From: Desulfobacterium sp.
Lineage (GTDB): Bacteria; Desulfobacterota; Desulfobacteria; Desulfobacterales; Desulfobacteraceae
Assembly (NCBI GenBank): GCA_016342325.1
Contig: JAEINR010000040.1
Span: forward strand, 1 to 50,803
Length of the DNA stretch: 50,803 nt
Direction: 5' to 3'
Positions 1 through 50,803 of the stretch are shown here, piece after piece. Below the pieces are notes generated by a model. That model did no database searches. It worked only from the letters and a program-made list of their open reading frames with translations, and was not told where the DNA came from. The position numbers and the translations under genes were made by a program. Within the stretch, counting starts at the first letter, position 1; each line of letters begins with the position of its first letter.

Positions 1-5
1 CGCTG

Positions 6-293
6 TTAAAACACCGGGCTTGTCCAACAACCGGATAAGATCGTGGTTCGTTCCTCACACGATCTATCCTTATTCGTCAGGTTGAGCGTGGTATTGATTT
101 CTCTTTCAATATGTGTACGAATGATGCTTGCCTGATTCAGCACCTCTTTTCTCCCTTGGTCACTTTTGTGCTGGTTCTCGAGGAAAAACAGATATTCGTT
201 GGCTGATATCAGACAAGAAAAGATGAGGATTGTGATGATCCGGATGCCACTTTTTTTAAATAAAATATTGTTCATTCTGAAATACCGTATCAT
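6..293 (-). pseudogene. Broken N-terminus of a membrane sensor (CHASE-like)
   Basis: A 95-residue reading frame starts with a short basic stretch and one hydrophobic segment (about residues 18-32), followed by a charged helix with the pattern IRTHIEREINTTLNL around residues 58-72. That pattern resembles the start of periplasmic CHASE sensor domains, which normally continue for about 200 more residues before a PAS or kinase module. Here the similarity stops near position 78, and the rest of the frame (Cys-rich, Arg-rich, ending in WTSPVF) does not look like a protein domain. I read this as a sensor gene truncated by rearrangement or insertion. The start could also be the Met at 275. No functional domain remains, so a product is unlikely. 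The CHASE assignment rests on pattern memory only. Confidence 0.4.
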
Positions 294-532
294 ACTATTA
301 CGCCTAACCCGGATAAGCCGGAACCCAAAAAAAAATCTGACTTTCTTGTCAAAATAACACGTAAACCAGTGCTAGGAAGCGAATATTCAGCCAAAGGATT
401 TCAGGATAGGCGCTTCAATGGTCGCGGTGCAATGGTGTTTTCTTCACGGTGTGGTTCTCGGGATTTTGGATGGGTATAAACATATGGAATGGAGTCCTCC
501 TGTCCATAACTGTCGTTAACGCTAGCTTAGTT

Positions 533-564
533 ATGGTTATCACAAGTAAAATCCGAAAACAAGG
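533..564. repeat. Interspersed intergenic repeat, copy A
   Basis: Shares the core CACAAGT-N5-6-CGAAAACAAGG with copies at 5047-5084 and 10986-11022. It is preceded by ATGGTTA, as in copy B, but lacks the intervening CCGTTAA; a CGTTAAC occurs 20 bases further upstream instead. All three copies have the same orientation and lie upstream of a minus-strand gene. Confidence 0.6.
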
Positions 565-635
565 TCCCAGACCCTTGGGGACCGCTGGATGTCCGGTCAT
601 GGGGAGAAAATGGCGTTTGAAAGGAGGGATGCCAG

Positions 636-668
636 GGTCCTTTGATGGTTTTCAACCACCAAAGGACC
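636..668 (-). terminator. Hairpin downstream of the Fe-S protein gene
   Basis: Two 15-base arms (636-650 and 654-668) pair with one mismatch around a 3-base loop. It begins 17 bases beyond the stop codon of the minus-strand gene ending at 685. There is no U-tract, so termination is inferred from position and stem strength only. Confidence 0.5.
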
Positions 669-684
669 GTGGATGCATTGTAGA

Positions 685-1497
685 TCAGTTTTTGCCAACA
701 GGACAGGCCAGTTCACAGTTTCTACAGTATTTGATCACCTTGACCGGGTCATCGAATCCGTTAACGGGTTGTTCCCTGGCAACGGTATTATCTATTTCCA
801 TCTGCCCATTGCATGCGGGACGACTAAAGCTGCCGTCCCTGGCCGGAAGGATCTCCTGGCCATAGTCTTCGGAGAGATAGAGCGTCTCTTCAAAGCTGTT
901 CTGGGGACATGCTTTTCGGCAAAGATCAGCGCAATTGGCGCAGGGATCAAAGGCGGTGGGGCCTGTGGAAGGAATCTCAACATCCAATGTCAATGCCCGA
1001 AGCCGAACCCTGGGACCCAATTCCGGTGTCACAAGAATGTTGTTTCTGCCGATGCACCCCAGCCCTGCCAGTACAGACGCGTCCTTTAAATAGGTGCCGC
1101 CTTTTTCCACATGGTAGGGCATATGGAAGGTACCGATCCCGAAGGTGTCGGTTATCCAGGGGCACAATTGCCTTACCACAGACGCCAGCACCCGGTTTCC
1201 GGGGGGATCCACCCTGCCGAACCACCAGTCCATTTCTGGTTTATCTTCAGGGTGCTCCACGGCAATGACCAGGACTGTTTTTGCATATTCCGGCCAGGCT
1301 GCCTCACCCGGTTTAAGCCCCAGGTCATTTTTCCGGGTGCCAATCCCTTCTCCGGCATTGGGCATTTGGGGTGCAAATGTAAACGAGGGCGCTTTTTTAA
1401 GATCCGCTACACTTGCAAAGCCACTGAGGGTGGCCCCCAATTCTTTTGCTTTCTTTAATATGGCTGATGATGCTTTCAATAATTCTTTGTTGTTCAT
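685..1497 (-). CDS. QueG-like 4Fe-4S protein
   Basis: A 270-residue soluble iron-sulfur protein related to epoxyqueuosine reductase. The segment AGLGCIGRNNILVTPELG (residues 144-161) matches the conserved AGLGWIGKN region of QueG. Two ferredoxin-type clusters follow: C186-x2-C189-x3-C193-x3-C197-P and, after a long insert containing C229, C258-x2-C261-x3-C265-P. QueG is usually 350 residues or more with C-terminal repeats; this protein stops right after the second cluster, so a tRNA-modifying role is doubtful. It starts 41 bases after the BCCT transporter gene with a GGAG ribosome site, and probably shares its sigma-54 promoter. Related short QueG-like proteins are often found beside methylamine or betaine demethylation genes; an electron-transfer or corrinoid-reactivation job is an inference, since no corrinoid protein or methyltransferase is in view. 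Confidence 0.75.
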   Translation of the reverse strand: MNNKELLKASSAILKKAKELGATLSGFASVADLKKAPSFTFAPQMPNAGEGIGTRKNDLGLKPGEAAWPEYAKTVLVIAVEHPEDKPEMDWWFGRVDPPGNRVLASVVRQLCPWITDTFGIGTFHMPYHVEKGGTYLKDASVLAGLGCIGRNNILVTPELGPRVRLRALTLDVEIPSTGPTAFDPCANCADLCRKACPQNSFEETLYLSEDYGQEILPARDGSFSRPACNGQMEIDNTVAREQPVNGFDDPVKVIKYCRNCELACPVGKN

Positions 1498-1538
1498 ATT
1501 GTTCTCCGGACTACTTTCAATATCCTTTTGATGCCATT

Positions 1539-3119
1539 TTATACGGCAGGTTTAATTTTTTCCTGGGGGATGCACTCCACCTGTGTTGTGAGCGTCTCAC
1601 CATAGTCTTCCTTGAGCCATTTCATCAAAGAGAAAACCATGAGCACCAGGACCGGTATCAGGGGGAGCGCCACAACGATTGAAGAGAGTTGAACCGCCTT
1701 TAAAGCCCCTGTGGACAAAAGTCCCAGTGCCAGGAGGCCCAGTAAAAGTCCCCAAAGGGTTCTGTTCCATCGGGGGGGCTCCTGGTCCCCGGACAGCTCT
1801 TTTGTTACCTGGGAGGAAAGGGTGTACGCCGCCGAGTTTAAGGTGGTGGCAAGAAAGATAGAGCAAAGGATCGTAAAAACAGGGATGTAGATATATTTTG
1901 CACCGGGGATTGTGTTGAGGATGGCAACGATGGTGACATTGTTCGACCAACCGGATGCCTTGAGTATGCTGTAGACATCCAGGCCGCCCGATGTCTGAAG
2001 ATGGATGGCATAACCGCCCCATATGGCGAAGAACACCCCGCATCCCAGACTGCCGTATACCAGTTCGCCAAAGATTACCTGGCGGATGGTTCGGCCTTTG
2101 GATATGCGAGCGACAAAAAGCCCCATCATGGGGGCATAGGCGACCCACCATGCCCAGTAGAACACGGTCCAGCTTTCAGGAAAACCGCCATTCGTAATGG
2201 GATCGGTCCAGAGGCTGAGTCTTAAAAAATCGCTGAGCACAAGGCCGATGCTGTTGCACCAATTATTAAGAATAAAGGTGGTGGGGCCAATGATAAATAC
2301 GTAAAGCAGCAGGAAATAGGCGATATATGTATTGAGACTGGCCAGCTTTGCAATGCCTTTCTTAAGACCCGCCCAAACCGTGATGGTGAAAAGGGCGGTC
2401 CAGACGAGCAGCACGATAACCTGCAGGGAAAATGATTCTGCAAGACCTGTCATTTCCGCGACAAGGGCGGTGCCGAGGGGAACGGCCAACCCCAGGGTTG
2501 TCCCGACCCCACCGATCATGGCAAAGATGACCACGATATCGATTAGTTTTCCCAGCGGTCCGTTCGCCTGGTCACCGATAATCCCTCGGCATGCCGCACT
2601 GAGACGAAGGGCGGGAATCTTTTTAACATGAATGGCATAGGCAATGGGGAAGGTGGGCAGGGCATAGATGGCCCAAGGGGTTATTCCCCAGTGGAATTGT
2701 CCGTACATGCCGGCCAGTTCGCCCAGCAGTCCCTTCTGGGTTTCAGGATTCACATGGAGCATGCTCGTATTCAGATAATAGACCGGCTCGATAAACGCCC
2801 AGTATACGATTGCGATGCCGATTCCGGCACAGAAAATCATCGACGCCCAGGCATAGGTGGAGAACTCTGGTTCGTCTTCAGGGCCGCCAAGCTTTATATT
2901 TCCCCATTTTGAAAAGGCAAGCCAGATGAGAAAAACAACACAAAATAACCCGAATATGAGGAACAGCCATTTGAAATTATGGGTTAAGATATGAAAAAGA
3001 GAGTCTACAACTGCCCTTCCTGATGTTGGAAAGACCGATAAGAGAACACCGATAAGGCCTATTACTGTTACACCTGGCCACATTAAGCTGTGATCAATAC
3101 GTGCTGATTCCTCTGCCAT
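1539..3119 (-). CDS. BCCT family betaine/carnitine/choline transporter
   Basis: A 526-residue inner-membrane transporter with about 12 hydrophobic helices. It has the family features: the FSTYAWASMIFCAGIGI segment near residues 90-106, GGVGTTLGL in the unwound substrate helix, and the signature WTVFYWAWWVAYAP followed by ARISKGRTIRQ. Substrates of the family are quaternary amines such as glycine betaine, choline or carnitine, moved either by Na+/H+ symport or by exchange; the exact substrate cannot be told from sequence. I chose the ATG at 3119, preceded by GGAG at good spacing, over an upstream TTG at 3146. A sigma-54 promoter lies about 120 bases upstream, and the enhancer-binding regulator is the next gene upstream. 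The C-terminal tail is short, which suggests nutrient uptake rather than osmosensing (inference). Confidence 0.92.
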   Translation of the reverse strand: MAEESARIDHSLMWPGVTVIGLIGVLLSVFPTSGRAVVDSLFHILTHNFKWLFLIFGLFCVVFLIWLAFSKWGNIKLGGPEDEPEFSTYAWASMIFCAGIGIAIVYWAFIEPVYYLNTSMLHVNPETQKGLLGELAGMYGQFHWGITPWAIYALPTFPIAYAIHVKKIPALRLSAACRGIIGDQANGPLGKLIDIVVIFAMIGGVGTTLGLAVPLGTALVAEMTGLAESFSLQVIVLLVWTALFTITVWAGLKKGIAKLASLNTYIAYFLLLYVFIIGPTTFILNNWCNSIGLVLSDFLRLSLWTDPITNGGFPESWTVFYWAWWVAYAPMMGLFVARISKGRTIRQVIFGELVYGSLGCGVFFAIWGGYAIHLQTSGGLDVYSILKASGWSNNVTIVAILNTIPGAKYIYIPVFTILCSIFLATTLNSAAYTLSSQVTKELSGDQEPPRWNRTLWGLLLGLLALGLLSTGALKAVQLSSIVVALPLIPVLVLMVFSLMKWLKEDYGETLTTQVECIPQEKIKPAV

Positions 3120-3235
3120 ACTTGTCTCCGTTTTTAAGTTGTTCAATAATAACTATTGATGTCACGGTTTTGACAATGACCGATCAAAATCTTGTAATTG
3201 ATGTCATCGTCCCACAGATACGGGATCTTGGTAAC

Positions 3236-3250
3236 GCAATTATGGTGCCA
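3236..3250 (-). promoter_or_regulatory. Sigma-54 (-24/-12) promoter
   Basis: On the minus strand the sequence reads TGGCAC-CATAA-TTGC, an exact match to the sigma-54 core TGGCAC-N5-TTGC. It sits about 120 bases before the chosen BCCT start and downstream of the gene for a sigma-54 enhancer-binding protein. This is strong evidence that the transporter and Fe-S protein are transcribed by RpoN polymerase. Confidence 0.88.
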
Positions 3251-3342
3251 ATGCACTAGTGAGTCGGAAAGGCTGCCGGAAGGGGTGTATGAAGGGGTGA
3301 GTAAAGATAAAGAATTAAATAGAGTAAAAAAAATTTGCGGTG

Positions 3343-3382
3343 TTTGTAAAATTGTTTTTACATGGCAAAATAATTTTACAAA
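3343..3382. promoter_or_regulatory. Probable enhancer site (UAS) for the sigma-54 regulator
   Basis: Two perfect 11-base arms, TTTGTAAAATT (3343-3353) and AATTTTACAAA (3372-3382), form a dyad 93-132 bases upstream of the -24 element, the usual distance for enhancer-binding proteins. Inside it are two smaller dyads, GTAAAA-N4-TTTTAC (3346-3361) and GCAAAAT-A-ATTTTAC (3365-3379), about 18.5 bp apart centre to centre, as expected for two dimers binding nearly in tandem. The right arm overlaps the last codons of the regulator gene. A terminator role is possible but the AT-rich stem makes it weak. Confidence 0.65.
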
Positions 3383-4947
3383 TTTTTTGCTTCCAGATTG
3401 AACTTGACCTCTGAAAGATAGCGCCGTAATCCAAGCTTGTTGAGTTTATATCCCAAAAGTTGCCTGGACATACCCATCAATCCGGCCGCTTTTGAAATAT
3501 TGCCCCCGGTGGTTTCCAAGGCCTTTATAATGGTGGTTCTTTCCAAATGTGTCTTTGTGTCGGCCAGTTTGCCCCCCCTGTCTTGAAAGCCATCCATGGG
3601 GTGTTGGTGGGACGGCATTTCCGAGACAAAAGGGTCTTTTCGGGCATATCCGTAATCTCTGGCGTTGCGGGGAGCGTGGGATGACTGTCCGGCAGGATAA
3701 CGATCTTTGTTTTGATCTTTTCCAAGAAGATTGGCAAAATAACAATGTTCCAGTTCCAGGGTCTTTTCATCCACCCCTGTCATATTTACTGCACTTTCGA
3801 TAACATGTTGCAGTTCTCTCACATTTCCAGGCCAGGGGTATCTGCAACAGAAATCGATAAGCTCAGGAGAGATGTTTTTTATTTTTCTGCCAAGGGTCCG
3901 GTTATATTTCTGGAGAAAATGCCGGCCCAGTTCCTCAATATCAACCACCCGGTCCCTCAAGGCTGGAATATTTATGAAAATCACGGCAAGCCGGTAAAAA
4001 AGATCCATTCTGAATTCACCGGACGCGATCAGATCCTTTGGATGCCTGTTCAGTGAGCTGATGATCTTCACATTGAGATCAATGGATTTTAAAGAGCCGA
4101 CCCGACGGACCTTTTTTTCCTGGAGTACCCGGAGTAATTTGCCCTGCAGTGGCAAGGGCATGGAATTTATTTCATCAAGAAAAATGGTCCCTCCATTGGC
4201 TTTTTCAAACAGGCCTGCCCGGTCCAAAGCCCCGGTATACGAGCCTTTAGCTGTTCCGAATAAAATTCCTTCAATGAGATTTTCAGGAATTGCCGCACAA
4301 TTGATATCCATATAGCATTCCTGTTTGGAATAATAAAAATTATGGATCGCCTGGGCAAAGAGTTCTTTTCCGGTGCCTGTCTCGCCGTAAAGAATAACTG
4401 GGGAGGGGGAATTGCCGGCCATTTTGGCTGTTTTTACCGCATCGATAAATGTCGGGTCCGATCCTAGGATGCTTGCGAAGGTAAAACGGGTCCCTTCGGC
4501 GAAGTCTTCATTATTTCTGGGTGAGAGAAAAGATGGGATCGAGCGCTCCAGTATATTATAATCTTTTACAATACAGATGGTGCCGATGATCTTTTTCCCC
4601 TTGAACAAAGGAAAGACACTGTGAATGGTATTCCCGACATTCGCATTCCTGGAGCTGTAGGAGAGGGCATAGTTGATGATTGGGCGGCCGTGTTTTAACA
4701 CCCTCATGCAGGTACTGGAATCATTGTTGTACTTATACACATCGGTTATCTTTTTCCCCAGCACATCAGCGGGGTCAAGTTTGTCAATGGTAGCCTGGAC
4801 ATCATTATAAAATACAAGGATGCCTTGATCATCTGTCATGAGAACGCCTTGATCAAAGTGGCACAGCATGCCCATAAAATCAATTTTACTGAAATCAAAT
4901 CCGTCGAACATAAAATTTTTATCAAGAAAATGGTGATTCGGGGGCAT
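3376..4947 (-). CDS. Sigma-54-dependent transcriptional regulator with PAS domain
   Basis: A 523-residue enhancer-binding protein. An N-terminal PAS-like sensor domain (about residues 25-135) is followed by an AAA+ domain with Walker A GETGTGKE (188-195), the sigma-54 loop as GSYTGA (235-240) in place of GAFTGA, Walker B GGTIFLDE (252-259), and a C-terminal Fis-type helix-turn-helix (GGNISKAAGLMGMSRQLLGY). It would hydrolyse ATP to open RpoN promoters in response to a small signal bound by the PAS domain. There is no receiver domain. I chose the ATG at 4947, preceded by AAGGA; an upstream start at 5082 would translate an intergenic repeat. Its likely targets are the -24/-12 promoter and dyads just downstream, which drive the BCCT transporter and Fe-S protein; betaine-type compounds are a plausible signal (inference). 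Confidence 0.9.
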   Translation of the reverse strand: MPPNHHFLDKNFMFDGFDFSKIDFMGMLCHFDQGVLMTDDQGILVFYNDVQATIDKLDPADVLGKKITDVYKYNNDSSTCMRVLKHGRPIINYALSYSSRNANVGNTIHSVFPLFKGKKIIGTICIVKDYNILERSIPSFLSPRNNEDFAEGTRFTFASILGSDPTFIDAVKTAKMAGNSPSPVILYGETGTGKELFAQAIHNFYYSKQECYMDINCAAIPENLIEGILFGTAKGSYTGALDRAGLFEKANGGTIFLDEINSMPLPLQGKLLRVLQEKKVRRVGSLKSIDLNVKIISSLNRHPKDLIASGEFRMDLFYRLAVIFINIPALRDRVVDIEELGRHFLQKYNRTLGRKIKNISPELIDFCCRYPWPGNVRELQHVIESAVNMTGVDEKTLELEHCYFANLLGKDQNKDRYPAGQSSHAPRNARDYGYARKDPFVSEMPSHQHPMDGFQDRGGKLADTKTHLERTTIIKALETTGGNISKAAGLMGMSRQLLGYKLNKLGLRRYLSEVKFNLEAKNL

Positions 4948-5046
4948 CTGAATATCCTTGGCCTTGTTTTCTAAGGTTTTTCTATTTGCCCCCAATGGGC
5001 CTGAACTTGGGGGATGCAACGCCCCATATGGGATAATCATGTTGAC

Positions 5047-5084
5047 ATGGTTACCGTTAACACAAGTATTCTTCGAAAACAAGG
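5047..5084. repeat. Interspersed intergenic repeat, copy B
   Basis: Reads ATGGTTACCGTTAAC, then ACAAGT, then TTCGAAAACAAGG. It matches copy C at 10986-11022 over nearly its whole length and copy A at 533-564 in the right half. A CCATATGGG motif lies about 25 bases upstream, with similar CATATG motifs near copies A and C. It is 100 bases upstream of the sigma-54 regulator start. The adjoining stretch to 5165 also holds a GC-rich imperfect hairpin at about 5128-5154, just past the stop of the next gene upstream. Confidence 0.65.
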
Positions 5085-5165
5085 ACTGGAGCGTGGGGGC
5101 AGTCCCAGGCGTTGGATACCCTTTTATGGCCGGAGGGGTGACTCCCCCCCAGCCTCCTGGTGTCC

Positions 5166-5612
5166 TTATTCCTGATCCTGGTGGATAATCTCCTCAACTA
5201 TTTTGACCGCATCCTCAACATAATGGATGCACTGGGTCATTTTGAGATCCTTTTCCATGAATTGACTGAGGCCTTCCTCACTGAGCACATCAAGACCGAT
5301 GAGCTGGCAACAATTGAGATTCCCGTGGCGGGCTTTGAATCTTTCTGTAAATGCGGCTATTTTCTCAAACACAGTTTGAAAGGCCGCCCCATCAGTGGCC
5401 TTTTTCATGCCGTATTCCAAACCGAGAACCATGAAGGCGCCGGTCACTGCGCCACATTCCCCCCCCTGACCTGAACCTGCGGCAAGCGGGTTTGCAATTT
5501 TTCTGGCGAGTATGGGGTCAAGCCCGTAATCTTCGGCAAATGCCTCCAAAACCGCCTGGGAACAGTGAAACCCTTCTGAAAAACGTTGGAAGGCCAATTC
5601 AATTCTTGTCAT
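5166..5612 (-). CDS. C_GCAxxG_C_C family protein
   Basis: A 148-residue protein with the spaced cysteines that name this family: HCSQAVL (C17), GGECGAVTGA (C54), NCCQLIG (C100-C101) and a last cysteine near 127. The family is widespread in anaerobes, probably binds metal or an Fe-S cluster, and has no firmly established function; members often sit next to redox enzymes. A strong AGGAG site precedes the ATG. It lies between the alkene reductase and the sigma-54 regulator, all on the minus strand, but gaps of more than 200 bases on both sides suggest its own transcript. Confidence 0.85.
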   Translation of the reverse strand: MTRIELAFQRFSEGFHCSQAVLEAFAEDYGLDPILARKIANPLAAGSGQGGECGAVTGAFMVLGLEYGMKKATDGAAFQTVFEKIAAFTERFKARHGNLNCCQLIGLDVLSEEGLSQFMEKDLKMTQCIHYVEDAVKIVEEIIHQDQE

Positions 5613-5862
5613 TGTTTTCTCCTCTTAGATTATTCAGGTTTTTCCGTGATGTGCCAGCCCGGGTCAAATCCCTATTTTTGGGATCCGGCCAGATTGAAAT
5701 ACTCAATAGCCGATCGGTTTTTTTGTGTCCAACAAAAAGAATCGATGGTAATGATCGAAAAAAATGAACAGAGGATTGCGTTTGGGGGGACTTTGGCGGG
5801 GGCGCCGGGATGATCCTGCTGGGCCATGGCATATCCGTTATCTTTGGCGATGCCTGGGGGAT

Positions 5863-5897
5863 CTGACAGGCATCTTATTTTATCCGATGCCTGTCAG
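5863..5897 (-). terminator. Hairpin downstream of alkene reductase
   Basis: Perfect 12-bp arms CTGACAGGCATC (5863-5874) and GATGCCTGTCAG (5886-5897) with an 11-base loop, starting 10 bases past the alkene reductase stop codon. There is no clear U-tract on the minus strand. The rest of 5613-5862 shows no gene. Confidence 0.55.
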
Positions 5898-5907
5898 GAT
5901 CGCCTTA

Positions 5908-7008
5908 TTACACGGCGGTGGGTGGTTTGAACGGCCCATAATCCGTATATCCTGGGGCGCCCGGAGTGTACCACAAGGACATATCCTCGGCAGGATCCAG
6001 GGGCCAACCGTTCTTGAACCGTTGGGGCAGGTCAGGGTTTGTAATAAAAGGCCGGCCAAAGGCGATCATGTCTGCATTCCCTTCCGCGATTCTCCCTTGA
6101 GCCGCTTCTTTGGTATAACCGCAATTGCCGATAATCATTCCCTGGTAGATGGGCCTGAATTCCGCCAGGGTCATGGGGTCTCCTTTTTCGTGGAAACCAA
6201 AGGCCAGTCCATCCATGATATGGAGATACCCCAGGTTGAACTTGTCCAGCTCTTTTACCACATGAAGGTAGGTCTCCCTGAAGTTTTCGCTGCCCATGTC
6301 ATTGAAGATGCCGTTGGGTGAAATGCGGACCCCCACCTGCTCCGGCGCCCAGACTTCCAGAACCGCTTCCAGCACCTCTTTTAAAAAACGGTATCTGTTT
6401 TCAACGCTTCCCCCGTATGGGTCCTCCCTTTGATTGGTTTTTGAATCCAGGAATTGATTGAGCAAATACCCATTTGCGCTGTGGACTTCTATGCCGGAGA
6501 AGCCGGCTTCCTTGGCATTTTCGGCGGCTTTCCGATAATCATTCACCGTTGCCTTGATCTCGTCAACGGATAATGCCCGGGGTGTTTCATACTCTTTTTT
6601 GCCAAGGGGTGTGTGGATGTGATCGCCGTTGAGCTTGATTTCGGATGCTGAAACAGGGGGGGCGCCGTCATGGAAATCACTGTGGGACGCCCTGCCGCAA
6701 TGCCAGAGCTGGAGGAACATGGGGGTGCCTGTCGGTTTGATTTTATCTGTGACGATTTGCCAGCCCTCAACCATCTCTTTGGTGTAGATCCCCGGCGAAT
6801 CGATCCAGCCGATGCCCTGTTTGGAAATCACGGTCGCCTCGGTGATCAGGAGGCCGGCTGCGGCCCTTTGGTAGTAATGTTCTGCCATCAGGTCATTGGG
6901 CACACGGTTTGCCCCGGCCCGGCCCCTTGTCATGGGTGCCATGGCAATTCTGTTTTTCAACTGAAGAGTTCCCATGGAGATCGGTTTAAATAAGCTGCTG
7001 GTTGTCAT
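5908..7008 (-). CDS. nemA: Alkene reductase, old yellow enzyme family
   Basis: A 366-residue FMN-dependent TIM-barrel oxidoreductase that reduces activated C=C bonds (and often nitro groups or N-ethylmaleimide) with NAD(P)H. Visible features are the N-terminal LFKPISMGTLQLKNRI strand, MAPMTRGRA, the substrate-binding pair H176 and N179 in EVHSANGYLLNQFL, and the DPYGGSVENRYRF phosphate-binding motif. Length fits the NemA/OYE class. The AGGAGG site is optimal. It is followed by a hairpin, and lies downstream of a rubrerythrin-like protein and a SagB-type nitroreductase on the same strand, suggesting a detoxification or redox-stress context (inference). Confidence 0.92.
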   Translation of the reverse strand: MTTSSLFKPISMGTLQLKNRIAMAPMTRGRAGANRVPNDLMAEHYYQRAAAGLLITEATVISKQGIGWIDSPGIYTKEMVEGWQIVTDKIKPTGTPMFLQLWHCGRASHSDFHDGAPPVSASEIKLNGDHIHTPLGKKEYETPRALSVDEIKATVNDYRKAAENAKEAGFSGIEVHSANGYLLNQFLDSKTNQREDPYGGSVENRYRFLKEVLEAVLEVWAPEQVGVRISPNGIFNDMGSENFRETYLHVVKELDKFNLGYLHIMDGLAFGFHEKGDPMTLAEFRPIYQGMIIGNCGYTKEAAQGRIAEGNADMIAFGRPFITNPDLPQRFKNGWPLDPAEDMSLWYTPGAPGYTDYGPFKPPTAV

Positions 7009-7062
7009 CCTGTTTCCTCCTGAAAATAGATTGCGTTATGGTGGGGGGCGGCCTGGAGGCAA

Positions 7063-7110
7063 TGGGCAAAGGGCCGACCCTCGTGGCAAAGGGCCGACCC
7101 CCGTGGCAAA
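7063..7110. repeat. 20-bp tandem repeat
   Basis: Two full copies and part of a third of the unit GTGGCAAAGGGCCGACCCTC, in the gap between the rubrerythrin-like gene and nemA. The copies differ by single bases. No function is evident. Confidence 0.7.
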
Positions 7111-7127
7111 GTGCAAATGCCGGTAAA

Positions 7128-7643
7128 TCAGAACGGCCAGAAACGGTTGTCTTCCCAGACACTGTCCAGCAGTGCCCTGTCAATGTCCATGAGCCTGTTC
7201 AGGTGTTCCCTTTCCCAACCGGCAAGCCAGGCATACACTTTTTTCTCTTCAGGATCACCGGCATTTTTAGCCTGCTCAGAATAGACTTTGATGGCCTGCT
7301 GTTCCATGGCAATGGCCGCTGCAATGGCCGAGGCTTCAAAACCGGCTGCCGAAATTTTCTCCCGGATTCCCTTGTCCAGGACGGCTGAAGCCAGTTGGCT
7401 CTTTTCTGTTTCGTTAAAAGAATCTGCCTTAAAATGGCCGGTATCGCTGTATGCTTTAAACTGGGCTGACAGCACGTTGATATGGCCGGCCTCTTCCTGG
7501 GCCATGGAATCAAAAAAGGAGCGAACGGATTCATCCTCTACCTGTTCCGCTACTTTATTGTAAAACGCAAGCCCCCGCTTTTCGAGTATGATCGCTTGTT
7601 TTAAAATGTCCAGGGTTCCTGCAACTTTTTCTGTTTCGGTCAT
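7128..7643 (-). CDS. Rubrerythrin-like diiron protein
   Basis: A 171-residue four-helix ferritin-like protein. The diiron ligands are visible as E21 in the first helix, E51-x2-H54 (EEAGH), a Glu in the MEQQAIKVY helix near residue 114, and E-x2-H in GWEREHLN near residue 148. There is no C-terminal rubredoxin domain, so it is a rubrerythrin-type erythrin core rather than a full rubrerythrin. Such proteins reduce peroxide or handle iron in anaerobes. It begins 19 bases after the SagB-like gene with an AGGAG site and probably shares its transcript. Confidence 0.85.
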   Translation of the reverse strand: MTETEKVAGTLDILKQAIILEKRGLAFYNKVAEQVEDESVRSFFDSMAQEEAGHINVLSAQFKAYSDTGHFKADSFNETEKSQLASAVLDKGIREKISAAGFEASAIAAAIAMEQQAIKVYSEQAKNAGDPEEKKVYAWLAGWEREHLNRLMDIDRALLDSVWEDNRFWPF

Positions 7644-7662
7644 GGTTTCTCCTGATTAAAAT

Positions 7663-8433
7663 TTAATTTTTCCGCTCCCGGATTTTACCCACAGGCGCGA
7701 GATAGATGGCAAATTCATCCTTGCCGTCAAGTCCCAGAAGCTGATCCAGTTGCTCCTGGTCATAGGCGGCAATGGCACAGGTCCCCGCCCCAATGGCTTC
7801 GCAGGCCAGGTAGAGATTCTGGCATACATGGCCCGCATCCAGCAAGATGACCTTGTGGGCGGCAAGGTCATAGCGCCACTCCATTCTATGGGGAATGGCC
7901 ACCCAGATAAAGGTGACGGCTGCCTTTCCCGGATAGGGTTGTCCCAGGGAGGCTTCAACCATTTTCTCCGGAAGCAGATCTTCTGCAAATTCAAAGAGCA
8001 GTTCATGGCTCAGGGGCAGGTAGCGATAGATACCCGGGGGCAGCCCTTCCACATTCAGTACCCCAAGATAGGTTTCAAGGGCGTGACGGCACCCGGCAGA
8101 GGGAACGTTCCGGTAGGCATTGCCATGGGACGGTTTCCCCCTCACTCCCTGGGTGCACCATAAAAGATAGGCCAGTTCCTCAAGGGAAAGGGACGCTGCC
8201 TGGTAGGCCCGATGACTTTTCCGGCCCTTGATGGCCTGGGTCAGGTCGGTTTTTGGAATGGTTTTCCATGTTTCCGGTCCGGGCAATTCAATGGGAATGG
8301 CGTCGGCAGAATAGGGCTTTTCAATGGGGGGAACCGGCACGCCCCTGTTTTGATCCGTAAATGTGAAGTTGATTTTCTTTCGGATACTGTCCTTGAGGAA
8401 GTATCTGTAGATCTCACGATCATTTTTAATCAT
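7663..8433 (-). CDS. SagB/ThcOx-type nitroreductase family protein
   Basis: A 256-residue FMN oxidoreductase of the SagB/ThcOx branch of the nitroreductase fold. Diagnostic stretches are AIKGRKSHRAYQ, SLEELAYLLWCTQGV, SAGCRHALETYLGV and the C-terminal IGAGTCAIAAYDQEQLDQLLG. Some relatives oxidise azolines in peptide natural products, but no precursor peptide or cyclodehydratase is nearby, so general flavin-dependent reduction is more likely. I chose the ATG at 8433, which has a GGGAGGAG site; the frame extends upstream to 8559 without one. It is followed closely by the rubrerythrin-like gene. Confidence 0.88.
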   Translation of the reverse strand: MIKNDREIYRYFLKDSIRKKINFTFTDQNRGVPVPPIEKPYSADAIPIELPGPETWKTIPKTDLTQAIKGRKSHRAYQAASLSLEELAYLLWCTQGVRGKPSHGNAYRNVPSAGCRHALETYLGVLNVEGLPPGIYRYLPLSHELLFEFAEDLLPEKMVEASLGQPYPGKAAVTFIWVAIPHRMEWRYDLAAHKVILLDAGHVCQNLYLACEAIGAGTCAIAAYDQEQLDQLLGLDGKDEFAIYLAPVGKIRERKN

Positions 8434-8486
8434 TTCTCCTCCCTTTGCTGCAACGTTATTCCCTGATTGGCCAAGGAGACTGTCGC

Positions 8487-8837
8487 TTAGAAGGTGATCA
8501 CCTGGTAATCCTGTTCCACGTACTTTGCGATACTGGGATGCCCCTTCATCTCTTTGCACAATGGCAGTCCCTGGGCTTCAATCCCCTCCAGGGCCCCCAG
8601 CTTGGACGCACAGGCCTGGCAAACACAATCGATTAATCCTTTTTCCCGAACATCCTGGTAGAGCTTTGAAAAGGGGTTATTCTCATCTACCAGCTCATTT
8701 ACGACCCGGGTGGCACTCCCTTCGATCACCACTTTTACGTCATATCCTTTTCCTTTCATATCCAGGGCATTCAGCAACACATGAACAAAGCACATGGGGT
8801 CACCATTGAAAGCGACCAGAACGACACGTCTATCCAT
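8487..8837 (-). CDS. DsrE-like small cytoplasmic protein
   Basis: A 116-residue alpha/beta protein with the layout of the DsrE/DsrF-like family: VVLVAFNGDPMCFVHVLLNALDM at the N-terminus, VKVVIEGSA in the core, then a cysteine-rich CVCQAC loop (about residues 70-75) and a late PLCKEM. DsrE relatives bind or relay sulfur through cysteines. Here the cysteines are more clustered than in true DsrE, and no DsrF/DsrH partners are present, so a sulfurtransferase role is only a possibility. The start has a GGAG site. It lies 53 bases upstream of the SagB-like gene. Confidence 0.7.
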   Translation of the reverse strand: MDRRVVLVAFNGDPMCFVHVLLNALDMKGKGYDVKVVIEGSATRVVNELVDENNPFSKLYQDVREKGLIDCVCQACASKLGALEGIEAQGLPLCKEMKGHPSIAKYVEQDYQVITF

Positions 8838-8898
8838 TGTTATTTCTCCATAGTAAAATAATGATACCGTTTACCCCAAAGGAGTGTTCCTCCGGGGC

Positions 8899-9720
8899 TT
8901 AATCCTTGACAATAGCAGAAGCATTCTTATCAAACGGGTTGGTTCTCAATGCAAGAGAGAAAAGGTATGGATACTCTTTCTTGAGATGGCCCATATGGGT
9001 GGCCCACTGCACGATCAATCTTCTGTAGGCGCGGGCTATGTCACCTGTAATATGGGTGATATCTGATTCCGGCACGTATTTAAGGTCCTTCCGGTTCGCC
9101 AGTTCCTCCATCAGGTGGAAGACACTGAGCAATGAATCACTGAATCCTTCATGCTCAATGAGTACGGGATTTTCAAGCAGACCCAGCAGAAAGCCCCTTT
9201 TGCTGTTCAGGAAATCCCGCAATTCTTCCAGGTTCAATTCTGCGGCATCTATTTTTACCTTATATCCCTTAAGCTGTTTCAGGGCGGCTGCAAAACGGGC
9301 TTCCGTCCAGTTCGAACCCACCAGAAGATCGTTTATTACCCCATCAATGGCATGGTCACAGCTTGAGAATAAAGATAAGAGCTCATGTCCCACTTCACTG
9401 AAGAATACACCGAGGACCATGTTGACCTTTCTGAGCCTGGTTTGTGATTCTCGTTTCAGTATCAACATCTCAGTTGCGTTTGCGATGACCCCAAGAAAGG
9501 TCGCTCCTCCCATCACGATCAACAGAACGGCGAACATGCGACTGGATTGACTGGTCGGATGAATGTCACCGTATCCAACCGTGGACATGGTGACGATGTT
9601 GTAGTAAAAAGCCTCGGCCAGGGAGAGTTGCTCCAACACCATGAAGCCAACAGTGCCGATCACTGTCACCAGTAAAAACAGGGTGAGAAATATTTGCAGT
9701 CTCCTGCGTACCTCCTCCAT
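8899..9720 (-). CDS. Two-helix potassium channel with unidentified cytoplasmic domain
   Basis: A 273-residue ion channel subunit. Two membrane helices (about residues 9-29 and 61-80) flank a pore loop with the selectivity filter TVGYGD at 47-52, as in KcsA/MthK-type K+ channels. The remaining 180 residues are predicted mostly helical and contain none of the glycine-rich nucleotide-binding pattern of RCK/TrkA-N domains that normally gate such channels; I do not recognise this domain. I chose the ATG at 9720 rather than a GTG two codons earlier. Upstream, 58 bases away, is a PAS histidine kinase on the same strand; downstream, 61 bases away, is the DsrE-like gene. Confidence 0.88.
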   Translation of the reverse strand: MEEVRRRLQIFLTLFLLVTVIGTVGFMVLEQLSLAEAFYYNIVTMSTVGYGDIHPTSQSSRMFAVLLIVMGGATFLGVIANATEMLILKRESQTRLRKVNMVLGVFFSEVGHELLSLFSSCDHAIDGVINDLLVGSNWTEARFAAALKQLKGYKVKIDAAELNLEELRDFLNSKRGFLLGLLENPVLIEHEGFSDSLLSVFHLMEELANRKDLKYVPESDITHITGDIARAYRRLIVQWATHMGHLKKEYPYLFSLALRTNPFDKNASAIVKD

Positions 9721-9778
9721 AGTCACATCCTTGAATCGAGAAGTTTATCCGTTCCCACCCATCCTTTCCACGTCTACG

Positions 9779-10924
9779 CTACTCTTTTGTGCGCTTTGTT
9801 CCTCCGGGGGGCAGCGAAAATACGAACACTGTACCTTCTTCCCTGGATGTTGTAAAGCCGACTTTCCCGCCAAGGATTTGTTCCCCGAATAATTTCATGG
9901 AAAAAGTGCCGATGCCTCTTCCGTCCCCCTCTTTTGTACTGAAATTGCGCTGGAATATTCGCCGGGCGATCTCCTGTGGGATCGGTCGCCGGTTCCAAAC
10001 CCAAAAAGAGACCCGATCATCGCTTTCTTCAAGCCACACCTTTACCCTGCCGTTTTCCTTGGTACCTTCAAGGGCGTTTGTGATCATGTTGCAAAGGATG
10101 CGGAGCAACAATGACATATCTGTTTTGATGGACAGGGCTGGGCAAGGCTCCTGGAAATCTATCGCCTTGTTCCTTGCTGCCGGGTGGTTGATGAAAAAGG
10201 ATCTAAGTTCTTCCATCACGATACGTATATTGAATCTTTTCCATGAAGGCTGGTAGAGGCTGGATTCATTCTGCAACAGGCATCTTTGGATCTCCACCTC
10301 TTTTTTCAGGCGTAATGAGGCGGTGAGAATCTGTTTAACAAGATTGGATTCACTTTCTTTGAGGGAAAGCAATTCACTTGCCCCGACCAGTCCGCTCAAC
10401 ATGTTGTTTACATCATGGAAAAAGGTCCTTGCAAGTGCCGCCCTCTGCTGTTGGACGGTAATATCCTGTAAAAATAACAGCAGGAATCTTTTCCCATTGA
10501 TTTTGATTGGCTGGGATTTGACCATCAGGGCAATATCCACGGTCCGGTCGCCCCTGTTGGCTGTCAGGGCACACATCCTTTCAACAGGTTTGTCCTGGCC
10601 CAGGCTGGAAACGATCGCCATTGCGGCCCCGCAGGTGGAGCACAATTTGGTGGTGCCGCAACCGGCAGGTTCGTCCCGGGCATGGATACATTGCAAGGCT
10701 TCCCCCGGTCGCAGCCCAAGGGCCTGGGACGGATCTTCAATGCCAAGCATCTTCAAAAAAGAATCATTGATAGAAATAATCTGCCGATGTTCATCCAGGA
10801 TGGCAAGCACACCGCTGACCGAATGGAGCAAGCCGGACATTACGGGGTCCTTGTTTATCAATTCAATTTTCGCAACAAGTTCTTGTTTATCCCCTCGTTC
10901 AGCCGGGGCAAAATAGGTGTCCAT
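9779..10924 (-). CDS. PAS-domain sensor histidine kinase
   Basis: A 381-residue cytoplasmic kinase without membrane segments. The PAS domain (about residues 28-155) carries a cysteine set C79, C89, C95, C98 in the pattern C-x9-C-x5-C-x2-C, which may bind a metal or Fe-S cluster as a redox sensor (inference; this pattern recurs in deltaproteobacterial PAS kinases). The phosphoacceptor is H170 in FFHDVNNMLSG, with Asp where Glu is usual. The ATPase domain has NMITNALEG (N box) and GDGRGIGTFSMK (G2 box); its G1 box is degenerate (VWNRRPIP in place of DxGxG). No response regulator is adjacent. GGAGG precedes the ATG. It is the first gene of the minus-strand run. Confidence 0.88.
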   Translation of the reverse strand: MDTYFAPAERGDKQELVAKIELINKDPVMSGLLHSVSGVLAILDEHRQIISINDSFLKMLGIEDPSQALGLRPGEALQCIHARDEPAGCGTTKLCSTCGAAMAIVSSLGQDKPVERMCALTANRGDRTVDIALMVKSQPIKINGKRFLLLFLQDITVQQQRAALARTFFHDVNNMLSGLVGASELLSLKESESNLVKQILTASLRLKKEVEIQRCLLQNESSLYQPSWKRFNIRIVMEELRSFFINHPAARNKAIDFQEPCPALSIKTDMSLLLRILCNMITNALEGTKENGRVKVWLEESDDRVSFWVWNRRPIPQEIARRIFQRNFSTKEGDGRGIGTFSMKLFGEQILGGKVGFTTSREEGTVFVFSLPPGGTKRTKE

Positions 10925-10985
10925 TTGTTGAATACCTCCCTAGGAAAATATCCCCATATGAATCTCTTCTATCACATCCTGTCAA

Positions 10986-11022
10986 ATAGTTACCGTTAAC
11001 ATAAGTCTCCGCCGAAAACAAG
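10986..11022. repeat. Interspersed intergenic repeat, copy C
   Basis: Reads ATAGTTACCGTTAAC, then ATAAGT, then GCCGAAAACAAG. Closest to copy B. It starts 62 bases upstream of the histidine kinase start, in the same orientation relative to that gene as copies A and B are to theirs. CCCCATATG lies about 30 bases before it, similar to copy B. Confidence 0.65.
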
Positions 11023-11064
11023 AATAACCCCCGACCCTCCTGTTTGCCTGAATAGGGCGTTTCT

Positions 11065-11097
11065 CTGAGTTGGGTGCCCCAATGGCACGAAACTCAG
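11065..11097. repeat. Palindromic hairpin
   Basis: Two 14-base arms (11065-11078 and 11084-11097; CTGAGTT...AACTCAG at the base, TGCC...GGCA at the top) pair at 12 of 14 positions around a 5-base loop. No U-tract follows on either strand, so it looks more like a palindromic repeat than a terminator. Confidence 0.6.
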
Positions 11098-11365
11098 CGG
11101 TAAGACCCTAGAAACAATTTGATGGGATGTAAAATCTATAGTAGTCTTTTTAAAGAAGGGGATACTAAAGATGAATATACAGTACCCATAAAACGCTTAA
11201 TTTCGAAGTAGATTGATGTTCTGCCAGCGTCATCCTAACATGCCATACCCAGGGGGGAAGCCTCCTTGGTCCTTCCTCGAAAATATTGGATATTAATATA
11301 ATGATGGGTTCATCTCCTCTAATCGTCTTTTAACATCGCAAAACCCATAAGGGAGCTTAATAACG

Positions 11366-12325
11366 ATGCATGAAACAAAAATAAGATCATTTTCTCTTTT
11401 TTTGATTTTATCCATTGCCTTTATCAGCTGCGGCCCGGAAATGCATGATCGACCACTACGCCTTGGAACAAATATTTGGCTTGGCTATGAACCGCTTTAC
11501 TTGGCAAGGGAAATGAATTTTTTTGATAAAAATCCCATCAGATTGGTGGAAGCGACATCTAATTCTGAAGTGATTCAAGCGTTCCGTAATAATGCACTGG
11601 ATGCCGCTGCTTTAACGTTGGATGAAGTGCTGCTCCTTGCCCAGTCCGGCATAGATCTCAGGGTGATATTAATTATCGACTTTTCCCATGGCGCTGATGT
11701 CATTATGGGGCAGCCCGGTCTTGCCGGATTTAAAGATGTCAAAGGCAAGCGGATAGGCGTGGAGAATACCGCAGTAGGTGCCTATATGCTAGCCAGAGCC
11801 TTGCAAATGAACGGCCTTACACAAGAAGATGTGTACATTGTTCCGTTGGAAATCAATGAACATGAACGTGCATTTGTAGAAAAGAAAATAGATGCGATTG
11901 TCACCTTTGAGCCCGTTTATTCGAAATTGCTTGTCAAAGGGGGGCAAAAGCTGTTTGACAGCAGTCTGATACCCGGAGAAATTGTTGATGTCTTGATTGT
12001 TCGAACAGAATATCTCCAAAAAAACCGGCAAAAGGTAAATACACTTTTCCAGGGCTGGTTTCAGGCTTTGGCCTATCTTGAGGAAAGGCCAAATGATGCA
12101 GCCGCGGTCATGACTGCCCGCTTGGGAATAACTGTCGATCAAGTTCTGAAATCACTCAATGGTCTTCGGTTCCCCGATCAAACGGAAAACAGGCAAATGA
12201 TTTCCGGTACAGGAGGCATCATCATCGAAACCGGGGAGAATCTTATTCGATTTATGCGCGAACAGAATTTGCTTCGCAAACAGATTGACATGGCCTCTCT
12301 GATTGAAAATGGCAGATGGGAGTAG
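11366..12325 (+). CDS. NMT1/SsuA-like substrate-binding lipoprotein
   Basis: A 319-residue secreted lipoprotein (signal peptide to the lipobox FISC, Cys22). The mature part follows the nitrate/taurine/thiamine-precursor-type binding fold: LRLGTNIWLGYEPLYLARE, then SNSEVIQAFRNNALDAAALT, VKGKRIGVENTAVGAYML and a DAIVTFEPVYSKLL hinge segment. In transporters it would hand a small organic ligand to an ABC permease, but no permease or ATPase follows. Instead, three bases downstream, comes a membrane PAS protein, so the lipoprotein probably serves as the ligand-sensing partner of that receptor (inference). The start is the ATG after AAGGGAGC. Confidence 0.88.
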   Translation: MHETKIRSFSLFLILSIAFISCGPEMHDRPLRLGTNIWLGYEPLYLAREMNFFDKNPIRLVEATSNSEVIQAFRNNALDAAALTLDEVLLLAQSGIDLRVILIIDFSHGADVIMGQPGLAGFKDVKGKRIGVENTAVGAYMLARALQMNGLTQEDVYIVPLEINEHERAFVEKKIDAIVTFEPVYSKLLVKGGQKLFDSSLIPGEIVDVLIVRTEYLQKNRQKVNTLFQGWFQALAYLEERPNDAAAVMTARLGITVDQVLKSLNGLRFPDQTENRQMISGTGGIIIETGENLIRFMREQNLLRKQIDMASLIENGRWE

Positions 12326-12328
12326 ACA

Positions 12329-14530
12329 ATGAGATTTCTAAATCGATGGCCGATTCGTACCACAACCCCGCTTTTATTATTCTTTTCTATTTTCGTTATT
12401 GGTACATTCTCTTGGATATACAGTATCTCCTTCAAGAATGAGGAAATTGAAAGGGAGGCGCGTTACGAGTTGACTGGAAAGATGACTTCAATCCAGGGAC
12501 GGTTAAATTCTTATTTCCGCCAAAACTACATTGAAGGCATTCAAAAAGAAATATCCGCAACCGGTTTTGATCGAAATGTTATCACTGCGTTTTTTATCGA
12601 TGAGCAAAACAGAATTATTGCTGCCACACGTCTGGCAATGAAAGGAAAACGTGTGACTTCGTCAACACTCGGTGCCGTGGAACATGAAAATATTTTTGCT
12701 TATCTGGAGAAACTCAAGGACAGAATGACCGGCAGCGTTGAGTTGACCCGGGATCGGCAGGCCCTTATCGGTTATTTTCCTGTTTCAATCGGTGAAAACA
12801 AAAAAGAATTGCGACCCTTTCGAGTCGGAATCCTTTGTCTGCACTATGATCTGAGATTCTTAAACGCATCCGCACATCGTACCCTTACAGCACATACGAT
12901 GGTGTATAGTGTTTTTCTACTCTTTGTCTCCCTGTTTCTCTGGTTATATTTCCATTTTACGATGACAAAACGGGTGACGATACTCATCCGGACGGCAGGC
13001 CGTTTTGCTGCCGGGGATCATCTTGCCCAATCCGGCTTGACTGGGCAAGATGAGATTGCCAAGGTGGGTGAGGCGCTTGATAAAATGATCCTTGAGCGCA
13101 GGCAAGCAGAAGCGGCACTTATAAAGGAACAGGCGTTCTCTAAAACTGTCCTTGAGAATATCGAAGACGGCATAGCCGTTTGCGATGGCGAGGGGGTTTT
13201 GTCATTTTTTAACCGAGCCTTCCGGGAATTCCACGGTCTTCCAGAAAAGCCGCTCCCTGCTGAGAAATGGGCAGAATATTATGACTTGTATCTTGCCGAT
13301 GGCAAAACAATGATGAAAAAAAAAGATATTCCTCTTTTTCGGGCCTTAAGAGGGGAGCATGTTCATGAAGTTGAAATGGTGATAGCGCCAAAGAAAGGCG
13401 AAAAACGTATTCTGCTGGCAAGTGGTCAATCCCTGGCGGATCCGTATGGGAAAAGGCTGGGGGCTGTTGTGTCCATGCATGACATCACCGCCCGGAAACA
13501 GGCCGAGGAGGAATTAAGGCATCATCGTGAGGATCTTGAAGCCCTGGTAATGAAACGGACAGAGGAATTGTCCGAAAGCGAGGCGCGTTATCAGAATGTT
13601 TTTGAGACAATCCCGGACAGCTTCTTTATCGCCGACTCAAATGGGAATATCCTGGAAGCAAATCCTGCCGCCTGTCAGACCTATGGATATTCGTTGGAAG
13701 AATTCAAACGGCTTAATGCCCTCAGCCTGATCTCTCCGGAATTTCGTTCAGTATACAAGGAGTACCTTGAGAGCTTGAGTACTTCGGGGACTTTTTTTGG
13801 GGAAACAATTGATATCCGAAAGGACAGGTCCTGTTTTCATACGGAGGTTAGTGGAACAACGATTTTCTTTAAAGGCGAAAAACGTCTTGTTGCAATTGTC
13901 CGTGATGTCTCTGAACGAAAACAGGCAGAAACAGCCTTGAAAGAAAGTGAGCTCTTATACAAGGCTTTATTTAAGAAAAACAGATCGGTGATGTTATTGA
14001 TAGATCCTGATACTGCTGATATTGTAGATGCAAATCCTTCTGCTTGTTCTTACTATGGATATTCTAAAAAGAGAATAACACGTATGAAGATTTCAGATAT
14101 AAATGCTCTTTCCAAAGGGGACGTTTCCAGTGAAATGAGGAAAGCGGAATCGGAACAAAGGCACTATTTTAATTTCTGCCATCGCCTTGCCAGTGGGGCT
14201 ATCCATGATGTCGAAGTCTATAGCGGGCCAGTCAAGGTTGGTGGCAGGTCTCTTCTTTGCTCTATTGTACATGATATATCGAAACGGAAGGCATCTGAAA
14301 ATGAGCGAGAACGATTAATTGACAAGCTTCAAACGGCCTTGGATGAGATAAAAACACTAAAAGGTATCGTGCCGATCTGTGCAAACTGTAAAAAAATCAG
14401 GGATGACAAAGGGTATTGGAATCTACTGGAATCATACATTGAAAAATATTCTGAAGCTTCTTTTAGCCATGGCATGTGCCCGGAGTGTTCAGATAAATTA
14501 TATGGTCATGAAAATTGGTATAAAAAATGA
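12329..14530 (+). CDS. Membrane PAS-repeat signalling protein with C-terminal Cys4 domain
   Basis: A 733-residue sensor: membrane helix 1 (12-35), a periplasmic domain of about 150 residues, helix 2 (190-212), a HAMP-like linker (213-260) and three PAS domains (about 270-395, 415-535, 540-655), each ending in the RDVSERKQAE-type motif. It has no histidine-kinase, GGDEF, EAL or methyl-accepting domain. Instead the last 75 residues are a coiled coil then a conserved module with C684-x2-C687, RDDKGYWN and C717-x2-C720, which looks like a zinc-binding output or docking domain; it recurs at the ends of sensor and receiver proteins in this bacterial group (general knowledge). The start overlaps none of the preceding lipoprotein gene but follows by 3 bases, so they are co-transcribed. 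Confidence 0.85.
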   Translation: MRFLNRWPIRTTTPLLLFFSIFVIGTFSWIYSISFKNEEIEREARYELTGKMTSIQGRLNSYFRQNYIEGIQKEISATGFDRNVITAFFIDEQNRIIAATRLAMKGKRVTSSTLGAVEHENIFAYLEKLKDRMTGSVELTRDRQALIGYFPVSIGENKKELRPFRVGILCLHYDLRFLNASAHRTLTAHTMVYSVFLLFVSLFLWLYFHFTMTKRVTILIRTAGRFAAGDHLAQSGLTGQDEIAKVGEALDKMILERRQAEAALIKEQAFSKTVLENIEDGIAVCDGEGVLSFFNRAFREFHGLPEKPLPAEKWAEYYDLYLADGKTMMKKKDIPLFRALRGEHVHEVEMVIAPKKGEKRILLASGQSLADPYGKRLGAVVSMHDITARKQAEEELRHHREDLEALVMKRTEELSESEARYQNVFETIPDSFFIADSNGNILEANPAACQTYGYSLEEFKRLNALSLISPEFRSVYKEYLESLSTSGTFFGETIDIRKDRSCFHTEVSGTTIFFKGEKRLVAIVRDVSERKQAETALKESELLYKALFKKNRSVMLLIDPDTADIVDANPSACSYYGYSKKRITRMKISDINALSKGDVSSEMRKAESEQRHYFNFCHRLASGAIHDVEVYSGPVKVGGRSLLCSIVHDISKRKASENERERLIDKLQTALDEIKTLKGIVPICANCKKIRDDKGYWNLLESYIEKYSEASFSHGMCPECSDKLYGHENWYKK

Positions 14531-14689
14531 AGAAGGAAAAAGAGAAATGACCATATGCTTCGATATTTAGTTCGCTTTTGGTCTGTTGGTTGGCAATGGG
14601 GAAAGCGACAGAGAATCAGTGGTATGAATTTGATTGAAGCACGGGTTTAATCTATGGCAAAAAACGTGAAAATGGCGTAAAAAAAGGCC

Positions 14690-17341
14690 ATGATAGAATT
14701 AATATTGACGGAAAAATTCTCCGTGGCCTCGGATTTTGCCAAGGCCCTTGGGGTGAAGACAAAAAAGGACGGCTATTTCGAGGGGGATGCCCATGTGATC
14801 ACCTGGGCCGTGGGTCATCTGGTGGAGCTGTTTGAGCCGGATGATTATGATCCGGGCCTGAAAAAGTGGCGGGTGGAGACCCTGCCCCTTATTCCGGAAC
14901 GGTTTCGATACAAGCCCATCAAAAGGACCTATCAGCAGTTTCGGACCATCAAGACCCTGCTCACCAAGCGACGGTTTGACCGGATCATCATTGCAACGGA
15001 TGCGGGACGGGAGGGGGAGGTGATCGCCCGGACCATTCTCCTTGAGTCGGGCTTTGGGGACAAAGACCGGGTCATGCGCTTCTGGACCAGCCAGGCCCTG
15101 GTGCCCCAGGTGGTCAGGAACACCATGAAAGAGCTGAAACCCATGGCCGACTACGATCGCTTATGGCGTGCCGGGTATTACCGCCAGGTGTCGGACTGGC
15201 TGGTGGGCATGAACCTGACCCGGGTGATGACGGTGAGGCTTGGGGATCTTTTTTCCGTGGGCCGGGTGCAGACGGCGGTGCTTGCCCTGCTTGTGGACCG
15301 GCGGAACGAGCGGGAGCATTTTGTTCCCGAGACCTATTGGAACTTTAAGGTGCTGTTTGGCTGTGACAAGGGCCGCTGGACCGGGCGCTGGTTTAAGGAC
15401 AAGGAGACCAAGGTTACGAAGAAGCCCGAGGCGGACGCGCTTTTGGAGCGGCTCAAGGCTGAGACCTCTCCGGGTGTGGTGCTTTCCATGAAGAAAGAGA
15501 AGAAGAGCGAACCGCCCCCCCTTCTGTTTTCTTTGACCGACCTTCAGCAGGAGGCCAATAACCGGTTTGGTTTTCCCGCCAAAAAGACCCTGTCCATTGC
15601 CCAGACCCTGTACCAGGACCGAAAGTGCCTCTCCTATCCCAGGACCGACTCAAAGGTGCTTGGCACGACAAGCCTTGGCCTTGTCAACACGGTGATGGGA
15701 AAGCTTGCCGGGGCCTATCCCGATGTGTTTGCCAACGTGGATCAAAAGCGGGTGAATCTCTCCAACCGGCGGGTGTTCAACGATGCAAAGCTGACTGACC
15801 ACCATGCCCTGATTCCGTTCAAGCCCATTTCCGAGAGTGCCGGCCATGATGAGAAGCTCTTGTTTGATTTGGTGGTGCGGCGGTTTGCTGCCGTTTTTCA
15901 TCCGGATTGTCTGTTTGAGAGCACTCGGGTGGTGACCCTGTTTGCCAAGGAAACCTTCCAGACCCGGGGCAAAGTGATCCTTGATCTTGGTTGGCGGCGG
16001 GTGTACAAGACCGGCATCCGGGACAAGGCCGAAGCCGAGATCATTCCCCCCCTTGTGGAGGGGGACAAGGGGACAGCCGAGAAGATCGACTGCGAGGAGA
16101 AACAGACCACCCCGCTGCCTGACTATTCGGATTCCCTGCTCTTGAAGGATATGACCAATCCCGGGCGGTATGTGGACGAGGAGGAGATCAAGCGGCTCTA
16201 CCGGGGGGATATCGGCATCGGCACCCAGTCCACAAGGGCCCAGATCATTGAAACCTTGATTTCAAGGGAGTATGTCCAACGGACGGGCAAGCGACTCCTT
16301 GCCACGGACAAGGGGGTGTACCTCGTTACCCAGCTGAGAAAGTGCACGGTCGCTTCGGTCCTGACCTCGCCTGAGGAGACGGCCCGGTGGGAGATGAACC
16401 TCAACACCATCGCCCTGGGGGAGGGATCGGATCTTCGGTTCCTGGACCATATCAAGGGCTTTGTTACCGATGCCGTGGCTGAACTTAAATCCGTAGGACT
16501 CAACGTGAAACAGTTCCGGGCCGAGCGTGCCCCGGCCGCGGTGATCGGGCTTTGTCCGGCCTGCGGCAAGGCGGTCCGGGAAAACCGGAAGGCCTTTTCC
16601 TGTGAAGACAGGGGGTGTGAGTTTGTGATCTTCAAGCGAATCGCGGGCAAGGGCATCTCCACCAAGATGGCGGTAAACCTCCTGCAATACCGCAAGTCCG
16701 GTCCGTTCAAAGGATTTATCTCCAAGAAGAAGAAACGATTCTCCGCCTCCCTCATGATCATTAACGAGGCGGGAAAGTGGAAGGTTTCCTTTGATTTCAA
16801 TACCCCGGCAAAGGGGGGGGCAAGCAAAGGACCCGCCGGCCCTGAAGCCCGACCGGGCGTCCCCTTTGTCGAAAGATACGGTGGGGAACCACAAGCACCT
16901 GAACCCCGGCTTGCACCCCAAAGTGAAAAACCGCAAGGTACCGGATCTCAGTCCCCACCCACAAGTGAAAAACGGCAAGATCCCGGAACTCCATCCGTAC
17001 CCACAAGTAAAAGTCCCCAGGGCGGCGGGGGGATGCGCTGCCCCCTTTGTAATGGCACCATTATCGAAGGGAACCGTGGGTTTGGATGTGCCAACTGGCG
17101 GCCGGAACACGGGGACTGTCGCTTTGTAATCTGGAAGGAGATCGCAGGAAAGAACCTTACCCTCCAGAACGTTGAGACCCTTGTTGCGGGCAAGAAGACC
17201 CGGCCCTATGTGTTGAAAAACAACAACGGCGACAAGTTCAGGGCAAGCCTGAAGATGGTCGAGACCGGCGGCCAGGGGTTTGCCATTGAGGTTGAGGCCA
17301 AAGGCGACGGCCAGGGTTTCAAGGTTTTTTGCTCTCGTTAA
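14690..17341 (+). CDS. topB: DNA topoisomerase III (type IA)
   Basis: An 883-residue type IA topoisomerase, which relaxes or decatenates DNA by single-strand passage. The TOPRIM domain spans about residues 1-150 with E8 and the acidic motif TDAGREGE (103-110). The catalytic tyrosine is Y316 in LSYPRTDSK. The body ends near residue 610. It is followed by two zinc-ribbon modules of the same design: C622-x2-C with a later Cys pair, and one starting at 782 (RCPLC...GFGC...GDC), each followed by a similar FVI(F/W)K-IAGK region of about 60 residues. A proline/serine-rich linker with 14-residue repeats joins them. E. coli TopB is 653 residues, so the extra length is the doubled tail. Convergent with, and overlapping by 4 bases, the next gene. 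Confidence 0.93.
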   Translation: MIELILTEKFSVASDFAKALGVKTKKDGYFEGDAHVITWAVGHLVELFEPDDYDPGLKKWRVETLPLIPERFRYKPIKRTYQQFRTIKTLLTKRRFDRIIIATDAGREGEVIARTILLESGFGDKDRVMRFWTSQALVPQVVRNTMKELKPMADYDRLWRAGYYRQVSDWLVGMNLTRVMTVRLGDLFSVGRVQTAVLALLVDRRNEREHFVPETYWNFKVLFGCDKGRWTGRWFKDKETKVTKKPEADALLERLKAETSPGVVLSMKKEKKSEPPPLLFSLTDLQQEANNRFGFPAKKTLSIAQTLYQDRKCLSYPRTDSKVLGTTSLGLVNTVMGKLAGAYPDVFANVDQKRVNLSNRRVFNDAKLTDHHALIPFKPISESAGHDEKLLFDLVVRRFAAVFHPDCLFESTRVVTLFAKETFQTRGKVILDLGWRRVYKTGIRDKAEAEIIPPLVEGDKGTAEKIDCEEKQTTPLPDYSDSLLLKDMTNPGRYVDEEEIKRLYRGDIGIGTQSTRAQIIETLISREYVQRTGKRLLATDKGVYLVTQLRKCTVASVLTSPEETARWEMNLNTIALGEGSDLRFLDHIKGFVTDAVAELKSVGLNVKQFRAERAPAAVIGLCPACGKAVRENRKAFSCEDRGCEFVIFKRIAGKGISTKMAVNLLQYRKSGPFKGFISKKKKRFSASLMIINEAGKWKVSFDFNTPAKGGASKGPAGPEARPGVPFVERYGGEPQAPEPRLAPQSEKPQGTGSQSPPTSEKRQDPGTPSVPTSKSPQGGGGMRCPLCNGTIIEGNRGFGCANWRPEHGDCRFVIWKEIAGKNLTLQNVETLVAGKKTRPYVLKNNNGDKFRASLKMVETGGQGFAIEVEAKGDGQGFKVFCSR
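16914..17021 (+). repeat. 42-bp in-frame tandem repeat in topB linker
   Basis: Two full units and a partial third with a 42-base period (starts 16914, 16956, 16998). Each unit begins CACCC(C/A)(A/C)AAGTGAAAAA and encodes 14 residues of the type PxSEKxQxxGxxSx. Being a multiple of three, it lengthens the flexible linker between the two zinc-ribbon modules without breaking the frame. Confidence 0.75.
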
Positions 17342-18087
17342 GAGGTAACGGCCTGGTCCCAGCCAAGTCGGGTGATCATTGTCCGGAATCGTTTTTCCAG
17401 GGGGGCGGAGATGGTGATGGGCTCCTTTGTTCCGGGATGGATAAAGGAGAGTTCCTTTGCTGTCAGGAGAAGCCCCTTGCAATTGAGATGATTCTCAAAG
17501 AAGCGGTTGTGGACGCTCTTTCCGTAAACCGTATCCCCCACAATGGGGTGGAATAGGTGCTTCATGTGGCGCCTCAGCTGGTGGCGGCGGCCGGTCTTTG
17601 GCCACAGTTTCACCAGGGAGTAGCGGGTGGTGGGGTATCTGTCCACGGCAACGGGCAGTTCCACCTGGGCAAGGCTGCGAAAGTCGGTTATGGCTTCGTC
17701 GACCCGGGGCGGGTCATCGGTTTTTTTTGAGTCGATCTTGTGCTTGATATTCTTTAACGGATGGCAGATGGTTCCCTCGGCCTCTACATAGCCCCGGACC
17801 ACGGCAAGATAGCTCTTTTGGATTTGACCCGATTCAAACAGCTTTGACATGCTTGCTGCTGTTTCACGGTTTCTTGCAAAGAGCAGCACCCCGGAGGTGG
17901 GCCTGTCCAGACGGTGCACCGGAAACACATGGCTTCCGGTCTGGTTCCTGACCATCTGCAGGGCGAACCGTTTCTCCCCGGTGGCAAGGGGGCTTTTGTG
18001 GACCATGAGGCCTGACGGTTTGTTCACGGCAACGAGATCTTTGTCTTTGTAGAGAATCTCAAGGCCGTCTGTTTCTGAAGTTTCCAT
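17338..18087 (-). CDS. truC: RluA-family pseudouridine synthase (TruC-like)
   Basis: A 249-residue RNA pseudouridine synthase. The catalytic aspartate is D61 in HRLDRPTSG; other family marks are VNKPSGLMVHK near the N-terminus, KSYLAVVRG and GRRHQLRRHMKHLFHPIVGD. There is no S4 domain. Length and the early HRLDRPTSG place it with TruC, which modifies U65 in some tRNAs; other small RluA members are possible. It begins 3 bases after the ChaN-like gene, so the two are one transcript. Confidence 0.88.
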   Translation of the reverse strand: METSETDGLEILYKDKDLVAVNKPSGLMVHKSPLATGEKRFALQMVRNQTGSHVFPVHRLDRPTSGVLLFARNRETAASMSKLFESGQIQKSYLAVVRGYVEAEGTICHPLKNIKHKIDSKKTDDPPRVDEAITDFRSLAQVELPVAVDRYPTTRYSLVKLWPKTGRRHQLRRHMKHLFHPIVGDTVYGKSVHNRFFENHLNCKGLLLTAKELSFIHPGTKEPITISAPLEKRFRTMITRLGWDQAVTS

Positions 18088-18090
18088 TTT

Positions 18091-19134
18091 CTACTCTTTT
18101 CTGTGGAGTCGGCTTTTTTCCAGCCGTTTTTTATATTTTTCGCAGGGGTCCTGGTAATTTGCCCGCTGGGTAAACCAGACAAAATCAAAGGGCGGGGAGG
18201 GCTCAAACCCCGCAAGTTCCAGGGGAGCCAGGTAGTCACGCACCCCAGCAGGGGTTCTGGCGATTTCAACAAATCCTAGATTGACCTGGGAGATGCCGGG
18301 GTTGAGGTGGCGTACCCGATCGACCACCCCGAGGTTGTGTTCTGTGTGGCCGCCGCCGATGATCACCACCACGGGCCGGCCTGGTTCGGTGTCATGGAGT
18401 TCGACAATGGCGTGGGCCATGGTGTCGTTCCGGGCGATCCAGGCGTCAAAGAGTATTGACTGCATCCTGGGATTTTCCATACCACAGTGGACATTGGCAA
18501 ATATCTCGTACATGTAATCCTGGTAGGCCTTGTCGTCAAGGTGGGTGGAGAAGATCGACCGCTTTTCGATTTTTGTGAGGTGGTTCCATCCCTTTCTTGT
18601 GATGCGGCGCTTCTGGGCGTCTGTAAGATCCAGGCCTGCGGCCAGAAGTTTTTCCGTCTTTGCAAGGCTTAAAAGGTCAAAGTAGTAGGGCCATAGCGTG
18701 TCGGATTTGGCGTCCCAGCCCAGTTGTTTCCTGAGCATGGTTTCCACCTTTTTTTCAACGGCATCCGGGTGCTTTGCCCGGCGGGAATCCAAAAAATCCA
18801 GTAAGAGGGGGGTGTCGCTTGTGGAGAAAAACTCAAATCCCAACTGGGGGCGTTTGCCCTTTGCTACCAGGGCCTGGATGATCTTGTGCTGGAGGCTGTG
18901 GTGATCGGGATTGTCATGCTTTTCTGCCAGATAGATCACGTCGGCCTGGAGCAAGTGGTCCACCAGGGCATCCATCTCCATGAATTCTCCTGTGGCGGTG
19001 TTGATGCATTTTCCGATCAAGGGGTCGCTCCTGACCGGCGTCACCGGGTGGACACCGCAGGCCTGGATCAGTGAACCCATTGCCACTATAAGGATTGTTT
19101 TTAGAATCGGTTGCAATGGCCTGGTTTCGGACAT
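18091..19134 (-). CDS. ChaN-family lipoprotein
   Basis: A 347-residue lipoprotein (signal peptide to lipobox LIQAC, Cys26) of the ChaN/haem-binding uptake group. Typical motifs are VIYLAEKHDNPDHHSLQHKI (about residues 66-85) and the C-terminal VVVIIGGGHTEHNLG. ChaN of Campylobacter binds haem and assists iron uptake; whether this protein does so cannot be shown here. It has an AAGGAG site and is followed after 3 bases by the TruC-like gene, a pairing without obvious functional logic. Confidence 0.85.
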   Translation of the reverse strand: MSETRPLQPILKTILIVAMGSLIQACGVHPVTPVRSDPLIGKCINTATGEFMEMDALVDHLLQADVIYLAEKHDNPDHHSLQHKIIQALVAKGKRPQLGFEFFSTSDTPLLLDFLDSRRAKHPDAVEKKVETMLRKQLGWDAKSDTLWPYYFDLLSLAKTEKLLAAGLDLTDAQKRRITRKGWNHLTKIEKRSIFSTHLDDKAYQDYMYEIFANVHCGMENPRMQSILFDAWIARNDTMAHAIVELHDTEPGRPVVVIIGGGHTEHNLGVVDRVRHLNPGISQVNLGFVEIARTPAGVRDYLAPLELAGFEPSPPFDFVWFTQRANYQDPCEKYKKRLEKSRLHRKE

Positions 19135-19326
19135 TGTTTTCTCCTTATTGTAAAATGGTTGTTCTTATTCATATCACCATGGGAAGTCAAGGCTTATATT
19201 GGTTCCGGGCGCTTCCCATGGTCTTTGGGGAGATTATGATCTTTACTCTTCGATTCCCTGGTGTATAATCTTGCAGTTTTATGTAAACCCATCATAGGCA
19301 ATAAAAAGGATTGGTGAAAGTTTATA

Positions 19327-20175
19327 ATGATTGTTGGTATAAATCGGTTAAATATCAGTGTTTTGGTCTTGGTGCAGCTCTTCTTGATAAGCGGGTGCAT
19401 GGACCCAAGCCTGGGGAAGTGCGCCGAAAAAACGACTCTCCGTGATATTAAGGTGGTCACTCCCCTTTGGCACGATCAGACCAACCCTGACGGGAGTGGG
19501 CTCTTCTTTGATATTGTCCGTACCGTTTACGCGCCTGTGGGGATAACCATGACCTACGATTTTGTGCCCTGGAAGCGGGCCAAGAAAATGGTGGGCGCAA
19601 ACCTGGCCGATGCCATGCTTTGTATCTGGAAAGAAGATGCCGGGAGAGAGAGGCTGCTATTGCCTCGGTACCCCCTGTTCGTGGAGTTCCCGGCCGTTGT
19701 GTTCAAGGCGGATGCGATTCCGGATTGGCAGGGGATCGCATCGTTGAACGAAAAGAGGGTGCTATGGCTTCTTGGCTACGACTATCATCTTTCCCGGCAG
19801 TTTAAGGATATCCGGTTCAAGGTGTGGCATGAGGTGCGGACCCGGGACAGGGCCTTGTTGCTTCTGGAAAGCGGCCGTTATGATGCCTGCATCGATGCCT
19901 TGATCGATATGAAAAAGGAGCTGGCGATCAACGGGAGTGATCCGGCACCCTTCAGGCTGGAGGTACTTCAAGGGGAGAAGTCCTATGTCGGGTTTGCCCG
20001 GACCCTAAAGTCCCAACGGCTCATGGCCATCTATGATCATCGGATTCAGGAACTCTTACGGTCGGGGGTGCTGAAGCGCATATTTGAAAAGTGGAATGCA
20101 ACCTTTGAGCCCGATGCCTGGCAGGCGTGGCGCCAGGCATCGGATGGTGAAATCAAACGGATCAAAGGGCCTTGA
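19327..20175 (+). CDS. Periplasmic solute-binding lipoprotein (SBP_bac_3-like)
   Basis: A 282-residue secreted protein with a short signal peptide and lipobox ISGC (Cys24). The pattern of VVTPLWHDQTNPDGSGLFFD, then GITMTYDFVPWKRAKKMV and a late LRSGVLKRIFEKWN fits the amino-acid-type binding protein fold (PBPb). No transporter genes adjoin it, so it may be an orphan binding protein feeding a sensor or a distant permease. The ribosome site is weak (AAAGGA, 13 bases before the ATG), so the start is somewhat uncertain. Its 3' end overlaps pdxJ by 14 bases, tail to tail. Confidence 0.8.
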   Translation: MIVGINRLNISVLVLVQLFLISGCMDPSLGKCAEKTTLRDIKVVTPLWHDQTNPDGSGLFFDIVRTVYAPVGITMTYDFVPWKRAKKMVGANLADAMLCIWKEDAGRERLLLPRYPLFVEFPAVVFKADAIPDWQGIASLNEKRVLWLLGYDYHLSRQFKDIRFKVWHEVRTRDRALLLLESGRYDACIDALIDMKKELAINGSDPAPFRLEVLQGEKSYVGFARTLKSQRLMAIYDHRIQELLRSGVLKRIFEKWNATFEPDAWQAWRQASDGEIKRIKGP

Positions 20176-20881
20176 TCAGGGCCTGCATGTCCCTTACCGC
20201 CTGGTCCATGCCAGTGAGAACGGCACGGGAGACGATGCTGTGGCCGATGCTGAACTCGTCGATCTCGGCGAGTCCCTGGAAGGCCTTGATGGTGTTGTAG
20301 CAGATACCGTGGCCGGCATTGACCCCCAGGTTGAGCTTGTGGGCAATTTTTGCCGCATCCACGATCCTTATAAATTCCTTGTCCTGGTCATATTCGGTGG
20401 TTGCGTCGCAAAAGGCGCCGGTGTGAATCTCGATCATGTCGGCGTCGATTCTGTGGGCGACTTTGATCTGGTCGAGATCCGGATCGATGAAGATGCTCAC
20501 CTTGATGCCGGCGTTCTGGAGGGCTTGCACCGTGTCTTTGATGGCGGCGTGGTGGGTGATGAGGTCCAGTCCCCCTTCGGTGGTGATCTCTTCCCGTTTT
20601 TCCGGCACCAGGGTCACGGTGTGGGGCTTTACGGAAAGGGCTATCCCCAGCATTTCGCTGGTGGCGGCCATCTCAAAGATCAGCTTTGTCTTGATCACCT
20701 CTTTGATGACCCTGACATCCCTCTCCTGTATGTGGCGCCTGTCTTCCCTGAGATGCACGACAATGCCGTCGGCGCCTCCTGTTTCTGCGGCAATGGCCGC
20801 AGCAACGGGTTCTGGGTAAGCGGCTCCCCTGGCTTCTCTCAATGTGGCGACATGGTCTACGTTCACGGCAAGCTGTGCCAT
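20162..20881 (-). CDS. pdxJ: Pyridoxine 5'-phosphate synthase
   Basis: A 239-residue TIM-barrel enzyme that condenses 1-deoxyxylulose 5-phosphate with 3-amino-2-oxopropyl phosphate to make pyridoxine 5'-phosphate. It starts with the canonical LAVNVDHVATLREAR and has GADGIVVHLREDRRHIQ, EIHTGAF and LGVNAGHG(I/L). The GGGAG site is clear. It is the last gene of the phoH-pgpH-ybeY-pdxJ unit, 12 bases after ybeY. Confidence 0.97.
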   Translation of the reverse strand: MAQLAVNVDHVATLREARGAAYPEPVAAAIAAETGGADGIVVHLREDRRHIQERDVRVIKEVIKTKLIFEMAATSEMLGIALSVKPHTVTLVPEKREEITTEGGLDLITHHAAIKDTVQALQNAGIKVSIFIDPDLDQIKVAHRIDADMIEIHTGAFCDATTEYDQDKEFIRIVDAAKIAHKLNLGVNAGHGICYNTIKAFQGLAEIDEFSIGHSIVSRAVLTGMDQAVRDMQALIKAL

Positions 20882-20893
20882 TTTAATCTCCCT

Positions 20894-21361
20894 TTAAAAT
20901 GCGTCAAGATCCGGGTTGGTTTCGATGAGCCGTAACAGCTCCAGGCTCTTTTGTTCCATCTGAACAGCTTCTTTTTCACCCTGTTCATGGTCAAAGCCCA
21001 CCAGGTGGAGGATGCCGTGGACCATGAGCTGGGACATGCGTTCTTCAAGGGAGATGCCGGCATCGACGGCCTCCCTCTCGGCTGTCTCGATGGAGATGAC
21101 AAGATCCCCGAGAAGCCCCGGGGTGATGGCGGAAAATTCCCCTTCAAGCATGGGGAAGGAGAGAACATTGGTGGGCTTTGCAATGCCCCTATGGGTCTGG
21201 TTCAGCGCCATGATGGAAGGGTCGTCGGTGATCACCACCGAAAGTTCATGGTCATCATATCCCAAGGCGCTTAAGATTCTGCTGAGTTTTTGATTTGTCG
21301 GCAGTTTTGATATCTTTGTTGTTTCTGTCTGAATCTGAATCAGAATTTTCTGGTTTTCCAT
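20894..21361 (-). CDS. ybeY: Endoribonuclease YbeY
   Basis: A 155-residue zinc-dependent endoribonuclease used in 16S rRNA 3'-end maturation and ribosome quality control. The metal site H-G-I-L-H-L-V-G-F-D-H is at residues 115-125 (H115, H119, H125), preceded by TNVLSFP and GDLVIS. The ATG at 21361 is needed to keep the normal N-terminal strand, so the first 36 codons overlap the end of pgpH in another frame. Sits in the usual phoH-pgpH-ybeY order. Confidence 0.96.
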   Translation of the reverse strand: MENQKILIQIQTETTKISKLPTNQKLSRILSALGYDDHELSVVITDDPSIMALNQTHRGIAKPTNVLSFPMLEGEFSAITPGLLGDLVISIETAEREAVDAGISLEERMSQLMVHGILHLVGFDHEQGEKEAVQMEQKSLELLRLIETNPDLDAF

Positions 21362-23612
21362 TCTTCTCTTTCCGTTTTTCCTGGGGTTTGTCTGTGTATT
21401 CGATACGTTGGTGGTAGATGCCGGTGAGGATCTTGTTGAAACTCTTGGCAATCTGGTGGAGGTCCTTCAGGGTCAGCTCGCATTCCTCAAGCTGGCCATC
21501 GGAAAAAATGGCGTTGGTCAGGTCCTGGACCCGGCCCTGGATCCTGGCCGGGGTGGGCCGCTCCAGGGTTCGCATGGCCGCTTCGATCACGTCCGCCAGC
21601 ATGACGATGCCCGCCTCCCGTGTCTGGGGCTTGGGGCCAGGGTAGCGGAAATCGCTTTCTTTTACCGCATCTTCACCGTTCAGCTTGACGCTCTTGTTGT
21701 AAAAGTAGCGGATCAGGCTGGTGCCGTGGTGCTGTTTGATGGTATCCACGATGTCCATGCCAAGCTTGTTCTCCTTGGCGATCTCCACCCCTTTTTTGAT
21801 GTGCTGGATCAGGATCAGGGCGCTCATGGAGGGGGAGAGCTTGTCGTGGCGGTTTTTACCGTCGGCCTGGTTCTCGATGAAGTAGAGGGGCTGCTGGAGC
21901 TTTCCGATGTCGTGGTAAAAGGCGCTCACCTTGGTCTTGAGGATGCTGGCACCGATGGCCGCGGCCGCGGCCTCGGCAAGGCTTGCCACGATGATGCTGT
22001 GGTTGTAAGTGCCGGGTGCTTCGATCATCAGCCGCCGCATGATGGGCTGGTCCAGGCTCGAGAGCTCAAGTAGCTTGATCTCGGTGGTGTAGTCAAAGAG
22101 AATTTCAATCAGGGGAGCAAGGCCTGCCGTGATGATGCCTGCCAGTACCCCACCGGAAAATGCCAGGAGTATATCCTTGGTGATGATGCTCAGTTCCGGT
22201 TGGGCCGAGTAGATGTTCAGGGCCAAGGCAAGGCAGGTGTTGAACAGGGCAAGTTTCACCCCGGCGGTGATGAATCGCTTTCTCTCCCGGCACTCCTTTG
22301 TCCAGAAGGCGGCGGTCACTGAGCTGAAAAAAAAGAAGATAAAGATCTCGATGCTGTTTGAGAAGATCATGGCCGCAAGCAGGGAAAGGATCAGGGCAAA
22401 ATAAATGGCAACCTCGAATCCCAGGAAGAGGCAGACGGTCATGGCTCCGGCCGAAAGCGGAAGCCCCAGAGATATGGAGATCTCTGCGATGGAGACCGGA
22501 AGATCCGGGTGGACCGATCCGGCAAAGGGAGCGGCCAGCCGTGCAATGAGAAGAAACAGCATCAGCATGGTCGAAAGAAAGATGATGTTCTTGTTATGGT
22601 GGCGTTGCAGGCCTTTTCGGTCCTTCAGGAGCAACATATAGACCACCACCAGGGCAATCAGGATGATCAAGGCGGTGCCTGTCTGGGACATGAAAAAATT
22701 CTTTTCCTGGGTCTGGCTTTCCAGGGCCTTGAGCTTGACAAGGCGGATCCCGTCGACCCGTTCCCCCTCCCTCAGGATCATCTCTCCGGCTTTGATCTTG
22801 TAGAGCACCGGTTTAACCGTTGACTGGGACTCTTTGACCCTTTTTCCGGTTTCGCTCCTGTTCATGGTGATGTTGGGAATCAGAAGCTGCTGGGAGAGGT
22901 CCACGATGAGGTTGGAGAGGTTGTAGTCAATCTCCCGGAGCAAGGGGTCGCCCACGATTCTGACCATGGTCTTTGCCTGGTCTGGGCCGTAAAAGGCCTT
23001 TAGGTTGTTGACCACCCGCTCGTTGGCGGTACCGATGGTCCTCAGGACAATGCCCTTGCCCTCTTCCTTCAGGAGAATCTCCTTGTTGGCAACGATGCCG
23101 TTCTTCAGGATCTCGGTGATGATGACCCGGATTTTCTGGGGGATTTTCTGGGAAAACCTGTTCTTATAAAGTGTGGTAAAGGTGCCCCTGCCAAGGGTGA
23201 TCCCCATGGTCTTTTCAAACTTCTCCCTTGCGGCCATGACCGCTGAAAGGGGGGGCGGATCTTCCTGGTCCGGGTTGGTGAAATATTTCTGGGGAATGAC
23301 AAAGGCCTTGTCCACCCGGTCGGATATCTTTTGAATCAGGGTCGGGTCGAAATCGTAGACCGTGAGGACCGAGTGGCCCGTCTCTGTCCTGTTGAGTTCG
23401 GTTGCCTCGGTATCCTCGATAAAAAAATCCATGGGCGCCTTGATATCCCTGTCCGCCACATCCCCCAGTCTGTAAGAGACGTTGATGTGTCCTTCTTCAG
23501 GATAGAGAAAAAGAGTGGATATCAAAGTCGTTATCAGGAGAATGCCCCATAGTACCGAGGTCTTGGTTCCGATGAATCGGTTGATGGAACGAATTTTGTT
23601 TTCAGGTATCAT
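21255..23612 (-). CDS. pgpH: 7TM receptor with HD phosphohydrolase domain (PgpH-like)
   Basis: A 785-residue membrane protein of the 7TMR-HDED class, whose members such as Listeria PgpH hydrolyse c-di-AMP. One N-terminal helix (about 18-36) precedes a large extracellular region to about residue 305, then seven membrane helices (about 310-510) and a cytoplasmic HD domain with HDIGKLQQP near residues 566-574. The start overlaps the phoH stop by 4 bases. The last 35 residues are polar, low-complexity sequence lying wholly within the overlap with ybeY, so they are probably a read-on tail rather than a domain. c-di-AMP specificity is from family knowledge. Confidence 0.92.
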   Translation of the reverse strand: MIPENKIRSINRFIGTKTSVLWGILLITTLISTLFLYPEEGHINVSYRLGDVADRDIKAPMDFFIEDTEATELNRTETGHSVLTVYDFDPTLIQKISDRVDKAFVIPQKYFTNPDQEDPPPLSAVMAAREKFEKTMGITLGRGTFTTLYKNRFSQKIPQKIRVIITEILKNGIVANKEILLKEEGKGIVLRTIGTANERVVNNLKAFYGPDQAKTMVRIVGDPLLREIDYNLSNLIVDLSQQLLIPNITMNRSETGKRVKESQSTVKPVLYKIKAGEMILREGERVDGIRLVKLKALESQTQEKNFFMSQTGTALIILIALVVVYMLLLKDRKGLQRHHNKNIIFLSTMLMLFLLIARLAAPFAGSVHPDLPVSIAEISISLGLPLSAGAMTVCLFLGFEVAIYFALILSLLAAMIFSNSIEIFIFFFFSSVTAAFWTKECRERKRFITAGVKLALFNTCLALALNIYSAQPELSIITKDILLAFSGGVLAGIITAGLAPLIEILFDYTTEIKLLELSSLDQPIMRRLMIEAPGTYNHSIIVASLAEAAAAAIGASILKTKVSAFYHDIGKLQQPLYFIENQADGKNRHDKLSPSMSALILIQHIKKGVEIAKENKLGMDIVDTIKQHHGTSLIRYFYNKSVKLNGEDAVKESDFRYPGPKPQTREAGIVMLADVIEAAMRTLERPTPARIQGRVQDLTNAIFSDGQLEECELTLKDLHQIAKSFNKILTGIYHQRIEYTDKPQEKRKEKNGKPENSDSDSDRNNKDIKTADKSKTQQNLKRLGI

Positions 23613-24568
23613 TTATTTCGCTGTTTTTTTGTTGAGCACTCATAGGCCTGGATGATTCTTGATACAAGCCTGTGTCTCACAACATCCTCCCTGGTAAAAT
23701 AGACAAACTGGAGCCCTTCGATGTTTTGAAGCAGGCTTTTTGCCTCCACAAGGCCGGACGTTTTGCCCGGGGGGAGATCGATCTGGGTGATATCGCCAGT
23801 GATGACCGCCCTGGAACTGTAACCGATCCGGGTGAGAAACATCTTCATCTGTTCGGACGTGGTGTTCTGGGCCTCGTCAAGGATGATGAAAGAGTTGTTA
23901 AGGGTTCTTCCCCGCATGAATGCCAGGGGGGCGATCTCAATGGTTCCCTGCTCGATGAGTTCCTTGGCCCGGTCAAAGGTGAGCATGTCGTAGAGGGCAT
24001 CGTACAAGGGTCTCAGGTAGGGGTTGATCTTTTCGGCAAGGTCCCCCGGCAAAAATCCCAGGGTCTCTCCTGCTTCAACCGCAGGCCGTGTCAACACGAT
24101 CCTGTTGATCTCTCCCTTGGTGAAGGCAGCCACGGCCATGGCCATGGCAAGATAGGTCTTACCGGTTCCGGCGGGACCGATGGAGAAGACGATATCGTTT
24201 TGCCTGGCTTCATCGATGTACCGCTTCTGGGACGGGTTCCTTGGTGTTATGGGTTTGTTCTTGGCCGTGGTGAACACGGTGTCCAAAAAAATGGTTTTCA
24301 GTTGGCAGGTGCTGTCTTGGCGAAGGGCCTTTGCCGCGGACTCGATGTCCGAGGGGTTGAGGATGTACTTGTGTTTAATAAGGTCGTAGAGCTGGGTGAC
24401 GATGTTTTCTGCAAGGAGAATGTCTTTGTCCTTGCCCCTCAGGTGAAGTTCGTTTCCCCTGGCGTCGATCCTTACCCCGGCTGCTTCTGCTATTTTTGCG
24501 ATGTTGTCGTTGTGCTGGCCGAACAGTTGCTGTGCCAGATCAATGTTGTTCAAAGTTATGGTCTTCAT
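23609..24568 (-). CDS. phoH: PhoH-family ATPase
   Basis: A 319-residue PhoH-like protein: a KH-like N-terminal region (about 1-110), then a P-loop ATPase with GPAGTGKTYLAMA and the Walker B region NSFIILDEAQNTT, SSRAVITGDITQIDLP and a C-terminal VVRHRLVSRIIQAYE. PhoH proteins are RNA-linked ATPases commonly coupled to ybeY. First gene of the minus-strand operon; its stop overlaps the pgpH start (ATGA). Confidence 0.95.
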   Translation of the reverse strand: MKTITLNNIDLAQQLFGQHNDNIAKIAEAAGVRIDARGNELHLRGKDKDILLAENIVTQLYDLIKHKYILNPSDIESAAKALRQDSTCQLKTIFLDTVFTTAKNKPITPRNPSQKRYIDEARQNDIVFSIGPAGTGKTYLAMAMAVAAFTKGEINRIVLTRPAVEAGETLGFLPGDLAEKINPYLRPLYDALYDMLTFDRAKELIEQGTIEIAPLAFMRGRTLNNSFIILDEAQNTTSEQMKMFLTRIGYSSRAVITGDITQIDLPPGKTSGLVEAKSLLQNIEGLQFVYFTREDVVRHRLVSRIIQAYECSTKKQRNK

Positions 24569-24613
24569 GGCCCCAAGACTGCACGCAATTGATCAAAAGG
24601 TCAATAAAAAATC

Positions 24614-24643
24614 TTGACTGAAAACCGGGGCAACTGATACTTA
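24614..24643 (+). promoter_or_regulatory. Sigma-70-type promoter for cvpA-mazG-hisHF
   Basis: TTGACT (24614-24619), 18-base spacer, TACTTA (24638-24643) with TG at 24635-24636 giving an extended -10 (TG-A-TACTTA). It lies 34 bases before the cvpA ATG in a divergent gap with phoH. Confidence 0.5.
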
Positions 24644-24676
24644 AACCCTTCAAGGATTAAAATATACGGTGGGATT

Positions 24677-25225
24677 ATGAATGTTTTTGATGTTGTGATC
24701 GTGGTCATTGTTTCGTTCTGTCTGATTCGTGGACTCTTCAGGGGACTCATCCGGGAGATATCTTCCATCGTGGGGGTGCTTGCGGGATTTTATGGTGCCT
24801 ACACCTATTATCCCATGGTTGAGCCGACCTTTGTCCGGTGGGTGGAAACCCCCGGCTATCGAAATATTATCTCTTTCTTTCTCCTGTTCTGCACTATTTT
24901 GATTTTGATCAACCTGATCGCCCGGTTGATTCGCTACCTTTTAAATATTGTGTTTTTGGGGTGGGTGGATCGGTTGTTCGGCATGGTTTTTGGTGCAGCC
25001 AAGGGGTTGATCATCGTTTCTGTCCTTTTTATTACGCTTACGACCCTGTTGCCCAAGGGGGGGACCATTGTGACCCAGTCCCGGCTTTCACCCCATGTTG
25101 CCATCGTTTCCGAAGCGATCTCCGTGTTTGTGTCACGGGATATGAGAAACCAATTACAACTAAAGCTTGAAGGAATAAAAAAGAGTTGGGAGAAAAAGAG
25201 AAGCGCGATACAGACGAGGGCTTGA
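24677..25225 (+). CDS. cvpA: CvpA family membrane protein
   Basis: A 182-residue inner-membrane protein with four hydrophobic helices and the family opening NVFDVVIVVIVSFCLIRGLFRGLIREI, then GWVDRLFGMVFGAAKGLIIV. CvpA proteins support colicin V export and envelope homeostasis in enterobacteria; function elsewhere is unclear. It is the first gene of a tightly packed plus-strand operon and overlaps mazG. Confidence 0.9.
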   Translation: MNVFDVVIVVIVSFCLIRGLFRGLIREISSIVGVLAGFYGAYTYYPMVEPTFVRWVETPGYRNIISFFLLFCTILILINLIARLIRYLLNIVFLGWVDRLFGMVFGAAKGLIIVSVLFITLTTLLPKGGTIVTQSRLSPHVAIVSEAISVFVSRDMRNQLQLKLEGIKKSWEKKRSAIQTRA

Positions 25226-26007
25226 ACAGCCTTGTAAAGATTATACAGACCTTGCGGGGAGAGAACGGCTGTCCCTGGGACAGGAAACAGACCCCTGAAA
25301 CCATGTGGAAATGCCTTGCTGAGGAGGTGTACGAGCTTCTTGAGGCCATTGAGGACGGCGACGTCAACGATGTGTGCGACGAGACCGGGGATGTGCTGTT
25401 TCAGTTGGTGTTCATTGCCGAACTCTACCGGGAACAGGGAGATTTTGATCTTTCGGACTGCATTGCCAAGAGTGCCAGAAAGATGATTCGGCGCCATCCC
25501 CATGTGTATGGGGATCTTGCGCTTAAGAACGAAGAAGAGCTTTTCCAGCGCTGGGAAAGTATCAAGCGGGAGGAGAAGCTTGAGGCGGGCAAAGGGCGGG
25601 CAAAATCGGCCCTGGATTCCGTGCCCAGGGGAATGACGGCTTTGTTGAGGTCCTATAAAATATCGGAACGGGCGGTTCGATCCGGATTCGACTGGGACGA
25701 TATGGGCGGGGTGATGGAAAAGGTCGAAGAGGAGTGGCAGGAGTTTACCGAGGCCCTTGCCAAGGGGGATAAGGATGAAATCGCCCTGGAGTTTGGGGAC
25801 ATCCTGTTTACCCTGTCCAATGTGGCACGATTTGCCGGTATTCATCCCGAGACAGCCCTGGCGCGCTCCACAGACAAGTTTGAAAAGCGGTTCAGGCATA
25901 TGGAGGCTCTTCTTGCTGAAAGGAACGAGGGGCTTAATGATCTTTCAAGAACTGAGAAGGACTCCCTATGGGAGGAGGCAAAGAGGGCTTATGATAGCGA
26001 TTGTTGA
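25186..26007 (+). CDS. mazG: Nucleoside triphosphate pyrophosphohydrolase
   Basis: A 273-residue tandem MazG protein. The first domain has GCPWDRKQTPETMWKCLAEE, EVYELLEAIE and DETGDVLFQLVF (EExxE...ExxD metal pattern), the second EEEWQEFTEAL and EFGDILFTLSNVARF. It hydrolyses NTPs to NMPs, cleaning the nucleotide pool. The listed start is TTG, 40 bases inside cvpA, with AAGGA 11 bases away; a second TTG at 25222 overlaps the cvpA stop and is equally possible. hisH starts 17 bases before its end. Confidence 0.93.
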   Translation: MGEKEKRDTDEGLNSLVKIIQTLRGENGCPWDRKQTPETMWKCLAEEVYELLEAIEDGDVNDVCDETGDVLFQLVFIAELYREQGDFDLSDCIAKSARKMIRRHPHVYGDLALKNEEELFQRWESIKREEKLEAGKGRAKSALDSVPRGMTALLRSYKISERAVRSGFDWDDMGGVMEKVEEEWQEFTEALAKGDKDEIALEFGDILFTLSNVARFAGIHPETALARSTDKFEKRFRHMEALLAERNEGLNDLSRTEKDSLWEEAKRAYDSDC

Positions 26008-26620
26008 TTACGGGGCTGGGAATCTGACCAGCGTTGCCCGGGCGGTTTCCTTTCTGGGGTATACCCCCAGGGTGACCCGGGATCCTGCTGAGATAGCGGG
26101 TGCCGACAGAATTATATTTCCCGGCGTTGGGGCCGCAGGTTCAGCCATGACCGGCATGGAAGAACGGGGGATCGATGGCGCCATGAAACAGGCCTTTGGG
26201 GCCGGGACGCCCATGTTGGGGATCTGTGTGGGCTGTCAGATTATCATGGATAAAAGCCAGGAGAACGATGCCCGTTGTCTTGGTCTGATTCCAGGGGAGG
26301 TGCACGCCTTTCCGGAAAAAATGGACTCGGGTGACGGCTACCCCCTTAAGGTGCCACACATGGGGTGGAACGGGCTTGAGGTCGTTCAAGACCATCCCCT
26401 GTTCCAGGGGGTGGGAAAGGATGACGAGTTTTATTTTGTTCATTCCTATTTTCCCGTGCCAAAGGATCCCAAGGCTGTTTTCGGCAGAACCGATTACGGT
26501 GTCACCTTTGCGTCTGCCATTGGAACGGATAATTTGTTTGCCACCCAGTTTCACCTTGAAAAGAGCGGTGAGCCAGGACTATTAATCTTAAAGAATTTTT
26601 GTGTGTGGAAACCATGTTGA
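25991..26620 (+). CDS. hisH: Imidazole glycerol phosphate synthase glutaminase subunit
   Basis: A 209-residue class I glutamine amidotransferase that supplies ammonia to HisF in histidine synthesis. Nucleophile C79 is in GICVGCQ; the His and Glu of the triad are in [10 protein letters not shown] (normally FHPEKSG). Opening [14 protein letters not shown] and oxyanion strand PGVGA are canonical. I chose the ATG at 25991, after GGAGG; the frame extends upstream through mazG but that part is antisense to nothing recognisable. Stop overlaps hisF by 7 bases, so translation is coupled. Confidence 0.95.
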
Positions 26621-27393
26621 GTAAACGAATAATTCCCTGCCTTGATGTGCGGGAGGGTAAAACGACCAAGGGTGTCAAGTTCCAGAACAACGTTGAGATT
26701 GGTGATCCGGTGGAGATGGCGCGTTTCTACTATGAAGCCGGGGCCGATGAGCTGGTGTTCTATGATATTACAGCTTCCCATGAAAAGCGCGACATCATGA
26801 TTGATGTGGTCAAAAGGGTGGCTGAAACCATTTTTATTCCCTTTTCCGTGGGGGGAGGCATCCGGACCCTGGAGGATATGAGAACCGTGCTTCTGGCCGG
26901 GGCCGAAAAAGTGAGCGTTAACTCCGCTGCCGTGAAAAATCCCGATATCATCCGCCAGGGGGCCCAGGCCTTTGGAAACCAGTGCGTTGTGCTTGGCATG
27001 GATGTCAAGCATGTGGGGCAAAAGGAGGGCATCCCGTCCGGATATGAGATTGTCATCAACGGCGGAAGGACCTACATGGGTATGGACGCCCTGGAATGGG
27101 CCAAAAGGGCCCAGGATCTCGGGGCAGGAGAGATCTGCCTCAACTCCATTGATGCCGATGGAACAAAGGACGGGTATGAGATGAACCTTACCCGGCTGAT
27201 TTCAGATGCCGTCGACATTCCGGTGATCGCCTCGGGCGGGGCCGGCACGCCGTCCCATCTGGCCGACATCCTGACCCAGGGCAGGGCGGATGCCGCCCTC
27301 ATCGCATCCATGGTTCATTTCGGCACCTATACGGTCAATGAGATCAAGGGATATCTCCAGGAGAAGGGCGTCAAAGTGAGAAAAACCTGGTAG
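26614..27393 (+). CDS. hisF: Imidazole glycerol phosphate synthase cyclase subunit
   Basis: A 259-residue TIM barrel that turns PRFAR and ammonia into imidazole glycerol phosphate and AICAR. It starts [12 protein letters not shown] with catalytic D11, and carries [21 protein letters not shown] and [13 protein letters not shown]. Only hisH and hisF of the pathway are present here, so the rest of the his genes must lie elsewhere. It ends the operon and converges on the flagellar unit. Confidence 0.96.
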
Positions 27394-27402
27394 CGGCCGA
27401 CC

Positions 27403-27855
27403 CTATAGGTAGTCCCCCCTCTGGAACTTAACGTATTCGTTGTTTGCCATCATGGCACTCTGGGTGGCAATCTCCTTGAGTTCGGCATCAATGTCCGGGG
27501 TTTTTTCGGTCTGTTCGAGGAGTTTGCCGGCGCTGGTCTTGATCCTGTTGAGGATTGGCTCCAGGCTTTTTAATGAAGCTGTAGGGTCCTCGAGCTGGTT
27601 TGAGTAGAGATCCAGCATGTCCAGAAGTTCATCCGTCATGTTCTGGATGGCTGGGAGTGGGTCACACCTGAAGTCACACCTCGTAGATGGGACCTCTTCC
27701 AAGGATGCAGCGGGAGGGGTCTGCATGGACGGCGCTCCTGTCGTACCCAGGGCCTTTCCCAGGACCTGCTGGAACGCCCCGTTTGTGTTCTGCTTCACGT
27801 CGTTCTTTCTTGTTTCCGCAAGGCCTGCGAAAGATGAATTCACCTGATGTATCAT
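27403..27855 (-). CDS. Uncharacterised protein in a flagellar unit
   Basis: A 150-residue soluble protein with a polar N-terminal third (residues 1-60, rich in Pro, Ala, Ser) and a helical C-terminal part with the pattern MTDELLDMLDLYSNQLEDP. It has an AAGGAG site, so it is a real gene. I do not recognise the family. It is the third gene after a DVU0524-like gene and flgM with a 178-base gap, so it may be flagellar, perhaps a chaperone or rod/hook accessory (inference only). Confidence 0.7.
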   Translation of the reverse strand: MIHQVNSSFAGLAETRKNDVKQNTNGAFQQVLGKALGTTGAPSMQTPPAASLEEVPSTRCDFRCDPLPAIQNMTDELLDMLDLYSNQLEDPTASLKSLEPILNRIKTSAGKLLEQTEKTPDIDAELKEIATQSAMMANNEYVKFQRGDYL

Positions 27856-28033
27856 TGCAATCTCCTTTGTCGTTGCTAAGGACTAAAGAAGCAAGAAACG
27901 GGCCAATTCGATGGTGTGATGTTTTTCGGTGGGAAGATGTAATTAAATTAAGCGGTTGAGTTCTGCAGCGTCAGGGGCGAACGTCTCCGGCCCCTGGTTG
28001 GGCGGAAAAAATTGCATTCCAAGGGGGTGGTGC

Positions 28034-28336
28034 CTAGGCAATTTTGTCAAGGAAATACCCCGTCATCTTTTCGGCAACCTTGTCGGCGTCGACCGTATAT
28101 TTGCCAAGCTCGATCTGTTCTTTAAGTTCAGCTATCCGTTCGGCTCTCCCAGCAGGTTCTTTTTCCATTGTCTGCTGAATCTTCTGAAGATCCTTTGTGC
28201 CTGACGAGAGGTTGACGTTATCAACGTTCGGTGTTCCCACTGCCTCTCTCTTTTTATCTGAAGAGGGGGAACCAGCCGTTTTCTGATTGCCGTAGGTCTG
28301 GTTGACTAACGATGGATTTTGAGTGGAAATTTTCAT
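28034..28336 (-). CDS. flgM: Anti-sigma-28 factor FlgM
   Basis: A 100-residue protein with a disordered, Ser/Asn-rich N-terminal half and a C-terminal FlgM signature: AERIAELKEQIELGKYTVDADKVAEKM. FlgM holds sigma-28 (FliA) inactive until the hook-basal body is complete and FlgM is exported. AGAGG ribosome site. It lies 14 bases after the DVU0524-like gene and downstream of a sigma-28-type promoter, so it would be autoregulated through FliA. Confidence 0.9.
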   Translation of the reverse strand: MKISTQNPSLVNQTYGNQKTAGSPSSDKKREAVGTPNVDNVNLSSGTKDLQKIQQTMEKEPAGRAERIAELKEQIELGKYTVDADKVAEKMTGYFLDKIA

Positions 28337-28350
28337 TGTGACCTCTTTTT

Positions 28351-28776
28351 TTAAGACTCCATGTTTTTGTCGGCGGCCTGACGCGCTAGTTCGGTCAGGC
28401 GCCGAATGACAAATTCCGAATCCTCAACAGAGAGGGTCTTGGTTGTCTTGACGTTGTTTTCGTCAATGGTTGTAAAGGAGAACTTTTCTTCTTTTTTATG
28501 GGTGAAATTGATTCTCTGGCCAAGTTCTTTTTCAACCTGGTCTGCAATTTTGTATTCCAACTCCTCTTGGGGGCCAACCGTGGTGATCCTGTCGACAATG
28601 CTACTGGTAACCTTTTCGATGATCGCTGTTCGCTTCCCTTCCGCAGAAATGCTGACATCATCGGCAGAGGTTTGGCTTCTACCGACGGATCTGTTTCTGG
28701 CAAGAATTTTCCCCTGGCTCAACTGCCTGCTGTAAACTTTGAGAACATTCTGTATTTGGTATGATGGAATCTGCAT
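28351..28776 (-). CDS. DVU0524 family FlgM-associated protein
   Basis: A 141-residue protein matching the layout of the small protein always found next to flgM in sulfate reducers (DVU0524 type): IPSYQIQNVLKVYSRQLSQG at the start, DVSISAEGKR in the middle and a helical C-terminus ending near LTELARQAADK. Its function is unknown; co-transcription with flgM suggests a role in late flagellar assembly or FlgM handling. AAGGAG site at good spacing. Confidence 0.82.
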   Translation of the reverse strand: MQIPSYQIQNVLKVYSRQLSQGKILARNRSVGRSQTSADDVSISAEGKRTAIIEKVTSSIVDRITTVGPQEELEYKIADQVEKELGQRINFTHKKEEKFSFTTIDENNVKTTKTLSVEDSEFVIRRLTELARQAADKNMES

Positions 28777-28801
28777 TGCAATTCTCCTTAACCTAAAAGA
28801 C

Positions 28802-28829
28802 CTATCGGCATTGAAGAATTAAAACTGAA
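28802..28829 (-). promoter_or_regulatory. Sigma-28 (FliA) type flagellar promoter
   Basis: On the minus strand: TTCAGTTT, 12-base spacer, GCCGATAG. The consensus is TAAAGTTT-N11-GCCGATAA; the -10 half matches at 7 of 8 and the -35 half at 6 of 8 positions. It ends 26 bases before the DVU0524-like start codon. The context (flgM) fits a late-class flagellar promoter. Confidence 0.7.
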
Positions 28830-28838
28830 ATGTTTTTT

Positions 28839-30131
28839 TTATTCATCATAGTCTCCGTCAGGACCCTTGTCAGAGGTTATCATGGCTGCCTTCTCAATAA
28901 TTTTTTCCCGGGTCCAGTTGTCAGGATCTTCAATGACCTTGGCTTTTGGGCCCGGGTCATGGGAGCCGGTCTTCAGGATCTCTTCCAGGGTAATGGTGCC
29001 TGTCCCTTGTGCATTGAAAACGTTTGTCAAAAGGTCATAGGCAAATACTTCCACGGCTTTTATCATTCTGTCCCGGATCTCTTTTGGCTGGGCAAGGAGG
29101 CTGTTCTCAAAGGGACGATTGAGTTTTTTGTAGTTGCCGGGATCGATCCCCTGATCTTTTGCTGTGGCAAGCATTTCCTGCCACATGGTTTCGCTGAGAC
29201 CTTCATCCTTCTTTTTAATGACGTCACCGTTGTCATCGAGGATGGCGTTGCCGTATTCGTTTACTTCGAGTCCCCAGGAGACCATTTGCAGGGCCGTGGC
29301 AACATTTGCCTTGGTGGTGCTGGTCTCGGAGATGATGGCCCGAAGTCTGTCCGAGTCGTTTCCCGAGGTGCCGTGCTGGGCGCCGGCGGTGCCATAGGGC
29401 TTAAGCGCCTCGTGGATCTCCCGGGTGAGCTCAACGTTGATGCCGGTGCCGCTTGCTTCAATGCCGTGGGTGGTGCCGTTGTTCAGGGCGATCCAGTCGG
29501 GAATGATGTTGTAGGCATTGAGTCCCTGGATGAGAAACAGGGCCTCCTCCGGGGTGGAAAGACCTAACTTGCCCTTGATTTCACCCACTTCGGTTTCAAG
29601 GCCTGCCCAGGCCGGAATCATGGGGTTGACCTCAATGTTGGCCAGAAGGTTCTGATCGTCGGGCATGTGGGAAGCGTCAATGGCGATGGAGGTGATGCCC
29701 GCCTCGAACAGGGTGGGAATTTCCTCCTTGGCCAGGGGTAGGTCATCCGGTTTTTTGATGACAAAGTGGTCGGCATGGATGGCCACGGGAATGGTGATGC
29801 CCAGCTCGTTGCAGATGGCGTCCACCTGGCGGGCCATGTTCCAGAGACTTGTGGGGCAGTAAGCGGCCCTTCCGCCTTCAGAGCGGGCGATCTCGATGAT
29901 GATGGCGGCATCGGCCCGCTGGGCGGCCATGAGGGTTCCTCTCATAATAAAGGAGCTCCGTGCGTTGGCCGCAATGGTCATTGCCTTCCCTTTTTTCAGC
30001 ATGGCTCTGTCAATGTATTTTCCACTCACGATCAATGCTTTGGAGTTAGGGAAGAGCTGTTTGATGTTTGGGGGCCGTCCTACCTCTAGTGCCTTGTTAT
30101 ACTCTGGGGAGTATTTTATGGGGTCTGGCAT
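28839..30131 (-). CDS. Class II fructose-bisphosphate aldolase family protein
   Basis: A 430-residue metal-dependent aldolase-like TIM barrel. H119-A-D-H122 provides the class II zinc-binding histidine pair, ETEVGEIKGK corresponds to the ELGxxGG strand, IALNNGTTHG to the GNxHG metal site and AGAQHGTSG to the HGGSG phosphate site. It is longer than the E. coli enzyme (359 residues). The usual reaction is reversible cleavage of fructose 1,6-bisphosphate, needed here for gluconeogenesis in an autotroph or fatty-acid user; another ketose phosphate is possible. Ribosome site AAGGAG. It is likely a separate transcript from the flagellar genes. Confidence 0.88.
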   Translation of the reverse strand: MPDPIKYSPEYNKALEVGRPPNIKQLFPNSKALIVSGKYIDRAMLKKGKAMTIAANARSSFIMRGTLMAAQRADAAIIIEIARSEGGRAAYCPTSLWNMARQVDAICNELGITIPVAIHADHFVIKKPDDLPLAKEEIPTLFEAGITSIAIDASHMPDDQNLLANIEVNPMIPAWAGLETEVGEIKGKLGLSTPEEALFLIQGLNAYNIIPDWIALNNGTTHGIEASGTGINVELTREIHEALKPYGTAGAQHGTSGNDSDRLRAIISETSTTKANVATALQMVSWGLEVNEYGNAILDDNGDVIKKKDEGLSETMWQEMLATAKDQGIDPGNYKKLNRPFENSLLAQPKEIRDRMIKAVEVFAYDLLTNVFNAQGTGTITLEEILKTGSHDPGPKAKVIEDPDNWTREKIIEKAAMITSDKGPDGDYDE

Positions 30132-30625
30132 TTTAATCTCCTTAGTTTGTTCTTAAAAGTCATTGTTTGGAGGTGTTTCGTAATGGGCATCGTTTGTGTT
30201 GAAACGTAAATGATACCCATACTTTCCCCAACAGGGGCCAACTCGACTCTTAGATAAAGCTATCGACTTCCGCACGGTTTCTCTTTCATGGGCCCCTTCT
30301 CTTACCTGAGCGAGCAGGGCTTGTATCCACCGCATATCGTCTATATGTATCACATTTCAGACAAATATCTATCTCATAATAGGTAATGATGAAAAAATCA
30401 AGGAGAATAAAATGAATGTTAACTCATTACTGCGATTTGGGTCTACAATAGGGGGTCTTAACCCCAATGGGAGGGGGGGTGTTGTTGTAAACTGTCAAAA
30501 ATATGAAGGATATTAAAGTGAAAACAGAGTTGTAAAAAGATGATGAATCCGCTTGACAGATGAAAAAAATGTTTGATACAAATGAATATCAATTCATTTT
30601 TTTGATTCTAACGAGGTAACCTGTT
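30132..30625. other. Divergent intergenic region, aldolase / TetR regulator
   Basis: This 494-base gap contains the TetR promoter and operator at its right end (30553-30599). A 66-codon minus-strand frame with a GTG start (30153-30353) lacks a ribosome site and a recognisable domain, so I do not call it. A short CCCC-AACA-GGGG hairpin lies at about 30226. No other gene is seen. Confidence 0.55.
30553..30599 (+). promoter_or_regulatory. TetR promoter with overlapping palindromic operator
   Basis: TTGACA (30553-30558), 18-base spacer, TACAAA (30577-30582), overlapped by the perfect palindrome AAATGAAT-ATCA-ATTCATTT (30580-30599). The palindrome covers the -10 and start point, ideal for autorepression. 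It resembles the TGAATGA...TCATTCA operators of FadR/YsiA-type fatty-acid regulators (family knowledge). A half-site AATGAATT also occurs at 31275-31282 upstream of the Fe-S oxidoreductase. Confidence 0.75.
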
Positions 30626-31219
30626 TTGCGGAAAGATAGAAAAGAGCGATCTGACAAGTACTACTCGATGTTGAATGCCGCAGGTGTCGTATTTGCGAGG
30701 CTGGGGTTCTACAAGGCCACCATCTCCCAGATTGCGGCCGAGGCGGGTGTGGCAGACGGTACCATTTATCTCTATTTCAAGAACAAGGATGATATCCTCT
30801 ATCAGTTCATGAACTACAAGAGCGGTCGTTTTTTTGAAACCATGCGACAGGCCGTGGACGGAAGCGAAACTGCCGATCTCAAGCTTCGGAAACTGATTCG
30901 CTGTCATTTAAGAGAGTTCCAGAATGACAGGGATATGGCCGTCATCTTTCAGTCCGAGGTGAGGTACCGCCGTGACGTCGCCCCCCACATCAAAGATATA
31001 TCCAAGGTCTACTTCGATCTTCTGACCGAGATCATTGAACAGGGACAGAACGATGGTATCCTGAAACAGAACCTTTTCATGGGGCTTGTCAAGCGCCTTG
31101 TTCTAGGTGGTGTCGAAGGGGTGATCAATACCTGGGTGGCGGCAGAGGGGAAGTATGACCTGGTCTCCATGGCCGATCCCCTGGTGGATCTTTACTTGGG
31201 CGGTATCGAAGCCCGCTAA
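30626..31219 (+). CDS. TetR/FadR-like transcriptional regulator
   Basis: A 197-residue regulator with an N-terminal helix-turn-helix (FYKATISQIAAEAGVADGTIYLYFKNKDDIL, about residues 28-58) and a helical ligand domain of the YsiA/FadR type. It would release DNA on binding long-chain acyl-CoA. Start is TTG at 30626 with GAGGT eight bases before it; no ATG fits. The next genes are the ETF oxidoreductase and etfBA, and the palindrome over its promoter supports autorepression and control of fatty-acid electron transfer (inference). Confidence 0.88.
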   Translation: MRKDRKERSDKYYSMLNAAGVVFARLGFYKATISQIAAEAGVADGTIYLYFKNKDDILYQFMNYKSGRFFETMRQAVDGSETADLKLRKLIRCHLREFQNDRDMAVIFQSEVRYRRDVAPHIKDISKVYFDLLTEIIEQGQNDGILKQNLFMGLVKRLVLGGVEGVINTWVAAEGKYDLVSMADPLVDLYLGGIEAR

Positions 31220-31352
31220 ATTATATATAAATACTGAATGGTCTTTTTCCTTGACGCATGGGGTATTGTCTATTAATGAATTGAAGCTGCATCCAATGCA
31301 GTTGAAAGAGCGCGTGTCAACTATAAACTATTTTTTGACTAAGAGGTAAAAC

Positions 31353-33419
31353 ATGTCTTCCCTAATTGGACCAGCAAGTTTTAAAATCTTTGGTTTTTTT
31401 CCGGCTGCAGTGCTATCGGTGCTGATACCTGTGGTTGGCGTAGGACTGTTCGCTTACATCATGGCACGGAGGCTTGCCCCCCTGGTCAGGGCAGCTCCGG
31501 ACAACAGGCTCAACCGCATCCCCGAACGCATCAAGAACCTTCTTGTGTTGTGGCTTGCCCAGTACCGCCAGCCAAGGTACAGAACCGCCGGCATCCTTCA
31601 CATCGTCATCTTTGCCGGTTTTCTTGTTCTTTCGATCCGGTCCACCTCTCTGGTCCTCGTCGGCGTTTCCGATGGATTTGTTCTGCCGGGGTTTGACGGC
31701 GTGATCGGGCATATATACAATTTCTTCAAGGATTATGCCGCTACAGCCGTTTTCGTGGCTTGTGTGGTTGCCGCGGTGCGCAGGGGAATTATCAAGCCCA
31801 AACGGTATTCGGTGCCTGTTCAATATGGTAAGGATCATACTGCAGAGGCGGTTTTTGTCCTTGGCATCATCTGCACCCTCATGATCTCGGAAAGCCTGTT
31901 TGAGGCCTCCAACGCTGCGTTTGAGATGGCCCAGACCGGCCACAGCGAGTTCCTGGCTCCCCTTTCCCTGGGCTGGATTTTCCGGGGAATGCTCATGGAT
32001 CTTTCCCAGTCGACCCTCCAGGGTCTTCACATCACAATGTTCTTTGTCCATGACCTCACCTTTTTCTTTTTCCTCTGCTTCTTGCCCATGGGCAAGCATT
32101 TCCATGTGATCACCTCTTTTTTCAATGTCTTTTTCATGCGGGTGGACAAGGGAAACATCAAGCCTGTTCAGTACGGCGTGACCGATGAGGAGCTGGACGA
32201 ACTGGAATCCTTTGGTGTCAAGAAGCTTGAAGACTTCACCTGGAAGCACATGCTCGACTTCTACTCCTGTGCCGACTGTGGGCGCTGTTCAGACCAGTGT
32301 CCTGCCAATGCTGCCGGCCGCCCCCTCTCTCCAAGATTCATCACCATCAAGGCAAGGGATTTGATGTTCGACAACTATCCCATGTCCGGGGATATCTACA
32401 AGAGTAAAATGCTGGTGGAGGATATCTACACCGAGGACGAGATCTGGTCCTGCACCACCTGCGGCGCCTGTGAGCAGGAGTGCCCCCTTGGCATCGAATA
32501 TATCGATAAGATGGTTGACCTGCGCCGGGGCATGGTAGACGAGGGCATGGTTCCCCAGTCCCTGCAGAAACCCCTTAAGGCCCTTGAGAAGAGGGGCAAT
32601 CCCTACGGCACCATGGAGAAGAAACGGGCCGACTGGGCCAAGGACAAGGAATTTGCCGCCGAGTGTGCGGTTAAGGATCTTGGAAACGGCGACACGGCTG
32701 ATACCCTCTTCTTTGTGGACAGCATCACCTCTTTTGATGATAACATCCAGGAGATCGCAAGGCGCACCTCAAAGATCCTGACCAAGGCAGGGGTGGATTT
32801 CGGTATCCTTGGCAAGGCTGAAAAGGACAGTGGAAACGAGGTGGTCCGGTTTGGTGAGGAGATGCTGTACCAGGATCTTAAGTCCCACAACACCGAGGAG
32901 ATCATGGCGTCCGGTGTCAAGAGCATCGTCACCGCCGATCCCCATGCCTACAACGCCCTGAAAAACGATTACACCGGTCTTCCCCCGGTCCGGCACATCA
33001 GTGAGGTGATCGCCGAAAAAATACGATCGGGCGCATTGATGCTCAAACCGGCCCTCCATCCCGAAAAGGTGTATGTCTACCACGATCCTTGCTACCTTGG
33101 ACGTCACAACGATGTGTACGAAGATCCCAGGGAAGCCCTGGACGCCATTGATGGATTGACCCGGGTCGAGCTTGAAAAGAGTCGGGACCGTTCCTTCTGC
33201 TGCGGCGGTGGTGGGCTCATGCTCTTTTTTGAACCGGAGGAGGAGATTCGCATGGGTGTTCTGAGGGTCAACATGGCTGCTGAGGCGGGTGCCAATGTGA
33301 TCGTCACTGCCTGTCCGTTCTGTCTTGTCAACATCCAGGACGCCATCAAGGTGGCGGGCCAGGAAGGGAAGATCGAAGCCCTGGATCTGACGGAACTCAT
33401 TGAGGAGCATCTTGCCTAG
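31353..33419 (+). CDS. Membrane Fe-S oxidoreductase, ETF:menaquinone type
   Basis: A 688-residue fusion of an N-terminal NarI-like membrane region (about six helices, residues 10-260) with a HdrD/GlpC-like soluble part. Two ferredoxin clusters are visible, CADCGRCSDQCP (about 306-317) and CTTCGACEQECP (about 367-378). The second CCG domain is intact (DPCYLGRHNDVY and CCGGGGG near 616), but in the first CCG domain the cysteines are replaced (EKDSGNEV and ADPHAYN). This fits the EMO family that oxidises reduced ETF and passes electrons to membrane menaquinone in fatty-acid-oxidising anaerobes. etfB follows after 50 bases. Start has AGAGG. Confidence 0.9.
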   Translation: MSSLIGPASFKIFGFFPAAVLSVLIPVVGVGLFAYIMARRLAPLVRAAPDNRLNRIPERIKNLLVLWLAQYRQPRYRTAGILHIVIFAGFLVLSIRSTSLVLVGVSDGFVLPGFDGVIGHIYNFFKDYAATAVFVACVVAAVRRGIIKPKRYSVPVQYGKDHTAEAVFVLGIICTLMISESLFEASNAAFEMAQTGHSEFLAPLSLGWIFRGMLMDLSQSTLQGLHITMFFVHDLTFFFFLCFLPMGKHFHVITSFFNVFFMRVDKGNIKPVQYGVTDEELDELESFGVKKLEDFTWKHMLDFYSCADCGRCSDQCPANAAGRPLSPRFITIKARDLMFDNYPMSGDIYKSKMLVEDIYTEDEIWSCTTCGACEQECPLGIEYIDKMVDLRRGMVDEGMVPQSLQKPLKALEKRGNPYGTMEKKRADWAKDKEFAAECAVKDLGNGDTADTLFFVDSITSFDDNIQEIARRTSKILTKAGVDFGILGKAEKDSGNEVVRFGEEMLYQDLKSHNTEEIMASGVKSIVTADPHAYNALKNDYTGLPPVRHISEVIAEKIRSGALMLKPALHPEKVYVYHDPCYLGRHNDVYEDPREALDAIDGLTRVELEKSRDRSFCCGGGGLMLFFEPEEEIRMGVLRVNMAAEAGANVIVTACPFCLVNIQDAIKVAGQEGKIEALDLTELIEEHLA

Positions 33420-33469
33420 ATAGAATTTAATGGATTTGCGTATGATAATAATTTAACTTGGAGGTAACA

Positions 33470-34255
33470 ATGGAGATTTTAGTATGTGTCAAGCGGGTTC
33501 CAGATACTGCTGAGAACGAATTTGAGCTCAACAGTGTCGGCAATGATCTTGATCGTGACGACCTGGTTTTCTCTGTGAATGAGTGGGACAACTATGCCGT
33601 TGAAGAGGCCATTCAGATCGTTGACAATGTGGGCGGCAGTGTCACCGTCGTCACCGTCGGCGATGATGAAAGTGAAGAGGTTCTGAGACGGGAAATGGCA
33701 ATGGGTGCGAACAACGGCGTGCTTCTCAGTGATGACGCCTTTGAAGGTTCCGATGGCAAGGGGATCGCCTCCATCCTCAAGGCTGAGGTTGAAAAGGGAA
33801 GTTACGACCTGATCCTCGCCGGTGCCCAGGCAGATGAGGGCGCAGGCCAGGTCGCCGGAATGCTTGCAGCCATGCTCGATCTTCCCTATGCCTCCCTCGT
33901 TAATAAGGTTGAAGTGGGTGAGGGCAAGGTTACCGTGGGTAGGGAGATTGAAGGCGGAAACCAGGAGATGAACGAGATCGATCTTCCCTGTGTGCTTTCC
34001 ATTCAGACCGGTATCAACGAGCCCCGCTATGTGGGAATTCGTGGTATTAGAAAGGTTGCCAAGGTTGAGATTCCGGTTCGTTCCGCATCAGACCTTGGTG
34101 TGGATGCCGCAGTGATCGGAGATGCCAATGCAAAGGTCAAGCGGGTCGATTACTTTGTACCCGACCTTGGTGAGGGTGCGGAGATGCTCGAAGGCTCCAC
34201 CGATGAGATTATTGCAACACTCATTGAGAAACTCAAAAGCAAGGGAGGACTTTGA
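33470..34255 (+). CDS. etfB: Electron transfer flavoprotein beta subunit
   Basis: A 261-residue ETF beta subunit. It starts MEILVCVKRVPDT and has the AMP/FAD region VTVVTVGDDESEEVLRREMAMGA, then LILAGAQADEGAGQVAGMLA and LPCVLSIQTGINEPRY, matching non-bifurcating or bifurcating ETFs equally. With EtfA it takes electrons from acyl-CoA dehydrogenases. The ATG at 33470 has GGAGG. etfA starts 2 bases after its stop. Confidence 0.95.
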   Translation: MEILVCVKRVPDTAENEFELNSVGNDLDRDDLVFSVNEWDNYAVEEAIQIVDNVGGSVTVVTVGDDESEEVLRREMAMGANNGVLLSDDAFEGSDGKGIASILKAEVEKGSYDLILAGAQADEGAGQVAGMLAAMLDLPYASLVNKVEVGEGKVTVGREIEGGNQEMNEIDLPCVLSIQTGINEPRYVGIRGIRKVAKVEIPVRSASDLGVDAAVIGDANAKVKRVDYFVPDLGEGAEMLEGSTDEIIATLIEKLKSKGGL

Positions 34256-34257
34256 TC

Positions 34258-35223
34258 ATGACCCAGATTTTTGCATATATACCCCACCAGGGAGGCGTTG
34301 CCGCCGACATCTCATTTGAATTTCCGGAAGCCGCTAAAAAACTTGATGCCGCCGCCACGCTCACAGCCGTGGTTACCGGTTCCGGTGCGGATCTTGATAA
34401 GGTTGCCAACAGCTTGACCTCCCTCTATGCCGAGGTGATCAAGATCGACAACGAGGCACTGGCTTACCCCAACGGGGAAGTGGTTAGAAAGGCGCTTGTG
34501 AATGTCCTTGATGCCAATGCCATCGTTCTTGCCGCCCACGACACCTTTGGCATGGATCTTTGTCCCGGCCTCTCCATCAAGATGGATTCGGCCTATGTCG
34601 CCGATGTCGTTGAATTTGAAGGTGTTGACGGTTCCCTCCTGAAAACAGTGCGCCAGGAGCTGGGTGGCGCTGTTTCCACCCATGTGACCTGCGATATTGC
34701 CGCAGGTGCCGTGATCACCATCAGACCGGGTGCATTTGCCCCGGTGGAAGCGGGACAGAGCGGCGCCGTTGCTGACAAGTCTGCAGATGCCGGAGATCTC
34801 GCCGGAAAACGTCGTTTCCTTGAGATCGTGGAAGCCGAGGTTGGCGATGTGGATATCACCAAGTCCGATGTCCTTGTCTCCGTCGGTCGAGGCATTGAGG
34901 AGGAGGATAACATTGAGATCGCCCAGGAACTTGCAGAAGCTATGCATGCGGTTGTTTCCTGCTCAAGGCCTATTGTTGACGCCAAGTGGCTGGAGAAATC
35001 TCGCCAGGTCGGCACCTCCGGTCTGACGGTTAAACCCAAGGTCTACATGGCCATGGGCATCAGTGGTTCCTTCCAGCACATGGGCGGGGTAAAGGGGAAT
35101 CCCTTTATCGTTGCCGTGAACAAAAATCCCAAGGCACCGATCTTCCAGGTTGCAGACGTGGGAATTGTTGAGGATATCCTCGAGTTCATGCCCGAACTGA
35201 CCGAGAAGGTCAAATCTCTATAA
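34258..35223 (+). CDS. etfA: Electron transfer flavoprotein alpha subunit
   Basis: A 321-residue ETF alpha subunit. The FAD domain is clear: VSVGRGIEEEDN, CSRPIVDAKWL, VGTSGLTVKPKVY, GISGSFQHMGGV and NKNPKAPIFQVADVGIVEDI. It carries no extra N-terminal ferredoxin domain. I chose the ATG at 34258, eight bases after GGGAGG. With EtfB and the upstream membrane oxidoreductase it forms a complete ETF-to-quinone path. A bidirectional terminator follows. Confidence 0.95.
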   Translation: MTQIFAYIPHQGGVAADISFEFPEAAKKLDAAATLTAVVTGSGADLDKVANSLTSLYAEVIKIDNEALAYPNGEVVRKALVNVLDANAIVLAAHDTFGMDLCPGLSIKMDSAYVADVVEFEGVDGSLLKTVRQELGGAVSTHVTCDIAAGAVITIRPGAFAPVEAGQSGAVADKSADAGDLAGKRRFLEIVEAEVGDVDITKSDVLVSVGRGIEEEDNIEIAQELAEAMHAVVSCSRPIVDAKWLEKSRQVGTSGLTVKPKVYMAMGISGSFQHMGGVKGNPFIVAVNKNPKAPIFQVADVGIVEDILEFMPELTEKVKSL

Positions 35224-35232
35224 GACCTACCC

Positions 35233-35271
35233 GGGGTCAGACTTAGCCGCCAATAAGCTAAGTCTGACCCC
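35233..35271. terminator. Perfect hairpin between convergent etfA and uspA
   Basis: Arms GGGGTCAGACTTAGC (35233-35247) and GCTAAGTCTGACCCC (35257-35271) pair perfectly over 15 bp around a 9-base loop. It sits between two converging genes, so it can end transcription from both. The GGGGTCAGAC arm also resembles palindromic REP-type elements seen in many genomes, so it may be a repeat family member. Confidence 0.75.
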
Positions 35272-35285
35272 TCTATTCGAAGACC

Positions 35286-35708
35286 CTATTTAATCACCAG
35301 CACGGGACAGTCGACCCGCTGGAGCACCTTGTGGGTGACACTTCCCAGGATCAATCCCTCAAGATCGGTGCATCCCCTGGATCCCATGACGATCATGTCT
35401 ATTTTTTCTATTTTTGCCGCTTCAGGGATCATTTTGCCTGGCGATCCTTCCAGGATTCGGGTTTCAAATTTCACCGGATGCTTTTCGAGAATTTGAACAA
35501 AGGGGGTGATCAGCTGTTCCGACTCTGCCATGATCTGGTTGATGGCGTTCTGGAAATAGGGCTCGGCAAGGATCACCGGAAATCGGCGATGGCAGTGGAG
35601 AAGAATGATTTCGGCGTTCACCAGGCCGGCAAGCTCGCAGGCATATTCGGTGGAACGTTGGGAATGTTTCGACCCGTCAACCGGGTTAAGAATTTTTTTC
35701 AATTCCAT
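35286..35708 (-). CDS. Universal stress protein (UspA family)
   Basis: A 140-residue single-domain UspA protein with LNPVDGSKHSQRSTEYA at the start and the ATP-type motif G-x2-G-x9-G(S/T): MGSRGCTDLEGLILGSVTHKVLQ near residues 111-133. Likely ATP-binding, role in stress tolerance unspecified. A strong AAGGAGG precedes the ATG. Single gene between etfA and the RND genes. Confidence 0.92.
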   Translation of the reverse strand: MELKKILNPVDGSKHSQRSTEYACELAGLVNAEIILLHCHRRFPVILAEPYFQNAINQIMAESEQLITPFVQILEKHPVKFETRILEGSPGKMIPEAAKIEKIDMIVMGSRGCTDLEGLILGSVTHKVLQRVDCPVLVIK

Positions 35709-35911
35709 GGTATCCTCCTTATTCCTTCCTGTTTGTTTATGATATCATGGCGGGCGGATTTCTTGCAAATTTTTATCCGTTGATCCCGGCCCTTCCGGGG
35801 CAAGAAAAAGACTTGATTTTTCCTTAGTAAACGCGATAAGAGATATGTGATAACTGTTCTCTACTTCGTTTGTCGTTCATAAACCCGTTGCAAGGCCGGA
35901 GGCGTTACTCC

Positions 35912-37189
35912 ATGAAGCATGGGATTCTTTTTAAAAGCGTACGATCCATCGTGGTTGTGGTAGTGGCTATTTTTGTTGGTGGTTTTCTTATAGCCATCCG
36001 TTCGGAACCGGAACGGCGAACCACTGACGTTTCAATTCCCGTTGTGCAGGTGGCCGAGGCCAAAGCCGAGACCCGGACAATGGTCATCGACGCCTTTGGT
36101 ACCGTAAAACCGAGGGATACCCTTAAACTCACCGCCGAGGTGCCGGGAAGGGTGGTCTTTATCCATGACGGATTTAAGGAGGGGAGCGCCATTGACCAGG
36201 ACGAGGTGATCGTCCGCATTGACCAGCGCACCTTTCTCCTTGACGTGAGAAGCGCAAAAGTGAGAATCCGCCAGGCCGTGGCCGATATCCAGAGACTGGG
36301 CCAGGAGATCGACAACCTTAAAGGCGACATCCGCCTTGCCACTGCCAATGTCAACCTTACGACAAAGGAACTGTCCCGGATCCGTGCGCTCAACAAAGAG
36401 GACTTTGCATCCATCACAAGCCTTGATCGGTCCGAGCAGCAGGATATCCAGGCCAGGATGACACTCCAGGCCTTTCAGAATTCCCTTTCGGTCACCGGTT
36501 CGGCCATGGAACAGAAACAGGCCGCCCTTTCCATGGCAAAAATCGACCTGGACCGGGCCGAGCTTGCCCTTGAAAAAACCGAAATCCGATCGGACTTTAA
36601 CGGCTGGGTACTGGAAAAGGGGGTGGAAATGGGAGAGTTCATCACCATTGGCCAGCCCCTTGGCACCGTGTACCGCCAGGGCGGGCTCGATGTGGAGGTG
36701 AGAATCCCCTTGGAGAAGATGCAATGGATTGATCCCATATTTGCCCAGGGCGACCTGCCCAGGGCCGTTGTCACCATGACCGGCAGCGATCCGAACCAGG
36801 TGTGGCAGGCACGGGTTGCCCGGGTAAAGGCGACCATTGACGAGAAGACACGGACCCTTCCCATGGTGCTGGAGGTTGACTCCCAGAAGAACGGTCTGAT
36901 TTCCCTTCGGCCGGGAACCTTTGTTCGCTGCACCATCAGCGGCAGCCGGTATGATCCGGTTTTTGTCGTGCCCCGGCATTTGTTGCGCCCTGGAAACACC
37001 TTGTTTGTTCTGGAAGCGGGCCGCCTTGCCATGCGAAAGGTGGAGGTGCTGAGGCGGTTCAAGGAGGAGATTTTCATCTCCCAGGGCCTTGGAAAGGGAG
37101 ACAAGATTGTTCTCTCTCCCCTGGCCCAGGCGGTGGACGGCATGAGGCTCATGGAACAGAAAACCACAAACCCGGGTAATAACTCATGA
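35912..37189 (+). CDS. RND efflux periplasmic adaptor subunit
   Basis: A 425-residue membrane-fusion protein: one N-terminal membrane anchor (about residues 9-31), lipoyl-like half motifs (AFGTVKPRDTLKLTAEVPGRV), a helical hairpin (about 100-200) and a beta-barrel region. It links the inner-membrane pump to an outer-membrane channel, which is not encoded here. I chose the ATG at 35912, with GGAGG nine bases upstream, over an in-frame ATG at 35870. It overlaps the pump gene by 4 bases. Confidence 0.9.
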   Translation: MKHGILFKSVRSIVVVVVAIFVGGFLIAIRSEPERRTTDVSIPVVQVAEAKAETRTMVIDAFGTVKPRDTLKLTAEVPGRVVFIHDGFKEGSAIDQDEVIVRIDQRTFLLDVRSAKVRIRQAVADIQRLGQEIDNLKGDIRLATANVNLTTKELSRIRALNKEDFASITSLDRSEQQDIQARMTLQAFQNSLSVTGSAMEQKQAALSMAKIDLDRAELALEKTEIRSDFNGWVLEKGVEMGEFITIGQPLGTVYRQGGLDVEVRIPLEKMQWIDPIFAQGDLPRAVVTMTGSDPNQVWQARVARVKATIDEKTRTLPMVLEVDSQKNGLISLRPGTFVRCTISGSRYDPVFVVPRHLLRPGNTLFVLEAGRLAMRKVEVLRRFKEEIFISQGLGKGDKIVLSPLAQAVDGMRLMEQKTTNPGNNS

Positions 37190-40100
37190 AAGGGCTGGGG
37201 CGCTGGTCCGTTGAAAACAGGGTCACGGTCAACCTGATCATGGTTTTTCTCATTGTCGCAGGTCTCTATACGGTGCTTGACATGCGCCGGGAGATGTTTC
37301 CCCAGTTTGCTGTGGACATGATCAACATTTCGGTTGACTATCCGGGTGCCTCTCCGGACGAGGTGGAAGAGGGAATCTGTATCAAGGTCGAGGAGCAGCT
37401 CAAGGGGATCGAGGATGTTACCAAGATCCGTTCCAACGCCTATGAAGGTCGGGGATCCATCACCTTGGAGATAGAGCCGGGAGTCGATCTCCAGGACAAG
37501 ATGGACGAGATATCCACCGAGGTGGACCTCATCGACTCTTTTCCGGAGGAGGCCGAAGATCCGGTCATCATTGAGATCAAGAACCAGAATCCCGCCATCA
37601 CCGTGGCTGTTTTCGGAAACGTGGGTGAGGATGCGCTGCGCCAGGCTGCTGAAAAGATCCGGGACGATCTGGTGGACACGGACACGGTCTCCATGGCCGA
37701 ACTCATCGGCACCCGGGAGTATGAGATCTCTGTGGAGGTCTCGGAAGCAAGCCTGAGGCGGTTCAACCTCTCCTTTGATGATGTGGCAAGGGCGGTTCGC
37801 ACCGGCAGCATGGATCTGCCCGGGGGGCGGATCAAATCCAAGGGCCGGGAGTTCATTATCCGGGCAAAGGGGCGGCTTTACCACGGGGAGGAGTTTGAAG
37901 CGATCCCTGTCATCACCCGGGAGGACGGCACCGTGGTCACCCTGGGGCAGGTGGCAAGGGTGGTGGACGGGTTTGAGGATACCGAGATCAAGGCAAGGTT
38001 CAACGGCATGCCCGCGGCCCTTGTCCAGGTCAACCGGACTTCCTCCCAGGATATCATCGCCATTGCAAAAACAGTCAAGAAGTACCTTGCCGCCAATGGA
38101 GAGAATCAGCCCAGTGGAATCCAGCTTGCCCATTGGCAGGATTTGAGCAAAATGGTCCAGGGCCGGATCGATCTCCTGCTGAAAAACGGAATCCAGGGGA
38201 TTGCCCTGGTTTTCATCGTCCTTGCCCTGTTTCTGAACCTGCGGCTGGCTTTCTGGGTCGCATCCGGGATACCCATCTCCTTCATGGGCGCCTTTCTTAT
38301 CCTGGAGTATATGGGTGCATCCATCAACATGCTGTCGCTTTTCGGGTTCATCATGACCCTGGGGATCCTGGTGGACGATGCCATCATCGTGGGAGAGAAC
38401 ATCTTCAGTCACTACACCCGTGGGAAATCGTCAAAAGATGCGGTAATAGACGGTCTGAAAGAGGTGGGGGGGCCAGTTGTCATGGCGGTCACCACCACCA
38501 TCGTGGCCTTTTTCCCCCTGATGCACATCGCCGGGATCATGGGCAAGTTCATCGCCATCATGCCCCAGACCGTGATCGCCATCCTGGTGATCTCCCTGTT
38601 TGAGGCCTTGATTATTCTTCCGGCCCACCTGGACCACGCCCTTGGCGGATCCCGGGGCAATGCCAAAGGGCTATTTGCATGGCACGAGATCATACGGATG
38701 AGGGTGGACAATCTTCTTGCACGGTTCATCAATGGTTTTTACATGCCGGGACTTGTCTATGCCGTGAAAAACCGTTATTTCGTCCTCACCCTGGGGGTGG
38801 GGATTCTGATCGTCAGCCTGGGACTTGTGGCCGGCGGCCATGTTCCCTTTGTTTTTTTTCCCAAGGGAGATTCCGACTGGGTCATTGCGGAGATCGGCTA
38901 TCCCCTGGGAACCCCGTTTGATATCACCGAACAGAGCATCAAGCACTTGGAAAATTCCGCTTTCAAGTTGAACGATCTTTTTAAGGACGCTGTGGAAAGC
39001 GACGGGAAACTCCTGGTGAACACCTTTGCGCTGGTGGGGGTGATCCCGAGAAGGGACTGGAAGGTCGGGCAGCAGGGCGGCCATTGCGGAGAGGTGTGGA
39101 TAGAAATACAAAGTGCGGAAGAGCGGCCCGAGTTGCCGGTCACCCAGGTTATTACGGCCTGGCGGGACCTGGTCGGAGCCATTCCCGGGGTCGAGACCCT
39201 TACCTTTGCAAGCCTTGAGGGGGGTCCCGGTGGAAATCCCATCGAAGTCCAGCTGGCAGGCAACGATTTTAATCAGCTGAGAAAGGCGGCCAACGAGCTG
39301 AAGCAGGAGATCGCCACCTATCCCGGCACCTTTGACATTACCGATGATTTCAGGCCCGGAAAGATGGAAAAAAGGCTGAGTGTGAGGGAGGGGGCCCGTT
39401 CCCTGGGGGTCACCATGGCGGACATTGCCCGCCAGACCCGGCAAGCCTATTATGGGGATGAGGCGTTGCGGGTCCAGCGGGGAAAGGACGACATCAAGGT
39501 GATGGTCAGGTATTCCCAGGTGGAGCGGGAGCAGGAATCCAGCATTGATGAGATGCGCATCCGCACCCAGGACGGCCGGGAGATTCCCTTGTTTGAGGTG
39601 GCCGATGTGGAGGAAAAACAGGGGTATTCCGTGGTTCACCGATCGGACAGGAAACGGGTGATCACGGTGATCTCGGATATCGACGAGGCAACGGCCAACG
39701 CGCGAAAGATCGTTGCAAACCTGAAGGCGGGATTCCTGCCGGCGCTTATGGAACGGTATCCGGGCGTCTCCTTTGACCTGGAGGGGCAGGCAAAGCGTTC
39801 CAAGGAGTCCCTGGACAGCCTGAAAAAGGGGTATCTCATGGCCATAATGGGCATCTTCCTGTTGCTGGCCAGCCAGTTTAGAAGCTATATCCAGCCCGTG
39901 ATCATTATGTTCGCCATCCCCTTCGGCCTTGTGGGGGCCGTTGTGGGACATTTCATCATGGGACTCCAGCTGACCATGCTCAGCATTTTCGGCATTGTTG
40001 CCCTGTCAGGCATTGTGGTGAACGACTCCCTGATTCTCATCGAATTTATCAACTCACGGGTGAGAAAGGGCCAAGGGGTGGAATCGGCCGTGCTGGCAGC

Positions 40101-40335
40101 GGGCCAGAGCCGGTTTCGGCCGGTGATCCTCACCTCGTTTACGACCATTGCAGGACTTTTTCCCCTGTTGCTGGAGCAGAGTTTTCAGGCCCAGTTCCTC
40201 ATTCCCATGGCCGTGAGCTTGAGCTTTGGGCTGGTTGCGGCCACCGTGTTGACCCTTGTCTATGTGCCCTCCCTTTACATGATCATACAGGATGTCGTCA
40301 ATCTGTTCTCAGGGAAAAAAGCCGACACGCCATGA
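37186..40335 (+). CDS. RND efflux pump permease (HAE-1 type)
   Basis: A 1049-residue RND transporter with 12 membrane helices and two large periplasmic loops. The proton-relay aspartates are D397 and D398 in GILVDDAIIVGEN. The helix-10 lysine of AcrB (K940) is replaced: the segment reads SGIVVNDSLILIEF with Asn, as in a subset of RND pumps. Export of hydrophobic toxic compounds is the usual role; substrate unknown. A terminator-like hairpin overlaps its stop. Confidence 0.92.
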   Translation: MKGLGRWSVENRVTVNLIMVFLIVAGLYTVLDMRREMFPQFAVDMINISVDYPGASPDEVEEGICIKVEEQLKGIEDVTKIRSNAYEGRGSITLEIEPGVDLQDKMDEISTEVDLIDSFPEEAEDPVIIEIKNQNPAITVAVFGNVGEDALRQAAEKIRDDLVDTDTVSMAELIGTREYEISVEVSEASLRRFNLSFDDVARAVRTGSMDLPGGRIKSKGREFIIRAKGRLYHGEEFEAIPVITREDGTVVTLGQVARVVDGFEDTEIKARFNGMPAALVQVNRTSSQDIIAIAKTVKKYLAANGENQPSGIQLAHWQDLSKMVQGRIDLLLKNGIQGIALVFIVLALFLNLRLAFWVASGIPISFMGAFLILEYMGASINMLSLFGFIMTLGILVDDAIIVGENIFSHYTRGKSSKDAVIDGLKEVGGPVVMAVTTTIVAFFPLMHIAGIMGKFIAIMPQTVIAILVISLFEALIILPAHLDHALGGSRGNAKGLFAWHEIIRMRVDNLLARFINGFYMPGLVYAVKNRYFVLTLGVGILIVSLGLVAGGHVPFVFFPKGDSDWVIAEIGYPLGTPFDITEQSIKHLENSAFKLNDLFKDAVESDGKLLVNTFALVGVIPRRDWKVGQQGGHCGEVWIEIQSAEERPELPVTQVITAWRDLVGAIPGVETLTFASLEGGPGGNPIEVQLAGNDFNQLRKAANELKQEIATYPGTFDITDDFRPGKMEKRLSVREGARSLGVTMADIARQTRQAYYGDEALRVQRGKDDIKVMVRYSQVEREQESSIDEMRIRTQDGREIPLFEVADVEEKQGYSVVHRSDRKRVITVISDIDEATANARKIVANLKAGFLPALMERYPGVSFDLEGQAKRSKESLDSLKKGYLMAIMGIFLLLASQFRSYIQPVIIMFAIPFGLVGAVVGHFIMGLQLTMLSIFGIVALSGIVVNDSLILIEFINSRVRKGQGVESAVLAAGQSRFRPVILTSFTTIAGLFPLLLEQSFQAQFLIPMAVSLSFGLVAATVLTLVYVPSLYMIIQDVVNLFSGKKADTP

Positions 40336-40360
40336 GATGATATTGGGATCTCGGCTTTTT
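40316..40360 (+). terminator. Intrinsic terminator at the end of the RND pump gene
   Basis: AAAAAGCCGA (40316-40325) pairs with TCGGCTTTTT (40351-40360) over a 25-base loop, giving a stem followed by a T-run. The left arm lies within the last codons of the pump gene. The loop has its own GAGAT/ATCTC pair. Confidence 0.6.
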
Positions 40361-40810
40361 GATTGTCAGCCTTTTTATTCTTTTAACTTCTGTTCATACC
40401 CGGTTGGGCGTTTCATACGACAGGGCCGAAAATCGGTTCTGTCAAAGTTTTTGTCATGTTGTAAATTAACTTGACTCGCTTCCTTTGATAGGAACAAGGC
40501 CACCGTTAGTTTCTTTGCTTTCGGTTTTCCTTTTAAGTTTCTGTGCCCCTCCCGCATCCCGCGTTCCGCATCTTTGTCTTAATTCGTCGTTCATGTTGGT
40601 TCCTCTAAATAATATTCCCGTTGCCGGGACAGGCATGCCTTGTGATGGATGGGCATGGTATTTGCTAAATCCCAATGTAAAACGATTTCATCGGTCTGGC
40701 AGGGGATCAACGCTTTGTGGTGGGGGTCGACAGTTTTATCATGAAACTGGTTTTGATGGATGAACTTGGAAAAAAGGTTCAAATTGTTTTGGCTGATAAA
40801 CGGGGGGAAG
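40336..40810. other. Intergenic region, RND pump / chemotaxis protein
   Basis: This 475-base gap holds two terminator-like hairpins near its left end and no recognisable gene. Short frames on both strands lack ribosome sites. I see no convincing sigma-28 or sigma-70 promoter for the chemotaxis gene. Confidence 0.55.
40419..40451 (+). terminator. Second terminator-like hairpin
   Basis: Arms GACAGGGCCGA (40419-40429) and TCGGTTCTGTC (40433-40443) pair over 11 positions (two G-U pairs) around a 3-base loop, followed closely by a run of five T (40447-40451). Confidence 0.55.
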
Positions 40811-42439
40811 ATGTTGCAGAAGATGAGTATTCGAACCAAAGCCTGGCTGTTGATTTGGATTGTGTCAGTGGTGGTGACATTGATTTGCTGCAATGGGGTG
40901 ATCAGCCTTGAGCAGCTTGATGCCATCGACAGGCATGAAAATATTTTGGACGGGATCAATGATCAGATCCTTGAATGCAGACGCCAGGAGAAGAATTATC
41001 AGATCCGGGGACTCGCCCTTCATGGCCGGGATACCCTCAATGCCGTGGAAAAGTGGGAAGGGCTTTTGGACAAGGCCTTTGCCCAGGTTCAGGAGGCCCA
41101 GGCCGTTTTGAATCATCTGCATGGTGGGCGGCTGACCTCGATCCGTCTTGAGATGGAGGCCTACGCAAAGGTGTTCAAAGGCCTGGTGGCAAGCTTTAAG
41201 GACGATACAGGGGCCTGGGATGCCACCCTGGACAAGGAACTCGTGGTCCGGGCCCGGCAGGCCCAGGTGTTGATCCAGGAAATTCGGGATTTGGAGGAGG
41301 CGCGCAAGCTCTCTCTCATAACCAGGTCAAAGATGTTGACCTACTGGCTGGGGGCACTTATGGTCGCGGCCCTTGGGTTCTTTGGGTATTTTCTCATGGC
41401 CAACCTGGTGAAACCTGTTGTGGTCCTTGCCCGTATGTTCAGGGAGATCGCCTCCAAGGAGGGAAATCTCACCCTGCGTCTCACCGTGGACCGTCAGGAT
41501 GAGATCGGTGACCTGGCCATGGGGTTCAATGGCTTTGCCGGGGCGATCCAGATCATCATCCGGGACGCTTCCATCCGCATTAAAACCCTGGCCGGATCGT
41601 CCGGGGTGCTGGATGAGATTGCCACCGGGCTAAAGGCCCATGCCGAGAAGATGTCGGATAAGGCCAATGCCATGGCATCGGCCGGGGCCCAGATGAGTGC
41701 CAATATGGATTATATTGCCACGGCTTCCCAGGAGACCACGGCCGGTATCAAACGCATGGTGAGGGCCACAGAGGAGATGAGCACCAACATCGGCGACATC
41801 GCCCAGAGTTCTGAAAAGGCCCGGCTTGTTTCCGGTCAGGCCGTGGCCAAGGCCAGTGCAGCTTCCACACGCATCATGGAATTGGGGGGGCTGGCACGGG
41901 ATATTGGCAAGGTCACCGAAACCATCACCGATATTTCGGAGCAGACCAATCTGCTAGCTTTGAACGCCACCATTGAAGCGGCCAGGGCCAAGGGCGCGGG
42001 CCATGGGTTTGCCGTGGTGGCCAATGAAATTAAGACCTTGGCCCGGCAGACCGCAGAGGCCACCCGGGAGATTAAGGAGAGTATTCTGAGGGTTCAGCAG
42101 ACCACCACATCCACTTCCGAGGAGATTCGCCAGGTGTCCGGGATTATCCATGAGATAGACAGCTTTGTTTCATCCATTGCCTCGTCTGTGGAGGAACAAA
42201 GTTGCGTCACAAGGGGTGTGGTTGATAACCTTCAGGTGGTTTATCGAAAAATTCAAGGCGTTAGTGAAAATCTGAGTCAGGGCGCCGATGCCGCCCGGGA
42301 TATGTCCCGGGACATCGGTGAGGTGGATGTTACGGCCCGGGAAATTTATATCACCGCATCCAATGTCAGTTCCAGTTCAAAAGGACTTGCTGTGCTGGGG
42401 ATGGCGCTCAAGGAGATCATGGAGAGGCTTCGTACCTGA
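40811..42439 (+). CDS. Methyl-accepting chemotaxis protein
   Basis: A 542-residue chemoreceptor: membrane helix 1 (about 11-31), a helical periplasmic sensing region of about 145 residues, helix 2 (about 178-198), HAMP, then a long cytoplasmic coiled coil. The signalling tip has [17 protein letters not shown], followed by [20 protein letters not shown], with GAGHG in place of the usual GEAGKG insert. The tip binds CheA/CheW. The start is uncertain: ATGs at 40760, 40811 and 40823 are in frame, none with an ideal ribosome site. No other chemotaxis genes are near; it would signal to a distant array. Confidence 0.92.
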
Positions 42440-42485
42440 GCGTCGCAAACAGGGGAAAGTCGTTAGGGCAGAACTGGAAAGACGG

Positions 42486-43397
42486 TCATGGGGTGTCATT
42501 GGTGCCTGAAATCCCATCGAGCTGAAGCAGCCAGACCGCCGCCAGGGTAAGACCGATGCCCGGAAGCACAGCCCATGCGGGTGAAGAGAGGCCCAGTCCC
42601 CACTCAAGGCCGGCCACGGCCGATGGGGTCAAAAAGGTGTAGGCCACGATCCGTGTGGGGCTCAGCCGTGTGGCCGTGTACTGGAGAATCCAGAAAGTGA
42701 CGGCCGTTGACGGACCGGCAAGGTAGGCGATGCCAAGCCAGGTGTCAGTCCCTGGAACGGAGAGGGAGCCGGTCCGACAGATCGCTGTCACCATCAATAC
42801 CAGGGTGGCGAAAAGCAGGCTGTAAAAGGTGAAATGGATCTTTGATTCCTTACGCTGGAGCTTTTTCATGGAGAGCATGTACACGGCAAGGCAGAGGGTG
42901 CCCAGGAAAAAGAGAAGATCCCCATGGTTGAATGTAAGACCCAGCATCAAGCGGACATCCCCCTGGAAAATCACCCACAGGGTGGCCACCATGGACAGGG
43001 CCATCACCCAGAGCTGGCGAATCCTGAAGGGCTCTCCCACCACGGTGCCAAGGAGCATGGTGAAAAGGGGCACGGTGGTGTAGATGGTGCTGGTGTTCAG
43101 TGGGGTGGTGGTTTTCAAGGACTGGAACATCAGGACAAAGAAGAGTCCGTAGCTGCCGCCAACCATGGCGTAGCGTCCCATGTCCCTCCATCCGGGGATG
43201 CCTTTACCGTTTTTTGCAAACGGGAGCATGGCGCCGAAGATCAATGTGGCCGCCAGAAACCGCCAAAAAGTGAGGAGCACGGAATCGATTCCTGTGGTGA
43301 TGGCGGCGACCACTGGGAAGGAGCCGGCAATGATCAGGGTGAAGACGAACATCAGGATGTGGGGCCATCTGGGTGACTGGTAGATGCTCAAGCCCAA
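42486..43397 (-). CDS. EamA/DMT family transporter
   Basis: A 303-residue membrane protein with ten helices in two EamA repeats. Marks include FWRFLAATLIFGAMLPF in the first repeat, TSTIYTTVPLFTMLLG and, in the second, AYTFLTPSAVAGLEWGLG. DMT members export amino acids or metabolites; substrate unknown. The frame opens with a TTG at 43397 preceded by CGGGGA; an ATG at 43352 would cut into the first helix, so the TTG is preferred. Converges on the chemotaxis gene. Confidence 0.88.
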   Translation of the reverse strand: MGLSIYQSPRWPHILMFVFTLIIAGSFPVVAAITTGIDSVLLTFWRFLAATLIFGAMLPFAKNGKGIPGWRDMGRYAMVGGSYGLFFVLMFQSLKTTTPLNTSTIYTTVPLFTMLLGTVVGEPFRIRQLWVMALSMVATLWVIFQGDVRLMLGLTFNHGDLLFFLGTLCLAVYMLSMKKLQRKESKIHFTFYSLLFATLVLMVTAICRTGSLSVPGTDTWLGIAYLAGPSTAVTFWILQYTATRLSPTRIVAYTFLTPSAVAGLEWGLGLSSPAWAVLPGIGLTLAAVWLLQLDGISGTNDTP

Positions 43398-43415
43398 TTC
43401 CCCGATTTCGGTTTA

Positions 43416-43533
43416 TTGCTTTGTTGTTTAACCATGACGCTAAATCTCAAGCTCCCTTGCTTTGCTGTTCAACCATGACGCTAAATCTCAAGCTTCCTTG
43501 CTTTGTTGTTTAACCATGGCGTTAAATCTCAAG
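43416..43533. repeat. 41-bp tandem repeat, three copies
   Basis: Units start at 43416, 43457 and 43498; each reads TTGCTTTG(T/C)TGTT(T/C)AACCATG, then CGCTAAATCTCAAG with few changes. The third copy is partial and runs into the last codons and stop of the isochorismatase-like gene, so the array seems to have grown by duplication from that gene's 3' end. It fills the gap to the DMT gene start. Confidence 0.85.
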
Positions 43534-44058
43534 GTTCTGTGCCGGTACGGCTTTCACCGGGTGTTCTGGCAGGATGAGGTTTTCCCACATGAAGTTATGG
43601 TGGGCGATGATGGTTTTTGCATCCAGGTGGGGGCGGTCGGCCGTGGTGTGGCAGTCGGTGGGGACAAGGACCGCATATTCCCTGCTTGTTGCCGACCTGA
43701 GGGTGGTGTCCACGCAAAAGTCGGTGGCACATCCCGTGATGATCAGAGTGGTGGCCCTGAGCTGGTTTAAGGTGTCGGCAAGCCCTGTCCCAAGGAATGC
43801 ATCACAGGCGGTTTTCCGGATCACGGGATCTTTTTCACGCCTGTCCAGGGTTCCAAGTATCTCCCATCCATGGGTGCCGGGCTCAAGGGGATCCCCGTCC
43901 GGCCCGTCGTGCTGGATGAACAGGATCGTTCCATTGGCGGCACGGACCCGCTCTGTCAGGCGGTTGATTCGATCAACCACACCTTCTGCATCAAAGCGGG
44001 GCGCTTGGTCAAACAGGCCCTGCTGCATGTCTATGACAAGCATGACAATGGATTCCAT
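43522..44058 (-). CDS. Isochorismatase-like cysteine hydrolase
   Basis: A 178-residue alpha/beta hydrolase of the isochorismatase/nicotinamidase superfamily. The catalytic triad is D10 (VIDMQQG), K82 (RKTACDAF) and C115 (TGCATDFCVDTT). Substrates range from nicotinamide to carbamates; this one is not identifiable. I chose the ATG at 44058, with AAGGAG, over an upstream start. It follows 36 bases after a small conserved gene. Confidence 0.9.
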   Translation of the reverse strand: MESIVMLVIDMQQGLFDQAPRFDAEGVVDRINRLTERVRAANGTILFIQHDGPDGDPLEPGTHGWEILGTLDRREKDPVIRKTACDAFLGTGLADTLNQLRATTLIITGCATDFCVDTTLRSATSREYAVLVPTDCHTTADRPHLDAKTIIAHHNFMWENLILPEHPVKAVPAQNLEI

Positions 44059-44094
44059 CCTTGCTCCTTTTCTCTGCCTATCCATATTACGGGG

Positions 44095-44277
44095 TTACTC
44101 TTCAGGGATGATGAACTCTCCCAGTTTTTCAAACATGGATTCCGGCCACTCCTCACCGTTAAGGAAGAGCTCGGTTTCCTCCTCGGTGAGCTGTTCCCGG
44201 ATGTGGGGGGGCAGGGCCTTGAGGGCCATGGTTCGCTGGGCATCGGTTTTTTGGGCTTTTTTATTCTTTTTTGTCAT
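44095..44277 (-). CDS. Small uncharacterised protein
   Basis: A 60-residue charged protein: lysine-rich N-terminus (residues 2-10), then an acidic helical part with LPPHIREQLTEEETELFLNGEEWPE. A GAGGT site precedes the ATG, and codon use fits its neighbours, so it is likely real. No family recognised. It is probably co-transcribed with the isochorismatase-like gene. Confidence 0.6.
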   Translation of the reverse strand: MTKKNKKAQKTDAQRTMALKALPPHIREQLTEEETELFLNGEEWPESMFEKLGEFIIPEE

Positions 44278-44633
44278 TGTGACCTCGTGTCTGGGTAATA
44301 TTGGTTGATGTTGGCACTGATATATAGAGCAACAGGCTCCCTGTCAAGGCCGGTACTCATTTTTATGCTCCTGGTCTTTTGGGGCCCTGTGACCGGTCAA
44401 GACACCTGGCGCGGATCTTATTTTTCAGCCCCTTGACCCTGTGGGCGGCAGGACAATCGCTCCTCGCACATGAACCGATCCCATTTCTGATCACAATAGG
44501 CCATCTGGTATCCGTTCGAGTGCAAACAGTTATAGCTGAAAATAAGGCCTGAAAATAGGGCTGGCAATCCTTTTTCTTTGTTGCTAAAGTGATGCTTCTA
44601 AAATGATGCAGACTGGAAGGAACAGGCAGGACA
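44278..44633. other. Divergent intergenic region, small protein / histidine kinase
   Basis: This 356-base gap separates the small minus-strand gene from the plus-strand kinase. I see no gene and no strong promoter; the best -10-like box before the kinase is TAAAAT near 44599 without a good -35. Confidence 0.5.
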
Positions 44634-45668
44634 ATGGATCCAATTGAACAGGCTGAAAAAATCATGGACGGAACCCAAATACGGTATAAGACCATCTTTG
44701 AAAATACCGGAACCGCGACGGTTCTCATTGAAGAAGACATGACCATCTCCATGGTCAATTCAGAACTGGAACGCATTTCAGGCATAAAAAAATCCCGGGT
44801 GGAAGGCAAGATGAAATTCCCGGAGCTCATTGCCGAGGCAGACCGGGCCAAGGTGATGGCCAATCATCAACTGCGTCGCCAGGCCGGGGCCCAGGTTCCC
44901 CGTAATTATCCCTGCCGGGTGATCGTGGGTAATAATGAAATCAAGGAATGCATCCTGACCGTGGCCTTGATCCAGGGGACCCGGCAGAGTGTGGCATCGA
45001 TTACGGATATCTCAAAACAGAAGCATCTGGAACGGGAAATTTCCCGGATAAGTGAGGAAGAACGGCGGCAGATGGGGCAGATCCTCCACGATGACCTGGG
45101 CTCCCACCTGGCCGGGGTCGAGGCCATGTCCGCCCTGCTGGCCGGTCGGTTGGAAAAACAGGGCCATGCCGATGCCGAGTTGGCCCGGGAGATTACAGGC
45201 CTTGTGAACCAGGCCATTCAAAAGACCCGTGCCATGATCCAGGGACTTGTGCCGGTGAACCTTGCGAACACCGGGTTCATGACAGCGGTACAGCGGTATT
45301 GCCTGGAGGTGGAAAAAGCCTTTGGCCTCACCTGCCGGGTCCTGGGTCGGACCCAGGAGATCCGGTTTTCAAATTCCGCCGCCCTGACCCACCTTTATTA
45401 TATTATCCGGGAGTCGGTTCACAATGCAGCCAAACACGGGGATGCCGGGTATATTCACATTCGGTTTAAGGAAAAGTCCCCGGATATCGTGATTGAGATA
45501 GAGGATGACGGCAAAGGCATGGGCACAGCTGACCCGGCCCGGAAAGGGATTGGCCTGGTCATCATGCGGCATCGGGCAGACTTGATCGGTGCCCGGTTGA
45601 AGATTGTTGAGAACCCTTCAGGAGGTACCCTTATCCGGTGCAGGATCGAAAAGAAATATTTATTGTAG
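44634..45668 (+). CDS. NarX-type PAS histidine kinase
   Basis: A 344-residue cytoplasmic kinase. A PAS domain (about residues 12-128) is followed by a HisKA_3 helix pair with phosphoacceptor H152 in ILHDDLGSHLAG and a HATPase domain: YYIIRESVHNAAKHG (N box, about 258-272), EDDGKGM (G1) and KGIGLVIMRHRA (G2). It has no membrane segment, so it senses a cytoplasmic cue. It overlaps its response regulator by 31 bases and is upstream of a CoA-transferase gene. Confidence 0.92.
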   Translation: MDPIEQAEKIMDGTQIRYKTIFENTGTATVLIEEDMTISMVNSELERISGIKKSRVEGKMKFPELIAEADRAKVMANHQLRRQAGAQVPRNYPCRVIVGNNEIKECILTVALIQGTRQSVASITDISKQKHLEREISRISEEERRQMGQILHDDLGSHLAGVEAMSALLAGRLEKQGHADAELAREITGLVNQAIQKTRAMIQGLVPVNLANTGFMTAVQRYCLEVEKAFGLTCRVLGRTQEIRFSNSAALTHLYYIIRESVHNAAKHGDAGYIHIRFKEKSPDIVIEIEDDGKGMGTADPARKGIGLVIMRHRADLIGARLKIVENPSGGTLIRCRIEKKYLL

Positions 45669-46291
45669 ATGACCACCCGGTCTTCAGGAAAGGCCTGGCC
45701 CAGCTCATTGATGAAGAAACGGATTTAAAGGTCACAGGGGAGGCGGAAAGCGTGGCCGATGCCATTGATCTGCTTCATCACTCCCCACCGGACCTGATGA
45801 TCGTGGATATTACCCTCAAAGACCGATCCGGCATGGAGCTCATTGAATTTCTCAGGGAACACCACCCCGGGATGCCCATTCTGGTTATTTCCATGCATGA
45901 TGAGTCCCTTTATGCGGAACGGGTCCTCAGGGCCGGTGCCCTGGGCTATATCACCAAGCAGGAGTTGACCTCGGATGTGGTCTCTGCTGTCCGCCAGGTG
46001 CTCAAGGGCAAACGGTACCTCAGCGCCACAATGATCGATGCCCTGCTGGGCAAGATGACCCATGGTGCCGGGGGAGATAGTGATGACTGCATTGATGTGC
46101 TGTCCAATCGCGAACTGGAAGTGTTCCAGCTCATCGGCCAGGGGGTCAAGCGCAGTGAGATCGCCAATATGCTGAGCCTGAGCGTCAAAACCATTGGTAC
46201 CTACCATGAAAGCATCAAGAAAAAGATGCACCTCAAATCTGCCACCGAGTTGATGAAGTATGCGGTCACCTGGGTGCAGACCCACCAATGA
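45638..46291 (+). CDS. NarL/LuxR-family response regulator
   Basis: A 217-residue regulator. The receiver has the acidic pair D11-D12, phospho-site D57 (LMIVDITLK) and the Lys in GYITKQE (about 106). The C-terminal LuxR helix-turn-helix is LSNRELEVFQLIGQG...EIANMLSLSVKTIGTYHESIKKKM. Start is GTG at 45638, with GGAGG 13 bases before. Cognate partner of the overlapping kinase. The next gene downstream, 250 bases on, is the CoA-transferase, its most likely local target (inference). Confidence 0.93.
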   Translation: MQDRKEIFIVDDHPVFRKGLAQLIDEETDLKVTGEAESVADAIDLLHHSPPDLMIVDITLKDRSGMELIEFLREHHPGMPILVISMHDESLYAERVLRAGALGYITKQELTSDVVSAVRQVLKGKRYLSATMIDALLGKMTHGAGGDSDDCIDVLSNRELEVFQLIGQGVKRSEIANMLSLSVKTIGTYHESIKKKMHLKSATELMKYAVTWVQTHQ

Positions 46292-46541
46292 GTTGATCCC
46301 AACGTTACCTTTACCCGGATATTTCCGATATATTTCCCCATCGAATTTTCCCCATCCCATGCCATGGAAAATCCATGATAGGTGTTTTACCTAGGACAAA
46401 ATCGGTATGCAGCCGGTTTAAATAACAGTGATTCATGGATTCTTATTTTACCTTAACTCCTGTACAAGAGTATGCCAGTGTGTGTTAAAAGATGATTAAA
46501 AAATGCATCGGGTCACGACAGCCTGGAAAAGGGGATCAGTG

Positions 46542-48713
46542 ATGGCAGCTACACAAACGAAATTCGTAAACGACGTTGAAGTGTGTATAAATCATATTTT
46601 TGAAACCGTGGGGAAAAAGATAGTTTTCGGCATTCCTCTGGCACTTGGCAAGCCCAATCATATCGCCAATGCCCTTTATCTGAGAGCCAAGCAGGATCCT
46701 GAGATTGATCTGACCATTATCACGGCCCTCTCCCTTGAAAAACCCGCTCCCTCTTCTAACCTGGAAGCCCGGCTTCTGGGGCCCATTGTCAAACGGATAT
46801 GGGATGGGTTTGTGGAATTTGAATACATGAAGGATCTGCGAAAAAATCAGTTACCTCCCAATGTCAGGATCTCTGAGTTTTTTACCAAGGCCGGAGGGTA
46901 CATGAACTCTCCCCATGCCCAGCAGAACTATATCAGCAGCAATTACACCCATGCTGTCCGGGACCTGATAGACAACGGTTTGAATGTTATCGCCAATCTC
47001 ATTGCCCCCCATCCCGAGGGCGATAAAAGCCTGGTCTCAATGAGTTGTAACCCGGACCTGACCGTGGAAGGCTTTGCCAGGGTGACGGAGGTACGAAAAC
47101 AGGGACGAAAATGCGTTATCATCGGCCAGATGAACAGCAATTTGCCCTATATGTACGGGGATGCGGTCATGGATTCCAATGTTTACGATATGATTCTGGA
47201 TGACCCCAAGTATGACTTTCCCCTGTTTTGCGTACCCAAGGCCTCGGTGGCCCCGGCCGATCATATGATCGGCCTCATGGTTTCCACCCTGCTCCGGGAC
47301 AATGGGTCCTTGCAGATCGGTATTGGTTCCCTGGGGGATGCCATTGGTGCAAGCATGGTCATGCGGCATAAACATAACGACGCCTACCAGAAAGCCCTGT
47401 CTGCATTCAATATCCCGGGCCGGTACAATGGCTTGATCCAAAAACTCGGAGGGACAGGCCCCTTTGAAAAAGGGCTGTACGGTGCCACGGAAATGCTGGT
47501 GGATGTCTTTATACAGCTTTATAAAAACGGGATACTCAAGCGGAAGGTTTACGACCATGCCGGTCTACAGGAGTTGCTCAATAACCAGGTCATCACGGAA
47601 ACCATACCCCCGGACATTCTGGATATTTTCGTGGATCACCACATTATCCATGAACGGTTGACCCAGGCGGATCTTGCCCTGCTCATGAAATACGGTATCA
47701 TTACCGGGCCTTTGGCCTACGTGGATGGCCGGATCCAGTGTGATGGGGTTGATGTCTCCAATGACCTCAGGGATGAAAAAACCCGGGATTTTTTCATTAA
47801 ACATCTTGGGGACGAGCTCCAGGAAGGGGTGGTGTGCCACGGATCTTTTTTCATCGGGCCAAAGGAATTTTACGATACCCTCAACAATATGCCTGAAGAC
47901 GAAAGAAAGTTGTTTTCCATGACCGGTGTGGAGTATGTGAATCAGCTCTACGGGGGAGAGAAGCTCAAGTCTCTCCAGCGGCAACATGGCCGGTTTGTCA
48001 ATGCCGGAATGATGGTGACCCTCCTGGGGTCGGTTATTTCTGACGGGCTTGAGTGCGGCAATATTGTCTCCGGTGTCGGGGGGCAGTATAATTTTGTCTC
48101 CATGGCCCATGCCCTGGAGGATGGCCGCCTCATCATGATGGTGAGAAGCACCAAAAAAAGCTGTGGCAAACTCTCTTCCAATATTGTTTTCAACTACGGT
48201 CATACCACCATTCCCCGGCATTTAAGGGATTTTGTGGTCACGGAATACGGCATTGCAGACCTTCGGGGAAAATGCGACAAGGAAGTGATTGCGGAAATGT
48301 TGAATGTTGCGGACTCCCGGTTCCAGAACCAGTTGCTGGACCAGGCCAAAAAAGCCGGTAAAATTCCAGCGGATTACGAAATCCCCGAAGCCTTTCGCCA
48401 GAATACGCCGGAACGGTTAGAGGCGACCATGGCCCCGCTAAAAGTGGAGGGGTATTTTCAGGATTTCCCCTTTGGTACGGATTTCACCGAGGAAGAGATT
48501 TCCCTGGCAAGGGCCTTGAAGGGGTTGAAGGAGAGTGTTAACTGCAGCCGCTATCGGACCGTGGCCGGTATTGTCCGGCAGTTTTTTTCCAAGCCGCCAA
48601 CAGCCGTACTTCCCCTGCTGGAGCGGATGAAGCTGGATCTGCCCCAGTGCAACTGCATGCGGGAGCGGGCCCTGCAGGCAGCCGTGGTATACGCCCTCCG
48701 CCAGAGCGCTTAA
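46542..48713 (+). CDS. Acetyl-CoA hydrolase/transferase family protein
   Basis: A 723-residue protein, much larger than standard CoA-transferases of this family (430-540 residues). The C-terminal half carries the recognisable fold: SGVGGQYNFVSMAHALEDGRLIM, then GHTTIPRHLRDFVVTEYGIADLRGKCDKEVI. The N-terminal half has KIVFGIPLALGKPNHIANAL and a long insert before the QIGIGSLGDAIG strand. A C-terminal extension of about 130 residues is helical. It likely moves CoA between acetyl-CoA and an organic acid, or hydrolyses it. I chose the ATG at 46542 after AAGGGG; an in-frame ATG lies at 46503. Upstream 250 bases hold no gene; a NarX/NarL-type pair precedes it. Confidence 0.85.
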   Translation: MAATQTKFVNDVEVCINHIFETVGKKIVFGIPLALGKPNHIANALYLRAKQDPEIDLTIITALSLEKPAPSSNLEARLLGPIVKRIWDGFVEFEYMKDLRKNQLPPNVRISEFFTKAGGYMNSPHAQQNYISSNYTHAVRDLIDNGLNVIANLIAPHPEGDKSLVSMSCNPDLTVEGFARVTEVRKQGRKCVIIGQMNSNLPYMYGDAVMDSNVYDMILDDPKYDFPLFCVPKASVAPADHMIGLMVSTLLRDNGSLQIGIGSLGDAIGASMVMRHKHNDAYQKALSAFNIPGRYNGLIQKLGGTGPFEKGLYGATEMLVDVFIQLYKNGILKRKVYDHAGLQELLNNQVITETIPPDILDIFVDHHIIHERLTQADLALLMKYGIITGPLAYVDGRIQCDGVDVSNDLRDEKTRDFFIKHLGDELQEGVVCHGSFFIGPKEFYDTLNNMPEDERKLFSMTGVEYVNQLYGGEKLKSLQRQHGRFVNAGMMVTLLGSVISDGLECGNIVSGVGGQYNFVSMAHALEDGRLIMMVRSTKKSCGKLSSNIVFNYGHTTIPRHLRDFVVTEYGIADLRGKCDKEVIAEMLNVADSRFQNQLLDQAKKAGKIPADYEIPEAFRQNTPERLEATMAPLKVEGYFQDFPFGTDFTEEEISLARALKGLKESVNCSRYRTVAGIVRQFFSKPPTAVLPLLERMKLDLPQCNCMRERALQAAVVYALRQSA

Positions 48714-48756
48714 CCCTGGCCGTCGAACCCCTCCGTTAAGTCGGTCTTTTTAGACC

Positions 48757-48806
48757 CACCATTGCCCTTAAAGACATTTGGCAAAATGTCTTTAAGGGCA
48801 ATGGTG
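48757..48806. repeat. Perfect 23-bp palindrome
   Basis: Arms at 48757-48779 and 48784-48806, both starting or ending in CACCATTG/CAATGGTG with a TTAAAGACATTT/AAATGTCTTTAA core, pair perfectly around a 4-base loop. It lies 44 bases past the CoA-transferase stop and may terminate it, but no T-run follows, so a mobile palindromic repeat is as likely. Confidence 0.7.
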
Positions 48807-48990
48807 ACGACGAAAATATCCCTGAGTCACTCCGGTCCATTCCTTGAATCTTTTTGAAAATACTTGGTTCTGAAAACACCTGGTTCTGAAAAACCAAGAA
48901 GATAGGTGATCTCATCAATGGAAAAATGCCTATTTTTCGATTTGATCTGAAAAAGGATTGAACTTGCCGGCCTAATCTGCGATTATTTGA

Positions 48991-49311
48991 AAATGGGTCT
49001 CTGGAGCTGGCACGCTCAAAAATGGAAGGTCGTTTAAAAAACGCTGCCGTATCGCCCAAAGAATCAAGCATCCCACTTCAAAGGATGAAGAGAAGAAGGC
49101 CCAATAGAAACAACTAATCATTGAAGCGCATACCAATTCTAAAGACTCGGTAGATGATTTCGTCAAAACTGCAACGTTTATGATCGAACATATTGCTTCA
49201 AAAGATTTCGTGTGCCTGGTAGGAATAGAAAGGCTGAAAACGTATATCGTTCATGCCAATCGGCAGATTAAATTGTCAAAGAACAATAAAAACAGGATTC
49301 CTGTACCTTAA
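48991..49311 (+). pseudogene. Possible gene remnant with internal amber codon
   Basis: One frame reads protein-like sequence on both sides of a TAG at 49105-49107: before it, KDEEKKAQ; after it, KQLIIEAHTNSKDSVDDF, then a helical stretch with ATFMIEHIASKDFVCLVGIE and a basic tail to TAA at 49309. There is no good start codon or ribosome site. The simplest reading is a decayed gene in which a Gln codon (CAG) became TAG. No family recognised. Confidence 0.3.
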
Positions 49312-49411
49312 AAAGGGTTGAGATGATGGAGAACAATATTTTAGAAGGCCGGCAAAGCCCCAGGGATGGACTTTTCGGTCAGCCACTAAATATGTATGAA
49401 GGAGCAAAGAA

Positions 49412-50197
49412 ATGATTGAAAAAGAGATTAACGGCATCACTTTTTTAACCGGTAAGTGGCCACTAACTGCCGACAAGCCGACAATCGTTTTTATTCATGG
49501 TGCGGGTGATTCTTCAATCTTCTGGAAACACCAGATTAAAGGCTTGGCAGATAGGATCAATGTTATTGGAATCGATCTGCCGGGACATGGAAGAAGTACG
49601 GCTCCCGGAATGACGACCATCGCCGATTATGCAAGCATCGTAGACGGGTTTATAAATGATGCAAAAATACCGTCTCCGATACCCTGTGGGATTAGTATGG
49701 GAGGCGCCATCACCCTTCAACTTCTCCTTGAAGGAAAATTTTATTATCAGGCTGGAATCGTCATTAATTCCGGAGCTAAATTGAGAGTTATGCCGATGAT
49801 TTTTGATCTGATCGATAATGATTTTCCCGGATATGTCAATTCCATTGGATTATTCGCTGTTTCAGAAAAGACGGATAAACAGAAAATTCAATATGCGATT
49901 GACGGGTTATCGAAAATATCTCCGGAAATAATAAGTAATGATTTTAAAGCATGTAATTCTTTTGATGTCATTAAACGGCTGGAGGAAATATTTGTTCCGG
50001 TTTTGGTTATGACTGCGTCAGATGACAATCTGACCCCTTTGAAATATGGTGAATTTTTGGCAGAGAATATCAACGGGGCAGTTCATGTTCATATCGGTGA
50101 TGCAGGACACATGGCACCGGTCGAGAAGCCCGATGATGTTAACGTGGCAATTCATAATTTTTCAAGTACTTTGCCTTCACCTCCCCCTGGCGGTTGA
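49412..50197 (+). CDS. Alpha/beta hydrolase
   Basis: A 261-residue alpha/beta-fold hydrolase. HGAGDSS (about residues 30-36) forms the oxyanion loop, GISMGG (about 93-98) carries the nucleophile Ser, ASDDNLTP supplies the acid and DAGHMAPVEKP the catalytic His. Likely an esterase or C-C hydrolase; substrate unknown. An AAGGAG site precedes the ATG. Codon use is more AT-rich than in the genes to the left, which fits later acquisition (inference). Confidence 0.9.
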   Translation: MIEKEINGITFLTGKWPLTADKPTIVFIHGAGDSSIFWKHQIKGLADRINVIGIDLPGHGRSTAPGMTTIADYASIVDGFINDAKIPSPIPCGISMGGAITLQLLLEGKFYYQAGIVINSGAKLRVMPMIFDLIDNDFPGYVNSIGLFAVSEKTDKQKIQYAIDGLSKISPEIISNDFKACNSFDVIKRLEEIFVPVLVMTASDDNLTPLKYGEFLAENINGAVHVHIGDAGHMAPVEKPDDVNVAIHNFSSTLPSPPPGG

Positions 50198-50313
50198 TCC
50201 GGATGTTTCTGACAAACAGGGCATGTATGGGAAGGGACGTTTTATTTTTATGGGAAACCTGCTATCTTGCCTAGTACTTGACTTGATACTTTGTCAGAAA
50301 CAGGAAACTTTGG

Positions 50314-50508
50314 ATGATGAAAAAAACAGCTTTGCTTTTGATCTTTTTTGTGGCGGGCCTGAATCTTACAGGCTGTGTTTTAACCAAGGTGGTTACCGTG
50401 CCCATGCGGGTGACAGGCGCGGTCATATCCGTGGTGCCGGTGGTCGGCAACCCTATAGACGGAACCATCGATACCGCAGCAGACATTGCGGATAAGCTAC
50501 CCATTTAG
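50314..50508 (+). CDS. Small lipoprotein (DUF6726-like)
   Basis: A 64-residue lipoprotein: signal peptide to lipobox LTGC (Cys21), mature part with VTGAVISVVPVVGNPIDGTIDTAADIAD, the pattern of the small NF/DUF6726-type envelope lipoproteins. Function unknown. No strong ribosome site is seen beyond GGAAA, but the signal peptide and lipobox support it. Confidence 0.72.
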   Translation: MMKKTALLLIFFVAGLNLTGCVLTKVVTVPMRVTGAVISVVPVVGNPIDGTIDTAADIADKLPI

Positions 50509-50717
50509 ACGGGGCGCTGCTCTTTACGCATTTGGCGGGCGAGGATCTGTCCAAGTTCAAAGCCCTCCCCAAAAAAATGTTATTATAAGCGTTTGTGTCA
50601 TGTTTCTCTGAAGTCTTTAGATACGGTTTATTTATCACATTTCGTTTTTAATATGGAAAAGAACTTGATATGGCTCACAGCTTTGAGATATTAGCCTCCA
50701 AAATTTCCGTGCCCCTA

Positions 50718-50777
50718 TTGTCCGGTTGTCTCGCGTCAATTACTTTGTCCGGTTCGCGTCAATTATCTTGTCCGGTC
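50718..50777. repeat. Tandem 23-bp repeats, possible insertion sequence end
   Basis: Two adjoining 23-base units (50732-50754, 50755-50777) read CGCGTCAATTA, then (C/T)(T/C)TTGTCCGGT plus one base, preceded by a further TTGTCCGGTT. Multiple short direct repeats of this kind at a terminus are typical of transposase-binding sites at IS21-like ends. The element body would lie beyond the window. The 295 bases after the lipoprotein hold nothing else recognisable. Confidence 0.55.
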
Positions 50778-50803
50778 GAGATAGCGTTTAAAAACTAAAT
50801 CGT

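Follow-up and report, generated by a model that had tools for sequence, protein, structure and literature searches.

A putative sigma-54 operon that pairs a BCCT transporter with a QueG-like iron-sulfur protein in Desulfobacterium

On balance, we favor the view that a minus-strand unit in this genome of Desulfobacterium, a relative of marine sulfate reducers, is a dedicated and inducible sigma-54 operon that serves to import a betaine-like solute and use it anaerobically. One of its products would be a cousin of the class III B12/[4Fe-4S] reductases. (The DNA we analysed, or the window, is a contig of 50,803 nucleotides, C164, from a genome of 6.67 Mb.) The unit comprises an enhancer-binding activator, a BCCT transporter, and a QueG-like protein whose gene lies 41 nt downstream of the BCCT gene (Table 1). 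Betaines and DMSP are major solutes of marine sediments.

Table 1. Features of the unit and their positions in the window
Feature	Position	Strand	Basis
QueG-like protein, 270 aa, with two [4Fe-4S]-type cysteine sets	685-1497	-	Profile alignments
BCCT-family transporter, 526 aa	1539-3119	-	PF02028 (E = 4e-146); DddT (433 bits); aromatic box and Na2 threonines kept
-24/-12 (sigma-54) promoter element, TGGCACCATAATTGC	3236-3250	-	Pattern match, shuffles, orthologous loci
Composite dyad with perfect outer arms of 11 bp; candidate upstream activator sequence	3343-3382		Repeat search, shuffles
Promoter-proximal half-site, TGTAAAAACAATTTTACA (minus strand)	3345-3362		14 of 14 core positions; exact TGTAAAA-N4-TTTTACA
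Promoter-distal half-site, TGTAAAATTATTTTGCCA (minus strand)	3363-3380		12 of 14 core positions
PAS-AAA+-HTH_8 enhancer-binding activator	3376-5082 (frame)	-	Pfam, orthologue alignment

The control region and its conservation

The initial annotation described an exact TGGCAC-N5-TTGC promoter between the regulator and the transporter, and such a site is indeed present (TGGCACCATAATTGC, 115 nt upstream of the BCCT start codon). It is the single exact match in the window. If one mismatch is allowed, the window has 5 matches versus 3.9 expected, so there is no excess over chance. Across the genome, the exact pattern occurs 46 times, versus 10 times for a reversed control, so we rejected the exact match alone as decisive proof. 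Instead, a strong case for the promoter is carried by its position, the dyads, and conservation. The GG and GC elements have the standard spacing and lie downstream of putative activator sites, as in sigma-54 promoters. Between the end of the activator gene and the BCCT start, the promoter score was equalled by 1 of 500 dinucleotide shuffles.

A perfect 11-bp dyad made of two smaller dyads had also been described, at 93 to 132 bp upstream of the promoter. Both distances are correct, and so is the composite structure. The outer arms (TTTGTAAAATT at 3343-3353 and AATTTTACAAA at 3372-3382) are perfect inverted repeats. The two 18-bp half-sites, TGTAAAAACAATTTTACA and TGTAAAATTATTTTGCCA, are spaced by 18 bp and start 112 and 130 nt upstream of the -24 element. 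None of 500 shuffles reached the sum of the two dyad scores. In the 6.67 Mb of the genome, TGTAAAA-N4-TTTTACA, the exact core, has a single occurrence, and one other place matches it with one mismatch. The dyad overlaps the stop codon of the activator (3376-3378). Both half-sites have the form TGT-N12-ACA, exactly or nearly, and excerpts of PMC6615313 describe TGT/ACA repeats with a 10-12-bp spacer for activators including PrdR. These dyads are most likely the target of the adjacent activator, because they are kept in most of the loci that we scored, because their core is unique in the genome, and because the genome has one match to RpoN.

We then compared the unit across related genomes. Orthologues of the activator (at least 61% identity) are present in 8 of 97 other genomes, and in all eight the QueG-like gene is beside or near the activator. 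Orthologues of the QueG-like protein (at least 59% identity) are present in 9 of the 97. One of these nine genomes (G027) has its QueG-like orthologue, at 59%, with neither an activator orthologue nor a BCCT gene beside it. Two genomes from the same genus lack a QueG-like orthologue. Cultured strains that carry the unit include Desulfospira joergensenii and Desulfocicer vacuolatum.

We scored promoters and dyads in 14 activator-linked loci, including the window, each with 500 shuffles. (Two of the 14, L043 and L077, are near-copies of each other, and in L081 and L139 the activator has just 48-49% identity.) The promoter score beats the shuffles in 12 of 14 loci (19 or fewer of the 500 shuffles match it). 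In L074 the promoter is weak (77 of 500 shuffles score as high). In L079 the scored region was cut too short, and we read the site, CGGTATGCATATTGCT, by eye. The annotation had proposed comparing the dyads across related genomes and would have counted a lack of conservation against its reading. Apart from four loci, this adverse outcome did not occur: conservation of the dyads is seen in 10 of the 14 loci, where 8 or fewer of the 500 shuffles match the paired-dyad score. It is not seen in L076, L078, L085, and L088 (449, 61, 114, and 141 of 500 shuffles), which hold other AT-rich stretches. In the loci that score well, the starts of the half-sites lie roughly 90-155 nt upstream of the -24 element. 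Overall, the regulatory reading gains support from this comparison.

In some orthologous units, the activator and the QueG-like gene are kept and the transporter is from a different BCCT subfamily; in L044 and L045 it shares 34-35% identity with the BCCT of the window. The BCCT proteins of L080 to L082 are 76-79% identical to that other subfamily. In a Desulfotignum MAG (L077:9543-9962), the start of the intervening BCCT gene is present, but most of its reading frame is absent between the activator and QueG-like genes.

A scan of positions 550-5200 for terminator-like sites found none between the activator and the BCCT gene. At the gathering score, Rfam gave nothing for positions 1-12000, and the window had no match in a plasmid collection. 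Upstream of the activator, at 5166-8837, lie several redox genes, which encode a C_GCAxxG_C_C protein, an OYE-type reductase, a rubrerythrin-like protein, a SagB-type nitroreductase, and a DsrE-like protein. We considered these as members of the unit and rejected them because matches to them are absent from all 8 orthologous clusters (L039-L046).

The activator and the transporter

The regulator had been described as an enhancer-binding protein with a PAS sensor. This is borne out by Pfam matches to PAS, Sigma54_activat (PF00158, E = 3e-57), and HTH_8 (PF02954, E = 2.5e-10), so the protein has both the AAA+ domain that interacts with sigma-54 and a Fis-type helix-turn-helix. Its sigma-54 contact loop is GSYTGA, and the 11 relatives that we compared have GAYTGA or GAFTGA. 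We take GSYTGA to be a working variant of GAFTGA. The open reading frame begins at a TTG (5082), but the ATG at 4947 is a likelier start, because alignments to orthologues begin at about residue 40-55.

Among NCBIfam families, the activator scores best against PrdR, but with 318 bits versus a cut-off of 795. The arrangement resembles one-component sigma-54 operons of the PrdR, NifA, and FhlA type: the activator gene adjoins its putative target, and there are TGT/ACA inverted repeats and a -24/-12 promoter. The difference from PrdR is in the targets, which are proline reductase for PrdR and would be the BCCT transporter and the QueG-like protein here.

In this genome, the activator's nearest paralogue (44% identity) is followed by genes for BCCT, MttB, BCCT, a corrinoid protein, and a methyltransferase, and this operon has a -24/-12-like site of its own (TGGTATGCAACTTGC). 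We also examined 21 loci from other genomes with more distant relatives of the activator (L162-L182, with flanks of up to 1.5 kb). Eight of these have a BCCT or MttB match, one has a glycyl radical enzyme, and twelve have none of the three. The genome of the window has 9 BCCT genes, and for 7 of these an MttB match (weak in one case: C19, 48 bits) lies no more than about 5 kb away. The exceptions are the window's BCCT and another on C31. Given the MttB or BCCT company of the nearest paralogue, of 8 of the 21 distant loci, and of seven of the nine BCCT genes, the activator's subfamily appears to consist of regulators for the catabolism of onium compounds.

By a looser pattern, a -24/-12-like site precedes MttB, or the BCCT gene ahead of it, in four of this genome's five strong MttB loci (L002, L184, L185, and L186, on contigs C168, C182, C72, and C60). 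This suggests that onium demethylation may be widely under sigma-54 control in this genome. MttB in Clostridia is named as sigma-54 regulated in excerpts of PMC12316311. Relatives of Desulfobacterium are reported to turn glycine betaine into dimethylglycine, and MtgAB is apparently responsible (PMC6716910, in part). That report shows the physiological setting rather than the job of the window's unit. The unit shares its activator subfamily and its kind of promoter with an operon in this genome of the glycine betaine demethylation type (MttB/MtgB, MtgC, and MtgA with BCCT). In contrast to such operons, it has no MttB, corrinoid protein, or MtgA, and has a QueG-like gene instead.

The transporter clearly belongs to the BCCT family (487.7 bits to PF02028, versus a cut-off of 27). 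Its best match among solved structures is DddT (PDB 21ff), ahead of a trimethylamine transporter (265 bits), CaiT (265 bits), and BetP (224 bits). It falls below the cut-offs for CaiT as an L-carnitine/gamma-butyrobetaine antiporter (NF002887; 406.9 bits versus 541) and for BCCT proteins of glycine betaine uptake (NF047988; 384.6 bits versus 650).

We examined the binding residues by carrying positions over by hand from the alignment with DddT. DddT is a DMSP importer, and the roles of its residues are from excerpts of PMC13270143, which also report two tested homologues that do not transport DMSP. Trp144, Trp324, Trp325, and Tyr328 match the aromatic box of DddT (W140, W320, W321, and Y324), and the Na2 threonines, 418 and 419, are kept as well. 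Some other positions differ: in the box, S204 and G101 of DddT are replaced by Thr and Ala, and at Na2, V98 and A99 are replaced by Ile and Gly. Among the Na1 residues of DddT, M92 and S422 are kept, and L252, S256, and D421 are replaced by Ile, Ala, and Asn. Because the aromatic box is kept, the transporter is predicted to import a small, zwitterionic onium compound akin to glycine betaine, carnitine, or DMSP, and the prediction is supported at the level of kind. The annotation had been more specific and spoke of a quaternary amine. An onium-type importer is supported; a quaternary amine is plausible but may be too narrow, since the nearest solved structure imports DMSP. No DMSP lyase was recognised among the window's genes that were scanned, which are part of its reading frames.

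The QueG-like protein and its genomic neighbors

At E = 1e-3, the QueG-like protein has no match in Pfam, and it has weak matches to TIGR00276 and TIGR02486; for its family, Pfam gives weak ferredoxin-type matches alone. The scores are far below the cut-offs for both QueG (TIGR00276; 30.7 bits versus 200) and the reductive dehalogenases (TIGR02486; 29.6 bits versus 160.35), which sets it apart from both. We rejected the name reductive dehalogenase because of the cut-off, and the name epoxyqueuosine reductase because of the cut-off and the active-site motif described below. Profile searches against the PDB found QueG (E = 2e-10) and PceA-type dehalogenases, and a profile of 77 QueG-like sequences aligned to E. 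coli QueG over 227 columns with a probability of 95.9.

What the protein shares with QueG and the reductive dehalogenases, which are class III B12/[4Fe-4S] enzymes, is the set of eight cluster cysteines and an AGLG-x-IG-x-N core. Cys186, Cys189, Cys193, Cys197, Cys229, Cys258, Cys261, and Cys265 are each present in at least 76 of the 77 sequences. They are predicted to form two [4Fe-4S] sets, as in class III enzymes in the wide sense.

Class III enzymes share the tyrosine of QueG's DYH motif. In QueG, this motif (D100-Y101-H102) and D130 are active-site residues (PMC4646009, in part). DYH does not align here: in its place is P-G-N, of which Gly100 and Asn101 are invariant (the comparison uses a one-sequence template, and the register is uncertain). 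With the same one-sequence template, the QueG aspartate aligns with Glu131, which is present in 74 of 77 sequences. We take this aspartate of E. coli QueG to be the catalytic one. E. coli QueG was the sole template for these motifs, because L190 and L192 turned out to be another QueG-like group that lacks DYH. The family also lacks the C-terminal repeats of QueG. Instead, it has an invariant Asp90 and Tyr128 and mostly conserved tryptophans (Trp91 in 68 of 77 sequences and Trp92 in 69 of 77). The label QueG-like should be read more narrowly: the two cysteine sets align with QueG, and this is a separate family, below the cut-off and with no aligned DYH. B12 binding is plausible from the alignments, but because the DYH motif, including its tyrosine, is not aligned, B12 chemistry is not assured.

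We also surveyed the neighbors of QueG-like genes in the best 80 loci of 111 relatives. (In Desulfobacterales bacterium HSG2, a single contig carries identical copies in opposite orientation at either end, L103 and L104, perhaps because of an assembly artefact, so 79 loci are distinct.) A BCCT match lies within 5 kb in 22 of the 79, and the survey spans Spirochaetales, Fuchsiella, a Bacillota MAG, and gut Clostridia. In a 72-locus count, from which a frame filter removed L074, L101, and L139 (with BCCT) and L102, L120, L137, and L140 (no BCCT match), 19 loci have a BCCT gene within 5 kb, versus 0.8 expected at the BCCT density of the window's genome (a density that may be higher or lower in other genomes). 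In 14 of the 72 the BCCT gene is within 300 bp. The other 57 of the 79 have no BCCT within 5 kb, and just 34 of 72 loci have full 5-kb flanks on both sides. On a quick tree, in which 29 of 74 inner branches have support below 80, the BCCT label changes 13 times, so linkage to BCCT was probably gained or lost more than once.

Other neighbors vary. In four Clostridia (L107, L117, L118, and L133), which group together with good support on the quick tree, an AGCS-type amino-acid carrier directly follows the QueG-like gene (one was named by profile and three by clustering with it). Three loci have APC amino-acid permeases beside it, named likewise by profile and then by clustering. In L083 (5463-10837), the QueG-like gene is 22 bp downstream of an ectoine-hydrolase-like gene (522 bits, under the cut-off of 613) and an M20 amidohydrolase. 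In G027, it lies beside ProXWV (ProX and ProV are above their cut-offs and ProW is below). In L141 (5642-12462; the same locus as L057), the QueG-like and BCCT genes are divergent from a (2S)-3-sulfopropanediol dehydratase and its activase. The dehydratase scores above its NCBIfam cut-off and is preceded by an exact TGGCAC-N5-TTGC site (at 7431 in L057).

Possible roles of the unit

We infer the following sequence of events. A signal would be sensed via the PAS domain, and the activator would bind the two half-sites, which reach into the end of the activator gene, and loop to RpoN-RNA polymerase at the promoter. The BCCT and QueG-like genes would then be switched on as one transcript, and the transporter would bring in a small zwitterionic onium solute. 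As a tentative last step, to which we give somewhat less than an even chance, the QueG-like protein would act reductively on the solute or on its product, in place of MttB.

A lesser possibility, and an unlikely one in our view, is that the QueG-like protein is a helper for MttB-dependent demethylation: it would reduce or repair the corrinoid protein of a methyltransferase that is encoded elsewhere, and the unit would provide uptake and the helper. The genome has 7 MttB matches, none of them on the window's contig, and the gene order activator-MttB-BCCT-QueG, on one strand, in L080 fits a helper role, as does L085, where MttB adjoins QueG-BCCT. However, just 2 of the best 80 loci of 111 relatives have an MttB match near the QueG-like gene (many contigs are short), and amino-acid carriers are the neighbors in some Clostridia. 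Also, the genome already has six RACo-type matches, which is why we prefer reductive action on the solute. The annotation's term, a self-contained unit, is roughly right for this genome and less so elsewhere: an MttB-type gene lies in or next to the unit in 2 of the 13 other activator-linked loci, so the unit may work with enzymes encoded elsewhere.

BCCT proteins are frequent importers of compatible solutes, so the transporter might instead serve osmoprotection, with the QueG-like gene as a passenger or a general redox protein. ProXWV and the ectoine-hydrolase-like gene, as neighbors in other genomes, would suit that role. We consider it quite unlikely, because the MttB or BCCT genes within 1.5 kb of 8 of 21 further loci of the activator's subfamily point to catabolism, and because the QueG-like gene stays with the activator despite the change of BCCT subfamily in L044 and L045.

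It is very improbable that the -24/-12 match and the dyads arose by chance in AT-rich DNA and that the genes run from another promoter: the genome-wide count of exact sites and the four loci with non-significant dyads leave some room for this, but the joint occurrence, spacing, and conservation of the sites and the unique core argue against it, and sigma-70-type matches in 550-5200 are about as frequent as in shuffles (7 versus a mean of 5.8). That the QueG-like protein is the organism's epoxyqueuosine reductase and lies beside the transporter by chance is largely refuted: TIGR00276 is its weak best NCBIfam match, and the 99.99% complete genome has neither QueH nor a TIGR00276 match at 1e-40, which leaves the final step of queuosine synthesis with no assigned gene there (such matches are present in 3 of the 23 genomes searched, and matches above the family's cut-off in 0 of 23), but its score, its length of 270 aa with no C-terminal repeats, the unaligned DYH, and the restriction of its orthologues (at least 59%) to 9 of 97 other genomes weigh heavily against it.

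A bolder idea is a long shot: the small QueG-like proteins might form a new lineage of corrinoid/[4Fe-4S] reductases, whose role in anaerobes would be the reductive cleavage of C-N (or C-S) bonds in imported betaine-type solutes. They would then be an equivalent of betaine reductase that needs no selenium, and the conserved Trp, Asp, and Tyr residues would form an onium cage above the cofactor. The main known anaerobic routes for betaines and DMSP are those of MttB-type methyltransferases and of betaine reductase, a selenoprotein. Both are also covered in excerpts of PMC6716910. In the literature that we searched, we found no published account of a BCCT transporter paired with an epoxyqueuosine reductase-like protein, and the excerpts of the sigma-54 regulon literature (PMC6615313, PMC4641369, and PMC12316311) name no BCCT or betaine target that we could find.

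Overall, a switch that is largely kept in relatives, and that apparently has a single target, probably turns on a betaine-type importer and an unstudied Fe-S protein. This redox partner is more interesting than the label QueG-like implies. The operon's presence in cultured strains offers a defined place to test a possible further route for betaines.
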